Below, piece by piece: positions 1 through 64,000 of a DNA stretch of 64,000 nucleotides; position 1 is the first letter of the stretch; each line of letters starts with the position of its first letter. The DNA is taken from positions 1 through 64,000 of the forward strand of contig NZ_JADEWY010000013.1 in the NCBI RefSeq assembly GCF_015207375.1, written 5' to 3'. This DNA is from Coleofasciculus sp. LEGE 07092 (GTDB lineage Bacteria; Cyanobacteriota; Cyanobacteriia; Cyanobacteriales; Coleofasciculaceae). A model generated the notes under the pieces. It did not search any database and had not been told where the DNA came from. It worked only from the letters and a program-made list of their open reading frames with translations. The position numbers and the translations under genes were made by a program.

Positions 1-80
1 CTAATCGTTATTTATTGCTGGGATTCAATCATTTAATGGCTGCAATGAATCAATTTAAACCTTGTTATGCTTCTGGATGA
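1..80 (+). CDS. possible C-terminal end of a gene entering from the left edge
   Basis: One frame is open from the window edge (base 3) to a TGA at 78-80 and would encode about 25 residues with a natural-looking composition (LLLGFNHLMAAMNQFKPCYA). No family is recognised and the rest lies outside the window, so it could be chance. The 137 bp up to the next gene contain no other visible feature. Confidence 0.25.
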   Translation, partial: NRYLLLGFNHLMAAMNQFKPCYASG

Positions 81-217
81 TTTCACTGATTAACTACTAG
101 CTCATTTCGGAAAGTGACAGAAGAGGGTTACTCTTTATCTTCCCCATCACCTCATCACCCCCACCTTCATCAACTCAGGTAATGGCAAGATGAGTAATAA
201 TAGCGGGTAAAGAGACA

Positions 218-1300
218 ATGGCAAACAAGTCAAATCAACCAAGAAATGACGATGCTGTTCTGGGAGGTTACAACCCGCCACCCAGGAGTGGTATGGTTTT
301 GGGCGGTATCCAAGGGGTAAAGGTGCGCTTGAGTAGTCCATTCGTTGAAGAGCGCATAGCAGCAGCTTCGGAAGCGCTAAAGTACGGGGATGCGGGCTTA
401 GATTTGATCCTTCAAGCGTTACAGGATGATTCTGGGCAAGTCCGACGAATAGCTCACTTGCTTCTGTGGGAAAGGACTGAGCCTCATGTAAGACAGGCGA
501 TACAGAACTATGCTCCCACGGACATGGTTGCCTGCTGGCGTTTGGACGAAACGGAAGGGAAAACGGCTACAGATAGTGTCGGTAGCCATCACGGAACCAT
601 TGAGGGAGCAACTCCCACTACTATTGTTCCTGGCAGGATGCCTGGATTGGGAGGGGCAGGGAATCCTGATGAAATCAACCCAGATTCTTACCGTTTTGTT
701 GAGTTTGTTCTACCTAAGGGGTTGGGAAGTGCCTTATCCTTCGATGGCAATGATTATGTAGAAGTCCCCAATGCGCCCGAGTTGAACTTCGGCACAGGTG
801 ATTTTTCGATTTGTATTGGAATTAAGACTCGCAGTCGTGGGGGAATTGATGTGATTTTGGACAAGCGAGTTGAAATATCGGGTTCGGTACAGGGGTATTG
901 TTGTTGTATATATCAGGGTCGGCTGTTGCTGCAACTGGCGGATGGGATAGAGTCAGAATGGACGAATTACGATAGCCAATTTGCGATCGCGGATGATAAG
1001 TGGCATCACATCGTGGTAACGATTGACAGAGACTGTGCTGATGGGGGACGGTGGTATGTCGATGGGATAGAAGTCGGCAAGCGGTTTAACCCAACCAATC
1101 GACAGGGTTCTGTGAGCAATTTCAAACCCTTGATAATGGGTAGGCGTTCTGATAATTCCAGTTCACCGGGTTTCTTCAAGGGCAGCATGAGCGATGTCAG
1201 ACTCTTCAATCGGGTACTGGATGCAGCAGAGGTGCCAGCTATCTATCAGGTGGTTGGCGTGCGGGTAACACGCTCGAGTTTTCAACGAGGAATACGGTAG
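218..1300 (+). CDS. VLGG-module protein with LamG-like jelly-roll domain
   Basis: A 360-residue protein of two parts. Residues 1-110 are a module shared with the genes at 1335 and 25282: QPR near residue 8, two VLGG motifs (14-17 and 27-30), a GVK.R(L/F) motif, and a helical stretch rich in Ala and Leu resembling one or two HEAT repeats. Residues about 115-345 look like a LamG/concanavalin-type fold: CWRLDETEG, ALSFDGNDYVEVPN, DDKWHHIVVTIDR and WYVDGIEVG are typical of LamG_3 domains that bind carbohydrate or protein ligands. No signal peptide is visible, so the protein is probably cytoplasmic. The next gene starts 34 bp downstream on the same strand, suggesting cotranscription. The role is unknown; ligand recognition through the LamG part is inference. 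Confidence 0.8.
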   Translation: MANKSNQPRNDDAVLGGYNPPPRSGMVLGGIQGVKVRLSSPFVEERIAAASEALKYGDAGLDLILQALQDDSGQVRRIAHLLLWERTEPHVRQAIQNYAPTDMVACWRLDETEGKTATDSVGSHHGTIEGATPTTIVPGRMPGLGGAGNPDEINPDSYRFVEFVLPKGLGSALSFDGNDYVEVPNAPELNFGTGDFSICIGIKTRSRGGIDVILDKRVEISGSVQGYCCCIYQGRLLLQLADGIESEWTNYDSQFAIADDKWHHIVVTIDRDCADGGRWYVDGIEVGKRFNPTNRQGSVSNFKPLIMGRRSDNSSSPGFFKGSMSDVRLFNRVLDAAEVPAIYQVVGVRVTRSSFQRGIR

Positions 1301-1334
1301 AGTTTTGAGGGGAAGGGGGAACGAATAAAGGACA

Positions 1335-2546
1335 ATGCCAGACTATCTCCATCAACCTAGAGATTATGATGCCGTCCTTGGTTCGTCGCACTCAGCTCCT
1401 GTGGGTGCGGTGATTTTGGGAGGAATGGATGGCGTTAAGCGACGCTTGGCTAGTGCAGAAGTCGAGTCAAGGATTGCAGGACTAAATGATGCTTCTAACT
1501 ATGGCAAATTTGGCTTGGATTTAATTATTCAGGCGTTAAACGATGAGTCCGAGGACGTGCAGCGTTTAGCCTATTTGTTGCTGAGAAACAGAACGGAACC
1601 ACAAGCAACGAGAGCGTTACTGGCATACATACCCTACCGATTGTTTAATGGTATGAGTACAGTTAAAGCGGGTCAAGAAATTGCAATTAGTCCCGATGGG
1701 AATAGAATTGTCTATTGGCGAGGCAAGACTATTCGAGTTTGGGATTTACAGAAACAGGAATTGCTTTACACTATTCCTAAATATCCCAAAGCTAGAGAGT
1801 TTTTTGCTTTAAGTCAAAATGTTAAAACTTTGGTTAGGGTGAGAAATGGTGGGGGTAATGTTATTGAGATTTGGCATCAGGAGGAACTGTACTCCATTCT
1901 CTACGGACATGACGGTGAAATTGGCGCGATCGCTATTAGTCCAGATGGGCAGACGATTGCTAGTGGTAGCCAGGATAAAACGATTAAAATTTGGCATCTA
2001 GAGACAAGAAAGCTCATCTGTACCTTTGGCAGTCAACTAACCTTGGGAGCGCATACTGCTGAGATTTTATCCCTTGCGTTCAGCGCTGATGGGAAGACGC
2101 TGGTGAGTAGCGCTCGGGATGGCAAAATTAAGCTGTGGGATTTACGAAATCGAACCCGACCTCGTACACTTCAAGGGTATGCTAATTCTGTTGCCATCAA
2201 CCCGGATGGACTGACCCTTGCAAGTAGCAATTGGCACAATCAAATTCAACTGTGGAATCTTTCCAATCAGACTGTAGAGCATACCCTGACAGGGCATTTC
2301 TATTCTGTGAATGCTTTGGTTTTCAGTCCTTACGGACGAGTGCTAGTGAGTGGTGGGAATGATAAATCTATCCACTTTTGGGATGTACAAACAGGCGATA
2401 AAATTCAGACCTTGACGGGACATACTAACACAGTAGATTGCCTGAGACTGAGTGAAGATGGGCAGCGTTTAGTCAGTGGCGGTTCTGATAAAACGGTTAA
2501 GGTGTGGAGTGTGAGTAGAGAATGGGGAGTGGGGAGTAGGGAGTAG
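1335..2546 (+). CDS. VLGG-module protein with WD40 beta-propeller
   Basis: A 403-residue protein. Residues 1-110 repeat the module of the preceding gene (QPR, VLGS, VILGG, GVKRRL, then a HEAT-like helical pair ending in RTEP). Residues about 115-398 form seven WD40-type blades; the first two are degenerate and the last five carry clear SPDG and IW/LW signatures such as GSQDKTIKIW and GGSDKTVKVW. Seven blades would close a propeller, so the protein should fold. WD40 propellers are protein-interaction scaffolds, and no catalytic domain is visible. The C-terminal residues EWGVGSRE and the TAG stop are encoded by a G-rich 7-bp tandem repeat, so the natural C-terminus may have been altered by that repeat. 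Probably in one operon with the gene 34 bp upstream. Confidence 0.85.
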   Translation: MPDYLHQPRDYDAVLGSSHSAPVGAVILGGMDGVKRRLASAEVESRIAGLNDASNYGKFGLDLIIQALNDESEDVQRLAYLLLRNRTEPQATRALLAYIPYRLFNGMSTVKAGQEIAISPDGNRIVYWRGKTIRVWDLQKQELLYTIPKYPKAREFFALSQNVKTLVRVRNGGGNVIEIWHQEELYSILYGHDGEIGAIAISPDGQTIASGSQDKTIKIWHLETRKLICTFGSQLTLGAHTAEILSLAFSADGKTLVSSARDGKIKLWDLRNRTRPRTLQGYANSVAINPDGLTLASSNWHNQIQLWNLSNQTVEHTLTGHFYSVNALVFSPYGRVLVSGGNDKSIHFWDVQTGDKIQTLTGHTNTVDCLRLSEDGQRLVSGGSDKTVKVWSVSREWGVGSRE

Positions 2547-2556
2547 GGAGTGGGGA
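2524..2556 (+). repeat. GGGAGTA-type short tandem repeat spanning a stop codon
   Basis: A run of GGGAGTG/GGGAGTA heptads crosses the 3' end of the WD40 gene. Read in the gene's frame it gives Gly-Ser-Arg-Glu followed by TAG. It resembles the STRR heptanucleotide repeats described in filamentous cyanobacteria. Related tracts occur near 6467, 21606, 25932, 47140, 55583 and 59403. Confidence 0.75.
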
Positions 2557-2687
2557 ATTTCAGTAAGATTAATATCGTTCTTCGTATATTCCATCCAACT
2601 GAAAACCGCTATAGTCTACAACAGTGACAGACTATCGTGACAGAATACTTCCAGCACATCAACCACCATCATACCGAGGAACGTGCT

Positions 2688-5600
2688 ATGTCCAAATCAA
2701 CGCTTAAAAAACCAGAATTTCGCCATGAACACCGCTTAGGACTGGTGGTATATGGGGGTATCTCCCTCGCTATTTACATGAACGGCATTTGCCGTGAGTT
2801 CTATAATGCTGTACGCGGTCGGGGTATTTATAAACTTATTAAAGCACTTACCGATTCTGATATTGTTGTTGATATTGTATCAGGAACCTCTGCTGGGGGG
2901 ATTAATGGAGTCCTCTTAAGCTATGCTCTAGCTAACAGTACGGACAAGGACGTTGTTGATTTTAAAGAATTTGGTCAGATTTGGCGAGAAAGCGGCAGCA
3001 TTCGCAATCTGATGCATCAGCCTCTAGCGCGAGAATCTAAAGTTGAGTCTGTATTAGATGGGGCAGGATACTATCAATCTGAGCTAGCTACAGCGTTTCA
3101 AAAAGCTAGCAATAATAAAACCGATGCCCCAGCAGGAGAGTGGTTGTCGCCATTTAATGAGTTAGATTTATTTGTCACGGGGACGGATACAATCGGGCGA
3201 ATTTATCGGGCATTTGACGATACCGGAAGCGTGATAGAAGTTAAAGATCATCGTAGCATTTTCAGCCTCAAACACCGTCAAGGTCGCAAAGAACCTTTCA
3301 ATCCCAGCGGCGATCCCGCTGATCCCAATCGCACACCCAAACAAACCTATCAATCTCTGGCAAAACTTTGCCGGATTACCTCATGCTTTCCCGTTGCTTT
3401 TCCGGTGGTTAGCATCGGATTGAAAGAGGATGCCAATGAGTTAGATCGCAGGTTGGTTGAATGGGGACGGCTAGAAACTCGTGAGTTACCTGAAAAGCGA
3501 CCGAGAGAAGGTTATCAATTACATTTTGTCGATGGTGGAGTGTTGGACAATCGACCCTTCAGTTATACCATTCGAGATATTTATTACCGTACTGCCAATC
3601 GTCCAGTTAATCGCCAGCTTTTCTACATCGATCCAAGTCCTGATCGCTTTTCTGGCAGTCCTAAGTTTATCACGATGCCCAAACCCAATGCCTTGGAAGT
3701 GATTCAAGATTCATTAATCGGTTTGCCGATGTATGAAAGTATCAGTAACGATTTAGAGGCAATCAAAGAACATAACGAAAAAATTCGCCGCTACAATGAG
3801 ATTTTAGCGGCTGTTGAAGCTCCAGATTACTCTCTAGCCGAAGTTTCCGGTGAGATTGATGTTAATGAAGGCATTTATCTGCGGAGTCGTCTGATTGGAT
3901 TGCGCGATCGCATCCTGCCGCTAATTTTAAGGATGGATCGAGATGGCAGCAATAACTCCGACAAAGGCAACCAAACCATCTTAGAGAAAACAGCACAATT
4001 ACTAGTCGAAGGCATCACGGGCGAGGGAGAGAGTAAACAACAAGAAGCAATTCTACAAAGAGCTGGAGAACAAATTCGCAATCTAGATGTAGACTATGCC
4101 ATAAGAAAGCATTTCTATATTACTGAAAAGCTTTTCCAATTGCTAGAGAAGGAATCGGGCGCATTAGAATACAAAAAAATCCGATTGTTAGTGAGCAGAC
4201 TTAACCGCCATATCAAGCTAGTAGAAGTTATCGGTACGGCGTTAAATATGTTCCTGAGTCACCCTCAAGTCAGCGAATCATTCTACCGTTTGCTAGAGCA
4301 TCAACCTCCCCGCACTAATCAGGAATTAACCAATCGCTTACGCACTCAAATCTACGATCGCCTCTTGCGACTGAATCGCTTTTTCCTTGATGCTGATGGG
4401 TTAGAAAAGTTTGTGCCTCCAGCTTTTAATCGAGAACGTTTTAAAGCTATTCCCGCTGACTTTTTTAAAAAATTACCCTCACGAGCTAATGACTTAGCCT
4501 TAGAGTTTGATCAACTGGATACTAAACCCGTTGATTGGTTGTCTCAAAAACAAATTTCTGGTATTCTTGAGCAATTCAAGCAAAAAATTAGCAACTTAGA
4601 AGACAATCCATCTTACCTAGAAACAATCTGGTCAGATGAACGCTACGGAGAACGAAGCCCAGACAACTGCGGCAACGAATTTTGCTCAGTTTTGTCTAAA
4701 GTGGAGCAAGCCTCAGATATCTTGATCCAGTCGAGTGGATTGAAAAAGCCAAAAGATATCTTCAATCGGTTTAAAAACTTTCGTCATTTGGATCGCGTAC
4801 TTTATCCCTTTGAATACTTAAGCTCTCTAAACGAAAAAGATATTATTAAAACCATTCGATTTAGTCCCGATGATGCACAAATGGGATTAGGAAAAGGGAA
4901 AACAATTGAGGATAAATTAGCTGGAGATACTTTAAATGCTTTTGGGGGATTTTTCAAGAAATCCTGGCGGTCAAATGATATGCTGTGGGGACGATTGGAC
5001 GGGCTTAACCGCATTTTTGAAGCCTTAGTCACCCGTGATTCTCTAAAATCGTTTCCTAGGTTTCTAGAACGACAATCTCAGGAGCAGAGATGTACGAAAG
5101 ACGAATACTTAGAATTGCTAGTTCACGAATGTTTCTCCAACGTCCAACCCAGCGATCGCCAAAAACTAAAATCCCATCTTAAGATATTATCCGAACCCAA
5201 TTCCCAAGCATCGGATGCAGTCTTGGACATCATTTTTAACGACTTGGTACTAGAGAGTCATCGCTCAATTTTATCAGCAGATATTCGGACTGTTATAGAA
5301 GATGAGATTGCCGAACAAATCTCCTGGAACCGACAGCGAATTCAACCGAATGAACCCGATAATGTTGAAAAACTACTGGTTAAACTAGGAGATGAACCAC
5401 CTAAATATCGACCTGTTCCCGGTTACTTTCAAAAAAGTGTTAGCCTCTTAGCGGCTGGAAAATTAGCGAAAGATGCTATTGATACGCTATCACCTCACGA
5501 AAAAGAAGAGTTTTTTCGTAATCAATACCGAGTCGGCAAAGAAACGGTGTTGAAAGATATTCCCAGTATTGTGCTGGCAAATTTAGCAACTCGATTTAGT

Positions 5601-5918
5601 CTAGTGCTGCGAGATATTATTAACACCCTATTGGGTGAGAGACGTGCTGCACAACTCCGAGGACTGTTATCTTATCAGTTTTTTAACAAGTCAGTCCAAT
5701 TGTTCTACTGGTGGTTGCAACTGAGGGGACCAACGGCAATGCAAAGCCCGAATTTTATCGGCAGGCGACCTCTACTTTTGATCGTTCAGGTAGTGTTGTT
5801 ATTGACGGCTATTATTGCTGTTGCGATCGCTGTAGCTAAATCACCCTTAGCCGTAGCTGTGGCGTTGATTGCCACCGTCCTCTTTTGGTTACTGGGGTAT
5901 CTGTGGAAAAAATTTTAA
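2688..5918 (+). CDS. large patatin-like phospholipase with C-terminal membrane anchor
   Basis: A 1,076-residue protein of the long patatin-related family. The oxyanion-hole region (LGLVVYGGISLAIYMNG) is followed by the nucleophile elbow GTSAGG with Ser68, and the catalytic Asp lies in VDGGVLDN (about residue 282), so the Ser-Asp dyad is complete. Residues about 350-1000 are mostly helical with no domain I can name. The C-terminus has two hydrophobic segments (around LLLIVQVVLLLTAIIAVAIA and VALIATVLFWLLGYLW), predicting membrane attachment. The start at 2688 is chosen because GAGGA lies 7 bases upstream; the frame also opens at a GTG at 2637 without such a site. Patatins hydrolyse acyl esters of membrane lipids. 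It follows the two VLGG-module genes on the same strand after a 141-bp gap. A housekeeping lipase or a conflict-system effector are both possible. Confidence 0.9.
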   Translation: MSKSTLKKPEFRHEHRLGLVVYGGISLAIYMNGICREFYNAVRGRGIYKLIKALTDSDIVVDIVSGTSAGGINGVLLSYALANSTDKDVVDFKEFGQIWRESGSIRNLMHQPLARESKVESVLDGAGYYQSELATAFQKASNNKTDAPAGEWLSPFNELDLFVTGTDTIGRIYRAFDDTGSVIEVKDHRSIFSLKHRQGRKEPFNPSGDPADPNRTPKQTYQSLAKLCRITSCFPVAFPVVSIGLKEDANELDRRLVEWGRLETRELPEKRPREGYQLHFVDGGVLDNRPFSYTIRDIYYRTANRPVNRQLFYIDPSPDRFSGSPKFITMPKPNALEVIQDSLIGLPMYESISNDLEAIKEHNEKIRRYNEILAAVEAPDYSLAEVSGEIDVNEGIYLRSRLIGLRDRILPLILRMDRDGSNNSDKGNQTILEKTAQLLVEGITGEGESKQQEAILQRAGEQIRNLDVDYAIRKHFYITEKLFQLLEKESGALEYKKIRLLVSRLNRHIKLVEVIGTALNMFLSHPQVSESFYRLLEHQPPRTNQELTNRLRTQIYDRLLRLNRFFLDADGLEKFVPPAFNRERFKAIPADFFKKLPSRANDLALEFDQLDTKPVDWLSQKQISGILEQFKQKISNLEDNPSYLETIWSDERYGERSPDNCGNEFCSVLSKVEQASDILIQSSGLKKPKDIFNRFKNFRHLDRVLYPFEYLSSLNEKDIIKTIRFSPDDAQMGLGKGKTIEDKLAGDTLNAFGGFFKKSWRSNDMLWGRLDGLNRIFEALVTRDSLKSFPRFLERQSQEQRCTKDEYLELLVHECFSNVQPSDRQKLKSHLKILSEPNSQASDAVLDIIFNDLVLESHRSILSADIRTVIEDEIAEQISWNRQRIQPNEPDNVEKLLVKLGDEPPKYRPVPGYFQKSVSLLAAGKLAKDAIDTLSPHEKEEFFRNQYRVGKETVLKDIPSIVLANLATRFSLVLRDIINTLLGERRAAQLRGLLSYQFFNKSVQLFYWWLQLRGPTAMQSPNFIGRRPLLLIVQVVLLLTAIIAVAIAVAKSPLAVAVALIATVLFWLLGYLWKKF

Positions 5919-6100
5919 TGGGGAGTGGAAATTTTCCCTTTTCTTTCCCTTTACCCCTAGAGATAGTGTAACTGCGTAAGTCCTGACCTTGTTAATCCCT
6001 GAAACGAAACTTTTCGATCTAGTGAATTTTGTTTCTTCATTCCCTGTAAAGGGTGGGTGTCTACTCTAAAATGTAAACGACTCTTAGCCTAATTCAAGAG

Positions 6101-6463
6101 ATGGCATCATCAAAATCTAAACAAAAGTCTTCTGGATCGAGCGATCGCGCTGCCTACCGCGAGTTTGGTTCTGACAGCAATCCTGCTGCTTTAGAACGAG
6201 GCGTTCAGGAACTTCCGCCTAATCAGCAAAATTTGAAAGTTCAGGCATCCCGGAAAGGACGTAAGGGTAAAACAGTAACGGTGATTACGGGGTTTCAAAG
6301 CAGCTCTGAAACCCTTACTCAGTTACTCAAACAACTCAAAACCCAATGCGGTAGCGGTGGTACGGTTAAGGACGATACCATTGAAATTCAAGGAGATCAT
6401 GTTCAAAAGTTGGTGCAAATTCTGACTAAGTTGGGTTATAAGGCAAAAGTTAGCGGTGGTTAG
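6101..6463 (+). CDS. SUI1/eIF1-family translation initiation factor-like protein
   Basis: A 120-residue protein. The C-terminal half (about residues 55-118) is a SUI1 domain: VTVITGFQ, then LKTQCGSGGTVKDDTIEIQG and VQILTKLGYKAKVSGG match the conserved loop and final strand of eIF1/YciH proteins. The N-terminal 50 residues are polar and low in complexity (Ser, Lys, Gln), typical of cyanobacterial members. Family knowledge suggests binding to the small ribosomal subunit and a role in initiation fidelity; the bacterial function is poorly defined. It is flanked by intergenic regions and looks monocistronic. A G-rich tandem repeat begins a few bases after the stop. Confidence 0.93.
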   Translation: MASSKSKQKSSGSSDRAAYREFGSDSNPAALERGVQELPPNQQNLKVQASRKGRKGKTVTVITGFQSSSETLTQLLKQLKTQCGSGGTVKDDTIEIQGDHVQKLVQILTKLGYKAKVSGG

Positions 6464-6466
6464 CAA

Positions 6467-6504
6467 GGGAGCAGGGGAGCAGGGGAGCAGGGGAGCAGGG
6501 GAGA
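6467..6504 (+). repeat. (AGCAGGGG)n tandem repeat, G-quadruplex-capable
   Basis: Four to five consecutive AGCAGGGG-type units start 4 bp after the SUI1 stop codon. At least four runs of G separated by four-base loops lie on the coding strand, which meets the usual G-quadruplex pattern and would be in the 3' UTR of the transcript. Confidence 0.75.
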
Positions 6505-6516
6505 GTATAGATATAA

Positions 6517-6587
6517 TAGACTTCTCTAAAAATGAGTCTGAAACCCTTGTACAGCTTGAGCTAAGATCTAATTTCTGGAGAGGTCTA
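6517..6587 (+). mobile_element. 71-bp MITE-like element, copy A
   Basis: A 71-bp segment starting TAGACTTCTC and ending GAGAGGTCTA, with imperfect terminal inverted repeats. The internal segments TCTGAAACCCTT and CTAATTTCTGGAGA match, in reverse orientation, the element at 26035-26105, which has the same length. Flanking TA dinucleotides would suit an IS630/Tc1-type target. No coding capacity. Confidence 0.6.
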
Positions 6588-6614
6588 ATTGGCATACACT
6601 ACAACCCTACACCC

Positions 6615-6661
6615 GTTCGGCGAGCGCGGTAACTGAGCGGATCGAGTGAGCCTCGCCGAAC
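6615..6661 (+). repeat. intergenic palindromic hairpin element
   Basis: GTTCGGCGAG (6615-6624) is perfectly inverted as CTCGCCGAAC (6652-6661) around a 27-base loop containing GAGCGGATCGAGTGAG. It lies between SUI1 and Uma2 with no T-tract, so it looks like a dispersed REP-type palindrome rather than a terminator. The rest of the 450-bp gap (6662-6914) holds nothing I recognise. Confidence 0.6.
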
Positions 6662-6914
6662 TCCTGTCGAAGTTTATTGACACTTTTGGTTAAGCGATCG
6701 CTTTTGTCGAGCAGGTATACTCGTAGTTAACAAAATGAGAAAGTGCGCAAGTTCGCTCAGAAGAAATTGACCGAATATTTACATTAAAGCTGGGGAATAA
6801 TTCCAAATGAGGGTGTGATTCAACCCCTTACAGATATTGGAGAAGTTAGCAGATATCCATTGGCAGCAGCGCAAGAACCCATGACAAAGTAGACAAATTT
6901 TGTGTTTGAATATT

Positions 6915-7553
6915 ATGAAATTAACTACCGAAGAAATCACTTACCCCTCAAGCGACGATCAACCCATGGCAGACAGCACAATCCAGTACCAATGGATTAC
7001 CACAATCAAAGGTGGTTGTGATGCTCTGTTTAAAAATGACCCCAATGTATTCGTTGCGGGTGACTTACTGTGGTATCCCGTTGAAGGTAACAACAGGATT
7101 TGTCAAGCCCCTGATACGATGGTAGTTTTTGGCAGACCCAAAGATGATAGACGTTCCTATCTGCAATGGAAAGAGAATAATATTCCCCCACAAGTCGTCT
7201 TTGAAATTCGCTCCTACAGTGATAGCCAGACCAAAATGGCAAAAAAACTAGTCTTCTATAATCGCTACGGAGTAGAAGAGTATTACCTTTATGATCCAGA
7301 TGACAAAGAATTGACGGGTTGGCACCGAGTTGAGGGACTATTAGAAGTCATTGAACCGATGTCAGGTTGGGTCAGTCCTCGCTTAAACGTTCACTTTGAG
7401 CTAACAGAGGAAGGGTTAGCATTATATCGACCGGATGGACAAAAGTTTCTCTCCTATTTGGAATTGGAGCAACAACGGGAACAAGAAGCCCAACGTGCCG
7501 AACGATTAGCAGCGAAATTGCGCGAATTGAATATCGATCCAGATAGTTTATAA
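6915..7553 (+). CDS. Uma2-family (DUF820) PD-(D/E)XK nuclease-like protein
   Basis: A 212-residue protein of the Uma2 family, which has a restriction-endonuclease-like fold and is greatly expanded in cyanobacteria. Visible signatures are VAGDLLWYPVE, the acidic site AP-D-TMVVFGRP, VVFEIRS with the second acidic residue, a following Lys in KMAKKLVFYNRYGVEEYY, and YDPDDKE. The start at ATG 6915 is preferred over an upstream TTG because the paralogue at 20835 aligns from there (EITYPSSDDQPMA versus EIIYPESDGQPMA). The C-terminal 30 residues are a charged helix rich in Gln, Glu and Arg. The biological role of these genes is unsettled; nuclease activity is inferred from fold only. Confidence 0.88.
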   Translation: MKLTTEEITYPSSDDQPMADSTIQYQWITTIKGGCDALFKNDPNVFVAGDLLWYPVEGNNRICQAPDTMVVFGRPKDDRRSYLQWKENNIPPQVVFEIRSYSDSQTKMAKKLVFYNRYGVEEYYLYDPDDKELTGWHRVEGLLEVIEPMSGWVSPRLNVHFELTEEGLALYRPDGQKFLSYLELEQQREQEAQRAERLAAKLRELNIDPDSL

Positions 7554-7574
7554 GTGAAGCTTCGTGATTGCCTT

Positions 7575-7606
7575 GCTGCGCCGTACTCAATCGGCGGCTT
7601 TTTTTA
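7575..7606 (+). terminator. intrinsic terminator after Uma2 gene
   Basis: The GC-rich inverted repeat GCGCCG/CGGCGGC around the loop TACTCAAT is followed by seven T residues, 20-50 bp after the Uma2 stop codon. Confidence 0.7.
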
Positions 7607-7648
7607 ACGCAGAGGTACGCAGAGGATTTCGCAAAGGGACGCGGAGGT
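7606..7648 (+). repeat. ACGCAGAGG-type degenerate tandem repeat
   Basis: Four imperfect copies of an approximately 10-bp unit (ACGCAGAGGT, ACGCAGAGGA, CGCAAAGGG, ACGCGGAGG) directly follow the Uma2 terminator. This is a short intergenic repeat of a type common in cyanobacterial genomes. Confidence 0.6.
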
Positions 7649-7740
7649 TAAAGGAGGTTGGTAAATATCACTATTAGATGAGCTTACCCTGATTTTTATG
7701 AAAATTACCCTATCTTTAGATAGAGCAAGATCTGAGCTAC

Positions 7741-10134
7741 TTATTGATGAGATTCCTGTTCCGTCACCCGTTTCTTCACCCGAACAACGCTATCGGGATT
7801 GAGAGAAATTGAGTCAATTCCACTCTCCACCAGGAATGCTGCAAAATCAGGATGATCACTAGGTGCTTGTCCGCAGATACCCACCTTGCAACCAACTTGA
7901 TGAGCAGTTTCGATCAAACGGCGGATCATTCGCTTCACCGCCGGATTTCCCTCGTCAAATAGGTGCGCGAGTTCTCCAGAATCTCGATCCACACCCAAAA
8001 CTAATTGAGTCAAGTCATTGCTGCCAATAGAGAAGCCATCAAACCGCTTGCCAAATTCGTCAGCTAACTCCACATTTGAGGGAATCTCAGCCATCACGTA
8101 GACTTGTAAGCCATTTTCGCCTCGCTTTAGTCCATTTTCTGCCAAAACTTCTAGCACTTGATCCGCCTCTTCCAAAGTGCGACAGAAGGGAATCATAATA
8201 ATGACATTATTCAAGCCTATTTCTTCCCGTACCCGTTTGATTGCTCGGCATTCTAGAGCAAATCCTTCCCGATAGCGATCGCTATAATACCGAGATGCCC
8301 CCCGAAATCCTAGCATCGGGTTAGATTCTTCTGGCTCGAATTGCTCACCGCCAATTAAATCAGCATACTCATTCGTTTTAAAATCACTCATCCGCACGAT
8401 CACCGGATCGGGATATTGCGCCGCCGCAATTTTGGCAATTCCTCGTGCTAAATTATCAGCGAAATACTCAGTCTTATCCTCATAACCGCGAGTTAACTCC
8501 TGTATCTGTTTCCGTGCTTCTTCATCTTCTACATCATCAAAATGAATCAGCGCCATCGGGTGAATTTTGATGACATTGTTAATAATAAATTCCATCCGTG
8601 CCAAACCGATACCATCGCAAGGCAAGCGCCACCAACGAAATGCTGCCGCCGGACTAGCGATATTCATCATTATTTGTGTTTGAGTTTGAGGAATATCCTC
8701 TAAACTGACTTCTGATTCTTCATACTCTAAAATGCCTTCATAGATAAAACCTTGATCACCCTCAGCGCAGGAAATAGTAATTTCTTGACCATCATCTAAA
8801 ACCTGTGTCCCTTCTGCTGTTCCCACGATCGCAGGAATTCCTAACTCACGGCTAACAATTGCCGCATGACAGGTACGCCCCCCTTGATCGGTGACAATTC
8901 CGGCTGCCCGTTTCATAATCGGCACCCAATCTGGGTCGGTCATTCCCGTGACTAAGATAGAATTATCTTCAAAGTGAGCGATATCGTCGGCACTTTTAAT
9001 CCGGCAAACTTTACCCGACGCGATCGCATCCCCAATACTCAACCCCTTCAGCAGCCTTTCACCTTTTTCCTTAAGGCTATAGGTTTTCAGGGTACTGGCT
9101 TCCTTTTGGGATTGTACCGTCTCCGGACGGGCTTGCAAAATATACAACTCATCTGTATCTCCATCTTTCGCCCATTCCATATCCATCGGTTTTTGGTAAT
9201 GAGCTTCAATCGCACTCGCCCACCGACCTAATTGCAAAACTTCCTCATCCTTGAGAACAAAGGAGCGACGCTCTTGGGAGGAGGTATCTATATTCTGTGT
9301 CGTCTTACTCCCTCCTTGAGCGTAAATCATTTTTTTCTCTTTTGCGCCCAACGCTTTCTCAATAATCGGTTTGAGTTCTTGTTGCTTCAATAACGGTTTA
9401 AAAACTCTATATTCATCAGGCGTTACCGAACCCTGCACCACATTCTCACCCAACCCCCAAGCGGCATTGATCACGACAACATCGGGAAAACCTGTTTCTG
9501 TGTCAATCGAAAACATCACACCAGCGCTAGCTTTATCCGAGCGCACCATCTTCTGCACGCCAACCGATAATGCCACGTTCAGATGGTCAAATCCCTGTTC
9601 TTCCCGATAGCTAATCGCTCGATCTGTAAACAGTGACGCGAAGCATTTGCGGCAGGAATTGAGCAATTCTTCTGCTCCTGTAACATTGAGAAAGGTTTCC
9701 TGTTGACCTGCAAAACTGGCTTCCGGTAAATCTTCTGCCGTGGCAGAACTTCTCACGGCTACATCCACTTCATTAGTATCGTAGCGTTGAGAGAGTTCGT
9801 AGTAAGCATCTCGAATTGCTGATGCCATTTCTTCGGAAAAATCACCGGATCGAAATAGCCGCCGAATTGATTTTCCCACGTCGGCTAATGAAGTCTTGCC
9901 ATTTTTGAGTTCGTCGAGATGTGATTGGATTTTCTCTGTTAAATTGTTGGTTTCTAAGAATTTCCGATAGGCATCTGCTGTCGTCGCAAAACCATCAGGA
10001 ACGCGAACGCCTTCATCCTTGAGTACCCGAATCATTTCTCCCAAAGAAGCATTCTTCCCCCCGACAATTTTTACATCATCGGACGATAGATTATCGAACC
10101 AGCGAATGTACTGATTTTCCTTTGTCGTTCCCAT
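7741..10134 (-). CDS. ppsA: phosphoenolpyruvate synthase (pyruvate, water dikinase)
   Basis: A 797-residue protein of the usual PpsA length. It converts pyruvate, ATP and water to PEP, AMP and phosphate, a gluconeogenic step in the cytoplasm. The order is N-terminal ATP/pyruvate-binding domain (about 15-345; GGKNASLGEM, AVRSSATAEDLPEASFAGQQ), swivelling phosphohistidine domain (about 385-470; GGRTCHAAIVSRELGIPA with the catalytic His), and C-terminal PEP-binding TIM barrel (about 490-790; GSNDLTQLVLGVDRDSG and GICGQAPSDHP with the catalytic Cys). All key residues are present. The gene has a leader of about 145 bp separating it from the truncated GAPDH remnant on the same strand. The pairing with a glycolytic/gluconeogenic gene is suggestive, but that neighbour is broken. 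Confidence 0.97.
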   Translation of the reverse strand: MGTTKENQYIRWFDNLSSDDVKIVGGKNASLGEMIRVLKDEGVRVPDGFATTADAYRKFLETNNLTEKIQSHLDELKNGKTSLADVGKSIRRLFRSGDFSEEMASAIRDAYYELSQRYDTNEVDVAVRSSATAEDLPEASFAGQQETFLNVTGAEELLNSCRKCFASLFTDRAISYREEQGFDHLNVALSVGVQKMVRSDKASAGVMFSIDTETGFPDVVVINAAWGLGENVVQGSVTPDEYRVFKPLLKQQELKPIIEKALGAKEKKMIYAQGGSKTTQNIDTSSQERRSFVLKDEEVLQLGRWASAIEAHYQKPMDMEWAKDGDTDELYILQARPETVQSQKEASTLKTYSLKEKGERLLKGLSIGDAIASGKVCRIKSADDIAHFEDNSILVTGMTDPDWVPIMKRAAGIVTDQGGRTCHAAIVSRELGIPAIVGTAEGTQVLDDGQEITISCAEGDQGFIYEGILEYEESEVSLEDIPQTQTQIMMNIASPAAAFRWWRLPCDGIGLARMEFIINNVIKIHPMALIHFDDVEDEEARKQIQELTRGYEDKTEYFADNLARGIAKIAAAQYPDPVIVRMSDFKTNEYADLIGGEQFEPEESNPMLGFRGASRYYSDRYREGFALECRAIKRVREEIGLNNVIIMIPFCRTLEEADQVLEVLAENGLKRGENGLQVYVMAEIPSNVELADEFGKRFDGFSIGSNDLTQLVLGVDRDSGELAHLFDEGNPAVKRMIRRLIETAHQVGCKVGICGQAPSDHPDFAAFLVESGIDSISLNPDSVVRVKKRVTEQESHQ

Positions 10135-10281
10135 TATTTTATGCCTCTAAGTTTTACGTTTTATTTTCTAAAGAAAAAGTGAGGAGATTGGGAGAAAATC
10201 TTTGCTTCGTCTCCCTATCGCCCCACTAATTGCATGCTTTATCTAACCACCTAACTTTGTCAAACTCATAGGTTAGCCAAT

Positions 10282-10959
10282 TTAACTAACCCCTTGTAGC
10301 ATTTTTGAGTTTTTAATCATGTTCACAACTTCTCGAATCATCTGACTGGCATAACCCCATTCGTTGTCATACCAACTCATGACTTTAATCAAGTCACCAT
10401 CCACCACTTGGGTCATAGTCAAATCGACAATTGAACCGTGAGAGTCTTGAATGATATCCGATGAAACAATAGGGTCTTCGGAAACGGCTAAGGCACCGTG
10501 ATATTTTTCGCTATCTGCTTCTTCTTTGAAGATGTTATTGATCTCCTCAACTGTCGTTGATCGTTCCGTGACGAAAATAATGTCAGAAATTGAACCGACT
10601 GTAACGGGAGCGCGAACGGCAACGCCGTCAAATTTATTTTCGTATTGGGTCAAAACTTTCGTGGTGGCTACCCCTGCACCCGTTGAAGTTGGGACTAAAT
10701 TAGCCGCCGCCGCTCTCCCTCTTCTGAATTTCTTACTCGGTCCGTCTACAATTTCTTGACTGGACGTATAGGCGTGAACTGTCGTCATCATTGCTTTTTT
10801 AACGCCGATTCGACGACCCATAACTTCAACAACAGGGGCAATGCAGTTGGTGGTGCAGCTTGCACAAGAGATAATTGCTTCGGATTCAGTGGCGTGATTG
10901 ACACCAGGAACAATTGTCGGGACTCCTTCACTTTTTGCCGGAGCTGATAAAAGGTACAT
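10282..10959 (-). pseudogene. glyceraldehyde-3-phosphate dehydrogenase, 5'-truncated
   Basis: The 225 residues correspond to the C-terminal two-thirds of GAPDH (family length about 335). The reading begins at the end of the NAD domain (LLSAPAKSEGVPTIVPGVNH) and includes the catalytic Cys in SCASCTTNC, the His in TTVHAYTSSQ, the phosphate-binding PTSTGA and the C-terminal WYDNEWGY. About 110 N-terminal residues of the Rossmann fold, including the GFGRIGR motif, are absent. A TGA lies directly before the ATG in the same frame, and the 275 bp upstream contain no related sequence. The remaining frame has no stops or frameshifts, so the loss may be recent. Without the NAD-binding half it should be inactive. 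An expressed fragment cannot be excluded. Confidence 0.85.
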
Positions 10960-11234
10960 TCACCAGTCACCATCACCATAGGGAGTACAATGTCGTTTAT
11001 CGTCTGTCTTTAGAAAGAAACCACCGCGCAACTCAAACTAGAGACTTATAACTTAAGTTAGATGTAATAATTAAAGACTGCAAGCTGGAATGAATCTTAA
11101 GTGGAATTCCTCTAGTCCTCTCAAAAATCTATCTCAAGGTATAGAAATTTTGATAGATGAGCTGTCTCATGACAGAGACACCCTTCACCCAAAATGTTTT
11201 ACTCTGAAGCAGTATAAGTCACTCTGGACAAAAA

Positions 11235-12305
11235 ATGACTAAAGTTGCTATTCTCATCGAAGACCAATTTGAAGACTCCGAGTTTAATATTCCGAATACG
11301 GCACTTAAGCAAGCAGGAGCCAATGTTGTTGTCCTGGGTTCGCGGATGAATGACGAGTACCAGGGTAAGGGCGGCAAAGTTTCGGTTAAACCAGATGCTA
11401 CGGCAACAGAAGTCCGCTCTGAGGACTTTGATGCCATCGTGATTCCGGGGGGTGCAGCTCCCGATAAGATTCGAGCCAATCCAAATGCAGTGCGTTTGAT
11501 TATGGATGCAATGGCTCAAGGCAAGCTCATTGCAGCGGTTTGCCACGGTCCCCAGATTCTGATCGAAGCCGATCAACTACGAGGCAAACAAGCTACGGGT
11601 TTCCGCTCCATTCGCAAAGATATGCAAAATGCGGGAGCAACCTATATCAACGAACCGCTTGTGGTTGATGGCAATCTAATTACGGCGCGACAGCCTAGCG
11701 ATTTGCCGATTTTTACGGCAACCCTTCTCTCTCGACTGGGATTGAGTATTCCCAATACAGTGTTGCCAGACATGAGCGATCGTACATTTGAATGGTGGAA
11801 GATGGCGGCAGATTGGGGCGGTTCGTCGCGCAGTGATATTGTCAACGCCCTGAATACGGCAATTAGTGGTGAACACTATACCTATAAGGCATATGAGCAG
11901 TATGCCGAGCGAACCACCGATCCAGAATTGCGCCTAGTACTGCGAGAAGTTTGCATAACGAAGCAGCAGCACATTCAACTGCTCGAAAGCCGTCTAGCTG
12001 CCTTTAACGAACAAGTCTCTTGGCAGGCAATGGGTAGCGAAGCTCTCGCCACTCTACAAAGCTGGTTGCAAGCGAATGATGATGATCGCGCCATCCTGCG
12101 GCGAGCACTAGGAGATTTACAAACCGGTGTCGTAGATTCTTATCATCTCTCTAGTCAACTTACCGATCCCCTGACGGTAGAAATCTTGATGCAAATTGAG
12201 GAGAACCTATCGCGGCACGAAGAGCGTGTATCGGAACTCTATCGCGCTCGTTTGGGTAGCAATGTACAGCCACCTATGCCAACCACTATGGCTATAGTTG
12301 GTTAA
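11235..12305 (+). CDS. DJ-1/PfpI domain fused to a ferritin-like helical domain
   Basis: A 356-residue two-domain protein. Residues 1-170 are a complete DJ-1/PfpI domain: VAILIEDQFEDSEF, IVIPGGAAPDKIR and the nucleophile elbow AAVCHGPQ with the reactive Cys. Members include stress-related glyoxalase/deglycase-like proteins and putative peptidases. Residues about 190-345 are a four-helix, ferritin-like region (NALNTAISGEHYTYKAYEQY, LREVCITKQQHIQLLESRL, LGDLQTGVVDSYHL, MQIEENLSRHEERV) resembling DUF2383-type bundles. The Glu/His pattern could bind metal, but the canonical ExxH pairs are not obvious. The combination suggests oxidative or carbonyl stress. It is divergent from the GAPDH remnant and convergent with the next gene, separated by a strong hairpin. 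Confidence 0.88.
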   Translation: MTKVAILIEDQFEDSEFNIPNTALKQAGANVVVLGSRMNDEYQGKGGKVSVKPDATATEVRSEDFDAIVIPGGAAPDKIRANPNAVRLIMDAMAQGKLIAAVCHGPQILIEADQLRGKQATGFRSIRKDMQNAGATYINEPLVVDGNLITARQPSDLPIFTATLLSRLGLSIPNTVLPDMSDRTFEWWKMAADWGGSSRSDIVNALNTAISGEHYTYKAYEQYAERTTDPELRLVLREVCITKQQHIQLLESRLAAFNEQVSWQAMGSEALATLQSWLQANDDDRAILRRALGDLQTGVVDSYHLSSQLTDPLTVEILMQIEENLSRHEERVSELYRARLGSNVQPPMPTTMAIVG

Positions 12306-12315
12306 TCATCCTGAT

Positions 12316-12343
12316 GTAGAGACGTTACCGACAACGTCTCTAC
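12316..12343. terminator. bidirectional hairpin between convergent genes
   Basis: GTAGAGACGTT (12316-12326) is perfectly inverted as AACGTCTCTAC (12333-12343) around a six-base loop, midway between two convergent stop codons. A near-relative (GTAGAGGCGTACC/GGTACGTCTCTA) lies at 20757, so this is probably a dispersed palindrome used as a terminator. Confidence 0.65.
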
Positions 12344-12351
12344 TGGAATCC

Positions 12352-13098
12352 CTACAGTCCCAGTAGAAGCGCTGTGTAGACACCTGCACCCAAAGCAAAC
12401 GCCCAGAAGCGACTGTCCCGTTCTTCAGGTAGCTCCTCTTTGAGAACGTTAAGAATTACTCCTCCTGCTAAGAAAGCAAAGAATAAAGCGATCGCCGCCT
12501 CGTCAACTTCCGTCGCCCGTCCAATTCCCCAGCCAAGCAAAACTGCTGCTGCTAGTATCCAGCGTCCAATATGCCTGTAGATTTTTTTGTGATGTTCACG
12601 CAAGCCGTAGTCATTCACTACAAAATGGAGAGCCATTGCCAGGAAAAAGAACACAAGGCTGTGCAACCCTGGTTCCTCCCGGTGGAGAAGTAGGTAACCA
12701 ATGAGGAGGTTGTAAATAGCAAACGAGGCAATGTGCAGCCAGAATACCTCCCTAGTTGTAGTATCCCCTCCACCTGCTTCTCGGTTTTGCTGGCGAGATT
12801 CTTTAGCTATGCGCTCTAAGCCGTAGAACACAGCAAAGCCCAAAAGGGCTAAGAGGTAGACATGGTGTTCTAAGAAACCAACCAGAGGATGGTTGGCTTG
12901 CTCAATGACAGTTTGTCCGCTGCTGAGTTCGGGAAAGATGTGGATGAATACATAAGCCACAGATGCTCCACCCGCAATGGATAACCAGCGACTGCGAGGA
13001 ATGGTATCTAAGAAAAGCAGTCTGTTTGCAAATAGGTGTACGGCTGCCAGTCCAACTGCTAGAAGTAAGCTGATTAGGGTAGAGTCTTGGGCAAACAT
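12352..13098 (-). CDS. polytopic membrane protein, ZIP-transporter-like
   Basis: A 248-residue integral membrane protein with about eight hydrophobic segments. Polar motifs within the segments (VFIHIFPELSSG near the N-terminus, LHFVVNDYGLREHH in the middle, GGVILNVLKEELPEER near the C-terminus) put His and Glu residues in the membrane in a pattern resembling ZIP-family metal transporters. The metal-site HNxxD and HExPHE motifs themselves are not present. It may be a distant relative, so transport of a divalent metal is a weak inference. It lies convergent to the DJ-1 fusion gene. Upstream is a long non-coding region with decayed sequence. Confidence 0.75.
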   Translation of the reverse strand: MFAQDSTLISLLLAVGLAAVHLFANRLLFLDTIPRSRWLSIAGGASVAYVFIHIFPELSSGQTVIEQANHPLVGFLEHHVYLLALLGFAVFYGLERIAKESRQQNREAGGGDTTTREVFWLHIASFAIYNLLIGYLLLHREEPGLHSLVFFFLAMALHFVVNDYGLREHHKKIYRHIGRWILAAAVLLGWGIGRATEVDEAAIALFFAFLAGGVILNVLKEELPEERDSRFWAFALGAGVYTALLLGL

Positions 13099-13158
13099 CC
13101 GTGTACTATAGCAATCCTAAATAGGTTGTGGCGAAAGTCCTGAGACGAATGCAAGCTA

Positions 13159-13455
13159 TCAGACAGTGGTTAAAACCACTGGCAGGTTGTTGCCACTGGT
13201 GCAAGATCTGAGTTCATTAGGCTTCTTTAGTATATTCGGGAACGGAGAGCGGCAGGGGCTATTACCGAACCTTTGCAAGAGGTCGGTAATTTGTGGTACA
13301 GAAGGAATGGAGCCAACATACTGACGATCGCTCGGTCGAAATACACCCATCCCGCAAGCAGAAAGCAGGCTAGTTGTGGATTTTTCCAGCACCCCTTTAC
13401 TCGGTAGTGCCAATCTGAGAGGAGAATAGTTGCCGTTAGCGTGCATGGTAATCAT
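13159..13455 (-). pseudogene. hisG: hisG (ATP phosphoribosyltransferase) N-terminal fragment
   Basis: The first 60 residues of this frame (13276-13455) resemble the N-terminus of long-form HisG: LRLALPSKGVLEKSTTSLLS, then FRPSDRQYVGSIPSVP. HisG catalyses the first step of histidine synthesis and is normally at least 210 residues. Similarity stops where the 73-bp repeat at 13212-13284 begins, and the remaining residues look unrelated. The catalytic PRPP-binding part is gone. It appears to be a relic truncated at the repeat junction; recognition rests on motif memory only. Confidence 0.55.
13212..13284 (+). repeat. 73-bp direct repeat, copy 1
   Basis: Ungapped alignment with 18972-19044 gives about 56 of 73 identical bases, with GTTCATTAG, TATTCGGGAAC and ATTACCGAAC conserved. 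In this copy ATTACCGA and TCGGTAAT (to 13290) form an 8-bp hairpin. Both copies are open on the complementary strand and read DL(L/W)QRFGN...FPN...KKPNE. Confidence 0.65.
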
Positions 13456-13878
13456 TCAAAATTCAAAAAATTAACGGTGTCGGGTATTTTACAAAGAAAG
13501 GCAGTGGTTCGACAGGTGGAACACTGAGCTTGTCGAAGTGCTCACCAACCGGACAGAAGGGACAACCTACTCCTTCCTCGTATTAATTTGATAGGCAACT
13601 TCACTCACGTTCAGTCGCTGCTGTTCGCCGGAATCCATGTGTTTTAAGACAACTTCTAACAAGAGGAGAGGGATTTAAGTCAGGTTAATACGAAAGATAA
13701 TCAATTTATTTGGGTGGCGTTAATTGTGATAGGTTTGACGGTGAGTGGATTAATTTGGTGGGGGGTTTGAATGGGTTTTTAGTTGCGTCGATAGGACGTA
13801 TCGCTCTTTTGTCACCTTAGGAAACGCTCCAATTTTGTTGCATAACCTCATAGGACTCAGAGATATGGCTTACTAGAT
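13456..13878. other. non-coding stretch upstream of the TPR-CHAT gene
   Basis: Contains a palindrome GTTCGACA (13507-13514) / TGTCGAAG (13531-13538), then a short frame around 13680-13770 that would encode a hydrophobic peptide (WVALIVIGLTVSGLIWWGV) but has no start codon before the hydrophobic part. The last 100 bp should hold the promoter of the next gene; no clear ribosome binding site was seen. Confidence 0.4.
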
Positions 13879-16800
13879 ATGGAAGTTGCTGATTCATGCC
13901 TAATGAGGATTGCCCGGATGCATCAATCGTTAAAGTCCCTCAGCCTTGTAACTGTCACTGTACTCCTCTCTCTGGTTTCTCCTCGGTCACTGGCAGAAAC
14001 TACCGCAGAGATATCAAGTGTTCTGGCACAAGAGCTAATGCCCCAAGACTATCAAGCCACTGCCAACGTTGAGGGAACCTGGAATATTACTGAAGCCAAA
14101 ACCACAGATGGCAGGAACTATACCGGAACTGTCACCATTCAACCGATTGGTCAGATTTACAGTCTTTCCTGGCAGACTTCAGCAGGAAATCAATTAGGAT
14201 TAGCTTTCTTAGAAAATGATCGCCTGTTTGTCGCTTGGGGTTCTGATGAGGCATCAGGCTACGGTCTTGGCGTGTACAAAATTGGCGGGGATGGCAATCT
14301 GGATGGAAGATGGACTTACTCGAAGGCTGGGGGCGAAATCGGGACTGAAATCGCTACCGGAGGCAGACCAGACCAGATTGAGGGGAATTATCAGGTTACT
14401 GGGACAAATCCTGGCAGTGAAGGGCAATACAAAGGAAATTTAAACATTCGTAAGACAGGTGACACCTATCAACTTGCCTGGACTGTGGGAGCAACGTATC
14501 GGGGTGTTGGCATACGTTCTGGTGATTGGCTGCTCGTAAGTTGGGGGCAATCGAGCCAATTTGGTGTTGTTGACTATACGATCAGTGGAGACAAAGCTAA
14601 GGGTCGCTTGGCTATTGTTAATCAGTCCAGTCTCGGTATAGAGAACCTGGTTCGCACTCAGACTAGTGCTAATCTCTCGCTCTTGTGTACTCTAGAACAC
14701 ACGCCAATAATTCAAGACCGAAAAGCTGAGGCGGATTGTCTTTTGGAGCAAGGTATTAAGCAGATTGATACCAACCGATTCCAGTTGGCATTGCAACCGT
14801 TGCAACAGGCACTGGCGATTTACCGGGAAATCCAAGACCGTCAGGGAGAGGGGCAAACGCTGAAAAACCTGGGCAACGCCTACTTCTATAGTCTAAAAGA
14901 CTATACCAAAGCAATTGAGTACCAGCAACAGGCTTTAGCCATTGCACGGGAAATTAAAGACCGAGATCTAGAGGCAAGAGCATTACTGAATACAGGAATT
15001 GCTTATAAAGAGCTAGGAGAATCTGTTGAGGCAATTGCCTACTATCAACAGAGTTTAGCGATCGCACGGGAAATTCAAAGCCACGAGATAGAGTGGAAGG
15101 CTCTGAACAATCTCGGCATTGTTTACTCTTCTCTAAAAGACTCCACCAAAGCGATTGAGTATCAGCAGCAGGTGTTAGCGATCGCGAGGGAACTCCAAAA
15201 TCATGACCTGGAATGGACAGCTCTCAGTGCTTTAGTTAGCTCTTACGATTCTTTAAAGGATTATCATAAGGTCGTTGAGTTTGCCCAACAAGGTTTGACT
15301 TTTGCACGGGAAACTCAAAATCAGGAAAGGGAAAGGTTAGCTCTCAATACTCTAATTAGTGCTTATACCTTTCTAGGAAACCAAACTCAAGCAATTGAGT
15401 ATCAACAGCAAATTTTAGCCCTTGCTAGGAAACTACAAGATCAAGACCTTGAATGGTCAGCTCTCAGTGCTTTAGTTGGCTCTTATGATTCTCTCAAGGA
15501 TTATCAAAAAGTCATCGAGTTTGCCCAACAAGGCTTGACTTTTGCACGAGAAGCTCAGAATCGTGATAGGGAATTAGCAGCTTTAATAACTCTCAGCAGT
15601 GCTTACTATTCTCTAGAAGAATACGAGAAAGTTATTGAGTCGGCTCAAGCTGGCTTGGCGGTGGCAAGGCAAATTGGAAATCGTGCTATTGAAGCTAGGG
15701 CTTTAGGATTTATAGGTGATGCTTACTCTTCACTACAAGATTATCCTAAAGCGATTGAGCTTTATCAGCAAAGCCTTGTAATCGCTAAGGAAATTGAAGA
15801 CCGCTATCGAGAAGGTGCCGTTTCGATAGCTCTTAGTCGTACTTATAATTCACTCAATGAACTCCAAAAAGTAATTGAGTTCGCTCAAGCGGGTTTGGCT
15901 GTGGCGCAGCAAATCGAAAATCGTGATATTGAAGCTAGGGCTTTAGCATTTATAGGCGATGCTTACACTTCCCTAGAGAACTATCAGCAGGCGATTGAGG
16001 CTGCACAGCAAGCCTTAGTAATTGCCCAAGAGACTGAAAATGGTTTGCTAGAAGCTTATGCTTTTGATACGCTCAGCCGCGCTTACTCTTCTCTCAATGA
16101 TTATCAGAAATCTGTTGAATTAGCTCGGCAACAGTTGGAAGTTGCCCAGAGGATAAAAAATAGTTGGTTTGAAGGGCGAGCATTGGCACGGCTAGGGGAT
16201 GTTTACAAATTACTGGGTGAAGTTGGAAAAGCCATTGAACTTGCTCAGCAAGGGCTAGTCATTGCGCGGGAAATTAAAAATCGCTATCTTGAAGCCTGGA
16301 ATCTAATTACTCTAGGGGATGCCTATGACTTAATAGGAGACAATAGGAAGGCAATTGAATTTGCTCAACAGGGATTAACATTTGCACAAGAGATTAAAAA
16401 TCGCCACTTAGAGCTTTTAGCCCTAAGTACTCTAGGTGGAGCTTATAACTCACTAGGTGACTACCAAAAGTCAATTGAATTTTTACAACAAAACTTAACT
16501 CTTGCACGAGAGCTTAGAGAACGTGATAGTGAAGCAATAGCTTTAGTCAATCTAAGTAACACCTATGATTCTCTAGAGGATTATCAAAAAGCGATTGAGC
16601 TTTTGCAACAGAGTTTGACAATCGCTAGAGAAATTAAAGACCGTCGTCTGGAAGCACAAGCTTTAGGAAACCTTAGTGGCATCTACGCTTCGCTTAATGA
16701 TTATGAAAAAGCTCTTGAGGTTGCTAATCAAGGATTGGAGATTGCACAAGAAATCCAGAACTACCAGGTGCTAATGCGTTCCTTGTATTCTCTTTCTGTA

Positions 16801-18969
16801 ATCTATGAAATCCTGGGAAATTACCCCAAGCTTGTTCAAATTTCCGAACAAAGTCTAGCGACGGCACGAGAACTACAAAATCCTCAGTTAGAAGCCGCAT
16901 CGTTAGCCATTCTGGGTCTAGCTTATTTTTATCAAGGAGATACTCAAAAAACAATTGAATTTGCTCAAGCTAGCTTAACTGTTTCAGATGAGAGCAATAG
17001 CCAGTTAGCTAAGAGTATTGCAATTTTAGTTATGAGTGTTAGTTATGGTGAATTGAAAAACTATGACAAAGCTATTGAGCTGTCTGAGGAAAATTTAAAA
17101 TTAGCTCAAGAGTCAAATGATATTAACCTCGAAAGAGCAACATTAAATATTCTAGGTGCTATCTACAGGAAAGCCGGACAGAACGAGAAATCGCTTGCTG
17201 CCTACCAAAAGGTATTGGCAATGGGTCTGGAGAGCGAAAGCCATACAAGTCGAGTCATGGCTCAAGCTGGTTTAGCGCGTACCTATCGTGAACTAAACAT
17301 GCCTATTACTGCAATCACCCACTACAAGCAAGCTATCAATGGTATTGAGCAAATCCGTAGTAATATCCGTGGACTATCTCCAGAATTACAAGAGTCATTT
17401 CTACAATCTATCATCGATTTTGACAGATTTAAGACGGCTGATATTTACCGCGAATTAGCAGACTTGTTGCTATCACAAGGACGAATTTTAGAAGCGCAGC
17501 AGGTGTTGGAACTGTTGAAGGTGCAGGAATTACGTGACTTTACTAGGAATACGAGGGCAGGTGGGGAAAAGCAGAAAGTCACATTTAATCAGACAGAGGA
17601 ACAGATTAAAAATGAACATGGCACGTTGATTGCCTTCGGACAAAAAGTTACTGAGTGTGAGGAAACCTCATGCAGTCAACTAGATCAACTGCTAGCTCAA
17701 CAAGATATATTGACTGAGGAATTTAATCAAAGTGTTGAGACGATTGAAAAAGAAGTGCGCGATCGCATTTCCACAGACCCTGCTACGCTTGACTCAGAAG
17801 ACTTTCTCCGCAAAGCCAACGAAATTGTCGAAGCCCAACCTGGCACTGTACTAATTTACCCCTTAGTCTTGGAAGACAAAATCTGGCTGTTGTGGGCAGC
17901 AAAAGGCGGTATCGTTAAAAGCATTGAAGTTTCCGACGTGGGACAGCGCCAGCTAGGGGAAACCGTTGTGAACTTTCGCCAACTGCTGCAAAACCCATCT
18001 TCAGATATTGCCGAACTGCAAGCCACTGGTAAGCAACTCTACGATTGGCTAATCAAACCTTTGGAATCAGAACTGAAAAGTAATACCATTCAAAATCTCG
18101 TCTTCTCCCTCGATCGCGCTGCCCGCTACATCCCCATGAGCGCCCTATTTGATGGCGAGAAGTACTTAATTGAAAACTATACCATTTCCACCGTACTATC
18201 CGCCGATTTGACCAACACAGACAAACGCTTGCCTCCGGGAACTGAAAACACCTCCGTTTTGGCAATGGGACTCTCGAATGCTGTCGCTGGTTTCAACCCT
18301 TTGCCCAATGTACCACCCGAACTGGATGCGATTGTCCTGAACGCTGATAATGACCCACTAGGAGTGTATTCCGGAAGTCAGTTTCTCAACCAGGAATTTA
18401 ATTTAGAAACATTGAGAAAAAATCTGCGCGGGAATCAGATTTTGCACTTAGCCACTCACGGCGAATTTAACCCAGGACGCCCAGAGGATTCCTATCTAGT
18501 GCTAGGAAATGGTGATAAGTTCGCAATTCCTGAAATTTCTAAACTATATAGGCAGTTAAGCGATGTGCATCTGGTTGTGCTTTCAGCTTGCGAAACTGCC
18601 CTTGGTGGTTCTGACGCTGATGGAAACGAGATTAATGGCATCAGCTATTACTTTCTCAATTACGGTGCTGAGGCGGTAATGGCTTCCTTATGGCTTGTCG
18701 ATGATGCTAGCACTAGTCAACTGATGCAGCAATTCTACAGCAACTTAGCCAACGGAACCGATGCAGCACCCATAACCAAAGCCGAAGCCCTGCGACAAGC
18801 ACAACTGAGTCTGTTACACAATGATACTCTAACGACAGAGACTACTGATCCAAGGGCAAGCATCGAAGTTAGACTTAGACCGGGTTCCCAAGCGGCTAAC
18901 CGTACTGCCTCCGGTTTTTCTCACCCCTACTACTGGGCACCCTTTATTCTCATCGGCAATAGCTTGTAG
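13879..18969 (+). CDS. exported TPR-repeat protein with C-terminal CHAT peptidase domain
   Basis: A 1,696-residue protein. The order is: N-terminal signal peptide (hydrophobic SLVTVTVLLSLVSPRSLA, residues about 22-40); two related beta-rich repeats of about 95 residues (about 62-260, each with a G.Y.L.W core and a W-rich end); some twenty 40-residue kinesin-light-chain-type TPRs (about 285-1180; recurring YxxALxxYxKAIE...A...A.EI patterns); a short coiled region; and a CHAT domain (about 1370-1696). The caspase-like dyad is present: His1527 in HLATHGEF and Cys1571 in SACETALGG. CHAT proteases cut after specific residues upon activation, with TPRs as the sensor or substrate platform. Signal-peptide export is unusual for caspase-like enzymes and suggests periplasmic action. 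Substrate unknown. The start may also be one of the in-frame ATGs within the first 15 residues. Confidence 0.93.
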   Translation: MEVADSCLMRIARMHQSLKSLSLVTVTVLLSLVSPRSLAETTAEISSVLAQELMPQDYQATANVEGTWNITEAKTTDGRNYTGTVTIQPIGQIYSLSWQTSAGNQLGLAFLENDRLFVAWGSDEASGYGLGVYKIGGDGNLDGRWTYSKAGGEIGTEIATGGRPDQIEGNYQVTGTNPGSEGQYKGNLNIRKTGDTYQLAWTVGATYRGVGIRSGDWLLVSWGQSSQFGVVDYTISGDKAKGRLAIVNQSSLGIENLVRTQTSANLSLLCTLEHTPIIQDRKAEADCLLEQGIKQIDTNRFQLALQPLQQALAIYREIQDRQGEGQTLKNLGNAYFYSLKDYTKAIEYQQQALAIAREIKDRDLEARALLNTGIAYKELGESVEAIAYYQQSLAIAREIQSHEIEWKALNNLGIVYSSLKDSTKAIEYQQQVLAIARELQNHDLEWTALSALVSSYDSLKDYHKVVEFAQQGLTFARETQNQERERLALNTLISAYTFLGNQTQAIEYQQQILALARKLQDQDLEWSALSALVGSYDSLKDYQKVIEFAQQGLTFAREAQNRDRELAALITLSSAYYSLEEYEKVIESAQAGLAVARQIGNRAIEARALGFIGDAYSSLQDYPKAIELYQQSLVIAKEIEDRYREGAVSIALSRTYNSLNELQKVIEFAQAGLAVAQQIENRDIEARALAFIGDAYTSLENYQQAIEAAQQALVIAQETENGLLEAYAFDTLSRAYSSLNDYQKSVELARQQLEVAQRIKNSWFEGRALARLGDVYKLLGEVGKAIELAQQGLVIAREIKNRYLEAWNLITLGDAYDLIGDNRKAIEFAQQGLTFAQEIKNRHLELLALSTLGGAYNSLGDYQKSIEFLQQNLTLARELRERDSEAIALVNLSNTYDSLEDYQKAIELLQQSLTIAREIKDRRLEAQALGNLSGIYASLNDYEKALEVANQGLEIAQEIQNYQVLMRSLYSLSVIYEILGNYPKLVQISEQSLATARELQNPQLEAASLAILGLAYFYQGDTQKTIEFAQASLTVSDESNSQLAKSIAILVMSVSYGELKNYDKAIELSEENLKLAQESNDINLERATLNILGAIYRKAGQNEKSLAAYQKVLAMGLESESHTSRVMAQAGLARTYRELNMPITAITHYKQAINGIEQIRSNIRGLSPELQESFLQSIIDFDRFKTADIYRELADLLLSQGRILEAQQVLELLKVQELRDFTRNTRAGGEKQKVTFNQTEEQIKNEHGTLIAFGQKVTECEETSCSQLDQLLAQQDILTEEFNQSVETIEKEVRDRISTDPATLDSEDFLRKANEIVEAQPGTVLIYPLVLEDKIWLLWAAKGGIVKSIEVSDVGQRQLGETVVNFRQLLQNPSSDIAELQATGKQLYDWLIKPLESELKSNTIQNLVFSLDRAARYIPMSALFDGEKYLIENYTISTVLSADLTNTDKRLPPGTENTSVLAMGLSNAVAGFNPLPNVPPELDAIVLNADNDPLGVYSGSQFLNQEFNLETLRKNLRGNQILHLATHGEFNPGRPEDSYLVLGNGDKFAIPEISKLYRQLSDVHLVVLSACETALGGSDADGNEINGISYYFLNYGAEAVMASLWLVDDASTSQLMQQFYSNLANGTDAAPITKAEALRQAQLSLLHNDTLTTETTDPRASIEVRLRPGSQAANRTASGFSHPYYWAPFILIGNSL

Positions 18970-18971
18970 TC

Positions 18972-19044
18972 GTTCATTAGGTTTCTTACTCTTATTCGGG
19001 AACCGGAAACAGAAGCCCCTATTACCGAACCGTTGCCAGAGGTC
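18972..19044 (+). repeat. 73-bp direct repeat, copy 2
   Basis: This is the same-orientation partner of 13212-13284, beginning 3 bp after the TPR-CHAT stop codon. The two copies bracket the TPR-CHAT locus at a distance of 5,760 bp. The 8-bp hairpin of copy 1 is not preserved here. Confidence 0.65.
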
Positions 19045-19409
19045 TACTGACTTGAAGCGAACTGCAACTAAAGGCTCAATCTTTTTGTTATACTAGCTTG
19101 CCTGCGGAAAATCGTGTTAGGTTATGAATAGTGTAAATATTCTGTAATAATTTAGAGTAGAAAGAAAACTATTAGCATCTAATCCTGACAATTGCGACCC
19201 AGAAGCTAAAAATGGGGTCGCCATCGCTCTGGGTAGATGATCTAGAGGAGCTTGAATTTACTACATCAGTCTGTGCTGTCGAGGTTGGGAAGGATTGTCA
19301 AAAGATTGTCTGGACGTGAGAACCGTTCGTCAATCAAATCTACTCCTAGCCATAAAAATTGCTGGTGTAAGCAGATTTGTTGGAAAATTAAAGTCTGGAG
19401 GTATCTCTC
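19045..19409. other. long leader region of the RNA-binding protein gene
   Basis: About 365 bp without a plausible gene. A possible -10 (TATACT near 19091) would give a 5' UTR of about 300 bases. Long leaders are common for cyanobacterial cold-regulated rbp genes, but no conserved element is recognised. The ribosome site GGAGGT lies shortly before the ATG at 19410. Confidence 0.4.
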
Positions 19410-19871
19410 ATGTCCGTTCGTCTTTATGTAGGCAATTTGCCCAAAGAACAGGTAGACCGTGATGAACTGCAAGCTGTTTTTGCAGAAGCTGGGAAATCGG
19501 TTTCCACAAAAGTGATTAAGGATCGGAAAACGGGTAAGTGTCGGGGTTTTGGCTTTGTCACCGTACCGACTGATGAGCTAGCCAATGAAATCATTGAAAA
19601 GTACAATGGTCATCTTTTCAAGGACGCTGCTCTGAAAATTGAAAAAGCACAACCCAAGTCGAAAGGTTCCGAGCAAAATCCAGAGGAGGATTCCCCTCCA
19701 TCTGGCGGTGGCGGAACTTCTGGGCGTCGTAGCAATAAAAAACCCAAGCGGAGTTCTTCTTCTAGCAGTTCTACTTCCTCTGACTCCGGCTCGATCCAAC
19801 CCGATCCACGCTGGGCTGATGAGTTGTCAAAGCTAAAGGAGCTTTTATCGGCTCAATCTAGTAACTCGTAA
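19410..19871 (+). CDS. RRM-domain RNA-binding protein (cyanobacterial Rbp type)
   Basis: A 153-residue protein with one N-terminal RNA recognition motif (residues about 3-82): RNP2 is LYVGNL and RNP1 is KCRGFGFVTV, with the aromatic residues used for RNA stacking. The C-terminal 70 residues are Gly, Ser and Pro rich and disordered, ending DPRWADELSKLKELLSAQ, which may form a short helix. Such proteins bind single-stranded RNA. In cyanobacteria several are cold-inducible or help localise photosystem mRNAs; which applies here is unknown. A strong GGAGGT ribosome site precedes the start, and a stem-loop terminator follows the gene, so it is probably monocistronic. Confidence 0.95.
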   Translation: MSVRLYVGNLPKEQVDRDELQAVFAEAGKSVSTKVIKDRKTGKCRGFGFVTVPTDELANEIIEKYNGHLFKDAALKIEKAQPKSKGSEQNPEEDSPPSGGGGTSGRRSNKKPKRSSSSSSSTSSDSGSIQPDPRWADELSKLKELLSAQSSNS

Positions 19872-19889
19872 ATTCTGCTTGAACCAGAG

Positions 19890-19939
19890 ATTGGGGATTG
19901 GAGATTGAGCAATCTAGCCTGTCTCCTATCCCCAATTTT
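19890..19939 (+). terminator. intrinsic terminator after the RRM gene
   Basis: ATTGGGGAT (19890-19898) pairs with ATCCCCAAT (19928-19936), with further inner pairing of GGAGA/TCTCC, followed by TTTTG. It lies 20 bp after the RRM stop codon. Confidence 0.7.
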
Positions 19940-20004
19940 GTGTCATATTAGTGCAAAATAAAGCTGCAATAAGAACCACAAATGACAGAGAGGGACTTTA
20001 GATC

Positions 20005-20715
20005 ATGAGTGCAGGAATCAATCCAGTGAACCTGATGAAACAGGAAGTCGGCAAGGCTGCTGCCGAACGGGTACAGTCAGGCATGATTGTGGGATTGGGT
20101 ACAGGCTCAACAACTGCCTACGCTATTGAGTATTTGGGCGATCGCCTCAAACAAGGTAAGCTTAAAGACATTGTGGGTATTCCGACTTCATTTCAGGCAG
20201 AAGTGTTGGCGAGACAATACGGAATTCCCCTAACCACTCTGGATGTCGTTGATCGTATCGATATTGCCATTGATGGCGCTGACGAAGTTGATCCGCAGAA
20301 AAATCTAATTAAAGGGGGCGGTGCAGCCCATACCCGCGAAAAAATTGTTGATTCCCTCGCTGAACAATTTATCGTAGTTGTCGATAGCAGTAAAGTCGTG
20401 GAGCGGCTGGGTTCAACGTTTAAACTGCCCGTAGAAGTAATGCCCATGGCATACGTTCCCGCCATGCGTGCCATTGAGAAACTAGGTGGCATCCCAGAAT
20501 TGCGTATGGGAGTTAAAAAAGCAGGACCCGTCGTTACCGATCAGGGCAATATGGTAATTGATGTCAAATTTGACTCTATCGATAATCCTGCTGAATTAGA
20601 AAAAACCATCAATAACATTCCCGGTGTCTTAGAGAACGGTTTGTTTGTCGGCGTTGCCGATGTAATTCTGATTGGCGAAGTAAAAGAGGGTAAAACCGTC
20701 ATTCGAGAGATGTAA
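20005..20715 (+). CDS. rpiA: ribose-5-phosphate isomerase A
   Basis: A 236-residue RpiA of normal length. It interconverts ribose 5-phosphate and ribulose 5-phosphate, serving the Calvin cycle and the pentose phosphate pathway in the cytoplasm. The diagnostic motifs are all present: [13 protein letters not shown] near the N-terminus, [10 protein letters not shown] with catalytic Asp residues, [11 protein letters not shown] with the catalytic Lys and Glu side chains, and the C-terminal [10 protein letters not shown]. It follows the RRM gene but is separated by a terminator. The start ATG is preceded by GAGAGGGA about 10 bases upstream. No oddities were seen. Confidence 0.97.
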
Positions 20716-20756
20716 TCTACTCTTTCTCAAGAATCCTTCTACACCTCAATATTGTT

Positions 20757-20784
20757 GTAGAGGCGTACCCTGGTACGTCTCTAT
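20757..20784. terminator. hairpin between convergent rpiA and Uma2 genes
   Basis: GTAGAGGCGTACC and GGTACGTCTCTAT form a 13-bp stem with a two-base loop, midway between two convergent genes. It belongs to the same palindrome type as 12316-12343. Confidence 0.65.
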
Positions 20785-20834
20785 ATCTGGATTTGTATCT
20801 CATTTAGCGATCGCCCATTTTCCCAACTACAATA

Positions 20835-21560
20835 TTACCCTTGAGCGATCGCCTGTACCTCATCCACTGACAATCCCAACGCTTCGGCAACTTGTTCAAC
20901 ACTCAACCCCATACCCAACAATCGAGGAACTGCATCCTGTCTGGCTTGCTCGGCTTGAGCAGCTCGCTGCCGTTCCTCCTCAAACCGTTGAGCAATTTCT
21001 ACATAACTCAAAAAACGCTCTCCGTCGGGGCGATAAAGCTCCAACGTTTCCTCTGATAACGCAAATCGAATCTGCAAGCGAGGGCTAACCCAATCCGCCA
21101 TCTGGGGAATTACATCCAAGCCGTCCTCACCCCGCAACCAGCCCCGCAATCGATTGCTGTCTCGATCGTAAATGTAGTACTCTTCCACACCGTAGCGATC
21201 ATAGAATAGCAACTTTTTATCCATCTCATCCTGAGTATTCCCAGGAGACAGAATTTCAAACACCACCTGCGGTGCAATTCCTCCTTCGTGCCATTGTCGG
21301 TAAGAACCCCTATCGCCCTTGGGTCTACCAAACACCACCATTACATCTGGCGCATTCACAATGTTTGGCTTTTCTTCCACCGGATACCAAAACAAATCCC
21401 CGGCTACAAACACATTCGCATTATCGGCAAACAGCCAATCCAAGTTTTGCTGAATCACTACAATCCAGCGAAACTGCTTGGTGTTATTTGCCATGGGTTG
21501 TCCATCACTCTCGGGATAGATGATTTCTTTTTGAGTTGGAGATTGCAGTTGAGAAACCAT
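20835..21560 (-). CDS. Uma2-family (DUF820) PD-(D/E)XK nuclease-like protein
   Basis: A 241-residue paralogue of the protein at 6915, alignable over the first 190 residues: VAGDLFWYPVEE, AP-D-VMVVFGRPKGDR, VVFEILSPGN, KLLFYDRYGVEEYYIYDRD. It differs at the C-terminus, where a Gln/Glu/Arg-rich helix is followed by LGLSVDEVQAIAQG. That tail resembles the short helical tails seen on other Uma2 proteins and predicted to mediate oligomerisation or targeting. The acidic active-site positions are kept, but catalysis is unproven for the family. Monocistronic, convergent with rpiA. Confidence 0.88.
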   Translation of the reverse strand: MVSQLQSPTQKEIIYPESDGQPMANNTKQFRWIVVIQQNLDWLFADNANVFVAGDLFWYPVEEKPNIVNAPDVMVVFGRPKGDRGSYRQWHEGGIAPQVVFEILSPGNTQDEMDKKLLFYDRYGVEEYYIYDRDSNRLRGWLRGEDGLDVIPQMADWVSPRLQIRFALSEETLELYRPDGERFLSYVEIAQRFEEERQRAAQAEQARQDAVPRLLGMGLSVEQVAEALGLSVDEVQAIAQG

Positions 21561-21906
21561 ATCTCATATTCAGTTGCAGTCAGAAGTGTAATTGAGCGGC
21601 TTGATGCAGGGGAGCGGGGGAGCTGGGGAACACTTAGAGATAAACTCTCCTCACTTTTTTCAAATTTGCTTGCATGGGGATGCTCCCAAGTTGCTTATTA
21701 CTATCCCCAAAACTAATACTTGTCAATAGTTTCAGGGTAACACGACTACAGGCAATAGATGAGACGAGAGAGTTCGCATCTCCACAGGATCTAAATAGGT
21801 GAACAATAATTAAAAGAGAGAGTTGAACATCTTCAAGCCTTTTCTCGAAGGGAAAAGGTTAATCCAAAATAACCAATCTAAAATCCCTTGACTTCTGACC
21901 CCTCTT
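21561..21906. other. divergent intergenic region with G-rich tract
   Basis: 345 bp between the divergently transcribed Uma2 and aldo/keto reductase genes, presumably holding both promoters. A short G-rich tract (GGGGAGCGGGGGAGCTGGGG, about 21609-21628) lies near the Uma2 start. Nothing else is recognised. Confidence 0.45.
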
Positions 21907-23091
21907 ATGATGCAATACCGACGATTTGGGCGTACAGAATTGCAAATGCCGATATTCTCCTGTGGAGGTATGCGGTATCAGTTCAAATGGAAAGATGTCC
22001 CGGCATGGCAAATTCCCAGAGATAATCAACAAAATTTAGACGCCACAATTCGCCGCGCTTTAGAAGTTGGAATCAACCACATTGAAACGGCTCGTGGTTA
22101 CGGCACTTCTGAAATGCAGTTGGGCAGGATTCTGCCGAAGTTTCCCCGCGAACAGCTTATCGTACAAACGAAGATTAGCCCCAAATCAGACTCCAAAGAA
22201 TTTCGGCGTCAGTTCAAGCAGTCGCTGGCATTTCTGAAACTGGACTATGTTGACTTATTAGGGATACACGGCATCAATACGCGGGAGTTGTTGCATGATA
22301 CGATTCGTCCCGGAGGTTGTCTGGATGTGGCGCGGCAGTTACAAGCTGAGGGCAAGGTGCGGTTTATTGGCTTTTCCACTCACGGGCCGACGGATGTCAT
22401 TGTCAAGGCTATAGAAACTGACCAGTTTGACTATGTTAACCTGCACTGGTATTACATCAATCAATTCAATTGGTCTGCCATTGAAGCGGCAACCCGTCAT
22501 GATATGGGCGTATTTATTATCAGCCCTTCGGATAAAGGGGGAATGCTTTACAAAGCTCCGCAGCGTTTGGTGGAACTGTGTGCGCCACTGAGTCCGATGG
22601 TGTTTAATGATTTGTTTTGTTTGAGTCATCCCCAGGTACATACGCTGAGTTTGGGGGCATCTCGTCCAACAGATTTTGACGAACACCTGAAGGCGGTGGA
22701 ACTCTTGGATCAAGCTGATGAAATTTTACCGCCGATTTTGGCAAGATTGGAAAAAGAAGCGATCGCTCGACTAGGAGAAGACTGGCTCAAAACCTGGCAG
22801 CTTGGCTTGCCGACAGTTGAAGAAACACCAGGAAGCATTAATATCCCAGTAATTTTGTGGCTAAGGAATTTAGCGATCGCTTACGATATGATTGAATATG
22901 GTAAAATGCGTTATAACTTATTGGGGAGTGGCGGTCACTGGTTCCCAGGAGCTAAAGCGGAACAGGTGAGAAAACTTGATCTACAGCCATGTCTCCAACA
23001 CAGCCCTCATGCCCAGGAAATACCTGCCTTGCTCGATGATGCCCATCGATTGTTAGGGGGTCAAGCTGTTAAACGTTTATCACAGCAATAA
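21907..23091 (+). CDS. aldo/keto reductase family oxidoreductase
   Basis: A 394-residue aldo/keto reductase of the cyanobacterial type beginning YRRFGRTELQMPIFSCGGMR. The TIM-barrel catalytic tetrad is recognisable: Asn/Asp region before HIETARGYGTSE (Tyr), the Lys in VQTKIS and the His in LLGIHGINT. NADP-binding loops follow (LGASRPTD near residue 258). After the barrel the protein has a roughly 100-residue extension (LPTVEETPGSINIPVILWLR to the end). It lacks the CxxCxxC ferredoxin motif seen in related fused AKRs, so it is unlikely to be an iron-sulfur enzyme. The substrate cannot be assigned. It stands alone; the EAL gene follows 200 bp downstream. Confidence 0.9.
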   Translation: MMQYRRFGRTELQMPIFSCGGMRYQFKWKDVPAWQIPRDNQQNLDATIRRALEVGINHIETARGYGTSEMQLGRILPKFPREQLIVQTKISPKSDSKEFRRQFKQSLAFLKLDYVDLLGIHGINTRELLHDTIRPGGCLDVARQLQAEGKVRFIGFSTHGPTDVIVKAIETDQFDYVNLHWYYINQFNWSAIEAATRHDMGVFIISPSDKGGMLYKAPQRLVELCAPLSPMVFNDLFCLSHPQVHTLSLGASRPTDFDEHLKAVELLDQADEILPPILARLEKEAIARLGEDWLKTWQLGLPTVEETPGSINIPVILWLRNLAIAYDMIEYGKMRYNLLGSGGHWFPGAKAEQVRKLDLQPCLQHSPHAQEIPALLDDAHRLLGGQAVKRLSQQ

Positions 23092-23293
23092 CTTCTTCTA
23101 CGAGTGATGTAACCGGACAAAATGCCTCGGTTCTCGCTTTCTGACTCTTTTCCTATTTATGGCTCAAGGCTTGACCAGGCTGGAGAAGAAGCTTAAGTTT
23201 ATCTTAAGTAAACATTAATCAAAAGGGTAATAAAGTCTAATTCTAATACCCTGTAACTAGAGCTAAACGGATAGAAAATTGGAGGAAACAAAT

Positions 23294-24097
23294 GTGGTGC
23301 AGAGTCTTTGTCAGAAGTCCCCGAACAGTCAAGATTTGCAAAAAGCCCTACTAGAAAATCGGTTTTGCCTATACTGTCAACCGATTATCCCCCTGAACAC
23401 TCACTCAGAGGGATGCGTTCATAAGGAGATTTTATTGCGGATGGTGGGACAAGATGGCAAGCTTATCCAGCCCAATCAATTCCTTCCTTATGCCGAAGAA
23501 TATGGATTGATGCCATCGATCGATCGCTGGGTGCTTAAATCCTTCTTTGATGGCATTTACCACCCCAGTAAGTGTATGGGATGTTGGGCTAGGGGATACT
23601 ACTGCGGCTGCATTATCGCATTTAATCTATCTGGCTCTAGTATTAACAATGAAGAATTTTTAACCTTCTTAGAAGAAGCTGTTACCACACATCCAGTTCC
23701 GCCTTATAGCTTGGTGTTTGAAATTACAGAAACAGTGGCACTGTCCAACCTAGAAAAAACTCGCCAGTTTATTCTGCGATTGCAGAAGTTGGGTTGCCAA
23801 TTTGCCCTTGATGATTTTGGAACAGGAATGGCAAGTTTAGCCTATCTGAAAGAATTGCCCTTAGACTTTGTAAAAATTGATGGGATGTTCGTGCGAGATT
23901 TGGCGACTAACCCTGTCTCAGCCGCTATTGTGTCTGCGATTGTGCAGATTGCGCAAGTGAAGAATATTCAGACGGTTGCCGAATATGTCGAAAACGTTCA
24001 AATTTTGGAACAGTTGAAAGAATTAGGTGTTGGTTATGCTCAGGGGTTTTACTTGGGTAAACCGACACCTGTTCTTCAGCGATCGCCAATACTGTGA
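23294..24097 (+). CDS. EAL-domain protein, probable cyclic-di-GMP phosphodiesterase
   Basis: A stand-alone EAL domain of about 267 residues. Signature positions: EIL in place of EAL (KEILLRMV), IAFNLSGSSI (Asn metal ligand), FEITETVA (Glu), FALDDFGTGMASLAYL (loop 6), VKIDGMFVRDL (Lys) and VAEYVEN (Glu). The metal ligands and the general-base Glu are therefore present and c-di-GMP hydrolysis is plausible. A six-cysteine stretch (FCLYCQ early, and KCMGCWARGYYCGC in the middle) is unusual and could bind a metal or sense redox. No sensor or GGDEF partner is attached. The GTG start at 23294 is chosen because GGAGGA lies seven bases upstream; the frame also opens at a TTG inside that site. Confidence 0.88.
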   Translation: MVQSLCQKSPNSQDLQKALLENRFCLYCQPIIPLNTHSEGCVHKEILLRMVGQDGKLIQPNQFLPYAEEYGLMPSIDRWVLKSFFDGIYHPSKCMGCWARGYYCGCIIAFNLSGSSINNEEFLTFLEEAVTTHPVPPYSLVFEITETVALSNLEKTRQFILRLQKLGCQFALDDFGTGMASLAYLKELPLDFVKIDGMFVRDLATNPVSAAIVSAIVQIAQVKNIQTVAEYVENVQILEQLKELGVGYAQGFYLGKPTPVLQRSPIL

Positions 24098-24246
24098 TAA
24101 CTCAGTGGGGGGTAAAGAATCTCAGACCAATATAAGCTAACGTGTGGTGTTTGTCACAAGTATACAACTCTAATTCTTCTAAGTTGCTATAAACGGTTTG
24201 TCCATCAGGGTAGTTTTCAAAAAAATCGGCGAACCGCGAGTTACTA

Positions 24247-24444
24247 ATGAATTGGATTATCACAAAAACACAACCTATCGTTACTGCATTATCCCAGATT
24301 TTTACAACCAACCAAATTGCCGAAAAATTATCAGATCGGCAACAATCGCTGCGTAGTTTAGGATTGCTCGTCGATGACATGGATTCAGAACAGACGCCTT
24401 TAGAACGAATTCGCAAGCGGATTAATCTGATATTTGGTATTTGA
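24247..24444 (+). CDS. small hypothetical protein
   Basis: A 65-residue frame ending 14 bp before the stop of the converging rsmG. Its second half (QIAEKLSDRQQSLRSLGLLV, then LERIRKRINLIFGI) looks like two amphipathic helices with normal codon use, suggesting a real small protein. There is no good ribosome binding site. An overlapping frame on the other strand (24102-24416) is also open, so the choice of strand is uncertain. Confidence 0.35.
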   Translation: MNWIITKTQPIVTALSQIFTTNQIAEKLSDRQQSLRSLGLLVDDMDSEQTPLERIRKRINLIFGI

Positions 24445-24458
24445 AAGGAGCCGATAAT

Positions 24459-25202
24459 TTATAAAGGTTGCTGTGCAGGTATGCCAACCCCACGGGGAAA
24501 TTGAGCCGGAGTGGGTGAAATGAGGCGCAAGTATATACAGTGGCGAATGCTTTGAGTTAGGGGTGTGGTGAAGGGTTCAATCGCTTCGATCGCTCCCCCT
24601 AATTGTTCAAGTGCTGGTTTTAGGGTTTCCGTTTCCGCTTGTGTCCAATGACCTCGGTATAGAATGGCTAAACCCCCAACCTCTAACAACGGTAAGGCAT
24701 ATTCGGCACAAACGGATGCTGATCCGACGGCGCGAACTAGGGCAATATCGTAAGTTTGGCGGTGCTGCGGTTGTTGTCCAATGGCTTCTGCTCTACCCAC
24801 TAAGGTTGTAGCGTTCTCTAAATTTAACTGGGAGATTAAGGTGTCGAGAATGTTGATTTTTTTGCGGGTAGAATCGAGTAGGGTAACGGAACTTTGAGGA
24901 AGTGCGATCGCAACTGGAAATCCGGGAAATCCTGCACCTGTCCCAATGTCAATCATCGTCTGGAAGAAACTTGATGATTGCAATAGGGGTGCCACTCCCC
25001 GCAGGGAATCCCACAAATGCTTTTCCCAAAACTCCTCCGGCGCGGTAATTCGGGTTAAATTCAACTGGCGGTTGCCTGCCAAAATCCCTTCGTAAAGGCG
25101 TTGAAAGGTTTTTTGCTGGACTTCATTGGGTTGCCAGCTTAGGGTTTGCTGCCAAATGTCTGTGAGTTCGGGTAATAGGGGTGAATGTTGAGTATCGGTC
25201 AT
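24459..25202 (-). CDS. rsmG: 16S rRNA (guanine(527)-N7)-methyltransferase RsmG
   Basis: A roughly 247-residue SAM-dependent methyltransferase that modifies G527 of 16S rRNA (also called GidB). The SAM-binding motif MIDIGTGAGFPGFPVAIALP is followed by VTLLDSTRKKINIL, and the family motif NLTRITAPEEFWEKHLWDSL lies upstream. The ATG at 25202 is used; a GTG three codons upstream is possible. The C-terminus has a short extension (PTPAQFPRGVGIPAQQPL). It is transcribed towards the small hypothetical gene and diverges from the broken VLGG-WD40 gene. Confidence 0.96.
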   Translation of the reverse strand: MTDTQHSPLLPELTDIWQQTLSWQPNEVQQKTFQRLYEGILAGNRQLNLTRITAPEEFWEKHLWDSLRGVAPLLQSSSFFQTMIDIGTGAGFPGFPVAIALPQSSVTLLDSTRKKINILDTLISQLNLENATTLVGRAEAIGQQPQHRQTYDIALVRAVGSASVCAEYALPLLEVGGLAILYRGHWTQAETETLKPALEQLGGAIEAIEPFTTPLTQSIRHCIYLRLISPTPAQFPRGVGIPAQQPL

Positions 25203-25281
25203 GGGTGGCACAATACAGATAACATACTACAGAAACATTACAATTAAAAAGTACAGTAGGGGCAGAATAGATTAGCAGTCA

Positions 25282-25939
25282 ATGGCAGCCAAATTCAATC
25301 AGCCCAGAGCCGATGATGCCGTCTTAGGAGGTTGTTCAATACCATCTCCCCCTTATGCTGCTGTATTAGGAGGATTGGTGGGGGTGAAGCGTCGCTTTGT
25401 CAGTCCAGTGGTCAGCCAGCGAATCGCTGCGGTTAAGGATACCATCAAGTATGGTCAAGAGGGATTCCCTTTGCTGTTGGACGGGCTGAAGGATTCTGAC
25501 TGGCGAGTGCGTCACGCTGCCTACTCGCTTCTCAAGGGGTTTGATGACAACCGATTGCGGCAGCGTCTGGCAGAGTACAACCCGTTTCAATTTTTGAGTT
25601 GTCTTTACCGACATCCTACTGCTCAGTCTACCGCTTATGCACTATGGCAGTCAGGATAAAACGATTAAGGTGTGGCATTTGCGTACTGGCAATTTGCTCA
25701 ATACATTAAGTGGACATTGGGGTGAAGTCAATGCTGTTGCTATCAGTAAAGATGGGCAAACATTGGTGAGTTGCAGTGGGGATGAAACCCTGCGGTTGTG
25801 GCATTTGCCAACAGGGATTTTGCTGCACAATTTGACAGGACATCGAGGAGCAGTTGTTTCGCTGGCTATTAGTTCAGATGCACAAAAAATAGTGAGTGGC
25901 AGTCTGGATCGAACCCTGCGGGTGTGGGGAATGGGGTAG
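25282..25939 (+). pseudogene. third VLGG-module/WD40 gene, broken by deletion and frameshift
   Basis: The first part (25282-25659, 125 codons) encodes the same N-terminal module as the genes at 218 and 1335: NQPR, DAVLGG, AAVLGG, GVKRRF and a HEAT-like helical pair, to FLSCLYRHPTAQSTAY. The WD40 part continues in a different frame (25637-25939) with GSQDKTIKVWHLRTGN and two more blade ends, only about two and a half blades in total. The join lies inside a blade, as expected for a deletion that removed several repeats and shifted frame. A closed propeller cannot form. The N-terminal 125-residue product might still be made. The last codons and the TAG stop fall in a G-rich tandem repeat, as in the paralogue at 1335. 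Confidence 0.75.
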
Positions 25940-25968
25940 GGGAGCGGGGGAGCGGGGGAGCGGGGAGT
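25932..25968 (+). repeat. G-rich tandem repeat over a stop codon
   Basis: GGGGTAGGGGAGC followed by two GGGGGAGC units and GGGGAG. It supplies the TAG stop of the WD40 remnant and has four or more G runs on the coding strand. Confidence 0.7.
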
Positions 25969-26034
25969 CGAGAAACTTTACAGAGAAGGGACCGGATCGA
26001 CGAAATAGTTCCCTATCTGACGAACTTGCTACAA

Positions 26035-26105
26035 TAGACATCTCCAGAAATTAGGTTTTCACCTATACAGGATAAGGGTTTCAGATTCTGTTTCGGAGAT
26101 GTCTA
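26035..26105 (-). mobile_element. 71-bp MITE-like element, copy B
   Basis: Perfect 11-bp terminal inverted repeats TAGACATCTCC (26035-26045) and GGAGATGTCTA (26095-26105) enclose 49 bp related to the inverted copy at 6517-6587 of identical length. It looks like a non-autonomous element with TA ends. It lies in the leader of the first adenylate cyclase gene, where it might affect transcription. Confidence 0.7.
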
Positions 26106-26168
26106 ATAGCCCATATTTGCGGAGACACCTTGAAATCGTTGAAGTATGAATTTTAGGATGCTCTCTGC

Positions 26169-27689
26169 ATGAGGAATAACATGGGCAGGTTCATTGTTCA
26201 AGTCTGGGCAGCATTCATCCGCCTGCTATACAAGCGGACTATTCTGGTTCTCAGCCTTCTATTTTGCCTGGGTATAACAGGGGCGTTATGGAATATCTCT
26301 CATCTCTCCTCAAGCCTGATTGAATCCCAAGCCCTCCAAAATGCAGCCCTCTATGCCCAAACTCTCAAAGAGTCACGCACGCTTTACACCTCAGAGGTTG
26401 TCAATCGCGTCAAACCCCACGATATTACCGTTACTCATGACTATGACTCTAAAAATGCTGCCATTCCCCTACCCGCCACATTTTTGATCGAACTGGGCAA
26501 ATACATCAGCGAAGAAAATCCCGGTATGTCAGTCCGGTTGTACAGCGATTACCCCTTTCCCTGGCGGCGTGCTGAAGGAGGTCCGAGAGACAATTTTGAA
26601 CGGGATGCGCTACGCTACTTGAAAGCCCATCCCAATGACACATTTTCTCGCATCCAGAAGTTCCGAGGGCGTCAGTCCTTGCGATATGCTGTTGCCGATA
26701 CCTTACAACCGAGTTGTGTTGGCTGTCACAACACTCACCCCGCTACTCCCAAAAATGACTGGAAAGTGGGCGATGTGCGGGGCATCTTAGAGATTACTCA
26801 TCCCCTCGATACTTTCGTTGCCCAAACTCGTGTGGGGTTACAAGGCACGTTCACCATGTTAGCCATCCTATCGGCGTTAGCCCTTTTGGGACTGACTCTG
26901 GTTATGGGCAGACTGCGCCGCACTTCCCAAGAGTTAGAACGGCGAGTTATGGAACGCACAGCAGAACTCCAAAAGACGAATGAAGAACTAGAGAACGAAA
27001 TTGCCGAACGCAAACTGGCAGAAGAAGCACTGCAATTGGAACAAGAAAAGTCCGATCGCTTATTGCTAAATATCTTACCCGAGCCGATCGCGAAAAAGTT
27101 AAAACAAGACCCCAGCACGATCGCCGAATTATTTGCCGAAGTTACTATTTTATTTGCCGACTTGGTTAATTTTACCCAATGGTCGGCTGAAACTTCACCC
27201 ACAGAACTGGTCGAATTACTCAACCAAATCTTCTCCGGGTTCGACCGAATCACAGAACAGCATGGGTTGGAGAAGATTAAAACAATCGGAGATTCCTATA
27301 TGGTTGTGGGCGGATTGCCGACACCCCGTAGCGATCACGCCGAAGCGATCGCAAATATGGCGCAGGATATGCAACAGGAATTAGCCAACTTTAATGCCAA
27401 GCATGAGCAATCCTTTACTATTCGGATTGGCATTAACACAGGTTCAGTGGTGGCTGGCGTCATTGGCACCAAAAAATTTATTTACGATTTGTGGGGCGAT
27501 GCCGTCAATACCGCCAGTCGCATGGAATCCCACGGAATTGCTGGTAGGATTCAAGTATCAGAATCGACCTACGAGCGTTTGCGGGATCAGTATGCCCTTG
27601 AGGAACGCGGTATTATCGAGGTCAAAGGAAAAGGAGAAATGAGAACGTATTTCCTTATAGGGAGAAAATTTCCTGATCGGTTGGCTTGA
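26169..27689 (+). CDS. adenylate cyclase with DUF3365 c-type haem sensor domain
   Basis: A 506-residue membrane cyclase. TM1 is about 22-42. The extracytoplasmic part (about 55-225) is a DUF3365/Tll0287-like domain with a c-type haem site CVGCH (Cys183, Cys186, His187). TM2 is about 228-250. A coiled coil follows (about 255-300) and then a class III cyclase domain (about 305-500). Both metal Asp residues are present (LFADLVNF, TIGDSYM). The purine-specifying Lys (EKIKTIGD) and Asp (YDLWGD) indicate ATP, and NTASRMES provides the transition-state Asn and Arg. Haem suggests redox or gas sensing. It is the first of three cyclases on one strand; those downstream share the catalytic half. Confidence 0.92.
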   Translation: MRNNMGRFIVQVWAAFIRLLYKRTILVLSLLFCLGITGALWNISHLSSSLIESQALQNAALYAQTLKESRTLYTSEVVNRVKPHDITVTHDYDSKNAAIPLPATFLIELGKYISEENPGMSVRLYSDYPFPWRRAEGGPRDNFERDALRYLKAHPNDTFSRIQKFRGRQSLRYAVADTLQPSCVGCHNTHPATPKNDWKVGDVRGILEITHPLDTFVAQTRVGLQGTFTMLAILSALALLGLTLVMGRLRRTSQELERRVMERTAELQKTNEELENEIAERKLAEEALQLEQEKSDRLLLNILPEPIAKKLKQDPSTIAELFAEVTILFADLVNFTQWSAETSPTELVELLNQIFSGFDRITEQHGLEKIKTIGDSYMVVGGLPTPRSDHAEAIANMAQDMQQELANFNAKHEQSFTIRIGINTGSVVAGVIGTKKFIYDLWGDAVNTASRMESHGIAGRIQVSESTYERLRDQYALEERGIIEVKGKGEMRTYFLIGRKFPDRLA

Positions 27690-27800
27690 GGGCTGAAAGT
27701 TAGCTTAATAGGCAGGCGTAACCTTTGAGACGGTAGAATAGGCATCTTGTCTGTCAAAGTCCTGATTGACTGACAAAAAGAAGAGCGCCCTCACCCCCAA

Positions 27801-27823
27801 CCCCTCTCCCCAAGGGAGAGGGG
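27801..27823. repeat. pyrimidine/purine REP hairpin
   Basis: CCCCTCTCCC and GGGAGAGGGG form a perfect 10-bp stem with a CAA loop, preceded by CCCTCACCCCCAA. Related degenerate palindromes occur at 32435-32548 (inside a gene) and 33831-33858. It could terminate transcription between cyclases 1 and 2. Confidence 0.65.
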
Positions 27824-27950
27824 AGAAGGATTGCAGCTACCTCTACTAACTTAAAATCCAGCAACAAAAGCCAGGATTAAACCAGGGTGACATCACGGTG
27901 CTACTGAACTTACAGGCATTACCTCTAAGAGCTATCCGAGGAAAAATTGG

Positions 27951-29378
27951 ATGTCATCTCAACGTTTAATGGTATTAGGTTTATTGACCGCTCGGTTATC
28001 GCGGCGTATTGTTTTGTGGGTTTTTGTCAGCATTATTACCATTGAAGCCATTATTCTAGTTCCCTCGTATTTCCAGCGTGAACGAGAACTTCTTCAGCAA
28101 TTAGAGGAGGTGTCAAAAGAAGTTGTTGAGGGGGTAGTGCGCTTCACTCAACAAAATACCCCCGATATTTTCTTTGAGGATAAAGTTCAAAAGCTGATTA
28201 TTGGTTCTGACATCATCCTAGGCGTTGCCATTTACAAGTCTGATGAACAACTGATGGGGATATTTGGCGAACCTCCTCAAATTTCCTTCTCCGACTTGAA
28301 ACGTTCTAAGATGATGCAGATCCGCCGTTGGAACGGTCAGCGTTATGACGTAGCTTGGTCATCCCACCAATTGGGAGTTCCGTATGTTGTGATTATTCGT
28401 CATAATGCCTCCTTCATTCAACCCAAATTATATGCCTTCACGTTACGGATAGCTGGTCTAGTCTTGTTAATTTCAGTGTTTGTTACAGGCACGACAATGC
28501 TGGTTTTGGGAAGGATTGTAATTGTACCAATCTTGCAACTCCGTAACGACTTAATTGCTGTGGGAGAAGCCATTAGTCAAGACAAGCCCCATCCCAGCTT
28601 TTACTCTCTATCCGTGCAGCCTCACGATGAGTTGGGAGAAGTAATGGCAGCATTTAACCAGATGTTTGAGCGCGTTTCCTGGGAAATTGCCCAGCGCAAG
28701 CAGGCGGAGGTTAGTGTGCGTGCCGAACAGGAAAAATCTGAGCGTTTGTTGCTAAATATTCTACCAGAACCGATAGCGAAAAAATTAAAACAAAATCAAA
28801 ACTGCATTGCTGATGGGTTTGCTGAGGTCACGATTCTATTTGCTGATATTGTTGGATTTACTCAACTGGCTTCTCAGATTTCTCCAACAGAATTGGTTAA
28901 TTTACTCAACGAAATCTTCTCCGCTTTCGATCGCCTGACTGAGAAGCACGGTTTAGAGAAAATTAAGACGATTGGCGATGCCTATATGGTTGCTGGTGGT
29001 TTACCCATGCCTCGGAGTGATCATGCTGAAGCGATCGCGGATATGGCACTGGATATGCAGCAGGACGTCAGACAGTTTAATGACAAGCACGGTGCAAAAC
29101 TCAATATTCGCATTGGCATCAACACTGGACCGGTGGTTGCCGGAGTCATTGGCACGAAAAAATTCATTTACGACTTGTGGGGAGATGCCGTTAATACCGC
29201 CAGCCGTATGGAATCCCATGGGATTGCTGGTGCAATTCAAGTGAGTCTCTCAACCTACGAGCTTTTAAAAAATCGGTTTGAATTGAAAGAGCGGGGTGCA
29301 ATTCCGATTAAAGGCAAAGGAGAGATGACGACTTATCTGCTCATCGGCAGAAAAAGTCAGAACTTAATCAGTGGTTGA
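27951..29378 (+). CDS. adenylate cyclase with two-TM sensor and HAMP domain
   Basis: A 475-residue membrane cyclase. TM1 is about 16-36 (IVLWVFVSIITIEAIILVP). A roughly 130-residue extracytoplasmic domain of unknown ligand follows, then TM2 (about 166-190), a HAMP linker (about 190-245; PILQLRNDL, DELGEVMAAFNQMF) and the class III cyclase domain (about 275-468). The metal Asp residues lie in LFADIVGFTQ and TIGDAYM, the ATP-selective Lys and Asp in EKIKTIGD and YDLWGD, and NTASRMES is intact. GAGGAA about 9 bases upstream supports the ATG. Its stop overlaps or abuts the next cyclase gene, pointing to coexpression of genes 2 and 3. Confidence 0.93.
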   Translation: MSSQRLMVLGLLTARLSRRIVLWVFVSIITIEAIILVPSYFQRERELLQQLEEVSKEVVEGVVRFTQQNTPDIFFEDKVQKLIIGSDIILGVAIYKSDEQLMGIFGEPPQISFSDLKRSKMMQIRRWNGQRYDVAWSSHQLGVPYVVIIRHNASFIQPKLYAFTLRIAGLVLLISVFVTGTTMLVLGRIVIVPILQLRNDLIAVGEAISQDKPHPSFYSLSVQPHDELGEVMAAFNQMFERVSWEIAQRKQAEVSVRAEQEKSERLLLNILPEPIAKKLKQNQNCIADGFAEVTILFADIVGFTQLASQISPTELVNLLNEIFSAFDRLTEKHGLEKIKTIGDAYMVAGGLPMPRSDHAEAIADMALDMQQDVRQFNDKHGAKLNIRIGINTGPVVAGVIGTKKFIYDLWGDAVNTASRMESHGIAGAIQVSLSTYELLKNRFELKERGAIPIKGKGEMTTYLLIGRKSQNLISG

Positions 29379-29409
29379 GTCTCTCGTTCCAGATTGGACT
29401 AAACACAGG

Positions 29410-31161
29410 ATGATGACAAATACCCGCCAATGGCTCAATGGCTCTTTTTTAGCGAAAAGTCGTCGCTACATTCCAGTCGGCTTAACCCTTAGCATCGGGA
29501 TGGGATTGTCGGTTGTCGCGTCTGTCGTTGCCTGGGGATGGGCGAACAAGCAAGACTTGATGCAATTCCAACGGCAGTCTGACAACTTAGCGACTGCATT
29601 TCAGCGCCAAATTGATGAGTATTCCTTTATTGCCGTGTCAATTCGGGCATTCTATGGGGCATCAAGGGAAATTACCCAACCCAATTATGAGGAGTTTACT
29701 CAATACTTGCTGGCTCGTCACTCTGGTATCTTGACATTGGGTTGGATTAAACCTGTACCGATTGCCCAACGACAGGCTTACGAAACGGAGATAGCTGCCG
29801 GGGGATTTCCCAATTTTTATATCTATGAACAAGACGCAACAGGGCAGGTTGTAAAAGCTAAACAGCGCTCGGACTATTTTCCTATTACCTTTTCACCACA
29901 ACAGAAGGCAGTGGGATTCGATCTGGGTTCCCATCCATGGGGAAAAGCGGTGATTGAGAAGGCACAGGTTACGGGAGATTTGGTGGCTACCACTCAGTTA
30001 AACTTGCCAATTCATTCTCAAACGCCTTCTCAAACCAATCTAGCCATGTTGCTCGCCGTTTATCGCAATGATGCGCTTCATAATACCCCCGAAACTCGCC
30101 GTCAATCGTTTCAGGGAGCAATAATTGGTGTTTATTCGGTAGCGGATATCATTAATGCTTCTGTGCAAGGACTTAATCTGGATCAGTTGAATTTTTGTCT
30201 GTACGACGAATCTGCCCCTGCCAAAAATCGCTTCCTAGCCTCCTACACATCCCATAACCAAAGGGTTGAGATGCAGTCGGGGGGGGCGTCCTGCCGTCGC
30301 CATTTAGCTTACACCCATTCGATTCAAGTTGCCGATCAACGGTGGTTGCTTCGCTTCTGGCGATCGCCCAACTCCTCGGGTTTAGGCATTCCGCCGATCG
30401 CTGGCGTGACGTTGGTGAGTGGGTTGTTGCTGACGGGTACGTTGGTTGCCTACTTGTTGCGATCGCTGCGTCACACGGCTGAGATTGAAGCGGAACGGGA
30501 AAAATCAGAACTGCTTCTACTGAATATCTTGCCCAAACCCATTGCCGATCGCTTGAAGCAAAAAACCGAAACCATTGCCGATAGTTTCACGGAGGTAACG
30601 GTTTTGTTTGCGGATATTGTTGGCTTTACCCAGCTATCAGAACGACTCTCGCCCACGGAACTGGTTAAGTTGCTGAATGAAATTTTCTCAGCCTTCGATC
30701 AACTAACTGAAACCTATAATTTAGAGAAAATTAAAACCATTGGGGATGCCTATATGGTGGTGGGCGGTTTACCTGCACAGCGCTGCGATCATGCCGAAGC
30801 GATCGCAAATATGGCACTGGATATGCAACGGGAAGTGGCTCGATTTAGTGCCGAACAAGGTGAAGCGTTTAGTATTCGGATTGGCATTAACACAGGGCCC
30901 GTAGTTGCCGGAGTGATTGGGACGAAAAAATTTATTTACGACTTGTGGGGAGATGCCGTTAATACGGCTAGCCGTATGGAATCCCACGGCATACCCGGTT
31001 GTATTCAAGTAACGGCTTCCACTTACGAATGCTTGCGAGATCAGTATGAATTTAAAGAGCGGGGAACGATTAACGTTAAGGGGAAGGGGGAGATGACAAC
31101 GTATCTATTGGTTGGTAGATCCAAGTTGCTCCCTTCCCGCTCAAAGAATATCTCAGGTTGA
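29410..31161 (+). CDS. adenylate cyclase with CHASE sensor domain
   Basis: A membrane cyclase of about 583 residues. TM1 (LTLSIGMGLSVVASVVAWGW) is followed by an extracytoplasmic CHASE domain (about 50-300; FQRQIDEYSFIAVSIRAFYG, LGWIKPVP, GFPNFYIYEQD), TM2 (about 325-350, GVTLVSGLLLTGTLVAYLL), a short coiled link and the cyclase domain (about 380-570). Catalytic residues are as in its two neighbours. CHASE domains sense small extracellular ligands, including cytokinin-like compounds in plants and peptides or others in bacteria; the ligand here is unknown. The start is uncertain: ATG at 29410 or 29413 is used, and a GTG at 29371 would overlap the preceding gene by 8 bp. Confidence 0.92.
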   Translation: MMTNTRQWLNGSFLAKSRRYIPVGLTLSIGMGLSVVASVVAWGWANKQDLMQFQRQSDNLATAFQRQIDEYSFIAVSIRAFYGASREITQPNYEEFTQYLLARHSGILTLGWIKPVPIAQRQAYETEIAAGGFPNFYIYEQDATGQVVKAKQRSDYFPITFSPQQKAVGFDLGSHPWGKAVIEKAQVTGDLVATTQLNLPIHSQTPSQTNLAMLLAVYRNDALHNTPETRRQSFQGAIIGVYSVADIINASVQGLNLDQLNFCLYDESAPAKNRFLASYTSHNQRVEMQSGGASCRRHLAYTHSIQVADQRWLLRFWRSPNSSGLGIPPIAGVTLVSGLLLTGTLVAYLLRSLRHTAEIEAEREKSELLLLNILPKPIADRLKQKTETIADSFTEVTVLFADIVGFTQLSERLSPTELVKLLNEIFSAFDQLTETYNLEKIKTIGDAYMVVGGLPAQRCDHAEAIANMALDMQREVARFSAEQGEAFSIRIGINTGPVVAGVIGTKKFIYDLWGDAVNTASRMESHGIPGCIQVTASTYECLRDQYEFKERGTINVKGKGEMTTYLLVGRSKLLPSRSKNISG

Positions 31162-31370
31162 GGTGGGCAGGGGGGTTTGGGGAGTAGGATGGGCGTCTCG
31201 TCTGTCCTGAAAATGGTGCTTGGTAGCGTGAAATTCAATACCGGGAGATCCCCCTAATACCAATTGGCTTTTCCAATGGCACAGGGGGGGATCGATCAAC
31301 TCCCTTACAGTATTGAGGCAGGTTGATAAAGTTGAAACTCTATCTCCTTTCACGTTAAAGCAAAAGTTTA

Positions 31371-31756
31371 TTATTAAGAACGCAACTTCTAGGAGAGACT
31401 CTCTCGTTGCCAATTTTGGTGGCACCGATGGCTTTTCAGTGTTTGGCGCATTCGGAGGGAGAATTGGCAACTGCAAAAGCTGCTGATGGGGTGGGGGCGG
31501 TAATGGTGTTGAGTACGTTGGCGACGAAGAGTTTAGAGGAGGTGGCGCAGAGTCGAGGAGATACGCCTCAGTGGTTTCAACTTTACATTCATCGCGATCG
31601 CGCGTTGACTCGTACTCTGGTAGAACGGGCAGAGGCGGCTGGTTTTAAGGCATTATGCTTGACGGTGGATGCACCGGTTTTTTAGAGGTGGCGATGGCGT
31701 TGAGTGGTTGTGCCCAGATTGAAGATATTGATGCTAGTCTTGTTACGAAATTTTAA
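31371..31756 (+). pseudogene. FMN-dependent 2-hydroxy-acid (lactate/glycolate) oxidase remnant
   Basis: In-frame codons from about 31371 give LLGETLSLPILVAPMAFQ, then HSEGELATAKAA, STLATKSLEEVA, WFQLYIHRDR and ALCLTVDAPV, matching roughly residues 65-170 of LOX/GOX enzymes. A TAG follows at 31683. Immediately after, in another frame, EVAMALSGCAQIEDIDASLV is the extreme C-terminus of the same family, ending at 31756. The first 60 residues and the central 170, including the active-site Arg and His, are missing. This is a clear relic produced by an internal deletion. Related cyanobacterial enzymes oxidise L-lactate or glycolate. Confidence 0.85.
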
Positions 31757-31870
31757 TACGATGGGGGGTGACACCCCTCACCCCTTCACGCTATAGTGTG
31801 ATTAGTAGATGCACCCTGATAATCAAGAGAGACACTGAAGTGGCTCTCTTCTTTGTTTGGATCGCGTGAG

Positions 31871-32047
31871 TTATTCTATCCCTGGATGTTCGGCGGGTTG
31901 AGGGGATTCGGGGTTAAGATGGATTTCGTGATCACCCTTTTTTTCAACAGTTAACCGCTTCATCACCCACGTTAAGATTCTATCAGCCGACTTTTCCACA
32001 ATCCACACTAAAAAGGCTTCGAGGATTAGCATTAGGATAGCGTCCAT
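31871..32047 (-). CDS. small membrane protein, 58 residues
   Basis: The frame encodes 58 residues from an ATG preceded by AAGGTG at good spacing. The N-terminal 30 residues are a hydrophobic or amphipathic helix (MDAILMLILEAFLVWIVEKS), followed by a basic segment (WVMKRLTVEKKGDHE) and a Pro-rich acidic tail. This predicts a single-pass or peripheral membrane peptide with a cytoplasmic tail. It is divergent from the HTH-NACHT gene, 164 bp apart. No family is recognised. A small membrane effector paired with the neighbouring NTPase is possible but speculative. Confidence 0.55.
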   Translation of the reverse strand: MDAILMLILEAFLVWIVEKSADRILTWVMKRLTVEKKGDHEIHLNPESPQPAEHPGIE

Positions 32048-32211
32048 ACCATCACCTTGAACTACGACCCTTCTAAGATTGCTGAAATCAAGTTTGGGTA
32101 AGGGTTAGGGCAGGTATGAGTTTAGGTATGACTTGGGTATGAGTTGTGTGAGTTCGTCACAGATGTCTCATAGACAGGGATAGAATAGGCGAAAGCTTTA
32201 TTGTTGTTGGA

Positions 32212-33315
32212 ATGATAGGGCGATCACTTCAGGCATCGAAACAAGGTATTCAGTTAGCCAAGCAAGCTTTAATCAGCAAAAGGTTAAAGCAGAAGGATTT
32301 AATCGGTTTTGTGTGTCAGAGTCGCCAGCCGATTTCTAAGTTCTTTACAGGTAAACCCGTTGATCGAGAAATCTTTGTGGGGATTTGCGAAAGGTTGGGG
32401 TTGAAGTGGGAGGAAATTGCTGAGGAGGGATTGAGCTCTCCCCCAACCTGTCTCCTGCAAGGAGAAGGGCGTAATTCTCCCCCCTTCCTTGATGAAAAGG
32501 CTTCGTTTTTTGCCATCCCTCCTCGTAGAGGAGACAGAGGGGAGTCAGGTTTGGATATCGATACTTTGGTGCAACAGGTACGCCAGCAGCGCCACGACAA
32601 AATTCAATATCAGTGTGGCACCATGCGGATGCTGGATATTTCTCAGCCTATTGCAATTTCAGATATCTACACCGATGTCAATATATTAGAGGAGATACCC
32701 AGTCAGCAATGGCGAGAGATTTCTGATCTAGTGCGAGATTTTAATCTAGAATCCGATAACTTTGACCGACTGGGACTTGGCAAGCGTCAGCAACGAGTAC
32801 CTGGGTTAGAGGCTGTGTCTCGGTACTCTAAACTAATGGTACTCGGTAAACCGGGGTCGGGTAAAAGCACATTTTTGCAGTGGGTAGCAATTAAGTGCGA
32901 TTTAGGCGAGTTTCAACCGAACCTAGTCCCGATATTTATCCGACTGAAAAACTTTGCTGATGATACCAGAAAAGACGACAGCAAATTCAGGTTATTGAAC
33001 TACATCAGTGAAGAGTTTTTTAGTTGTGGGATTGCAGAAAAATCGATAGTTGAAATAGTACTTAATCAAGGGAAAGCCTTAATTTTGTTAGATGGATTAG
33101 ATGAAGTGCGAGGTGATGATGGAGATAATATTTTAAAGCAAATACGAAGATTTCCCGAAACGTATTTCAAAAATAAATTAATTATAACTTGTAGAATTGC
33201 CGCCCTTAAATATTATTTTCATGGATTTACTAATATTGAAATTGAAGACACCTTATTATTACCCATTGCCGAAATTGAGAAGCGGAGGAATAAAAGCGCA
33301 TGGAAGAACTCATAA
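32212..33315 (+). CDS. HTH-NACHT NTPase, C-terminally truncated
   Basis: A 367-residue remnant of a larger cyanobacterial NLR-like protein. Residues about 8-70 are a helix-turn-helix-like domain (LKQKDLIGFVCQSRQPISKF, then ICERLGLKWEEIAEE). Residues about 75-113 come from an in-frame repeat insertion. Residues about 130-350 are most of a NACHT NTPase: Walker A GKPGSGKST, Walker B ALILLDGLDEV and sensor IITCRIAA. The usual continuation after the GFT..EI segment, plus winged-helix and C-terminal sensor repeats, is lost; the frame ends in an unrelated tail overlapping the start of the DUF29 gene by 16 bp. Intact relatives are regulators or anti-phage NLRs. This copy is probably non-functional, though ATP binding could remain. 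Confidence 0.8.
   Translation: MIGRSLQASKQGIQLAKQALISKRLKQKDLIGFVCQSRQPISKFFTGKPVDREIFVGICERLGLKWEEIAEEGLSSPPTCLLQGEGRNSPPFLDEKASFFAIPPRRGDRGESGLDIDTLVQQVRQQRHDKIQYQCGTMRMLDISQPIAISDIYTDVNILEEIPSQQWREISDLVRDFNLESDNFDRLGLGKRQQRVPGLEAVSRYSKLMVLGKPGSGKSTFLQWVAIKCDLGEFQPNLVPIFIRLKNFADDTRKDDSKFRLLNYISEEFFSCGIAEKSIVEIVLNQGKALILLDGLDEVRGDDGDNILKQIRRFPETYFKNKLIITCRIAALKYYFHGFTNIEIEDTLLLPIAEIEKRRNKSAWKNS
32435..32548 (+). repeat. REP-type palindrome inserted in-frame in the NACHT gene
   Basis: Contains CTCTCCCCCAACCTGTCTCC, GGAGAAGGG, and, about 80 bp on, CCCTCCTCGTAGAGGAGACAG followed by AGGGGAG. It is the same class as the intergenic hairpins at 27801 and 33831, but here read through in frame as a roughly 39-residue Pro/Gly/Arg-rich linker between HTH and NACHT. 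Confidence 0.6.
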
Positions 33316-33749
33316 CCTTAAAGGAATTTATCCAGCAAGGCAAAATCCCGGAAGCATTGGAACTTGTGGAAGAATTAGAGGAGATGAGCAAATCTGATAA
33401 ACTCAATAAAATATTTAGCTATAGCATCATTCTCTTATTACATTTAATTAAAAAAGCCGCCGAAAACCGCACCACTAAATCGTGGCAGGTTTCTATATTC
33501 AATTCGGTTAAGCAAATTCAACGCACGAATCGACGCCATAAGGCAAAAGGAACTTATTTAACCGAAGAGGAATTACGGGAAACCTTACAGGATGCTTATG
33601 AATCCGCCTTGAGAAATGCAGCCCTAGAAGCGTTCGAGGGAATTTATGAAACTGAAGAGCTCGGTGCAATGGTTAATCGAGAAGAACTTATGGAAATAGC
33701 AATGGATTTGATTCTAGAACGTCAATTCATTGATGGATTGTCCGAATAG
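33300..33749 (+). CDS. DUF29-family protein
   Basis: A 149-residue protein of the DUF29 family, which is common and multi-copy in cyanobacteria and of unknown function. Typical features are the start EELITLKEFIQQGKIPEALE, then KLNKIFSYSIILLLHLIKK, ENRTTKSWQVSIFNSVKQI and the C-terminal ELREALQD-like helix (ELRETLQDAYESAL). It is all-helical with no TM or catalytic motif. GGAGG lies 11 bases before the ATG. It overlaps the last 16 bp of the truncated NACHT frame, so the NACHT deletion endpoint probably lies just upstream of this gene. Confidence 0.85.
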   Translation: MEELITLKEFIQQGKIPEALELVEELEEMSKSDKLNKIFSYSIILLLHLIKKAAENRTTKSWQVSIFNSVKQIQRTNRRHKAKGTYLTEEELRETLQDAYESALRNAALEAFEGIYETEELGAMVNREELMEIAMDLILERQFIDGLSE

Positions 33750-33830
33750 CCAAACGCAGCCGAAAACTACGATTATGTTGAAATTAGCAATAATTTTACA
33801 ACTACAGCAAATTATTATCTGTCACTAGTT

Positions 33831-33858
33831 CCCCTTATCCCAACCTTGGGAGAAGGGG
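33831..33858. repeat. REP-type hairpin downstream of DUF29
   Basis: CCCCTT...CCCAA and TTGGG...AAGGGG form a two-part stem around a short loop, in the gap between the convergent DUF29 and larE genes. It may act as a terminator. Confidence 0.55.
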
Positions 33859-33892
33859 TTAGGGGATGAGACTGAAACCTCCGCCGCCCTTA

Positions 33893-34720
33893 TCAAACCT
33901 TCGCGCCCAATACTTCCCGATCTAACACTTGATTTAACTTCCCACTGCGATATCCTTCCAAATCCAGCGTCACATAGACAAAACCAAACCCTTGAAACGC
34001 CGATACTACAGTCGGCAAATCTACCGTCACAACAAACTCCTTAATCAGTTCCGGCGGTAACTCAATCCGTGCCGTATCCCCTTCAGAACGGACTCGCAGA
34101 TTAGAAAAACCTAACCGACGCAAATAAATCTCCGCACGCCCTACCCGTTGCAATTTGTCTACCGTAATTTCTTCCCCATAGGGAAAGCGCGAACTCAAAC
34201 AAGGTTGGGCGGGCTTATCCCACCAAGTCAGCCCTAACTGTTTTGAGAGTTGGCGCACTTCGGCTTTCGTAACCCCTACTTCAGCTAAAGGCGATCGCGC
34301 CCCTCTCTCCTTCGCCGCCTGAATTCCCGGACGATAATCCCGCAAATCATCGGCATTCACCCCATCCACTACATAGGGATAACCCCGTTTTCGTGCTAAC
34401 GGTTTGAGCGTGTCGTGAAGTTCACTTTTGCAAAAATAGCAGCGATTCACCGGGTTAGTCGTGTAATTAGGGTTATTCATCTCATAGGTTTGAATCACCT
34501 CATGGGGAATCCCAATCACCGCCGCTTGCATAGAGGCATCTTCCAGCTCTTCTGGTAACAGGGAAGGCGACTCCGCCGTTACTGCCAAAGCGCAATCGCC
34601 TAAAACATCATAGGCAATCTTAGCAATTAAGGTACTATCAACTCCCCCAGAATAGGCAATCAATGCCTGCTCCATCTCGGCAAATACTGTTTTGAGTTGT
34701 TCGAGTTTTTTCTCTAGCAT
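33893..34720 (-). CDS. larE: ATP-dependent sacrificial sulfur transferase LarE
   Basis: A 275-residue member of the LarE/PP-loop family. The PP-loop motif is AYSGGVDSTLIAK, and the family motif PCLSSRFPYG carries the sacrificial Cys. CYFCKSELHDTL is also characteristic. LarE donates sulfur to biosynthesis of the nickel-pincer nucleotide cofactor of lactate racemase. Cyanobacteria often have larE without larA, so the physiological acceptor may differ; no larA, larB or larC is seen here. The lactate/glycolate oxidase relic 2.1 kb away is a curious but unproven metabolic link. rnz lies upstream on the same strand with an 87-bp gap. Confidence 0.92.
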   Translation of the reverse strand: MLEKKLEQLKTVFAEMEQALIAYSGGVDSTLIAKIAYDVLGDCALAVTAESPSLLPEELEDASMQAAVIGIPHEVIQTYEMNNPNYTTNPVNRCYFCKSELHDTLKPLARKRGYPYVVDGVNADDLRDYRPGIQAAKERGARSPLAEVGVTKAEVRQLSKQLGLTWWDKPAQPCLSSRFPYGEEITVDKLQRVGRAEIYLRRLGFSNLRVRSEGDTARIELPPELIKEFVVTVDLPTVVSAFQGFGFVYVTLDLEGYRSGKLNQVLDREVLGAKV

Positions 34721-34807
34721 AGTTCACTACTAATCTTTTTCCTAACTGGCAGAAGGAAAGTCTTGGAGCGATCGCACCTGTATTACAGACTATCCCCACT
34801 TTTCCCA

Positions 34808-35770
34808 TTAACGGCTACCTACCTGCACCAATTCCTCGGCACGCCGTCGCGGTATCTCGTAGGTGAAAAAATCATACGCCAGGACTGTATTGGGAAAAAT
34901 AGCCCGTGCTTCCTGGAGCAAATCGTTTAATTGAATATCATTTCCGGGTGCATAGCGAGGGCTGAAATGGGTCAAAATGAGCTGTTTCGCGCCAGCACCC
35001 AACGCGACTTGGGCTGCCATGGTTGACGTTGAGTGTAAGCGGTCAAATGCTAACTGAGCATCTTGGTGAGAAAAGGTCGCTTCATGAATCACCACGTCAG
35101 CATCTTGTGCCAGTGCTACAGCTCCTTCACAGTAAACCGTATCCGTGCAGTATGCGAATTTACGCCCTATTTCGGGTTCGCCACACAACTCACTTCCCCG
35201 AATCTGACGCCCATCAGTTAGCGTTACGGTTTCCCCACGCTTGAGCCTACCGTAGACGGGACCAGAGGGAATACCCATTGCTTTTGCCTTTTCCACATCA
35301 AAGCGCCCCGGACGGTCTTTTTCTACCACTCGGTAGCCAAAAGACTGCACCCGATGCTTGAGGTTTTCGCAGCTAACGATAAATTCCTCATCTTCATAGA
35401 TAATGCCAGGGGTGACAGTATGAACCTGAACCGGGAAGGAAAAGTGGGTGTGAGAGTATTTTCCACAAGCTTTCAGGTACTCATGAAGACCGGTAGGACC
35501 ATAAATATCGACTCGCTCGACATTACCCGCCAAACCACAACTAGCCAGTAACCCCATCAAACCAAAGATATGATCGCCGTGCAGGTGGGTGATAAAAATG
35601 CGGCGTAGCTGGCTGCTTTTTAGTTCACTACGCAGTAGCTGATGCTGAGTGCCTTCACCACAGTCAAACAGCCAAAATTCTGCCCGTTGGGGCAACCGCA
35701 GCGCTACACTCGACACATTGCGCGATCGCGTCGGTACTCCTGAGCTAGTTCCTAAAAATGTAATCTGCAC
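34808..35770 (-). CDS. rnz: ribonuclease Z (tRNA 3'-processing endonuclease)
   Basis: A 320-residue short-form RNase Z (tRNase ZS), a metallo-beta-lactamase-fold enzyme that cuts tRNA precursors 3' of the discriminator base. The N-terminus [19 protein letters not shown] and the zinc motif [11 protein letters not shown] are diagnostic. Further ligands are visible in [11 protein letters not shown] and [10 protein letters not shown]. The length is normal. It is transcribed towards larE. The last gene before the restriction-modification remnant starts 135 bp away on the other strand. Confidence 0.96.
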
Positions 35771-35905
35771 CGGCTTTGCCCTTCAACTTCCCTCCTTCCC
35801 TATGGTACACAGCAACGGAGATCGAGGGTGTCCGTATCTCCGTCATTGCTTGACTTCTGTGCATTCTTGACTAATACTATAGTCTTCAATGTACTCGAAT
35901 AGCGA

Positions 35906-36334
35906 ATGTTCTACTACTACGGCAGAAAGAAACAAATAGCAAAATATTACCCCTCTCCTAACTTTGATACCCTCATAGAACCGTTTGCAGGTTCAGCCGC
36001 TTATTCACTATACGGGGAGAATTGGAAAAAGGAAGTTATTCTCATTGAGAGAGATGAGCGAGTTTCTGAGATTTGGCAGTGGTTGATCGAGGAGGCAACG
36101 CCATCCAAAATCAGCAGCCTCCCTGATTTAGAGATTGGTGAAAAGAGTTCCGAATTCCTTCACATTATTCATGCTGCCACCAAAATGGCTTTTCACTACA
36201 AAACTATTAAAGTAACCCCTGTTTTAGCCAGAAATTGGGAGATCAGTAAACGATACATGGCACAAAATTTATTTAAGGTTAAGCATTGGAGAATTATTAA
36301 CGCGGATTACCTCCTAGCTCCTACAGTTGATTAA
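35906..36334 (+). pseudogene. D12-class adenine-N6 DNA methyltransferase, 3'-truncated
   Basis: 142 residues match the N-terminal half of Dam/D12-type methyltransferases: YYYGRKKQIAKYYPSPNFD, then the SAM-binding motif LIEPFAGSAAYSLY and the acidic strand VILIERDE. The family continues to the catalytic DPPY motif soon after the NADYLLAP segment, but here a TAA follows directly, so DPPY and the target-recognition region are missing. It must be inactive. It ends tail-to-tail with the remnant on the opposite strand at 36331, and next to a C-protein-like regulator, which together outline a decayed type II restriction-modification locus. Confidence 0.8.
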
Positions 36335-36441
36335 ATAACTTCTAAAAAGCTATTGGCTTGCTCTAGTGCAGATTTAATATGCTGGATATTCACTTCAAAT
36401 CCACAATAAATATTGAATTCAGGGTTGATGATATAAATCAT
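36331..36441 (-). pseudogene. 36-residue frame overlapping the regulator gene; possible endonuclease relic
   Basis: The ATG at 36441 lies within the last codons of the upstream HTH gene (23-bp overlap) and the frame reads MIYIINPEFNIYCGFEV..., ending with TAA at 36331. A C gene overlapping the start of the restriction endonuclease gene is the classical arrangement of type II systems with controller proteins. This short frame may be the 5' end plus 3' scar of the nuclease gene. No nuclease motif remains, so identity rests on position only. Confidence 0.4.
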
Positions 36442-36664
36442 CTAGGGTTTGTTCTACTTCGGCAATCAAGCTACTGGCTGTGGTATTTAAAGATTTTGAT
36501 ATCTCAAACAAAACGGACAAGGTAGGAGACTTCAAACCCCGCTCAATTTGGCTAACGTAAGTGCGGTGAATTCCGGCTCTGTCAGCCAGTTCTTCTTGAG
36601 AAATCTTTGCTCTTGTTCTGTATTTAGCTACAACTCTACCTAAAGCCTTATTAATGTCTGTCAT
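36419..36664 (-). CDS. XRE-family regulator resembling restriction-modification C proteins
   Basis: An 81-residue single-domain HTH protein. The helix-turn-helix is KISQEELADRAGIHRTYVSQ, followed by IERGLKSPTLSVLFEISKSL, which is the consensus of controller (C) proteins of type II restriction-modification systems. ATG 36664 is used; an upstream TTG would add 18 unlikely residues covering the operator. Directly upstream is a palindrome matching the C-box pattern GACTNNNAGTC (36689-36699), consistent with autoregulation. Its partners, a methyltransferase and a putative endonuclease frame, are both broken. The regulator itself looks intact and may still bind DNA. Confidence 0.82.
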   Translation of the reverse strand: MTDINKALGRVVAKYRTRAKISQEELADRAGIHRTYVSQIERGLKSPTLSVLFEISKSLNTTASSLIAEVEQTLDDLYHQP

Positions 36665-36687
36665 GCCGAAAAATATCTCAGAAAGAG

Positions 36688-36706
36688 AGACTACCAGTCT
36701 ACAGAC
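36688..36706 (-). promoter_or_regulatory. C-box-like operator upstream of the C-protein gene
   Basis: Two overlapping perfect palindromes on the plus strand: AGACT-ACC-AGTCT (36688-36700) and GTCT-AC-AGAC (36697-36706), 24-42 bases upstream of the regulator ATG. The first contains GACTNNNAGTC, the pattern reported for C-protein operators. Confidence 0.65.
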
Positions 36707-37040
36707 AATAGTATTCAAGCTATTCGTCTAGCGGCTACGGGTTGACTCCCCCAAAGTTCAAGGGGGTGTAGAGAACCGACATTGGGGATTGCACCCCACA
36801 CCCTGGACGCGACACGATGAGTCATCATTCAACCCCTCTAGCCGATTGACACAAAATGTGCTAGAAGTAAGCGAATCAATCGTGCTTCCAAAAGTAAAAC
36901 GTTTGAAAAAGAATAATCAATCCGTGCGGATTTGGTGTTAAGAGTCTTGAACGAAGTAATTTAGCGCTTGCCTTTAGTTACAATTCAATGGCTGCAATTC
37001 CGAAAACGAAACCTATAGTCGTGTGAGGAAATAATCAAAG
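36707..37040. other. intergenic region with hairpin
   Basis: About 330 bp between divergent genes. CCCCC (36748-36752) and GGGGG (36762-36766) form a short stem in a segment (CTAGCGGCTACGGGTTGACT) that superficially recalls a tRNA 5' half but has no T-arm. The last 100 bp should contain the promoter of the SpoIID-like gene; GAGGAAA precedes its start. Confidence 0.4.
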
Positions 37041-38195
37041 ATGGCATCTAGACGTGTCCCTGTCTCACTGGTATCTCTACTCAAGCAGATGATGTTGTTT
37101 GGAGGGCGGCATTGGTTGCTCTCCTTTTTAGTGTGGATCGTTTTAGTCGGTCCAGCTCAAGCCGCGATGGAACTGCGGGTGGCAATTCAAGAGGGTGTCA
37201 GTCGAGTGAAAGTGGGGAGTTCCACCAAAGCGATTGTCCGTGATAGTGCGGGGCAGGCGGTGGGAGAATTGAAGGCGATGAATGGCTTTAATGCCCAATC
37301 TAGAAGTGGTAGCGTCACCCTGGGAAGTTTGCGTTCGGGTGCATTGTCGATTGAACCGACTGATAATGGTTTTGTCTGGATTGGCGATCGCTGGTATCGG
37401 GGACGTACTCGACTCGTGGCGACTGGCGGCGGTTTGATTGCCGTTAACCAGGTTGATTTAGATCAGTACCTCTACAGCGTGATCGGCTCGGAAATGAGTT
37501 CCAGTTGGCCCCTAGAAGCTTTGAAAGCTCAAGCAGTTGCTGCCCGTACCTATGCGCTTAACCAACGGGCTAAGTCAGGAAATGGCATCTACGATGTCGG
37601 TGACACGACAAAATGGCAAGTTTACAAAGGACTGGAAGCAGAAGCGACAAGCACTCAGCAAGCTGTAAATGACACCTCAGGTCAGATCATGACCTATAGT
37701 GGTGAGCCGATTCTGGCAGTCTTCCACTCATCCTCTGGAGGACATACAGAAAATGTGGAAGATGTATGGAGTCAACCTCTACCTTACCTACGGGGTGTTC
37801 CCGATTACGATATAGGTGCGCCCGTCTATCAGTGGATGCAATCCTTTTCTAGTGGAGAACTTAGCCGTAGAATTGGTGGTGTTGGTACAGTAACGTCGAT
37901 GACGCCAGAAAGTACGACTCCGAACGGACGCATTGCCACGATGCGGGTGCAAGGTACTGGTGGCAGCAAGCGCGTTAAAGGGAATGACCTCCGCAGCGCA
38001 CTCGGTCTAAAAAGTACCTTATTCACCGTCTCTAAAACAGGTGGTAGCTTCCAAATCAATGGTCGGGGTTACGGTCATGGTTTGGGTTTGAGCCAGTGGG
38101 GAGCCCATAATTTAGCGGCTCAAGGTACGAACTACCAACAGATTTTGGGTCACTACTACCAACAAGCGACTCTCTCCCAGATGCAGTCTCGCTAA
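37041..38195 (+). CDS. SpoIID/LytB-domain exported protein
   Basis: A 384-residue protein with an N-terminal signal peptide or anchor (HWLLSFLVWIVLVGPAQAA). Residues about 40-130 are a beta-rich N-terminal region. Residues about 130-375 form the SpoIID domain: DLDQYLYSVIGSEMSSSWP, LKAQAVAARTYALNQ, FHSSSGGHTENVEDVW, and the C-terminal GRGYGHGLGLSQWGAHNLA. SpoIID of Bacillus is a lytic transglycosylase acting on peptidoglycan, and LytB-type homologues enhance amidases. In non-sporulating cyanobacteria a role in cell-wall remodelling is inferred. The Glu in GSEMSS corresponds to the catalytic region. Monocistronic, followed by a strong hairpin. Confidence 0.93.
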   Translation: MASRRVPVSLVSLLKQMMLFGGRHWLLSFLVWIVLVGPAQAAMELRVAIQEGVSRVKVGSSTKAIVRDSAGQAVGELKAMNGFNAQSRSGSVTLGSLRSGALSIEPTDNGFVWIGDRWYRGRTRLVATGGGLIAVNQVDLDQYLYSVIGSEMSSSWPLEALKAQAVAARTYALNQRAKSGNGIYDVGDTTKWQVYKGLEAEATSTQQAVNDTSGQIMTYSGEPILAVFHSSSGGHTENVEDVWSQPLPYLRGVPDYDIGAPVYQWMQSFSSGELSRRIGGVGTVTSMTPESTTPNGRIATMRVQGTGGSKRVKGNDLRSALGLKSTLFTVSKTGGSFQINGRGYGHGLGLSQWGAHNLAAQGTNYQQILGHYYQQATLSQMQSR

Positions 38196-38206
38196 AGGTT
38201 TAGCTC

Positions 38207-38231
38207 ATCCCACGACATTTAGTCGTGGGAT
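38207..38231. repeat. perfect 10-bp hairpin, IS200/IS605-end-like or terminator
   Basis: ATCCCACGAC (38207-38216) and GTCGTGGGAT (38222-38231) with the loop ATTTA, 11 bp after the SpoIID stop codon. Hairpins of this sequence type resemble those at IS200/IS605 ends; no transposase or omega-RNA sequence is adjacent, so it may simply terminate transcription. Confidence 0.55.
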
Positions 38232-38695
38232 CTCACGTCATTGGTCATTGGTCATTTGGTGGGTTAACGGAAGTCATGAACTGCCCCGTATCAAATTAAG
38301 AAACAGTTATTATCTTAATTTATATTAACTAGAGATTAAATTTATATTAAATATCTTGATTTCCTAACTCTTTCTTATTTATCATTGAATTGAAAACAAC
38401 AAGCTATCTACTATCAAATTTGGTGGATACCTCCCCCTAAATATCTAAAGATTGCTAGGATTCCAGATAGGCTTTGTGGGTGTAATTGCCTTGATTTAGG
38501 TGGGAGATAAGGGGGAATTGATTTGGATTTGATGGTGGTTTTACAGTTTTGAAAGTACTCTGAATAGAAACTCAAACAATGTTCTTGAGCAAGCTGTGTT
38601 CAGTTTTTAAACTGTCACAGTTTAACCTTAAAAGTAGGCATCCTACTTTTGAATATTAGTCAAACTGATCCAATCCAGGGTTCGACGCAATTCCT
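38232..38695. other. AT-rich intergenic region
   Basis: About 460 bp of AT-rich sequence before the hybrid kinase gene. No frame longer than 60 codons, no clear hairpin or repeat. An AAGTAGG...CCTACTT inverted pair around 38632-38647 (AAAGTAGGCATCCTACTTT) lies about 50 bp before the start codon and could be an operator. Confidence 0.45.
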
Positions 38696-40849
38696 ATGTT
38701 ATCGGTGCTAAACTCTTCTCTCAATCCTGTCCCTAAATCTTTGAGAATTCTCATTGTAGCAGACAGTTGTGAATCGACGAAACTCATTGAGGATTTATTA
38801 TCAGAATCTCAATTAGGACGTTCATTCGTTTTTAAAAAAGTTGACTGTCTTAGACAAGCGCTAGTGATTTTAAACCAAGAAGAATTTGATATTCTTTTAC
38901 TAGCGATTTCACTACCAGACAGTCAAGAACTTGATATCGTCACTCGGCTGAAAGCCTGGGGATTTACTATTCCCATTGTTGTGTTAACGACACGGGAGGA
39001 TAGAGAATTAGCTCTTCAATTTATTCAAGCGGGCGTACAAGATTATCTCGTCACAGGAAACGTCAACGGTTCTCTGTTAATTCGTTCATTGCACTATGCG
39101 ATTGAGCGCCAGCAAACGCGAGAAACTCTGCGGATTAGTGAAGAACGATATCGCTCAGTCCTAGATAATGTCAAAGAAGTCGTTTTTCAAACGGATGGGA
39201 GAGGAAATTGGACATTCCTTAATGCAGCTTGGACAGAAATTACCAACTTCTCCATTGCTGAAAGTCTAGGTCAATGTTTTTTAAATTATATCTACTCGGA
39301 TGATTACTCCAAGGGTTTAGAAACATTTCAGTCCCTTATAACTGGAACAACGAACTCCTGTCGCCATACCGTTCGCTGTCTAACCCAATCCGGCGAAATT
39401 CGCTGGCTAGAAGTGAATGCACGCATCACTTTTGCCCCAAATGGAATGATTTCTGGTTCTACAGGGACGCTCAATGATATTACAGAACAAGTTTTAACGC
39501 AGTTAGCGTTACAGATTTCTGAAGAACGATTGCAAATGGCGTTGTCAGGCAGTGATTTAGGATTGTGGGATTGGAACTTAAGCACAGGAGAAGCCTATTT
39601 TAACCCACAATGGAAGACAATGCTAGGGTATGCAATAGAAGAAATTGACGACAATTTTCAAGCCTTTGAACAGCTTGTTCATCCCGCAGATTGGATTAGG
39701 GTCAAGGCAGCATTAAACGCCTATATGGACGGTTTAATCCCCGTCTACGAAGTGGAATTTCGGATGCGGTGCAGAACGGGGGAATGGAAGTGGATTTTGT
39801 CCCGTGGCAAGGTTTTTGAGTGGGATGATAGGGGTAAAGCCGTGCGAATGACGGGAACCCATCGAGATATTAGCGATCGCAAAGAAGCAGAAGAAGCGTT
39901 GCGTCAGTCAGAAGCAGGGGAACGGGAAAAAGCTCATCAGTTAGAAATAACCTTGCATGAACTTAAAACAACCCAGTCGCAGCTTATCCAAACTCAAAAA
40001 ATGGCATCCCTGGGACAGTTAGTTGCTGGTATTGCGCACGAAATCAATAATCCGGTGTGCTTCATCTCTGGCAATATTAACTTTGTCAATCAATACGGTT
40101 TTGAACTCCTGAAGTTGATCGAGCTTTATCAACAAAATTACCCCGACTCGTTCTCCCAAATTCAAGATGAAATAGAAGAGGTTGAGCTTGATTTTATTAA
40201 GGCAGATTTACCCAAAGCCCTTCGTTCAATTCGAGAAGGGGTCAATCGCATTCAAGAAATTGTCCGGTCTTTACAGTATTTTTCACACCTTAATGAAGCG
40301 CAAATGAAAGCAACCAACCTTCACCAGGGATTAGATAGTACGCTGATGATTTTACAGAACCGCCTCAAAAAACAGCCTAATCGACCTGCAATTGAGATTA
40401 TTAAAGAGTTGGGCGAGTTACCTAAAGTTGAGTGCTATCCCGCTCAAATCAATCAGGTGTTTCTGAATCTTTTGAATAATGCAATTGATGCCATAGAGGA
40501 GAGATTTCAGGAGGATTCCTCCTTTACACCAGAGATTCAGATTAGTATGACCGTTTCTAACGTCCAAGCTTCGGTTATCATTCGCATTGCTGACAATGGT
40601 TGTGGTATTCCTGTCAGCTTCCAAGAACACCTGTTTGAACCCTTTTTTACGACGAAATCTGTTGGGCAGGGAACAGGATTAGGGTTAGCAACCAGCTATC
40701 AAATTATCGAAAAGCATCACGGGACAATTGGGTTTAACTCGCAACTTGGAAAAGGAACAGAGTTTTTGATGGAAATTCCTGTAAGTATCGGCAATCAAAC
40801 TGAACAAATGGATGAGATTCAAGGATTGACTAAAGCCATAAGTGCTTGA
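38696..40849 (+). CDS. sensor histidine kinase with degenerate receiver and PAS domains
   Basis: A 717-residue soluble kinase. Residues about 17-135 are a receiver-like domain lacking the acceptor: the Asp position is Ala70 (LLLAISLPDS) and the conserved Lys is Thr120 (DYLVTG). Two PAS/PAC units follow (about 150-270, with FQTDGRGNWTFLNAAWTEIT; about 275-405, with WDWNLSTGEAYFNPQWKTML). A short coiled coil leads into a kinase core with the H-box AHEINNPV, N-box NLLNNAIDAIEE, G1 DNGCGIP and GTGLGLATSYQI. The kinase core is complete. No TM segments are seen. The pseudo-receiver may be a constitutive interaction domain. The cognate regulator is not nearby. Confidence 0.94.
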   Translation: MLSVLNSSLNPVPKSLRILIVADSCESTKLIEDLLSESQLGRSFVFKKVDCLRQALVILNQEEFDILLLAISLPDSQELDIVTRLKAWGFTIPIVVLTTREDRELALQFIQAGVQDYLVTGNVNGSLLIRSLHYAIERQQTRETLRISEERYRSVLDNVKEVVFQTDGRGNWTFLNAAWTEITNFSIAESLGQCFLNYIYSDDYSKGLETFQSLITGTTNSCRHTVRCLTQSGEIRWLEVNARITFAPNGMISGSTGTLNDITEQVLTQLALQISEERLQMALSGSDLGLWDWNLSTGEAYFNPQWKTMLGYAIEEIDDNFQAFEQLVHPADWIRVKAALNAYMDGLIPVYEVEFRMRCRTGEWKWILSRGKVFEWDDRGKAVRMTGTHRDISDRKEAEEALRQSEAGEREKAHQLEITLHELKTTQSQLIQTQKMASLGQLVAGIAHEINNPVCFISGNINFVNQYGFELLKLIELYQQNYPDSFSQIQDEIEEVELDFIKADLPKALRSIREGVNRIQEIVRSLQYFSHLNEAQMKATNLHQGLDSTLMILQNRLKKQPNRPAIEIIKELGELPKVECYPAQINQVFLNLLNNAIDAIEERFQEDSSFTPEIQISMTVSNVQASVIIRIADNGCGIPVSFQEHLFEPFFTTKSVGQGTGLGLATSYQIIEKHHGTIGFNSQLGKGTEFLMEIPVSIGNQTEQMDEIQGLTKAISA

Positions 40850-41143
40850 AATTAGCTGGCGTTCATTAATTATGACATTGGGGTGTTTCTCATCGCGCAC
40901 TATTCATTCATCGTCACAGCCGTTTACATTCAATTAATTTGACAAGTGTTATAGAGTGAGCCCGGATTTTTGTAGTAAAAACTACAGTTATATATCTGGG
41001 TTTGATTATGATAATCTTAGCGGATTTATCAGAGTCTTGTGTTTATCTTTAAGTTAGCAACTCAGGCGGAGCTTTAGCCCGGACACTCCATAATCTAATA
41101 TCACTAATTGCGTAAATCTTGAAAAATTCATCAAGGAATTTTT

Positions 41144-41620
41144 GTGACAATGGATTGCCGCCATATTCAGTTTTGCGATTGCAAGTCTAAAATCGATTAC
41201 AACCAACTTCAAGACCTGTTTCGTTTGGGAGCATTTTGGGCAAAGGAGCGAAACATCGAAGATTTGCGAATAGCGATCGCTAATAGTGAACCCGTAATCT
41301 CAATCTGGGATGAGGGACGACTGATTGGATTTGCTCGCGCTACTTCAGACGGGATTTATCGGGCAACCATTTGGGACGTTGTTATTCACCCCGACTATCG
41401 TGGCGCGGGATTGGGTCGAAAGCTAGTAGAAACCGTACTCAGTCACCCCCGCATGAGTCGGGTAGAACGGGTTTATTTGATGACCACTCACCAACAGCGC
41501 TTCTATGAACGCATCGGTTTTGAGTGCAATGCCAGCACGACAATGCTGCTGTACAACCAACCCCTAACTAGTCCACTACCAACCCCTGCTCTACAGTCTC
41601 AGAATTCCCTAGGGGAATAG
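41144..41620 (+). CDS. GNAT-family N-acetyltransferase
   Basis: A 158-residue GNAT. The acetyl-CoA site is visible as IWDVVIHPDYRGAGLGRKLV, preceded by [13 protein letters not shown] and followed by VYLMTTHQQRFYERIGFE. The acceptor (amine, peptide or small molecule) cannot be told. The GTG at 41144 has AGGA six bases upstream; an ATG two codons on is possible. The last 53 bp overlap the 3' end of the convergent kinase gene. It is related to, but distinct from, the acetyltransferase at 45520. Confidence 0.9.
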   Translation: MTMDCRHIQFCDCKSKIDYNQLQDLFRLGAFWAKERNIEDLRIAIANSEPVISIWDEGRLIGFARATSDGIYRATIWDVVIHPDYRGAGLGRKLVETVLSHPRMSRVERVYLMTTHQQRFYERIGFECNASTTMLLYNQPLTSPLPTPALQSQNSLGE

Positions 41621-42515
41621 AACACTGCAAACGGAGGACGTTTTTCTCAGGGCTGGGATTGGCTAGAAGTTCCAAACGTCCCTGCATAACCTCTAGTAGG
41701 GTTTGAACCATCAATAATGTCCGCCCGGGTGAAACTTCGTCCGTTTGATTAGGTTGAGTTTCAGACTCTTCAATTTTGGAAAACAAATCGACGGATTCGT
41801 TCCAAATCGAATTGGGACACTCGACATCAATCCAGACGTGAACCTCCTGAGAATCTGGGGCGCTAGTCGCACTCACCTGAATGCTGCCCTCTTCCATCTG
41901 AACAATGGCGCTATCCACTATCCCAACCAGCACTTGCCGAAAACGCCTATAGTCGGCTACGACTTGAATTTCCTCCTCAGGGGAAATGACCGTAAGCTGG
42001 AGGTTGCGATTTGCTGCTTGCATATGGGTCAGCAGTTCGAGTTCTTCAAACACCTTACTCAATGGCAAGGGGCGAATCTCCAAATGGTTGGTGCCGTGTT
42101 CCGTTTTGGAAACAGAAATCATTTCATCCAGCAATTTCACCATTTTCTGGGCAGAGACATTGGCTTGGGTAACGAACTCTCGCTCCTCTTCTGGAGAGTC
42201 GCACAAATCGCACAAGATGAGCTGATGCAGTCCCATCAAACTGCTGAGGGGCGATCGCAACTCGTGGGAAGTCCGTGCCAAAAAGCCCGCTTTAAACTGA
42301 CTCATTTCGTGAGCCATTTCATAGGCTAGCTGGGCTTGTTTGAGTTCCTCTTCGAGAGGCTGGAGTTGAGTGAACTCTTTTTCTGGAGGCACCGCTTCTT
42401 TCGGCACAGGTGATGGTGTTGAAATAACTGACTCCTGCCGAGAACGAGTGAAGCGACTTCCCACTAGTCCTGCTATGATCCCCACGACTAAATAAATCAG
42501 CTCCATTTTGCCCAT
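41568..42515 (-). CDS. membrane-anchored histidine kinase-like protein, degenerate ATPase
   Basis: A 315-residue protein with an N-terminal TM (LIYLVVGIIAGLVGSRF), a Pro-rich linker and a coiled region, then a HisKA dimerisation domain (about 80-145) with the phospho-acceptor His in FLARTSHELRSPLSSLMG. The following ATPase-like domain is poorly conserved: the N-box appears as LVGIVDSAIVQ without its Asn, and the G1/G2 glycine boxes are not recognisable, so ATP binding is doubtful. It may act as a phosphotransfer or scaffold protein. It is the last gene of an apparent minus-strand run (tic22-like, prmC, tsaC, small frame, this gene), starting 2 bp after the small frame. Its 3' end overlaps the GNAT gene by 53 bp. 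Confidence 0.8.
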   Translation of the reverse strand: MGKMELIYLVVGIIAGLVGSRFTRSRQESVISTPSPVPKEAVPPEKEFTQLQPLEEELKQAQLAYEMAHEMSQFKAGFLARTSHELRSPLSSLMGLHQLILCDLCDSPEEEREFVTQANVSAQKMVKLLDEMISVSKTEHGTNHLEIRPLPLSKVFEELELLTHMQAANRNLQLTVISPEEEIQVVADYRRFRQVLVGIVDSAIVQMEEGSIQVSATSAPDSQEVHVWIDVECPNSIWNESVDLFSKIEESETQPNQTDEVSPGRTLLMVQTLLEVMQGRLELLANPSPEKNVLRLQCSIPLGNSETVEQGLVVD

Positions 42516-42517
42516 CT

Positions 42518-42634
42518 TTATAAATCAACCAAAATTCGCTCTAACAATTGGGATAGCACCCCTTCAAATAAAATCTCCTCAAGCATAGCCCGTTTTTTAG
42601 GGGTCATGGGAAACGAGTCCTGAGGAACAGCCAT
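42518..42634 (-). CDS. 38-residue small protein upstream of the degenerate kinase
   Basis: A 38-codon frame (MAVPQDSFPMTPKKRAMLEE...) ends 2 bp before the start of the kinase-like gene and begins 33 bp after tsaC on the same strand. The C-terminal 28 residues (LEEILFEGVLSQLLERILVD) are a strongly amphipathic helix. An internal ATG (MTPKKR) has AGGA upstream and may be the true start. The tight spacing suggests translational coupling. No family is known. Confidence 0.45.
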   Translation of the reverse strand: MAVPQDSFPMTPKKRAMLEEILFEGVLSQLLERILVDL

Positions 42635-42667
42635 ACTTAGCCAAATGCTACAGTACTTTCCCTGCTT

Positions 42668-43261
42668 TTACCCGTCTAATCGAACACTACCTTGTCGCAA
42701 AATTTCCCAGCCATTCCCCATCCATTTGGCAACGGTTGAAGGCACTCCCGTCGGGATCGGTTCCAGGGCTTCTAATTCAGTGGGGTGGAGTGTCAAAACG
42801 TCGGGAAACTCTGCCTCAATGACTTCCATCGTGTGCAACGGTGGCTTTCCAGAACGGTTGGCGCTGGTGGTTGCTAACGGTCCCGTCTGGGATAATATGG
42901 CGATCGCTACCTCAGAGTTCGGCACTCGCACCCCAATCGTAGTCGGGTCAGTGGGATTCATTGCCCTTGGCACCTTCCCTGATGCAGGTAACACTAAAGT
43001 CAGTGCTCCGGGCCAATACTTCTGAGCAACGTGCTGCCAAATTTCTAACTCAGCATCCGTGCCTTCTACGAAAGACCACAGCGATGCTGAAAATGCTCCC
43101 ATCAAAATCAATGATTTTTCCGGTCTTCGTTGCTTGGCGGCAAACACCAATTCTGAGCGGTCGGGTCGCACCGCTAGAGCAGGTATCGTATCGGTGGGAA
43201 AGCTCACAATCTGACCTGCATTTGCCCCTGCAACGAGGGCGGACATAGAAACTTGAGTCAT
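42668..43261 (-). CDS. tsaC: L-threonylcarbamoyladenylate synthase (TsaC/YrdC/Sua5 family)
   Basis: A 197-residue YrdC-domain protein. It makes threonylcarbamoyl-AMP from threonine, bicarbonate and ATP for t6A37 modification of ANN-decoding tRNAs. Motifs: IVSFPTDTIPALAV, AAKQRRPEKSL (KxR-type binding residues), YWPGALTLVLP, TIGVRVPNS and TSANRSGKPP, and the closing PSTVAKW. It has the length of TsaC rather than the longer Sua5. Its ATG overlaps the stop of prmC as ATGA, so the genes are translationally coupled. The pairing of prmC with tsaC is common in bacteria. Confidence 0.95.
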   Translation of the reverse strand: MTQVSMSALVAGANAGQIVSFPTDTIPALAVRPDRSELVFAAKQRRPEKSLILMGAFSASLWSFVEGTDAELEIWQHVAQKYWPGALTLVLPASGKVPRAMNPTDPTTIGVRVPNSEVAIAILSQTGPLATTSANRSGKPPLHTMEVIEAEFPDVLTLHPTELEALEPIPTGVPSTVAKWMGNGWEILRQGSVRLDG

Positions 43262-44217
43262 AAATTATCAATTCGATACGCTAGGGCAAAGCGGTCGATA
43301 CCTGCCAAATCAGAGACGATCTGAATTTGGCAGTAACTGCCTTGCTGGTGTAGTAATTGGACAACGGTATCCGCTTGTCCTGCCATCATTTCAATTAACC
43401 ATATACCACCGGGACGCAAATAGTTGGCAGAGGTTTGGATCAGATCTCGGATACACTCTAAACCGTCGATGCCACCGTCAAGTGCCAGATGGGGTTCGTG
43501 ATCCCGCACTTCTGGTTGCAGGTGTTGCAGACAATTGCTGGGGATATAGGGTGGATTTGATACCATACCGCTCAACTGACCTTGAAGAGCGTTCAGGGGT
43601 GAGTACCATGAGCCTTGATAAAACTGAATCCTTGGCTCAAAGCCGAGCCGTTGAGCATTCAGTTGGGCAATGGCTAGGGCATCAGCGCTGCAATCAACTG
43701 CGTGGATGGTGGCATCAGAAAAAATTTCTGCCAGTCCCAGTGCAATTGCCCCGCTGCCAGTTCCCAAATCTGCCCATTGTCCCGATTCCAGTTTTAGAGT
43801 TGGGTTGTGCTTAGTCGCCTCTACTGCCAAATCAATCAGGTACTCGGTTTCGGGGCGGGGGATCAGGACGGCTGGGGAGACATTTAGGGAAAAATTACGC
43901 CAAGGGGTGACTCCCACTACATATTGAATGGGCAGCCGTTGGTGAATGCGCTGCTGCCAAAGTTGGGAGAGTACTGACAGGGGATAGGATAGTTTAAGGA
44001 GCGATCGCTCCTTAAAGGACTCCAAGCGCAGGGACAGGGAGTCCAGTCCTGCCACTTCTCGTAGAAGCCAGTCTACCTCAGAGACTGGAACACCGACCTT
44101 AACAGCAGATTGACGGGCATCACAGCGCCACTGCCATAGGGCTAGACCCGTTACCTGGCATGACGCTGGCGAGTTTTGAGAAAGTAACTCATCTTGTTTT
44201 GAATTGCCGAATCCCAA
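43258..44217 (-). CDS. prmC: peptide chain release factor N5-glutamine methyltransferase
   Basis: A roughly 319-residue PrmC/HemK that methylates the GGQ glutamine of release factors using SAM. The N-terminal helical domain (LALWQWRCDARQSAVKVGVP, then EVDWLLREVAGLD) binds the release factor. The catalytic domain shows PIQYVVGVTPWRNF, LIPRPETEYL, the SAM loop WADLGTGSGAIALGLA and the signature VSNPPYIPS. A TTG start at 44217 is proposed: AGGG lies 7 bases upstream, it avoids overlapping the previous gene, and the longer frame (to 44409) would add unrelated residues. The operon order is tic22-like, prmC, tsaC. Confidence 0.93.
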   Translation of the reverse strand: MGFGNSKQDELLSQNSPASCQVTGLALWQWRCDARQSAVKVGVPVSEVDWLLREVAGLDSLSLRLESFKERSLLKLSYPLSVLSQLWQQRIHQRLPIQYVVGVTPWRNFSLNVSPAVLIPRPETEYLIDLAVEATKHNPTLKLESGQWADLGTGSGAIALGLAEIFSDATIHAVDCSADALAIAQLNAQRLGFEPRIQFYQGSWYSPLNALQGQLSGMVSNPPYIPSNCLQHLQPEVRDHEPHLALDGGIDGLECIRDLIQTSANYLRPGGIWLIEMMAGQADTVVQLLHQQGSYCQIQIVSDLAGIDRFALAYRIDNL

Positions 44218-44245
44218 AACCTTACCCTTCAAGCTGATTAGTCGC

Positions 44246-45016
44246 TTATCGCTGTGGACGTTGGGAACCCCCCTGCTGGGACGAGGAGAGACTACGCAGA
44301 AATTGCAAGGATTCCTGGGAGGGAACGAGAACAATTTGATTGAGTTGCGGGTTATTCTCGTTTTGCAGGGTTTGAATGACACCCTCAAGAGGCACAACCT
44401 GAATTTCAACAGTAGACGCCTGGTTAGGCTGTTGCTGCTTGAAGCGATCTACCATTCCTTGCAATTGCTCTTTATCAAAAAAGAAGGGAATGACCTGGGT
44501 GCCATTTTGTTCAATGGTGAGGTATCCCCCACCGTCGCCCCCTTTTGCGACAAACAGGGGTACACCTCGAAATTGCTGTCCTTGCTGTACAAGTGCCTGT
44601 GCTGACTGTACCTGCTGCTGCACAGGGATGAAGGCAAAATCTACACCGTTGGTTTGGTTGGCATTCTGCTGATCAAGTTGATACACTTCCGCCAGGGATA
44701 CAGGCACAACCTGTACTTTGTTACCCAAGTCGGGATTTTCTCTCTTTAACCGCTGGACAAATGCTTGAGCATCCCGTTGGCTGATAAAAACACCTGCAAC
44801 CGATTCATTCTGGTTGTTTTGATTGGGCACTGACGCAACCAGTGGTGCTCCTTGTTCATCGGTGACTGTGAAGACAGGCACGGGTTGTAGCTTTTGCATA
44901 ACCTCTTGCTCTGTCAATGCCAATGCTCGCAGATTGCTGGTGAAGAAGGAACCTAACAGGGTAGTTCCCACTAAGCCTACTGTTGCGCTCCAGCGAATGA
45001 ATGATTTCATGAACAT
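44246..45016 (-). CDS. Tic22-like family protein
   Basis: A 256-residue exported protein with a signal peptide (SATVGLVGTTLLGSFFTSNLRALA). The body matches Tic22-like proteins: LQPVPVFTVTDEQGAPLVAS, VAGVFISQRDAQAFVQRLK, GVPLFVAKGG and QVIPFFFDKEQLQGMVDRF. In chloroplasts Tic22 is an intermembrane-space chaperone of the import machinery; cyanobacterial homologues are periplasmic and support outer-membrane biogenesis. A Gln/Ser-rich tail is disordered. It is the first gene of the run with prmC (28-bp gap) and tsaC. The promoter presumably lies in the 370 bp before the tRNA. Confidence 0.93.
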   Translation of the reverse strand: MFMKSFIRWSATVGLVGTTLLGSFFTSNLRALALTEQEVMQKLQPVPVFTVTDEQGAPLVASVPNQNNQNESVAGVFISQRDAQAFVQRLKRENPDLGNKVQVVPVSLAEVYQLDQQNANQTNGVDFAFIPVQQQVQSAQALVQQGQQFRGVPLFVAKGGDGGGYLTIEQNGTQVIPFFFDKEQLQGMVDRFKQQQPNQASTVEIQVVPLEGVIQTLQNENNPQLNQIVLVPSQESLQFLRSLSSSQQGGSQRPQR

Positions 45017-45386
45017 TACCTCTTCCAGTTCGATCGTAGCTACCTCATGACAACTAGAATACCGCTCTCGCCTGAGGATGACATCTCTTAGCTTCGGCTA
45101 GTTTAACTGAATTGAACCTCTAGGGCGAAGCCACTTCATCCGAATCAAAGCGTTTTACTAATACTATCGATTTTACGGATTAATTAACACCGTTAACGCT
45201 ACAGCGAGAGTTGGGTAAAGATGTGAGAGAACCTCTACGTGTATTCATCGGTCAGTTCCCTTGACTCTGTTCAATTCCGTGGAGTTCCGTGCCAATCCGT
45301 GAAAAATTGCCGCTCACTGGAGTAACCGCAACCCCTGTGTAGATTTTATCGATGCCCAAACTCAGGAGCGATCGCTCTAAATCTAA
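45017..45386. other. upstream region of the tic22-like operon
   Basis: About 370 bp without a credible gene. It contains closely spaced short repeats of (A/T)CCGTG around 45275-45300 (TCCGTGGAGTTCCGTGCCAA) of unknown meaning and one HIP1 site (GCGATCGC, about 45368). Nothing else recognised. Confidence 0.4.
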
Positions 45387-45460
45387 TCGGGATGACAGGA
45401 TTTGAACCTGCGACATCCTGCTCCCAAAGCAGGCGCGCTACCAAGCTGCGCTACATCCCG
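45387..45460 (-). tRNA. tRNA-Pro (anticodon UGG)
   Basis: A complete 74-nt cloverleaf on the minus strand. The acceptor stem CGGGATG/CATCCCG is closed with discriminator A, the D-arm is GCGCAGCTTGGTAGCGC, the anticodon stem CCTGC/GCAGG encloses TTTGGGA with anticodon TGG, and the T-arm holds GGTTCAAATCC. CCA is not encoded. It is an isolated gene between two minus-strand protein genes. Confidence 0.97.
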
Positions 45461-45519
45461 GTTCCTACCTTGTTTAGTATAACCTGCTTTTGTTTAAACT
45501 AGCATCCAGAGTCCGAAAC

Positions 45520-46041
45520 TCAGTCGGGATACCAGAACATACCTTTAATGCCTTCTGGGTCGGGCATAAATCCCATTCTCCGATAAAAATTGACGACGTG
45601 GGGGTCGGCAAAAAGGGTGATATTGCTAATATCTTCGCTGCGAAGTTTCTTGATCGTGTATTTCATCAGCGCCTTACCAAAGCCCTTACTTTGGAACTCG
45701 GGGTGAACCACGACATCCCAGATTGTGGCATTAAAGGCATGATCGGATGTGGCACGGGCAAAGCCAATCAGACGCCGTCTGCTGCCTCGCTGCTGCCACA
45801 TTGACACGACTAGGAAGCTATGCTGAATCGCTTTCCTGACTTTGCGCATGGGACGCCGAGACCAACCCACAGCATCGCAAAGTTCTTCTAGTTCATAAAG
45901 GTCAAGGTCTCGCTCTGTGCTAAAAAATATGCGGGAGCTGCCGTCGGTGCGATCGTCGATCTGTTTTACTGCATCTCCATCGAACGTCGTTGGTGTTGTC
46001 GCAGCATCAGGGCTGCTGAAGAAACTTTTCCAAAAACCCAT
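45520..46041 (-). CDS. Ycf52-like GNAT N-acetyltransferase
   Basis: A roughly 173-residue acetyltransferase of the cyanobacterial/plastid Ycf52 type. [20 protein letters not shown] and [15 protein letters not shown] form the acetyl-CoA site, followed by [19 protein letters not shown] and the characteristic end [11 protein letters not shown]. Plastid relatives (the GNAT/NSI group) acetylate lysines or N-termini of chloroplast proteins, some affecting photosystem state transitions; activity here is inferred from similarity. The start at ATG 46041 (MGFWKSFF) is preferred; the frame extends 16 codons upstream to 46089. Probably monocistronic. Confidence 0.88.
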
Positions 46042-46393
46042 GCAGGTGTGGCTGTGGCATTTTTCTAAATTGGATTTCCAAGCGCCCAACAGTAACAGAG
46101 GTTCTCCTCCAAAGCGGATGAGCTGTGCTGCTGGGTGGAAAACCGGCTTACCTATATGAAGTTTATCCCAAAGCCTAACCCTACAGCCAAAAACTCCTGG
46201 TCAAGTTTATCAAATAGTCCTGCTTACCGAAAGTAAATAGCGAATAAAGACTCAGAACGGATCTTCTTTAGCTAGACTGAGGCTATTGCACAGAATTTGT
46301 GAGAGATTAACCAGATACAGCAGGTTCTATCCTATAAGCTTACCTTGCTGGTGTGTTCCAAAAGCAACAGCAAACGCCTCCTTACCCCTATCT
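46042..46393. other. divergent intergenic region
   Basis: About 350 bp between the Ycf52-like gene and the ACT-like gene, presumably containing both promoters. One frame on the plus strand remains open from 46286 into the ACT-like gene, but its composition is unlike a protein. No repeats or strong hairpins were seen. Confidence 0.4.
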
Positions 46394-47119
46394 ATGGCTG
46401 CGGGTTTGAAATCATCAACACTAGAACTCCTGAAGCGCTTCAACCGGGCGTTTCCCGAGTTTTATGAGCAGTTTGTCAGTAGCGAAATCCAACTGCACAA
46501 CCTTCGACTGGCTTACAAGCTGTACAAAAGTAGGCGTGTAGTCATTGAGATTAATCCCGAAGGCTCCAAAAGTGCCTTGAATTTTGCTTATCGTAACCAA
46601 TCGTTCCTCCTCAGCGACATCTTTGGGGTTTTGGCTGCCTACGGACTGACTATTCACAGTCTTAGTCTACATGGGCAGATCCATCCACCGATGCTGGTGT
46701 TTATCAAACTGGTAGTGTCTCGTGGCAGTAAAGCCCTAACCCACAAAACAGCAGAAAATGTCTGCCGCGCCATTCGGGAGGCACTAGCAGGACGTTTTGA
46801 AGTCGAAGAGATGCTGGCAGTCGAATTTAATCTTGATGCTGGTTTGGAACAGGTGGAAACCGAATTTTATGTCGATCCGGTTTTTCATCTTCCAGCCCTG
46901 TTGATTGAAGCCGATAACCAGCCAGGATTGTTCTACAAAGTGATGTACGCTGTCTGGCAAGAGGATTTATTAGTCGTCAATGCCAACTTGTTGGTGTGGC
47001 GCGGACGCACTCGGCTCATTCTCTACTTGCTCGGACCCAATGAAAACTTAATTCCCGAATATCTAGGTCAGAAAATTGCTGAAAGTGTGCGACAGCGATT
47101 GCTGGGGCGTCGGTTTTAG
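46394..47119 (+). CDS. ACT-domain-like regulatory protein (GlnD C-terminus-like)
   Basis: A roughly 241-residue protein. The region around RNQSFLLSDIFGVLAAYGLT, then IHSLSLHG, and the second region LPALLIEADNQPGLFYKVMY with LLVVNANLLVWRGRTRLI each resemble ACT domains (amino-acid or nitrogen-signal binding), as in the paired ACTs at the C-terminus of GlnD uridylyltransferases. No nucleotidyltransferase or HD part is present. The N-terminal 50 residues are helical (LLKRFNRAFPEFYEQF). ATG 46394 is used because residues encoded upstream to 46286 look non-coding. The ligand is unknown. Confidence 0.75.
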   Translation: MAAGLKSSTLELLKRFNRAFPEFYEQFVSSEIQLHNLRLAYKLYKSRRVVIEINPEGSKSALNFAYRNQSFLLSDIFGVLAAYGLTIHSLSLHGQIHPPMLVFIKLVVSRGSKALTHKTAENVCRAIREALAGRFEVEEMLAVEFNLDAGLEQVETEFYVDPVFHLPALLIEADNQPGLFYKVMYAVWQEDLLVVNANLLVWRGRTRLILYLLGPNENLIPEYLGQKIAESVRQRLLGRRF

Positions 47120-47139
47120 GTGGTGTTGACTCTGTTTGG

Positions 47140-47163
47140 AGGAGTAGGGAGTAGGGAGTAGGG
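47140..47163 (+). repeat. (GGGAGTA)3 tandem repeat downstream of the ACT-like gene
   Basis: Three perfect GGGAGTA heptads with flanking partial units, 20 bp after the stop codon, with the G-rich strand being the coding strand. Confidence 0.75.
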
Positions 47164-47564
47164 AATTCTATAACAGTGGGTTTTCGGGTTTACTGATAAT
47201 GGTGCAAGATGCGAGATTAAACAGAGTTATCTCTTAATTCTAAGACCTCAAAAATCCTGTATGCTCCTGCCGCGTAAGTTGCAATCCTAGGAATACAAAG
47301 TGGAGTTCACGAAAAACTTCATCAATCCTTCATTTAAAGGTGCTAAATATATTTTTTCTGTAAAGATTGGCTCTAACTCTTGCTAATTTAATTCAAAAAA
47401 TGCCATCATGAATTCAAATACTCCAGGATAGCGTAATTCTCTAATCTCACAAACTTTATCATCAAAATTTTATACTTTTTGAGTTAAAGTTTAGGTTTTT
47501 TTCGTGAATGGTAAATGGGTGTATCTCCAAAGTCGAGCCTTAATTTTTTGGAGAAATAATTGGT
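47164..47564. other. AT-rich intergenic region before the PEP-CTERM gene
   Basis: About 400 bp, AT-rich. No gene, hairpin or repeat that I can support. GGAG lies about 13 bases before the ATG of the next gene. Confidence 0.45.
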
Positions 47565-48353
47565 ATGAATACTGTAAAAACAATCTTAAAATTATCTCTA
47601 ACTAGTACTCTAGCTACATTGATAGCTCTGCTAACTAGCCCAGCAGCCAAGGCTATTATCATTGATTTTGAAGATGTACCGGATACCTTTGGATGGGATA
47701 ATTTTGGTAGCGGTAGCATCGAAGATGAAGTATCAGACTTTGAATCGAATCAATTTTTCTTCAAGGCTGCGGATGAAACCGATAAAGACGGTAGAAGAAC
47801 AGGTTTCACTGTCGCTAATGATTCCCATGAGGCTTACAATGGTAGTACTTACATTGTCCTCGAAGATTTTATCCAAAATGACGGCTCTGTCGTTTTTAAT
47901 CCGATGACAATATCTCAAAAAAATGGGAATTCTTTCTCACTACACAGTTTGGACATTGCTGAATGGGAAGAAGAAGCGAACCAAGCTCGAGACGTTGAAA
48001 TCAGAGGATGTCTGTTTGGGAAGGATTGTAATGAAGAGGGAGGATTTGTCTCAGTGCTTATTCGACTAGATGGAAACACCGATGGAGCCGGACCGGTAAA
48101 CGACTTTCAAGGGGTAACGTTTGATAAAAACTGGGGCAATTTGAGTAGTGTTCTGTTCAAAGGAATCAATGCCATCGGCTACGATGATGGCTTCCCTGGC
48201 ATGAATAGCTTTGCTATTGACAACATTGAAGTCAAAGAAGCTTTTGAGCCAGAACCTATATCTGTACCAGAACCGACTGGTGCTTTAGGGTTCTTGACAC
48301 TTGGGGCTTTTTGTGTGGGTTCTGGCTTAAAGCGTAAGTTAACTCAGCGTTAA
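47565..48353 (+). CDS. PEP-CTERM sorting-domain exported protein
   Basis: A 262-residue secreted protein. The N-terminal signal peptide (LKLSLTSTLATLIALLTSPA) is cleaved near AAKA. The body is beta-rich and acidic (IIDFEDVPDTFGWDNFGSGS, and several Asp-Gly loops), resembling a jelly-roll or lectin-like fold. The C-terminus is a PEP-CTERM signal: SVPEPTGALGFLTLGAFCVG, then a basic KRKLTQR end. PEP-CTERM proteins are processed by exosortase and surface-exposed or released with exopolysaccharide. No exosortase gene is in the window. Convergent with the tail-collar gene, 13 bp between stop codons. Confidence 0.9.
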   Translation: MNTVKTILKLSLTSTLATLIALLTSPAAKAIIIDFEDVPDTFGWDNFGSGSIEDEVSDFESNQFFFKAADETDKDGRRTGFTVANDSHEAYNGSTYIVLEDFIQNDGSVVFNPMTISQKNGNSFSLHSLDIAEWEEEANQARDVEIRGCLFGKDCNEEGGFVSVLIRLDGNTDGAGPVNDFQGVTFDKNWGNLSSVLFKGINAIGYDDGFPGMNSFAIDNIEVKEAFEPEPISVPEPTGALGFLTLGAFCVGSGLKRKLTQR

Positions 48354-48366
48354 TAAACTGACATAT

Positions 48367-48921
48367 CTAGATTCCCGGATTTATGCCAACGTAAGCGATA
48401 ATGAAATTAACGGTCAGATAGGGCTGCCTGTTGTCGTAGGCTTCGTTATTGCTACGACCTATTGCAGAAATACACTCCATTTCCACTAAATTCGTACTTC
48501 CCGTTGCATAGATACTACTTCTCGGTTTTGCCAGGAGAGCCGACTCACCGGGGCTAGTGGTGCTAGATTCAGAACTAGTCGCCTTTAATTTAGGTCGAAT
48601 TTCGGGTAGGTTCTCTTCGGTTAACTTCACCTCTTCCTTGCCACCGTTTTTACCCAAATCGTAGAGGCTTAGATTAGGAGCAGGAGCGCTATTCCCTTTC
48701 ATCGGATTCATACCCAGAGGAACACGACCTCTTAAATCAGGTACACGGAAAACTCCTGTTTCAGGATCACCTGACTGTTTGTACTTCCCTGCCAAAATTG
48801 TAGCCAGGATGTCATTTTTCCCTGATACTATGTCACGTTGCTGACCATCGCAAAGATACCAACCCGGTGGGGCAATATCGAAAGCCACCATTACAATTTG
48901 ACCGATAAAAGGCTCAGGCAT
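48367..48921 (-). CDS. phage tail collar-domain protein (MdpB-like)
   Basis: A 184-residue protein of the tail-collar family: FIGQIVMVAFDIAPPGWYLC at the N-terminus, LLATIL-type segment (DILATILAGKYKQSG), and FRVPDLRGRVPLGMNP, with the final NRQPYLTVNFIIAYVGI. These are the standard motifs of short tail-fibre or microcystin-dependent-protein-like (MdpB) proteins. No other phage genes are nearby, so it is an isolated domesticated copy rather than part of a prophage. The function is probably cell-surface related but unknown. Confidence 0.9.
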   Translation of the reverse strand: MPEPFIGQIVMVAFDIAPPGWYLCDGQQRDIVSGKNDILATILAGKYKQSGDPETGVFRVPDLRGRVPLGMNPMKGNSAPAPNLSLYDLGKNGGKEEVKLTEENLPEIRPKLKATSSESSTTSPGESALLAKPRSSIYATGSTNLVEMECISAIGRSNNEAYDNRQPYLTVNFIIAYVGINPGI

Positions 48922-49263
48922 AATAAATTCCTCAAATTTGCTATTCGGTAAAGTCCTAAAAAACTTTCCTTTATAGAACTAGTAATTTAGCTAAACTCTA
49001 CCTCGTGAGTCAAGAAACTTAAGAAATCAAGGGGTGGTTTAAACTGTATCAGCTTAAAATTATTATTATTTTATGAAATAAAAATAATCTAGATAAAGAA
49101 AGTTAGTATAAGGTTTGACCAAAGGCAAGTGAGGTTCTCAATACCCAATCCCTTCAGAGGGGAAGGGTAGAAGAGCGATTTCTAAATTCCGGAACCTATA
49201 GGATTGACATAGAAGATGAAGTATGTAAAACCAGATAGATACTCGTGGATATGAAACCTCCCC
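48922..49263. other. divergent intergenic region
   Basis: About 340 bp between the collar gene and the exoprotein gene. The centre (49045-49100) is very AT-rich (AAAATTATTATTATTTTATG). Nothing else recognised. Confidence 0.45.
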
Positions 49264-52200
49264 ATGAAATCTGCCTATCCCTGCTTTGGCTGGTTGTTGC
49301 TCAGTCTTGTTCTGACGGGTGTAATACCCGATTCGGGGCTTCAGAATGGCGAAAGCCAAATCGGGAATGAGCGAGCTTGGTTTGAGTTGATTTCTCCTGC
49401 CCATGCCCAACCCATTACCCCAGAAGCAGATAGCGCTGGCACAAGGGTTACCCAGGAGGGGAATTACTTTAATATTGACGGTGGCACTCCTTCAGGAGAC
49501 AGGGCGAATCTCTTCCACAGCCTTGAACGGTTTAGACTCGATGGGAATCAAGTTGCTAACTTTTTGTCCAATCCCCAAATTCAAAATATATTGGGGCGGG
49601 TTGTTGGGGGGGAAGCCTCTCTCATTAATGGGCTCATTCAGGTAACGGGAGGTAACTCAAATTTATTTTTAATGAACCCGGCTGGGATAATTTTTGGACC
49701 GAATGCCCAGCTTAATGTTCCTGCTGGCTTTACTGCTACCACAGCTACGGGCATTGGTTTTGATGAGAACAACTGGTTCAATGCTTTTGGTGAGAATAAC
49801 TACCAGAGTTTAATCGGCACTCCCAGTACTTTTGCCTTTGACTTGCTCCAATCAGGAGCAATTATTAATGAAGCTAATCTAGCTGTGCTGGAGGGGCAAA
49901 CTTTAGCATTAGTGGGTGGCAGTGTGACGAATCAGGGAGAAATAACTGCACCGGGTGGAAGGCTGATTATTACGGCAGTGCCTGGTGAAAATTTGGTCAG
50001 AATTACTCAACCCGGAAATCTGCTAAGTGTCGAGATTGAACCCCCTCGCACGGCGAATGGACAGCAGCTAGCGATTAGTCCTCTAGATTTGCCCACATTA
50101 CTAACCGGGAACGGAGGGCAAATTTTAAATGAAGGGCAACTGTCTAGTTCCGATAGCGATCGCACTGGCATAATAAGCATAGCTGGTTCTGTCGTCTATA
50201 ACCTCGGTCAAATTACTGCTGATGGCAAGAACGGTGGCAGTATTCAGATTCAGACCCACAGTTTATATGACACTGGGATACTGAGCGCCATAGGCAACCA
50301 GGGCAATGGTGGGGAAATTCAAGTTAATTCAACCGGCAGTATTATTCAAACTGCTAACGCTACGACTTCAGCCAATGGCTCTCAGCAAGGGGGAAGCATT
50401 GACTTTAACGGGGGTTCCGGTACAGTCCTGACAACTTCAAGTCGCTTTGATGCCACAGGAGAGGTCGGTGGTACAGTTCATCTGTTTGCTCAGACTGTGC
50501 AATTACTAGCGGCTGATGTCAATGTTAACGGGGCTAGTGGTGGTGGCGAGATTTTAATAGGTGGCAACTTTCAGGGACAGACTTCTGGAGCCATCAATGC
50601 CCAAACTACCTCAATTAATCATGCCAGCACCTTAACAGCCAATGCTCTAACCACTGGAAACGGGGGGTGGGCAATTGTTTGGTCTGACCAGCAAACTGAA
50701 TTTGCAGGTACAATTCAGGCGCGCGGGGGTGCAGTTGGCGGTGACGGTGGTTTTGTGGAAGTTTCAGGAAAAGACACCCTATTAATGGCAGGCACTGTAG
50801 ATGTAGGAGCTACCAACGGGCAAGCCGGAACCCTATTGCTTGACCCGAAAACTATTGTAATTGACGATAGCGCTGGGAGCATTCCCCAGTTTGACTTAAT
50901 CGACCCGAATACAGGCAATGGTTCAGGGTTTGGTGATGCCATTGCACCGTTGAGTACAGGGAATATAGTAGTCACTAAGCCAGGAGATACCTTTGGGGGA
51001 ACTAACGCAGGTGCCGTTTACCTCTACAGTGGTGCGACTGGGGCACTAATTAATATGCTTGCGGGAGCTGCAAATGATGAGGTGGGCAGCGGTGATGTGA
51101 CGGCTCTAAGTAACGGTAATTATGTAGTAGCTAGCCCAAACTGGAGCAATAATCAAGGAGCCGCGACTTGGGGTAATGGCACGACTGGGATTACGGGGAT
51201 GCTGAGTATAGCGAACAGTTTAGTTGGCACTCAGACAGGCGATTCGGTAGGTAGTGGTGGTGTGACAGCTCTGAGTAATGGTAATTATGTGGTAGCTAGC
51301 CCAAACTGGAACAATGAGAAGGGAGCTGTAACCTGGGGTAATGGCACGACTGGAATTATTGGCGATGTCAATAATACTAATAGTTTAGTGGGTACTCAGA
51401 ATGTTGACCGTTTAGGCAATGGCGGTGTGACGGCTCTGAGTAATGGCAATTATGTTGTTAGCAGTCGCTTATGGGACAATGGCGCGATTCAGGATGCAGG
51501 GGCAGTGACTTGGGGTGATGGCTCGAGTGGGATTACAGGAGAGGTAAATACAACCAATAGCTTAGTTGGTAGTTCAGCAAATAATCTGGTCGGTTTTAGT
51601 GGTGTGACGGCTCTGAGTAACGGCAATTACGTCGTTAGCAGTCCCTTCTGGGACAATGGGGCAATCCAGAATGTAGGGGCTGTGAGCTGGGGCAATGGCA
51701 CGACTGGTATTACTGGACTGGTAAACAACATCAATAGTTTAGTTGGCACTCAAACCAATGAGCAGGTAGGCGGTGGTGGCATTACTGCTCTTACTAATGG
51801 CAATTATGTTGTCAGTAGCCCAGAATGGAACAATAAAATAGGAGCCGTGACCTGGGGAAATGGTACGACTGGGATTATTGATGTAGTCAGTGCAGCTAAT
51901 AGTTTAGTCGGTAGCCAAGCCAATGACCAGATAGGCAGTGGCGGTATTACTGCTCTTACCAACGGCAATTACGTTGTCAGTAGCCCAGAATGGAACAATA
52001 AACTAGGAGCCGTGACCTGGGGAAATGGCACAACTGGGATTGTTGATGTAGTCAGTGCAGCTAATAGTTTAGTCGGTAGCCAAGCCAATGACCAAGTAGG
52101 CAGTGGCGGCGTTACTGCTCTGACTAACGGCAATTACGTTATCAGTAGCCCAGACTGGACAAATAGCATAGCACCGAATGCCGGAGCAGTAACTTGGGGT

Positions 52201-55200
52201 AATGGCACGACTGGTATTACCGGGATTGTGAGTACTGTTAATAGTTTGGTTGGAACTCAAGCCAATGACCAGATAGGCAGTGGTGGTATTACTGCCCTTT
52301 TCAACGGCAATTACGCAGTCAGTAGTCCGGATTGGACAAATAAGCTAGGAGCTGTTACCTGGGGAAATGGCACGACTGGGATTATTGGTGTTGTGAGTGT
52401 AGCTAATAGTTTAGTCGGTAGCCAAGCCAATGACCAAGTAGGCAGTGGTGCTTTAACGGCTCTTTTTAATGGGAATTACCTTGTCAGTAGCCCTGACTGG
52501 AAAAATCAGGGGGCAAATGTGGGAGCCGTTACCTGGGTTGATGGTAGTAATGGACGGAGTTGGGATGGTACGAATACTGTCAGTGATTCAAACAGCATCA
52601 TTGGTCGTCAGCCTAGTGCGGGTTTGGGTACAGTTGTTGATGACCCAGTTAATGAAACTTTTTTAGTGCAATTTGCTAATGAAGGTAGTGGTCGAGTCAC
52701 GGTGGGATTTCTTAAACCGCTCACGTTTTCAAACATATCTACTAATTCCGTAACTATCTCCCCCAACTTTTTGCAGCGAACGTTAGACACAGGTACAGCC
52801 GTGGTGCTGCAAGCTAATAATGACATTATCTTTAATAGCCCCATTAATGTTACTAATCCCAACAGCGCCAACCTTACTTTTCAAGCAGGACGCAGTATTG
52901 AAATTAATGCTGACATCGTTACCAATAACGGTGATTTAAACTTGATTGCCAACGAAACTTTGGCAAATGGAGTGGTAGATGCTGAACGAGACTCTGGTAT
53001 AGCCGAAATTTTATTGGCAGATGGAGTCATCCTTGATGCAGGTACTGGGGATATTAATATTACTCTGAGTAACGGTGCTGGTTTGAGCAATAACGATAGT
53101 GGGGATATTACCCTGGCAGGGAATGTCAACGCTAGAACTATCACTGTAGAAAATAACGGATTAAGCGGTAGTGTGACTATTGAAGAAAATGCAAATTTTA
53201 ACTACACGCAAGATTTTAAAGTTACAACAACAAGCGGTGATATTGAATTTAAAAATCTGTTTACTTTAACGGGTAATACGTTTCTTAGTACCGATACAGG
53301 TTACATTAGTTTCAACAACTATATTGAGGGCAGTAGCGGTACGGAAAACCTCACTCTGACGGCTACAACGGGTAATATCAATTTTACAAATTCAGTAGGT
53401 AGTAACACCCCCATCGGCAACCTGATAATTCTCAATGCCAATAATCTGACAGCTAACAACTCCATTACTGCGGCTAGCCTCACGCACACAAGTGGTACTG
53501 GAACAATTAACCTGCAAGACGTGCGAACCCTCGGAGGTGATGCGCGGCTGGCTACAACCAATAACCTAACCACGGGTAATATCAGGACGGCTGGTGGACA
53601 GATTCACCTGACTAGTACTCAAGACACTATTAATAGCGGAAACTTAAATTCTTCTGCTGCCACTGCTGGTGATATTGTTGTGAATGCTGAGGTTAGCATC
53701 AAGGCTGGGGAAATTAATTCTAGTGGTAGTATTGGTGATGGCGGTAACGTTACCCTTGACCCTCGCAATGATATTGAGGTGAACTGGATTAATGCTCAGG
53801 GTGGTAGTAATGGCAGAGGCGGTAATGTCGATATTACAACTGATCAATTCTTCCGTGTCAGTAATAATTTTATCGATAAAAACGGTAGAGAAGCTAGTAT
53901 CTCAACGACTGGAGGTAACGGCGGGGGAACTATCACGATTCGCCATGGGGGACAAGGATTAACTCCCTTTGATGTGGGTGACGCTACTACTAATGGTACG
54001 GCTGGTGCAATTACTAGCGGTAATTTCACCATTTCCCCAGTCCAATCATTTCCCTTCACCCACACTGAAGGGAATATTCAGATTATTAGTGTTGATGAAC
54101 CTGTTAATCCACCGCCTCCTAATCCATCAACCCCTAATCAACCGACTCCTAATCCATCAATCAACCCCTCTGATTTAACTGTCTCTCAGCAATCTAATCA
54201 ATCAGCAATTCAGAAGGATGAATCCAGAGTTATCGAGATTGATAATTTATTTAGCAGAGATTATGAAGACTATTTTGGACTCGCTAAAACTTCTGGCATT
54301 ACTTTAGAGCAAGCTCGCGAAATTTTGCGTAAAACGGAAACAGCAACTGGTGTGAAAACGGCTGTTATTTATGCCGTATTTGCACCCAGAACTATCAGTG
54401 CAGTGCCTGAAAATAGTCAAGGATTAGAGGCAATATCAGACAATACTGGCTTGTTACGTGCCTTGACTCGTCAACCGAGCGATCGCTTAGAATTGATCTT
54501 AATATCAGCAGAAGGAAAACCAATCCGTAAATCTGTTGATGTTACCAGAGCTGAAGTCATGAAAATGGCGGTGCAATTTCGGCAAACGGTTACTAATTTC
54601 CGAAATAATCAGGACTACCTGCCACCTGCTTACCAGATGTATCGGTGGCTCGTTCAACCCTTAGAAGCGGATTTAAAGGCACTAAAAATCAATCATCTCG
54701 CTTTTGTGATGGACACAGGTTTGCGTTCCCTACCCATTGCCGCGTTGTATGATGGTGGCAATTTTATCATAGAACGATATAGCGTTGGCTTGATGCCTAG
54801 TCTCAGCCTCACAGATACTCGCTATCACGATGTGAGGAATAATTCCGTTTTGGCAATGGGCGCTTCAAAATTCTATGATCGTAATCCCCTACCTGCTGTA
54901 CCAGTAGAGTTGTCTGTCATTGCTAATCAGTTGTGGCAAGGTCAATCTTTCCTCAACGAATCCTTTACCTTGGCAAACCTTAAGCAAGCTCGCCAACAAG
55001 AAGCGTTTGGAATTATCCATTTAGCTACTCATGCAGAATTTCGACCGGGTAAGCCTAGTAATTCCTACATTCAATTATGGGATACTCAACTAGGACTGGA
55101 TCAAATGTGGCGATTAGATTGGCATAAACCATCGGTGGATTTATTAGTATTAAGCGCTTGTCGTACTGCGTTGGGAGATGAAGAATCTGAGCTAGGATTT

Positions 55201-55503
55201 ACGGGATTAGCGGTACAAGCTGGAGTGAAATCAGCCTTAGGAAGTCTCTGGTATGTCAGCGATGAAGGTACGTTGGGATTAATGACAGCTTTTTATGAGC
55301 AACTGAAAAAAAGCCCCATCAAAGCTGAGGCAGTGCGGCAGGCGCAACTAGCTCTGCTCAAAGGTGAGGTACGACAAGAGGGGGATGTATTAATCACTCC
55401 CAATAGTCGTATTTCCTTACCCTCAGATTTTCCTCGGCAGATACAAAACTTCCGTCATCCCTACTACTGGAGTGCTTTCACGCTGATTGGCAATCCTTGG
55501 TAA
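49264..55503 (+). CDS. filamentous haemagglutinin-type exoprotein with C-terminal CHAT protease
   Basis: A 2,079-residue protein. A signal peptide (WLLLSLVLTGVIPDSG) precedes a two-partner-secretion (TPS) domain, residues about 50-310, with the hallmark NLFLMNPAGIIFGPNAQLNV. A beta-helix-like region follows. Residues about 611-1118 hold nine 55-59 residue repeats (each with TALxNGNYVVSSP and GAVTWGNGTTGI). A second beta-helix region reaches about 1610, then a Pro-rich linker (NPPPPNPSTPNQPTPNPS). The last 330 residues are a CHAT domain with the dyad His1923 (HLATHAEF) and Cys1966 (SACRTALG). TPS proteins are exported by a TpsB pore, but none is nearby. The fusion suggests a protease displayed or released outside the cell. 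Substrate unknown. Confidence 0.93.
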   Translation: MKSAYPCFGWLLLSLVLTGVIPDSGLQNGESQIGNERAWFELISPAHAQPITPEADSAGTRVTQEGNYFNIDGGTPSGDRANLFHSLERFRLDGNQVANFLSNPQIQNILGRVVGGEASLINGLIQVTGGNSNLFLMNPAGIIFGPNAQLNVPAGFTATTATGIGFDENNWFNAFGENNYQSLIGTPSTFAFDLLQSGAIINEANLAVLEGQTLALVGGSVTNQGEITAPGGRLIITAVPGENLVRITQPGNLLSVEIEPPRTANGQQLAISPLDLPTLLTGNGGQILNEGQLSSSDSDRTGIISIAGSVVYNLGQITADGKNGGSIQIQTHSLYDTGILSAIGNQGNGGEIQVNSTGSIIQTANATTSANGSQQGGSIDFNGGSGTVLTTSSRFDATGEVGGTVHLFAQTVQLLAADVNVNGASGGGEILIGGNFQGQTSGAINAQTTSINHASTLTANALTTGNGGWAIVWSDQQTEFAGTIQARGGAVGGDGGFVEVSGKDTLLMAGTVDVGATNGQAGTLLLDPKTIVIDDSAGSIPQFDLIDPNTGNGSGFGDAIAPLSTGNIVVTKPGDTFGGTNAGAVYLYSGATGALINMLAGAANDEVGSGDVTALSNGNYVVASPNWSNNQGAATWGNGTTGITGMLSIANSLVGTQTGDSVGSGGVTALSNGNYVVASPNWNNEKGAVTWGNGTTGIIGDVNNTNSLVGTQNVDRLGNGGVTALSNGNYVVSSRLWDNGAIQDAGAVTWGDGSSGITGEVNTTNSLVGSSANNLVGFSGVTALSNGNYVVSSPFWDNGAIQNVGAVSWGNGTTGITGLVNNINSLVGTQTNEQVGGGGITALTNGNYVVSSPEWNNKIGAVTWGNGTTGIIDVVSAANSLVGSQANDQIGSGGITALTNGNYVVSSPEWNNKLGAVTWGNGTTGIVDVVSAANSLVGSQANDQVGSGGVTALTNGNYVISSPDWTNSIAPNAGAVTWGNGTTGITGIVSTVNSLVGTQANDQIGSGGITALFNGNYAVSSPDWTNKLGAVTWGNGTTGIIGVVSVANSLVGSQANDQVGSGALTALFNGNYLVSSPDWKNQGANVGAVTWVDGSNGRSWDGTNTVSDSNSIIGRQPSAGLGTVVDDPVNETFLVQFANEGSGRVTVGFLKPLTFSNISTNSVTISPNFLQRTLDTGTAVVLQANNDIIFNSPINVTNPNSANLTFQAGRSIEINADIVTNNGDLNLIANETLANGVVDAERDSGIAEILLADGVILDAGTGDINITLSNGAGLSNNDSGDITLAGNVNARTITVENNGLSGSVTIEENANFNYTQDFKVTTTSGDIEFKNLFTLTGNTFLSTDTGYISFNNYIEGSSGTENLTLTATTGNINFTNSVGSNTPIGNLIILNANNLTANNSITAASLTHTSGTGTINLQDVRTLGGDARLATTNNLTTGNIRTAGGQIHLTSTQDTINSGNLNSSAATAGDIVVNAEVSIKAGEINSSGSIGDGGNVTLDPRNDIEVNWINAQGGSNGRGGNVDITTDQFFRVSNNFIDKNGREASISTTGGNGGGTITIRHGGQGLTPFDVGDATTNGTAGAITSGNFTISPVQSFPFTHTEGNIQIISVDEPVNPPPPNPSTPNQPTPNPSINPSDLTVSQQSNQSAIQKDESRVIEIDNLFSRDYEDYFGLAKTSGITLEQAREILRKTETATGVKTAVIYAVFAPRTISAVPENSQGLEAISDNTGLLRALTRQPSDRLELILISAEGKPIRKSVDVTRAEVMKMAVQFRQTVTNFRNNQDYLPPAYQMYRWLVQPLEADLKALKINHLAFVMDTGLRSLPIAALYDGGNFIIERYSVGLMPSLSLTDTRYHDVRNNSVLAMGASKFYDRNPLPAVPVELSVIANQLWQGQSFLNESFTLANLKQARQQEAFGIIHLATHAEFRPGKPSNSYIQLWDTQLGLDQMWRLDWHKPSVDLLVLSACRTALGDEESELGFTGLAVQAGVKSALGSLWYVSDEGTLGLMTAFYEQLKKSPIKAEAVRQAQLALLKGEVRQEGDVLITPNSRISLPSDFPRQIQNFRHPYYWSAFTLIGNPW
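51096..52620 (+). repeat. nine tandem ~165-177 bp coding repeats
   Basis: Internal repeats of the exoprotein gene encoding nine 55-59 residue units. Units 5 (51781-51945) and 6 (51946-52110) are exactly 165 bp each and differ at only about ten positions, indicating recent duplication. Units 3, 4, 7 and 9 carry a short insertion after the W.N motif. Confidence 0.85.
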
Positions 55504-55582
55504 TTTAAGAACTGGTAAAGGAAAGTGATGTTCCTTTTGGAAATAAATTTCACTCTCTGCCCTTTAATCTGGTGTCATCCGC

Positions 55583-55611
55583 ACTCCCTACTCCCTACTC
55601 CCTACTCCCTT
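55583..55611 (-). repeat. (GGGAGTA)n tandem repeat supplying a stop codon
   Basis: On the minus strand three GGGAGTA heptads cover the 3' end of the glycosyltransferase gene; in its frame they encode Gly-Ser-Arg-Glu then TAG, the same ending as the WD40 gene at 1335. Confidence 0.75.
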
Positions 55612-56689
55612 TCTCCAAGTTACGGCTCAGAATATCATTAAACCATTGCTCCATGCGATCGCCCATGGCTGTATTGGAGTACATCGCTGCCACTCGTTGG
55701 CGACAAGTATAGCGGTCAATTTCATCGAGTTTTCCCATAGCATCGATTAATCCCCCTATAGAATTGGGTTCCACCAAAAACCCCGTCTTACCATCCTCAA
55801 CAATTTCCGCTGGACCCCCGTTACAGTAGGCAATAACTGGCACCCCACAGGCAAGAGCTTCAATCGCCACATTTCCAAATGCTTCTACCCAACGGGGAGT
55901 CATTAATAATGCCCGACATTGACCTAAGCGTTTCTGAAGTTCAGCCGTTGAGAAAAAGCCTTGATAGCCTATCGGTGCGTCTGGGTAATCCCAGAGAATT
56001 TTCTGCCAATACCCTTTATCTTGCAGCACACCCATTATTTTTAGGGGAACACCCGTTAACTTGGAAGCAGCAACGGCATCTTCTAAACCCTTCTCCGGTG
56101 CAATTCGACCGACCCATCCCACCCACGATTCGGGTTCCAAACAGAAGTCATAATCCGACAAGTCAATGCCATTTCCTAACCATCGACAACAGTCAGCAAA
56201 CGTAAAGGTTTTTGCCTGCGCCTGGGAGTGAACGCCTATTGTACCCGGAAACTCAATGGCGACTTTCTCAATAATCTCATCCATGGCATCCGTTAGCGAA
56301 CCCATACTGACTAAATGCGCAACCGGACGGCGGAGAAAGGGCGTTAAGTAAAAGGGCAACCAGTCATAGGCAAAATTGAGAATTAAGTCATACTCTCCTT
56401 GCACCTGCCGCACATAATCCCACATATTTGCCAAGACAGAAGATGCTGGAATAATAATCGGGGCATCTCGCCCTTGAGTTTGAGCGCTGGATTGAAGAGT
56501 ACCAGCAATTTCAACAAGTGGCATTCCCCATCCTGTAGATCCTTGAGGTGCCACAATCGTAATGTGATGACCCCGCCCCGCCAATTCTCCGGCGATATTG
56601 CGCAAGGTCAGTTCGATACCACCAGTCAATCCAGAACCCAACAGTCCCACTGGACTGGAAACAAGTAACAGTCTAAGTGAATTCATCAT
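55595..56689 (-). CDS. GT4-type glycosyltransferase
   Basis: A roughly 364-residue glycosyltransferase of the GT-B fold, family 4-like. The N-terminal domain begins LRLLLVSSPVGLLGSGLTGG and includes GGIELTLRNIAGELAGRGHH. The nucleotide-sugar site is seen as WVGRIAPEKGLEDAV and PRWVEAFGNVAIEALACGVP with the E-x7-E motif, then VIAYCNGGPAEIVEDGKTG. Donor and acceptor are unknown; a role in polysaccharide or glycolipid synthesis is inferred. The frame opens at a TTG at 56710, but two consecutive ATGs at 56689/56686 better suit the fold start. The C-terminal residues GSRE are repeat-encoded. Confidence 0.92.
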   Translation of the reverse strand: MMNSLRLLLVSSPVGLLGSGLTGGIELTLRNIAGELAGRGHHITIVAPQGSTGWGMPLVEIAGTLQSSAQTQGRDAPIIIPASSVLANMWDYVRQVQGEYDLILNFAYDWLPFYLTPFLRRPVAHLVSMGSLTDAMDEIIEKVAIEFPGTIGVHSQAQAKTFTFADCCRWLGNGIDLSDYDFCLEPESWVGWVGRIAPEKGLEDAVAASKLTGVPLKIMGVLQDKGYWQKILWDYPDAPIGYQGFFSTAELQKRLGQCRALLMTPRWVEAFGNVAIEALACGVPVIAYCNGGPAEIVEDGKTGFLVEPNSIGGLIDAMGKLDEIDRYTCRQRVAAMYSNTAMGDRMEQWFNDILSRNLEKGSRE

Positions 56690-56754
56690 TCTCTCATACA
56701 TCTTAGGCAAAATTCAACTATAGTATTTATTAATTTTGAATTTTACACAGTGAA

Positions 56755-58011
56755 CTACTCAAAAGGAGGAGAGTCTTTGAGCTGATTTTCTGAGAAACTG
56801 AGCGGACGTTGGGATGGTGGCAAACTAGTAACGGCTGTTGGTGTGCGAATGCGATCTAACTGACCCATTGCCCAGCGTACTGTTTCTTGAACCTCTGGAT
56901 CGGGATCATCAATAGCATAAGATAAGATTTGACTAATTTGAGCCACCGATTCATACATTAAGGTCACATCTCGAATGGCATTTTTACGCACTTCTGGATT
57001 GCCATCTTGTAATGAGAGTGATAGGGCTTTATTCATCGGTTGAAGAGTTCTGAGTCCAATTTGGGACAATGCCTCCACAATTAAGCTACGCTGCTTGGAG
57101 TCTGAGTCAATCATCAGATCCAGGAGGGGCTGTACTGCTCTAGAATCTCCACGTTGTGCCAGTTCCCATATAGCTTTACGTCGCTTTTGGGGATCAGGTT
57201 CCCGCAACTCTCGGATTAATTGATTAATAACATTTCGTTTAGAGAGGTGACCAGAAGAACTTCTAACCAGTGGCGCACTGTTTGAAGTCTGAGGATTCGA
57301 TGGATTTTCTGTAAGATTTTGATTGGAAAGCGTTAAAGCCGAAACAGTTTGACCGTTTGTAGGGGGTTCGGTATCAATGGGGGTAGGTTGAGGAACTCGC
57401 TTGTTTTTAGAAGACTTCAAAGGAAGGGCAATGCTTTCATCTGCTTGGGGAGATTTGGCAGTTTTTTTGCCACTGTCGAGTATTCTGACTAAAACGACTA
57501 AGCCTGCACCAAAGGCGGCTAGAGTTCCCGATGCCCCGATTAGCAACAACAGCAGCTTTTTTCGCCTACTATTTGAGGAGTTGGACTTACTAGCTTGCTT
57601 TTCATCCTTCTCAGATTGGGCATTTTCTTCAGAGGCTTTCTCAGCGGCAGCCGCTTGCAGACGACTCCACGTTGTTGTACCGACGACACCATCGGGTTTA
57701 AGATCGATAGACTTTTGAAAGGCAGAGACGGCAACTTTGGTACTTTCTCCATAGACGCTATCCGCCTCTCCTTTATAAAAACCTAAGGTTTTCAGTCTAT
57801 TCTGTAATTCTTTGACCGCTTCTCCCCTACTGCCAATGTTAAGAGGGAGTGGTTCAGGGGTAGCAGATTGAGCCATAAAAAAAGAGTTTGCTCGATCAAC
57901 GGATGGACGAGCAATGGCTGGCTCTAGTCCAAGGGGGTAGCTGACACCCAAAGACCAGCCCAAGCAGGTTAGATAAAAAGCTAGCAGTACGGGCGAGTGA
58001 TGGCGAGTCAT
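56755..58011 (-). CDS. peptidoglycan-binding and HEAT-repeat membrane protein
   Basis: A 418-residue protein. An N-terminal hydrophobic segment (LLAFYLTCLGWSLGVSYPLG) is a signal or anchor. Residues about 52-118 are a PG_binding_1 domain (IGSRGEAVKELQNRLKTLGF, then DGVVGTTTWSRLQ). A second hydrophobic segment (about 150-172; LLLLLIGASGTLAAFGAGLV) spans the membrane. After a Pro/Ser-rich linker, residues about 265-395 are HEAT or PBS-lyase-type repeats (LIRELREPDPQKRRKAIWEL, AIDDPDPEVQETVRWAMGQL). The topology suggests wall binding outside and a protein-binding HEAT platform inside. The role is unknown. Confidence 0.88.
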   Translation of the reverse strand: MTRHHSPVLLAFYLTCLGWSLGVSYPLGLEPAIARPSVDRANSFFMAQSATPEPLPLNIGSRGEAVKELQNRLKTLGFYKGEADSVYGESTKVAVSAFQKSIDLKPDGVVGTTTWSRLQAAAAEKASEENAQSEKDEKQASKSNSSNSRRKKLLLLLIGASGTLAAFGAGLVVLVRILDSGKKTAKSPQADESIALPLKSSKNKRVPQPTPIDTEPPTNGQTVSALTLSNQNLTENPSNPQTSNSAPLVRSSSGHLSKRNVINQLIRELREPDPQKRRKAIWELAQRGDSRAVQPLLDLMIDSDSKQRSLIVEALSQIGLRTLQPMNKALSLSLQDGNPEVRKNAIRDVTLMYESVAQISQILSYAIDDPDPEVQETVRWAMGQLDRIRTPTAVTSLPPSQRPLSFSENQLKDSPPFE

Positions 58012-58200
58012 AGAAAGAAGTGGGGAATTGAAGGTTTAGCCTTCGTTGGCTATTTCGATCTCACTCCAAGCTAGCTCAATTCCGAACTCCTATAATTTAA
58101 ATTCTGAAATCGACGAGCCAACTCTCTAAAACCAAGAGCTTTGCACCCTATTTCACTTACTTTATCAAATGCTGGCTGACTCTGCTAAGTTTTTTTTCGT

Positions 58201-59298
58201 TTAATGCAGTTCCGGCTCAGATTCTGTTATGTTGACAGAAATTGCTGTCAGTTTCACGGCTTGGGTTTCCGGTAAGAAGCGATCGCTTCTTATCTGGCTT
58301 TCTACTGTCAGTTCTTGGCTGGTAACAGTGACAGGTTTTCCCCAAAGCCCTTGCAGTCGGTTAGCTATTTCCTGACGTTGATTGATTAAGTAGATGCTGA
58401 CTAGGGTTAGGCATACCCCAATCCACTGAAGGGGACTGAGCACCTCTGACAAAAACACCCGACCGAACAACAAGGCAAAGATGGGTGTCAAAAAAGTGAG
58501 AGAACTCAAGCTGGTTAGATTGCCCTTGGAGGCAAAATAGAAGAATAAACCATAAGCGATCGCACTTCCAAAAATAGTCGAGTACGCTAAAGCCGTCCAG
58601 CCACTGAAGTCAATATGCACCCATTGCTCAGATTCCCAGAGACTGGAGAGGGAAAATAAAGGTAATCCTCCCAAAATCATGTGCCAGCCGGTAGCAGAAA
58701 TGGGATCAGTATATCGGCTTACAAACCGAATCATCACCGTCCCCACTGCCATCGACAGGGATGCCAGCAGCATTAGCCACTCACCGCTCTCGAATAACCG
58801 TTGCCAGCCAAATTCCACCGCCGGGAAATCACCGTGGAGAACATTGAAAATCCAGGCGTCTGGCAAACCAATTAAACTGATCCCAAAGATGCCAATTCCC
58901 AGTCCGACACCTCCCCATAACCCGATGATTTCACCAAACAACAACCCCGATAGCAACGCAACAGCCAAGGGTTGAGAGTCTATCATCACCGAACCCAACC
59001 CTGCCCCCGTTCTCACCAATCCCTCAGCCAAAAATCCTTGAAACAGTGCGCCATCCACCAGGGCAAACAAGCTAATCCAAAGCCAAGCCATCCAACCCTT
59101 TGGCTGGGGACGCCCCATCAGCGCTGCTGCAACTACAACTAAAATTCCGGCTGGCACCAAACGCACTCCTGCCATAAACAAGGGTGTGGTATGAGGAATA
59201 ACGCCTTTCATCGCTACCATGGCTGTACCCCACAGGAAAAACGGTGCAATTAAACCTAAGAAGGCGAAAGGGGCTTGGTTATTGGTTTTTAGCTGCAT
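58201..59298 (-). CDS. EamA/DMT-family transporter
   Basis: A roughly 365-residue drug/metabolite-transporter superfamily protein with ten predicted TM segments in two EamA halves: FLGLIAPFFLWGTAMVAMKG opens the first, and LSSLTFLTPIFALLFGRVFL with the basic end LINQRQE closes the second. The C-terminal 50 residues are a cytoplasmic tail with no hydrophobic segment. Substrates of such exporters include amino acids and other metabolites; none can be assigned. ATG 59298 (MQLKTNN) is preferred over 59322, which would add eight atypical residues. Confidence 0.9.
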   Translation of the reverse strand: MQLKTNNQAPFAFLGLIAPFFLWGTAMVAMKGVIPHTTPLFMAGVRLVPAGILVVVAAALMGRPQPKGWMAWLWISLFALVDGALFQGFLAEGLVRTGAGLGSVMIDSQPLAVALLSGLLFGEIIGLWGGVGLGIGIFGISLIGLPDAWIFNVLHGDFPAVEFGWQRLFESGEWLMLLASLSMAVGTVMIRFVSRYTDPISATGWHMILGGLPLFSLSSLWESEQWVHIDFSGWTALAYSTIFGSAIAYGLFFYFASKGNLTSLSSLTFLTPIFALLFGRVFLSEVLSPLQWIGVCLTLVSIYLINQRQEIANRLQGLWGKPVTVTSQELTVESQIRSDRFLPETQAVKLTAISVNITESEPELH

Positions 59299-59402
59299 GA
59301 AATCGTTTGGGTGTTCTTGCAAAACAACAAAGATTGGTAAAAATTTATATTTCTTTACATTATTCTAATAGAATTTGGCTTTGTGTTAAATAAATGATAC
59401 GA

Positions 59403-59450
59403 GGTAGGGGAGATAGGGGAGATAGGGGAGATAGGGGAGATAGGGGAGGT
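59403..59450 (+). repeat. (GGGGAGATA)n tandem repeat, G-quadruplex-capable
   Basis: Four GGGGAGATA nonamers with flanking variants in the gap between the EamA and WD40 genes. Four or more G4 runs with five-base loops lie on the plus strand. A second, opposite-strand G-rich tract lies at about 59481-59497, close to the WD40 stop codon. Confidence 0.75.
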
Positions 59451-59505
59451 AGAGAAGGATATGCTTTGCTGCCATTACTTCCCCATCTTCCCCACCTCTT
59501 AAGCC

Positions 59506-61668
59506 TTATGGACGCTGCCAAATCTTAATGGTTTTATCGGAACTACTACTGAAAAGGGTTTGTCCATCGGGACTGATAGTGACGGAATGAACCGCACCTG
59601 TATGCCCTTGCAGGATACCGATTTCTTGACCTGTAGTTAGCTGCCACAGTTGAATGGTTTTATCAGCACTGCCACTAGCGAGGATTTTGCTATCGGGGCT
59701 GATTGCCAGGGAATACACTGCGCCAGATTTCCCTTTTAAAGTGACGATTTCTTGACCTGTCGCTAACTGCCACAGCTTAATGCTCTTGTCATCGCTGCCA
59801 CTCACTAGAATATCGCCGTCGGCACTAATCGCAACTGATTTGACAGAGGCAGTATGTCCGGTGAGGGTGCAAATGCTCTTGCCTGTTGCTAAGTCCCAAA
59901 GCTTGATGGTTTTGTCATCGCTGCCAGTGGCGAGAATCTCACCATTGGGACTAATGGCGACTGATCTTACTCCGGCAAACCAGTCAGAATGCTTCATTAG
60001 GCTGGGAATTTCTTTACCTGTGTCGATTTGCCATCGCTTGGCAGTTCTGTCATCGCTGCCACTTACAAGAATTTTTCCATCCCGGCTGAAGGTCAGGGAT
60101 TTGACGGAACCGGAGTGTCCTGTGAGAGTATAGATTTCTTCACCCGTTTCTAAATCTCGAACTTTAACGGTGTAATCGTCACTACCGATAGCAACCACTT
60201 TACCGTCTGGGCTAATTGCGACTGACTTAATCCCATTAAACCAGCCAAAATTTTTCATCAAGACGCGGATTTGTTGACCCGTGTCTAGCTGCCAGAGCCT
60301 GAGAGTTTGGTCATCACTCGCACTTGCGAGTATCTGTTCGGTAGGGCTGATGGCAATCGCATTCACCTTACCCGTATGCCCTTTTAGGGTTTGAACACAT
60401 TCCCAGTGAGGCGATCGCACAATTGACGCAGAATGGGATACTGTATCTGGAGTGGTCAGTTCTATCAATAAATCCTCGATCGATTGACCAATCTCGCTGA
60501 TATTTTCACCAATCTCCCGGATTCCTTCTTCAGCTTCGCGCCCCAAAACCTGTAGTGAAACAGGCTGGGTTACTAAAGTTTTAGGTTCGGCGGCATCTTG
60601 ATGTTCGGCTAGCTGATGCGAGTTTTGCACTTCTCCAATTTGGGTAATTGTATCCTGGAGTCGGGCGATCGCATCTGTTAATTGCTCAATTTGCTGCCGT
60701 CGTTGGTGATTGACTTGCTGGGAGTTTGCTTTAAGATGCGTTAATTCATGGTCAATCGGTTCAAGGCGTTGATGCAATTGCGCGATTTTGTGTTCGTGAG
60801 TATTAACGTGTGGTGTTAAGCTTTCCAGTTGAGTTAGGCGTTGGTTAGTGAGTTCAATCATTTCGCGGACTCGTGTCAGAGTCGCTTCGTGGTGTTGCTT
60901 GCCAGATGCCTTTAGTTGCTCAATTTGCTGTGCCGTGCGATTGTCGAGTTGAATCAATTGCTGGTTGAGTGGTTCAATGAGGGCGTTAACTCGCGCTAGA
61001 GTCACGTCCTGGTGTTGCTTACTCGATGCCTTGAGTTGTTCGATTTCTTGTTGGGTGTGACTGTCGAGTTGCGTCAATTGTTGCTTGAGTGGTTCAATGA
61101 GGGCGTTAACTCGCGCTAAAGTCACGTCCTGGTGTTGCTTACTCGATGCCTTGAGTTGTTCGATTTCTTGTTGGGTGTGACTGTCGAGTTGCGTCAGTTG
61201 TTGGTTGAGTGGGCTGACAAGTTCGTGAACTTTGACGAGAGTTGCTTCGTACTGTTGTTGGTTTGATACCTTGAATTGCTCGATTTGCTCTCCTAGACGA
61301 GTATCGAGTTGCGTTAGTTGGTGATGGAGTGGATTAATGAAGTCGTGAACTTTGGCAAGAGTCGCTTCGTGTTGTTGGTGGTTGGACTCTTTGAATTGTT
61401 CAAATTGGTGCTTGGTTTGGGTATCGAGTTGAGTGAACTGCTGGTTAATCGGTTCTAGGTTTTCATGCACCTGAGCGATCGCAGCATCGCTATACTGTCG
61501 GTTAAGCTGATTGATCCGCTGTCGGTTGGCTGTATTCAACCCCAATGTTATAGTCAAAGGAGCTGCGGCATAGACCACTTGCTGGGTTGCTGCTGCTGCA
61601 ACAGTTCCCAGTGCTGAACCAGCGATAAAAACATATTCGGTAATCTCTAGCCAGTGGCGTTTGGTCAT
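59506..61668 (-). CDS. coiled-coil and WD40-repeat protein with N-terminal membrane segment
   Basis: A 720-residue protein. Residues about 10-45 hold hydrophobic segments (YVFIAGSALGTVAAAATQ, VVYAAAPLTITLG) that may form a hairpin or a single TM. Residues about 55-340 are a long coiled coil built from about six 40-residue repeats (QLTQLDSHTQQEIEQLKASS type). After a linker, residues about 425-718 form seven WD40 blades, each ending in clear D-K-T/S-I-K-L-W signatures, for example GSDDKTIKLWDL and SSSDKTIKIWQ. The architecture suggests a membrane-tethered rod displaying a propeller. No enzymatic domain. Monocistronic; folE lies 250 bp upstream. Confidence 0.9.
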   Translation of the reverse strand: MTKRHWLEITEYVFIAGSALGTVAAAATQQVVYAAAPLTITLGLNTANRQRINQLNRQYSDAAIAQVHENLEPINQQFTQLDTQTKHQFEQFKESNHQQHEATLAKVHDFINPLHHQLTQLDTRLGEQIEQFKVSNQQQYEATLVKVHELVSPLNQQLTQLDSHTQQEIEQLKASSKQHQDVTLARVNALIEPLKQQLTQLDSHTQQEIEQLKASSKQHQDVTLARVNALIEPLNQQLIQLDNRTAQQIEQLKASGKQHHEATLTRVREMIELTNQRLTQLESLTPHVNTHEHKIAQLHQRLEPIDHELTHLKANSQQVNHQRRQQIEQLTDAIARLQDTITQIGEVQNSHQLAEHQDAAEPKTLVTQPVSLQVLGREAEEGIREIGENISEIGQSIEDLLIELTTPDTVSHSASIVRSPHWECVQTLKGHTGKVNAIAISPTEQILASASDDQTLRLWQLDTGQQIRVLMKNFGWFNGIKSVAISPDGKVVAIGSDDYTVKVRDLETGEEIYTLTGHSGSVKSLTFSRDGKILVSGSDDRTAKRWQIDTGKEIPSLMKHSDWFAGVRSVAISPNGEILATGSDDKTIKLWDLATGKSICTLTGHTASVKSVAISADGDILVSGSDDKSIKLWQLATGQEIVTLKGKSGAVYSLAISPDSKILASGSADKTIQLWQLTTGQEIGILQGHTGAVHSVTISPDGQTLFSSSSDKTIKIWQRP
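60961..61200 (-). repeat. 120-bp tandem duplication in the coiled coil
   Basis: 60961-61080 and 61081-61200 are the same 120-bp unit with only about four differences, encoding two 40-residue coiled-coil repeats that are almost identical. The other repeats of the region are older and more diverged. Confidence 0.85.
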
Positions 61669-61837
61669 GGCTTATATTGATTGACGTTGTGCGCTAATCT
61701 CATCTTCTAACAAACTGGCACAAGCGTATGTTTTGGGGGAACTTGACTTTTTTTGACTCCTAACACCTGACTTCTGATACAGGATTAGGGTAGTGCTAGT
61801 GATAGAGCTTGATTTATATTTAAGTCCCGCTAATAAA

Positions 61838-61859
61838 GGCGCACGTCTGTCTGTGCGCC
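61838..61859 (-). terminator. hairpin terminator downstream of folE
   Basis: GGCGCAC (61838-61844) and GTGCGCC (61853-61859) form a 7-bp GC-rich stem. On the minus strand it is followed by TTTATTAG, about 60 bp after the folE stop codon. Confidence 0.6.
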
Positions 61860-61921
61860 CTTACGGAGTTAGGATCACTCATTGTTCACAACAAGCATCC
61901 CCATCAAAAATGAATGAGTAA

Positions 61922-62638
61922 CTACAAAAAATTGGGTTGATGGCGAATCAAGTTGAGAAATTCCTCACGAGTTTTTGGGTCTTCCTGAAAAACACCCACC
62001 ATAGCACTAGTGACAGTCCAAGAACCGGGTTTTTGAACACCCCGCATCACCATACACATATGGGTTGCTTCCATCACCACAGCCACACCCTGCGGTTCTA
62101 AGATGGTTTGGATGGCTTCGGCAATTTGGCGAGTTAGGCGTTCTTGTACTTGCAGCCGCCGCCCATACATTTCTACCACACGTGCTAGCTTGCTAAGTCC
62201 CACCACTTTTTGATTGGGGATATAGGCAACATGGGCTTTGCCCATAAAGGGCAGCATATGGTGTTCGCAAAGGCTGAAAAAATTAATATCCCGAACCAGA
62301 ACCATCTCGTTATGACCTTCATCAAAGATGGCTCCGTTCACCAATTCTTCTAGGGATTGATTGTAACCCCCAGTTAGAAATTGTAGTGCCTCCGCTACTC
62401 GCTTCGGAGTCTTGAGGAGTCCCTCCCGTTCTGGATCTTCGCCAACGCCTAACAGTAGCGTCCGTACAGCGCCCATCATTTCGTCGTTCAAGTCTTCCGA
62501 GGGCGCTTGTAAATTCGGTTCCTGACCGTTCTGAGTATTGCGGTCGGGTCGAGTCTCAACGCCACCCTTGGTTTTTTTGCCACTGGCAGTTGACACTATG
62601 TCAGAGCGATTGAAACCATTGGAAGAAGCAATAGTCAT
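61922..62638 (-). CDS. folE: GTP cyclohydrolase I
   Basis: A 238-residue FolE (GCYH-IA) converting GTP to dihydroneopterin triphosphate, the first step of folate and pterin synthesis. The catalytic core (about 55-235) has the zinc ligands in [10 protein letters not shown] (Cys, His) and [10 protein letters not shown] (Cys), and [19 protein letters not shown] plus QERLTRQIA. The N-terminal 50 residues are a polar extension typical of cyanobacterial forms. The SDR gene lies 69 bp upstream on the same strand, with accA before it. This order (accA, SDR, folE) is one I recall from other cyanobacteria. Confidence 0.96.
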
Positions 62639-62707
62639 AATTGAGTTTGATAAAAATCCTTAACAAAAATGAACGAAAATCAGCGTGAGTGTAGCTAACT
62701 AGTCCTT

Positions 62708-63433
62708 CTACAAAGCCCCAGCACTGGGCATTAGAGTTACTGACTCAATCACTGCTTGGTCTGGCACCAAAGCTGTGTGCAAAATTGACTGAGCAACAAT
62801 TTCTGGAGTTAACATTGCAGACCGATTGAAGTCAGCTTTAACAGTGTCCGTATCCCATATTGGAGTATTAACGGTACCAGGACAAATCGTAATGACCCGA
62901 ATGCCATGGGAGCGTTCTTCAGCCGCTAAGGTTTTCGACAGGGCAATCACACCCGCTTTGCTGACACTGTAAGCGCCCCAACCGGGAAAAGGTTGCTGAC
63001 CGGCGATGGACGCAACATTGATGATAGTCCCCCGTCCCTGCTGGCGCATGGCAGGTAAAATTCCCTGAATGCACTGAAAAACACTGGTAAGATTCAGTTC
63101 AATCACCTGCTGCCAGTCGGATAGGGACGTCTCCATCACCGAGCCGGTATAACCCATCCCCGCGTTGTTAATCAAAATGTCAATGGGAGCAAACTCTGCT
63201 GCGATCGCTTCCATTCCAGCTTTAACCTGATCTACTTTTGCCAGATCCAGGGCAAAAGCCTTGGCTTTCACCCCAATTTCTCTGGCAGCAGCAGCTACTG
63301 TCTCTAACTTGTCTTGGGAACGGCTAACTAAGGCAACATCAATTCCTGCCTTGGCAAACGCCAAAGCCGTTGCTTTGCCAATACCACTACTAGCCCCCGT
63401 AATTAGGACACGTTGTTCAATGGGAGAAGTCAT
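62708..63433 (-). CDS. short-chain dehydrogenase/reductase
   Basis: A 241-residue classical SDR. The cofactor motif ITGASSGIGKATALAFAKAG (TGxxxGIG) and the NNAGMG motif are present, and the catalytic Ser (NVASIAG), Tyr and Lys (YSVSKAG) complete the active site. The Arg-Ser after the cofactor strand (LVSRSQ) suggests NADP preference. Substrate unknown; proximity to accA might suggest fatty-acid metabolism and to folE pterin reduction, but neither is shown by the sequence. Likely cotranscribed with folE. Confidence 0.93.
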   Translation of the reverse strand: MTSPIEQRVLITGASSGIGKATALAFAKAGIDVALVSRSQDKLETVAAAAREIGVKAKAFALDLAKVDQVKAGMEAIAAEFAPIDILINNAGMGYTGSVMETSLSDWQQVIELNLTSVFQCIQGILPAMRQQGRGTIINVASIAGQQPFPGWGAYSVSKAGVIALSKTLAAEERSHGIRVITICPGTVNTPIWDTDTVKADFNRSAMLTPEIVAQSILHTALVPDQAVIESVTLMPSAGAL

Positions 63434-63785
63434 GAAATGTTCCAGTACTCTCTAACTAGATGCTCTGATAGCATCCTGTATACTTGCTTAACGTTTTCTG
63501 AGAAGCTGGTTATGTTCAATTCGTCACTCCTGTCACTCTTGATTGCAGTTGAGCAAACAGACGGCTTTACGCAGACGAATCGAAAACGATAAGCTGTCCC
63601 CAAGCTTCGTGGTAACACAGAATCGATTTCTATGGGACACTCACTCCCTAAAGGTAGGGTTAGTTAACAACAGGCTAACGTCCTGAAATTAACAGTATAT
63701 AAATAATTGTTACATATTAATTATATCACTTGGGTTTGACGGACTAAATAAGTCTGCTCTAACTCGCCAACCCCTGCAAGCCCCT
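63434..63785. other. intergenic region between accA and the SDR gene
   Basis: About 350 bp. A minus-strand frame (63430-63618) ends by overlapping the SDR start as ATGA, but its composition is not protein-like. A short AT-rich part around 63690-63725 may hold a promoter. Nothing else recognised. Confidence 0.4.
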
Positions 63786-64000
63786 TCAGGCAGAAAGCTC
63801 GGTAAAAACGCCAATATTGCGGAACTTCTGATAGCGTAAATCCCGGCGCTCTTTGCTGCTTAACGGAGTTAGAGTTTCTAAGTGCTCTAACAGGGCTTTC
63901 TTGAGAGTTGCAGCCGCAACCAGAGGGTCAGAGTGAGTACCACCAACGGGTTCGGGTAAAATTTCGTCAATAATCCCCAACTCGCTCAGATCAGGTGCTG
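63786..64000 (-). CDS. accA: acetyl-CoA carboxylase carboxyltransferase subunit alpha, C-terminal part
   Basis: About 70 C-terminal residues of AccA, running off the right edge: LSELGIIDEILPEPVGGTHS, then DPLVAAATLKKALLEHLETL and the closing ERRDLRYQKFRNIGVFTE. AccA with AccD transfers the carboxyl group from biotin-carrier protein to acetyl-CoA in fatty-acid synthesis. The start lies beyond the window. Upstream of the SDR-folE pair on the same strand. Confidence 0.92.
   Translation of the reverse strand, partial: APDLSELGIIDEILPEPVGGTHSDPLVAAATLKKALLEHLETLTPLSSKERRDLRYQKFRNIGVFTELSA

Follow-up and report, generated by a model that had tools for sequence, protein, structure and literature searches.

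At the left end of the 64,000-nucleotide stretch of Coleofasciculus sp. LEGE 07092 DNA analyzed here (the window), two adjacent genes and a third starting at 25282 code for proteins that begin alike and continue differently, raising the question of what a constant N-terminus does in front of exchangeable domains. The shared module spans the N-terminal ~110 residues of the three proteins (A, B, and C; 43 to 44% identity in alignment) and contains QPR, two [VI]LG[GS] motifs, GVKxR, and a helical stretch, all as an earlier note, made from the sequence alone, had described. The features are as follows.

218 to 1300, + strand: tagged protein A, 360 aa, with tag, ARM-like bundle, and LamG (concanavalin-type) C-terminus (ORF; PF13385, E 8e-21; module profile)
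236 to 328, + strand: two-part tag of protein A, residues 7 to 37, QPRNDDAVLGG...MVLGGIQGVKVR (conservation; AF2 pLDDT)
305 to 562, + strand: predicted ARM/HEAT-like helical bundle of protein A, residues 30 to 115, GUN4 N-domain-like (AF2 model; Foldseek 1z3x)
1335 to 2546, + strand: tagged protein B, 403 aa, with tag, ARM-like bundle, and WD40 propeller (ORF; Pfam WD40; AF2)
1353 to 1445, + strand: two-part tag of protein B, residues 7 to 37, QPRDYDAVLGS...VILGGMDGVKRR (alignment; pLDDT)
25282 to 25659, + strand: tagged protein C, 125 aa, module only, with a broken ORF by comparison with intact relatives (ORF; module profile; comparison with L133)
25637 to 25939, + strand: WD40 remnant of protein C, in another frame (Pfam; comparison with L133)

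Copies of the module in one genome

A profile built from the three modules matches them with E values of 4e-62 to 8e-61 and finds two more good copies in the same genome, an LRR type on C4 (4e-43) and a pentapeptide type on C1 (5e-27) that adjoins Ycf46 and DUF1257, together with a degenerate copy on C290; these E values and the additional copies exclude a chance origin. C290 carries a fusion of Hsp70 with a remnant of the tag and with WD40 and, separately, a GrpE-like and Hsp70 pair. The LamG label that the note had given to protein A is borne out by Pfam, and its WD40 label stands for protein B; the 25282 ORF, to which WD40 was also ascribed, is module only. Relative to its intact relative L133, protein C has lost ~185 residues between the module and the WD40 remnant and has a frameshift, and because of this deletion and the out-of-frame remnant it resembles a degraded copy, an apparent pseudogene.

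Several other window genes are of note in their own right. The two tagged genes are directly followed by a patatin-like phospholipase with DUF3376 (2637 to 5918), a family that is not recurrent at other tagged loci, and Pfam identifies two CHAT proteins, a TPR-CHAT protein of 1696 aa (13879 to 18969) and one of 2079 aa (49264 to 55503) in which a TPS secretion domain and DUF5650 repeats are combined with CHAT at the C-terminus.

A predicted disordered tag and helical bundle

The module is organized as a two-part tag, QPxxxD[AV]VLGG-x4-P-x2-G[AV]VLGGxxGVKxR, of which residues 1 to 29 are predicted to be disordered, and a helical part. The QPR/VLGG part is covered by no Pfam or NCBIfam model, and it is not merely a variable N-terminus: across 153 modules (~92 effective) conservation is highest at P8 (99%), D12 (100%), G16 (99%), L28 (99%), G29 (99%), G30 (100%), and G33 (97%), and the helical part is more variable than the tag. 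The doubled LGG, which the note had considered the best-kept element, is thus nearly invariant, although it shares that rank with D12, G16, G33, and P8.

AlphaFold gives pLDDT values mostly below 50 over residues 1 to 29 and ~90 over residues 31 to 80, with alignments of eight sequences only, a shallow depth that could partly cause the low tail confidence; in the full-length model of protein B, residues 1 to 30 have pLDDT of 43 to 52 and the bundle and propeller are well predicted. These low values place both VLGG motifs in a tail predicted to be flexible; the second motif continues into the first modeled helix.

The tag appears to be separable from the bundle, as judged from proteins with tag only and with split halves. 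The gene at L111:10154-10882 codes for QQPLEYDAVLGG immediately before pentapeptides, with no bundle, and lies directly upstream of Ycf46; in L200 the tag halves are ~36 residues apart, and in L079 both motifs are conserved after a receiver domain. A small HTH-like protein (L201:8293-8739) carries the DAVLG tag at each end. Being predicted to be disordered, nearly invariant, and separable from the helices, the LGG pair looks like the docking site that had been proposed.

The helical pair, described earlier as HEAT-like, is indeed predicted to be helical but is better described as an ARM-like bundle: residues 30 to 115 are modeled as an ARM/HEAT-like fold weakly similar to the GUN4 N-domain. 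The highest-probability Foldseek match is GUN4 structure 1z3x (probability 0.98, TM 0.51, rmsd 3.0), but with an E value of 0.68, and the match of the module profile in the PDB is likewise below significance (E 0.51). The best member score for GUN4_N (PF16416) is 22.5 bits (E 1e-4), below the curated cut-off of 24.3 bits, and GUN4_N is missing from the 25 families with the most matches among 138 members. A pure HEAT repeat family was rejected since scores lie below the cut-offs, with HEAT_2 at 12.3 bits in protein A and 22.1 bits in protein C (cut-off 27.7) and HEAT at 22.7 bits in protein C (cut-off 23.5); one relative with a doubled bundle scores above the cut-off, at 30.4 bits.

Distribution and C-terminal exchange

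The note had placed similar proteins in other large cyanobacterial genomes, and the module is present in 100 of 390 sampled Cyanobacteriia genomes (about a quarter; nine of the 100 are weak matches that may be to the helical part only), at up to 12 copies per genome and often in tandem; no described function was found. A DNA pattern for the first tag half has at least 93 listed matches in 59 of the 390 genomes, compared with 1 for the reversed control. Matches listed in the phylum sample are only in members of the class, and a wider genome contig scan with an over-strict pattern, a weak test of absence outside cyanobacteria, gave 3 cyanobacterial loci only. Among viral contigs there are 30 pattern matches, none a relative.

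The constant module is followed by swapped C-terminal domains, as had been proposed. In the fetched set these are WD40 (58), an unknown family (26), GUN4 (23), the FGE-sulfatase fold (16), and STM4015-type LRR (12), followed by pentapeptide (9), LamG (3), LRV (3), PspA-like (2), and others. Tagged proteins that end in an unknown domain (UNK1), for which Pfam gives nothing more than weak GUN4_N/HEAT matches, stand in tandem, up to six in a row, at L070, L074, L076, L084 (5022 to 10018), L129, L130, and L157, and these arrays often directly follow the radical-SAM gene STM4011. STM4014-4013-4012-4011 clusters with a tagged STM4015-type LRR are at L070, L074, L076, L119, L129, and L158, mostly near a GrpE-Hsp70 pair.

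A chaperone core beside tagged genes

Neighbors clustered from the module loci include DUF1257 (20 loci), a Ycf46-like AAA+ protein (16), Hsp70 (14), and a GrpE-like protein (13), as well as DUF2997 and, beside the LRR type, STM4011-4014. These recurrent neighbors replace the CHAT or patatin partners envisaged earlier: no patatin, CHAT, caspase, trypsin, or vWA was recognized among the 35 neighbor families listed at three or more loci, an assessment based on example sequences and on partial Pfam labels, ten of the families having been run against Pfam. No J-protein was recognized among the recurrent neighbors either. A core chaperone gene lies within 8 kb of the module at 26 of 95 module loci, with ~2% expected under a crude uniform null, a binomial comparison that is only indicative since related genera contribute many of the loci and one Hsp70 match (L153) is an ordinary-looking DnaK; the remaining 69 loci have no core gene alongside. 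The same core is found beside WD40, LRR, FGE, GUN4, UNK1, pentapeptide, LamG, and LRV tagged types alike, and L240 has Ycf46, tag, DUF1257, tag, DUF2997, GrpE, and Hsp70 genes in one same-strand run.

The linked Hsp70 has a nucleotide-binding domain (PF00012, E 4e-29; DnaK structures, E 2e-35) and ends at ~535 aa, directly after the substrate-binding beta region, without the C-terminal helical lid. It is a distinct paralogue, set apart by a gap between its own weakest score, E 3e-157, and the strongest of the next Hsp70 group, 9e-143. The GrpE-like protein falls under the PF01025 cut-off (18.3 bits versus 25.8; E 0.002) and looks by sequence like a divergent GrpE relative; a second, presumably canonical GrpE group scores ~1e-38 and weaker against its profile. 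Its N-terminus has a hydrophobic, probably membrane-type helix in most cases and an HTH-like segment in others, located N-terminal to the GrpE part at L073:10110-10904, L240:5343-6095, and L241:4996-5667.

Fusion of two partners is classical evidence of joint action. Hsp70 is fused to the second tag half and WD40 both in the window's own genome (L087, GAVLGGLAGARRRL) and in G024 (L222, GASLGGLAGTKKRL), and these fusions thus argue that Hsp70 and tag act together.

Co-occurrence of the module and the linked Hsp70

Among the 390 genomes, 84 have both the strict module and the linked Hsp70, 7 have the module only, 7 have the Hsp70 only, and 292 have neither; by genus the counts are 33, 3, 6, and 115 (Fisher 2e-24), and within the window's own order 17, 4, 4, and 59 (p 1e-10), the strict set excluding the nine weak matches and the tests by genome, genus, and order ignoring the tree. 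Because the association persists within that order, it needs more than broad differences between clades or in genome size to account for it. A looser association with the module is seen for the GrpE-like factor (34/8/7/108 by genus, p 5e-20), and a presumed Microcystis-like genus (g92) has the Hsp70 and lacks the specific GrpE-like factor. Seven strict module genomes are without a full Hsp70 (G182, G422, G243, G334, G376, G067, and G303); in G182 the Hsp70 is reduced to its 3' part and in G422 the module is truncated, at 114 aa, exceptions that look like joint decay of module and Hsp70.

A probable address for a dedicated chaperone, and its rivals

On balance, we think it probable that the tag and bundle are an N-terminal address linking diverse scaffold and ligand-binding proteins to a dedicated lid-less Hsp70 machine. 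The observations are a conserved module with a tail predicted to be disordered, exchange of the domains behind it, linkage of the genes, co-occurrence, and the Hsp70-tag-WD40 fusions; direct tag-Hsp70 binding and its effect are what we infer. Counting against this reading are the seven module genomes that lack a full Hsp70, the Microcystis-like genomes that lack the specific GrpE-like factor, the 69 loci away from core genes, and the failure to recognize a J-protein among the recurrent neighbors. The flexible tag would dock on the Hsp70, at the substrate-binding beta domain or a neighboring face, and ATP cycling would control how the tagged scaffold folds, its state of assembly, or where it is located, with the GrpE-like factor perhaps exerting part of this control at the membrane. 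Classical DnaK motifs disfavor acidic residues, and since the invariant D12 is acidic, binding may use a non-canonical site. The Hsp70 is usually paired with the GrpE-like factor and is linked to the AAA+ protein Ycf46 with DUF1257/DUF2997, and Ycf46 and DUF1257 would then have a putative role in the machine. A fuller version is more tentative: a private Hsp70 machine that recognizes the two-part tag and so enlists any fused domain, the GrpE-like protein setting the place (in its membrane or HTH-bearing form) and Ycf46-DUF1257 providing a second remodeling step.

The main rival, which we consider unlikely, makes Ycf46 (with DUF1257/DUF2997) the reader of the tag, pulling or remodeling tagged proteins with the Hsp70-GrpE-like pair as its companion. 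AAA+ machines commonly grip disordered termini, which this reading fits, and it also accords with Ycf46 lying near 17 and DUF1257 near 20 of the 95 loci and with the tag-only pentapeptide gene directly upstream of Ycf46. However, the fetched stretches of L070, L076, L129, and L158 have Hsp70-GrpE next to the tagged genes and no Ycf46, the tag is fused to Hsp70 and not to Ycf46 in both fusions, and published papers on plastids and ferredoxin report Ycf46 and DUF1257 from many plastids and from Synechocystis, so that presence alone is unspecific. It is improbable, too, that the bundle is a GUN4-derived, tetrapyrrole-linked adaptor with the tag as its N-terminal extension, the set sensing pigment or photosynthetic state; GUN4 fusions are the third commonest type and both the GUN4_N match of one member and the 1z3x match point this way, but conservation is higher in the tag than in the bundle and the tag persists without it, the GUN4_N match falls short of the curated threshold, and GUN4 is absent from most members.

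Domain swapping, tandem arrays, and the high copy number would also suit a conflict or immunity system in which a constant adaptor precedes exchangeable C-terminal sensors, as in EAD/VMAP and as the earlier note suggested, and the C-terminal types overlap cyanobacterial VMAP sets (GUN4, FGS, beta-propellers, and pentapeptide; Kaur et al. 2020, PMC7159879). Nevertheless, no MoxR-vWA, CHAT, caspase, trypsin, STAND, or nuclease was recognized among the recurrent neighbors, PADLOC gives generic AAA/HEAT/WD40-type matches only, and none of the pattern matches in viral contigs proved to be the module; these scans yielded nothing specific and no positive evidence for a defense role, which leaves a conflict system improbable. 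Least probable is a role of the LGG pair as a double-glycine-like signal for proteolytic processing or sorting. Two GG motifs do lie near the N-terminus within the predicted disordered tail, but the second is conserved inside the Hsp70-WD40 fusions, both are conserved after the receiver domain of L079, and no C39-type peptidase or exporter was recognized among the recurrent neighbors; a double-glycine leader was rejected on account of motif conservation at these internal positions.

If the chaperone-address reading is correct, it departs from the usual view of Hsp70s as general folding machines, in that an Hsp70 would be used with a tag swapped among unrelated domains. It would also be a first functional lead for the conserved unknowns Ycf46, DUF1257/Ycf35, DUF2997, and STM4015-type proteins, a link testable by a short peptide, and modeling the tag as a family could allow annotators to recover a hidden set of co-functioning proteins.

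Comparison with known systems

Open-access texts gave no description of the tag, of Ycf46 with DUF1257 and Hsp70, or of STM401x in this connection, although PMC9239167 covers specialized Hsp70 systems of cyanobacteria and PMC7159879 covers conflict loci with Hsp70-GrpE. The DnaK1-DnaJ3-GrpE system of Nostoc punctiforme and Synechocystis (PMC9239167) is likewise a cyanobacterial Hsp70 specialized for defined partners and membrane-linked tasks, but no N-terminal tag is described for it and its partners are a J-protein and a single standard GrpE. The GAP1-N2 conflict systems (Kaur et al. 2020, PMC7159879) share an HSP70-GrpE gene pair beside variable proteins, but they center on GTPases, mainly in actinobacteria and firmicutes, and no such GTPase was recognized at tagged loci. 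EAD adaptors and VMAP ternary systems (PMC7159879, PMC8195603) similarly place a short constant adaptor or core before GUN4, FGS, propeller, and pentapeptide domains; they have their own core NTPase and peptidase genes, not seen here, whereas the present system has a predicted disordered tag and an Hsp70 core. The GUN4 N-terminal ARM domain (PF16416; PDB 1z3x) weakly resembles the predicted helical bundle of the module, and GUN4 fusions are among the tagged proteins, but it is without the QPxxxDAVLGG tag and the module's match to it is below the Pfam cut-off. In the STM4011-STM4015 gene cluster of cyanobacteria, LRR-type tagged proteins occupy the STM4015 place, but this LRR is only one of many C-terminal types that carry the tag.

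Follow-up and report, generated by a model that had tools for sequence, protein, structure and literature searches.

What remains of a type II restriction-modification (R-M) system after both of its enzymes have been cut off, and how could the host survive such a loss? R-M systems often decay, as is to be expected. Loss of the methyltransferase (M) while the endonuclease (R) is live should kill the host. These questions are raised by a locus in 64,000 nucleotides of DNA from Coleofasciculus sp. LEGE 07092 (the window), which belongs to contig C213 of a 6.7-Mb draft assembly in 296 contigs. An earlier note, made from the letters of the window, had read the locus as a decayed type II R-M locus. 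This reading held, and intact loci with the same M, R and controller (C) genes in the predicted order exist. It is very probable that one deletion inactivated an M-R-C module between rnz and spoIID and left its control circuit as a recent remnant. This reading draws on the homology, the junction, the intact C frame and the conserved boxes. The locus is a further, well-resolved example of an already known kind of decay.

An acquired module between rnz and spoIID

The coordinates of the features are given in Table 1. Of the 21 relatives whose rnz is full-length, 10 have rnz next to spoIID without the R-M module; the gaps there measure ~240-670 bp and hold no match to M or C. In the remaining 11, the contig ended or spoIID was not inside the 1.5 kb fetched. 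Because the two flanking genes adjoin without it in relatives, the neighbourhood is old and the R-M locus is an acquired module. In G001, the rnz-spoIID site is empty (L100) and an intact system is found at another place in the genome. Because the search of relatives included no genome of the same genus, the deletion can be neither dated nor followed as a segregating variant.

Table 1. Positions of the R-M remnant, its control elements and its flanking genes in the window.
Feature	Position	Strand	Remark
rnz (tRNase Z), left flank	34808..35770	-	insertion-site marker
C-box-like palindrome, predicted M promoter	35872..35887	+	2 mismatches to GAATACTATAGTATTC
Truncated D12-type adenine methyltransferase (M) frame	35906..36334	+	142 aa
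Deletion junction	36322..36323	.	M codon 139 meets antisense R codon 40
Endonuclease (R) remnant, codons 1-40 of ~225	36323..36441	-	homology to intact R
Controller (C) protein gene, intact	36419..36664	-	81 codons, ATG 36662-36664
Two-box C operator GAATACTATTGTCTGTAGACTGGTAGTCTC upstream of C	36687..36716	-	conserved in relatives with the same C type
SpoIID-domain protein, right flank	37041..38195	+	insertion-site marker

Another truncated frame was observed in the same region. An NACHT NTPase frame (32212-33315) breaks off within the NACHT domain, covering positions 3-134 of 167 in the Pfam profile and 389-531 of 1027 in PADLOC PDC-S60, and is followed by a DUF29 frame at 33300. It may be another truncated defence gene, 2.6 kb away from the R-M remnant.

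The methyltransferase is truncated before its catalytic motif

The window M matches the PADLOC MTase_II model PDLC03340 over model positions 1-141 of 228 (E 1.6e-72), and its score against Pfam D12 is 18.7 bits, below the cut-off of 22. It is 87% identical over residues 1-142 to M of L042 (genome G033), where a complete and overlapping set is found (M of 232 aa on the plus strand, R of 225 aa and C of 79 aa on the minus strand). Homology runs to 36322 (codon 139) and is followed by three junction-derived residues and a stop. The window M therefore consists of codons 1-139 of a gene that has ~232 codons in intact relatives, and the break precedes DPPY. Consistently with the truncation ahead of DPPY described before, no full-length methyltransferase with a DPPY motif is present at the locus, and the catalytic motif is missing. 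The nearest M relatives from named genomes are cyanobacterial.

When the genome (G000) was searched with M and with R, no second M copy and no other R were found in the draft, R being present solely as the 41-residue remnant. Other D12 enzymes are encoded on C82, C15 and C257, and these genes are different from the window M.

The 36-residue frame is the start of an endonuclease gene

The open R frame on the minus strand (36331-36441) has 36 codons of ~225, and no full-length endonuclease is present at the locus. A short frame overlapping the end of the regulator gene had been reported, and this was confirmed: the R ATG (36439-36441) lies over the end of the C gene, whose stop is at 36419-36421. 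Across codons 1-40, the window R is 72.5% identical to L042 R. As judged from homology, the 36-residue frame is the start of a predicted 225-residue endonuclease of the PD-(D/E)XK type.

The intact R family was characterised through L042 R, which matched PADLOC REase_II PDLC03564 (E 2e-70) and had no match in Pfam or NCBIfam. PD...(D/E)xK is the catalytic motif of PD-(D/E)XK endonucleases, and P77-D78 and E100-x-K102 are invariant in the aligned R sequences (n=28). The best structural matches of the R model (pLDDT 90) are mostly restriction enzymes, such as NaeI (Z 8.5), NhoI (6.1) and EcoRV (5.9). Foldseek with the model gave a best E of 0.1 and nothing at E 0.001, and the structural matches of the predicted fold are middling. 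An R relative (hit H1; 58% identity over 98%) was also found on NC_017655.1, a 5.9-kb plasmid of E. coli, where the features beneath the match are labelled hypothetical protein and DNA cytosine methyltransferase. On this match, the R family is carried on small plasmids as well.

One deletion joined M to R, and R carries a separate nonsense codon

The mapping of the deletion against intact homologues, which the earlier note had proposed, was performed by codon alignments, with the coordinates derived by hand. Both breaks fall at 36322/36323. M ends with codon 139 (36320-36322), and R is retained from its first codon up to the second base of codon 40 (36323), with a junction microhomology of at most 1 base. 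Compared with L042, ~821 bp are missing (L042 1918-2738), which comprise 93 M codons with their stop, the overlap between M and R, and 185 codons of R. The deletion spared C, all the boxes and both promoter regions. The stop codons of M and R overlap in TTAA at 36331-36334, so the two frames indeed meet tail-to-tail there, as noticed before.

The proposal that one deletion took both 3' ends stood, with a correction. The single junction supports it; the R frame, however, ends at a nonsense codon of its own. R homology passes through this stop (codon 37, 36331-36333), and three further R codons are retained after it. Because the codon-37 stop is located inside retained R sequence, it is a separate lesion, and the position of the frame end is therefore not explained by the deletion alone.

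The nonsense codon also bears on whether the break is real. The genome is a draft assembly in 296 contigs, in which an assembly error at the junction is formally possible, and the true locus could then be intact. An artefact of assembly or sequencing is nevertheless highly unlikely, because the nonsense codon in the retained R lies outside the deletion as a second, independent lesion, and other genomes carry similarly broken loci.

Returning to the decay of an acquired module, the order of events can be proposed as follows. A C-controlled type II R-M module (M-> <-R <-C) would have been acquired between rnz and spoIID. A single illegitimate deletion of roughly 0.8 kb would then have brought the middle of M and the start of R together, tail-to-tail. 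Loss of M would have been survivable either because the deletion removed M and R together or because the nonsense codon had already inactivated R; the host would be safe in both orders, and the sequence does not settle between them. The locus presents a clean case of a decay route in which both enzymes are gone in one event, among the few safe ways of losing M.

The controller gene and its operator are retained

The description of a C-protein-like regulator was borne out by matches of the window C to HTH_3 (2.5e-16) and PADLOC Control_protein (3.5e-13), and by C.BclI (2b5a, E 3.1e-13) as its best solved-structure match. The window C is 82% identical to L042 C, and in both loci C overlaps the start of R (in the window, C ends at 36419 and the R ATG is at 36441). 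A further C-like regulator with 47% identity to the window C is found in the same genome (L114, G000:C63; coordinates 2693-2908 and 3511-4707), near a frame that by eye resembles a cytosine-5 methyltransferase.

A C-box palindrome upstream of the regulator had been pointed out earlier. The palindrome GACTNNNAGTC is present at 36689-36699, but it makes up one half of an operator with two boxes, the half closer to C, and the box at the M promoter had been missed. Together with the neighbouring box, the palindrome forms the 30-bp operator GAATACTATWGTCTGTAGACTNNNAGTCTC, and these paired boxes (36687-36716) are a predicted C binding site. GACTNNNAGTC by itself is weak evidence, near chance, as 2 sites in the window were found versus 0.54 expected and 11 of 100 shuffles reach 2. 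The full 30-bp operator has 1 site in the window and none in 100 shuffles at up to 3 mismatches; this test is post hoc, the pattern having been derived from homologues plus the window site, and it is the conservation that carries weight. Of the 41 M loci scanned, 14 have the 21-base operator core with up to 4 substitutions (L028, whose contig ends within C, could not be scanned at this place); all 14 have the same C type, and they span cyanobacteria to spirochaetes. When 388 genomes of the order were searched at up to 1 mismatch, the core was found in 11, with one site per genome, and the reversed-core control was found in 0. A perfect 5-bp inverted repeat, CCCCC-AAAGTTCAA-GGGGG, was also observed upstream of the C operator (36748-36766).

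The additional box is located upstream of M. With up to 3 mismatches allowed, GAATACTATAGTATTC was found in 15/18 loci with this C type, 1/9 loci without recognisable C and 0/17 loci with another C type, in a count that included the start codon, which two of the boxes overlap. The Fisher p of 0.0006 (against loci without recognisable C) is descriptive, because the motif was picked post hoc and the loci are related. When the 100 nt upstream of M in the window were shuffled 200 times by mononucleotides, none of the shuffles gave a box as good. Among loci with this C type, L009, L010 and G526 (L135) are without the box, and at L003, which is without C, it is still present at 3 mismatches. C would be expected to bind the predicted boxes, and an action of C on the M promoter as well, as known for C.Kpn2I, would fit the distribution of the M box. 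C proteins that repress M are known, for example in Kpn2I (PMC6237814). In PADLOC this R-M family appears only as generic type II, and the boxes outline a three-box control circuit for it.

The circuit that remains would comprise the intact C gene, the two-box operator with its promoter and the further box at the M promoter. Given the intact operator, C should still be made and is probably autoregulated, now without any enzyme to control. A C-activated leftward promoter could also read into rnz and thereby place tRNase Z under the control of C. The rnz start (35770) is on the same strand, ~650 bp from the C stop, and a crude consensus scan found no terminator-like site in 35700-37100 on either strand. 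However, the transcript would have to cover a long distance, antisense to the M remnant, and rnz adjoins spoIID without the element in 10 relatives, so that rnz does not need it. Such a capture of the regulator is very improbable.

The decayed locus, with a leftover circuit, most likely drifts as a recent remnant, presumably without a selected role. The dN/dS of C is 0.04-0.08 in the computable window pairs. For M it is 0.16 against L006, with 0.10 for the L006-L003 pair, and for R codons 1-40 it is 0.09-0.25 with the window and 0.06-0.25 among other pairs. No relaxed selection was measurable in M or C in these comparisons, in which most synonymous changes are saturated. At columns that are invariant across the 38 other M sequences compared, the M remnant differs once, and the argument for recency rests on such small-number or saturated rates.

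Intact relatives and other routes of decay

When L042 M, R and C were used in tblastn, all three were matched at the window. M relatives were found at 39 loci in genome_contigs; of the 56 other genomes that were searched as relatives, 5 gave a match, which was weak in G013. Because some loci are apparently the same record (for example L005/G001:C379, L004/G638:C4, L009/G591:C1, L011/G439:C248 and L012/G592:C11), these surveys do not count as independent. The convergent M-> <-R <-C set also occurs in other cyanobacteria and in bins of Acidobacteriota, Ignavibacteria, Beggiatoa, spirochaetes and others. In further genomes, a second arrangement is seen, C-R-M in one direction with a different C type.

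Homologues of the regulator away from R-M genes would have spoken against the earlier note, and in 10 of the 11 operator-bearing genomes, the window included, C lies next to R and M sequence. In the eleventh, C stands beside a 12-residue R remnant. C is complete in all 11 genomes. R is complete in 7 and broken in 4 (window, G022, G526 and G448); in three of these four, the window, G022 and G526, M is broken or missing as well.

The common route of decay is, as expected, the loss or damage of R with M kept. M is found without R and C matches at L003, L007, L008 and L034, and with an R remnant at L006 and L040, while R is cut or internally deleted beside an intact M at L027 and L131. Several other broken loci were observed. 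At L051/L118 (G022:C50), C with a perfect operator core is followed by two short R scraps and no M; this lone controller, in another family of the order, adjoins an HlyD-like gene (by eye). At L127 (G526:C1, a 6.4-Mb contig), R has a nonsense codon 73 and M a frameshift near its start, and C is intact; R is intact in G591, of the same genus as G526. At L002 (4600-4765), M breaks off at codon 218 and runs into an antisense C scrap (residues 55-70), with no R match there. At L035 (3026-3976), C and R form a single 317-residue frame, which resembles the natural C-R fusions described in PMC3850674. The L035 M has lost ~29 residues after codon 139, with the frame shifted, beside a complete R frame. 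This state would be lethal if real and if R is active, and it may be an assembly fault.

Could the leftover controller protect its host?

In the window, G022 and G526, both enzymes are broken and the C frame and operator are intact. This pattern would also be seen if C and its switches were kept by selection as an exclusion device against incoming related R-M systems. By analogy, the resident C would turn on the incoming R at once and restrain M through the M-promoter box, so that the recipient is killed or establishment is aborted. A mechanism of this kind, C incompatibility or apoptotic mutual exclusion, is described in section 16 of PMC3874152, which cites Nakayama and Kobayashi 1998: a resident C blocks an incoming R-M system of the same group by activating its R, which kills the cell. 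Systems with the same operator circulate in the order (11/388 genomes), and the dN/dS of C gives no sign of relaxed constraint.

However, this rate test cannot tell selection from recent decay, and chance survival of the short C gene is likely. About 7 lesions in ~1.37 kb of R plus M predict ~1.2 in C, where 0 were seen; this is a hand estimate, not significant, for loci that were chosen by their operator. Moreover, C was lost at several of the 41 M loci, which argues that it is not generally favoured. Retention of C and its switches by selection is improbable, and it is similarly doubtful that the leftover C is host immunity against its own kind of R-M, with the window, G022 and G526 as separate natural cases. 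If true, losing both enzymes but keeping the controller and its switches would convert a selfish R-M element into host immunity. A literature search for a lone C gene after loss of R and M found none, which is not a claim of absence from print. Natural C-only loci are well suited to asking whether a leftover controller guards the host from re-infection by the same element.

Comparison with known systems

The window locus resembles the C.BclI/C.AhdI/C.PvuII/C.Kpn2I class in having a small HTH controller gene that overlaps the R start and paired operator boxes upstream of C. It differs from this class in that both enzymes are cut off and in the convergent arrangement M-> <-R <-C; its operator core, ATACTATWGTCTGTAGACT, was compared within its own family only. 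The window M and the R of its relatives belong to the described families PADLOC MTase_II PDLC03340 and REase_II PDLC03564. Unlike the members of these families, the window retains only positions 1-141 of 228 of M, and its R is down to 40 codons. With the systems showing C incompatibility, the window shares a resident C, which could switch on R when a system with the same operator enters the cell, whereas its resident is without a working M or R.
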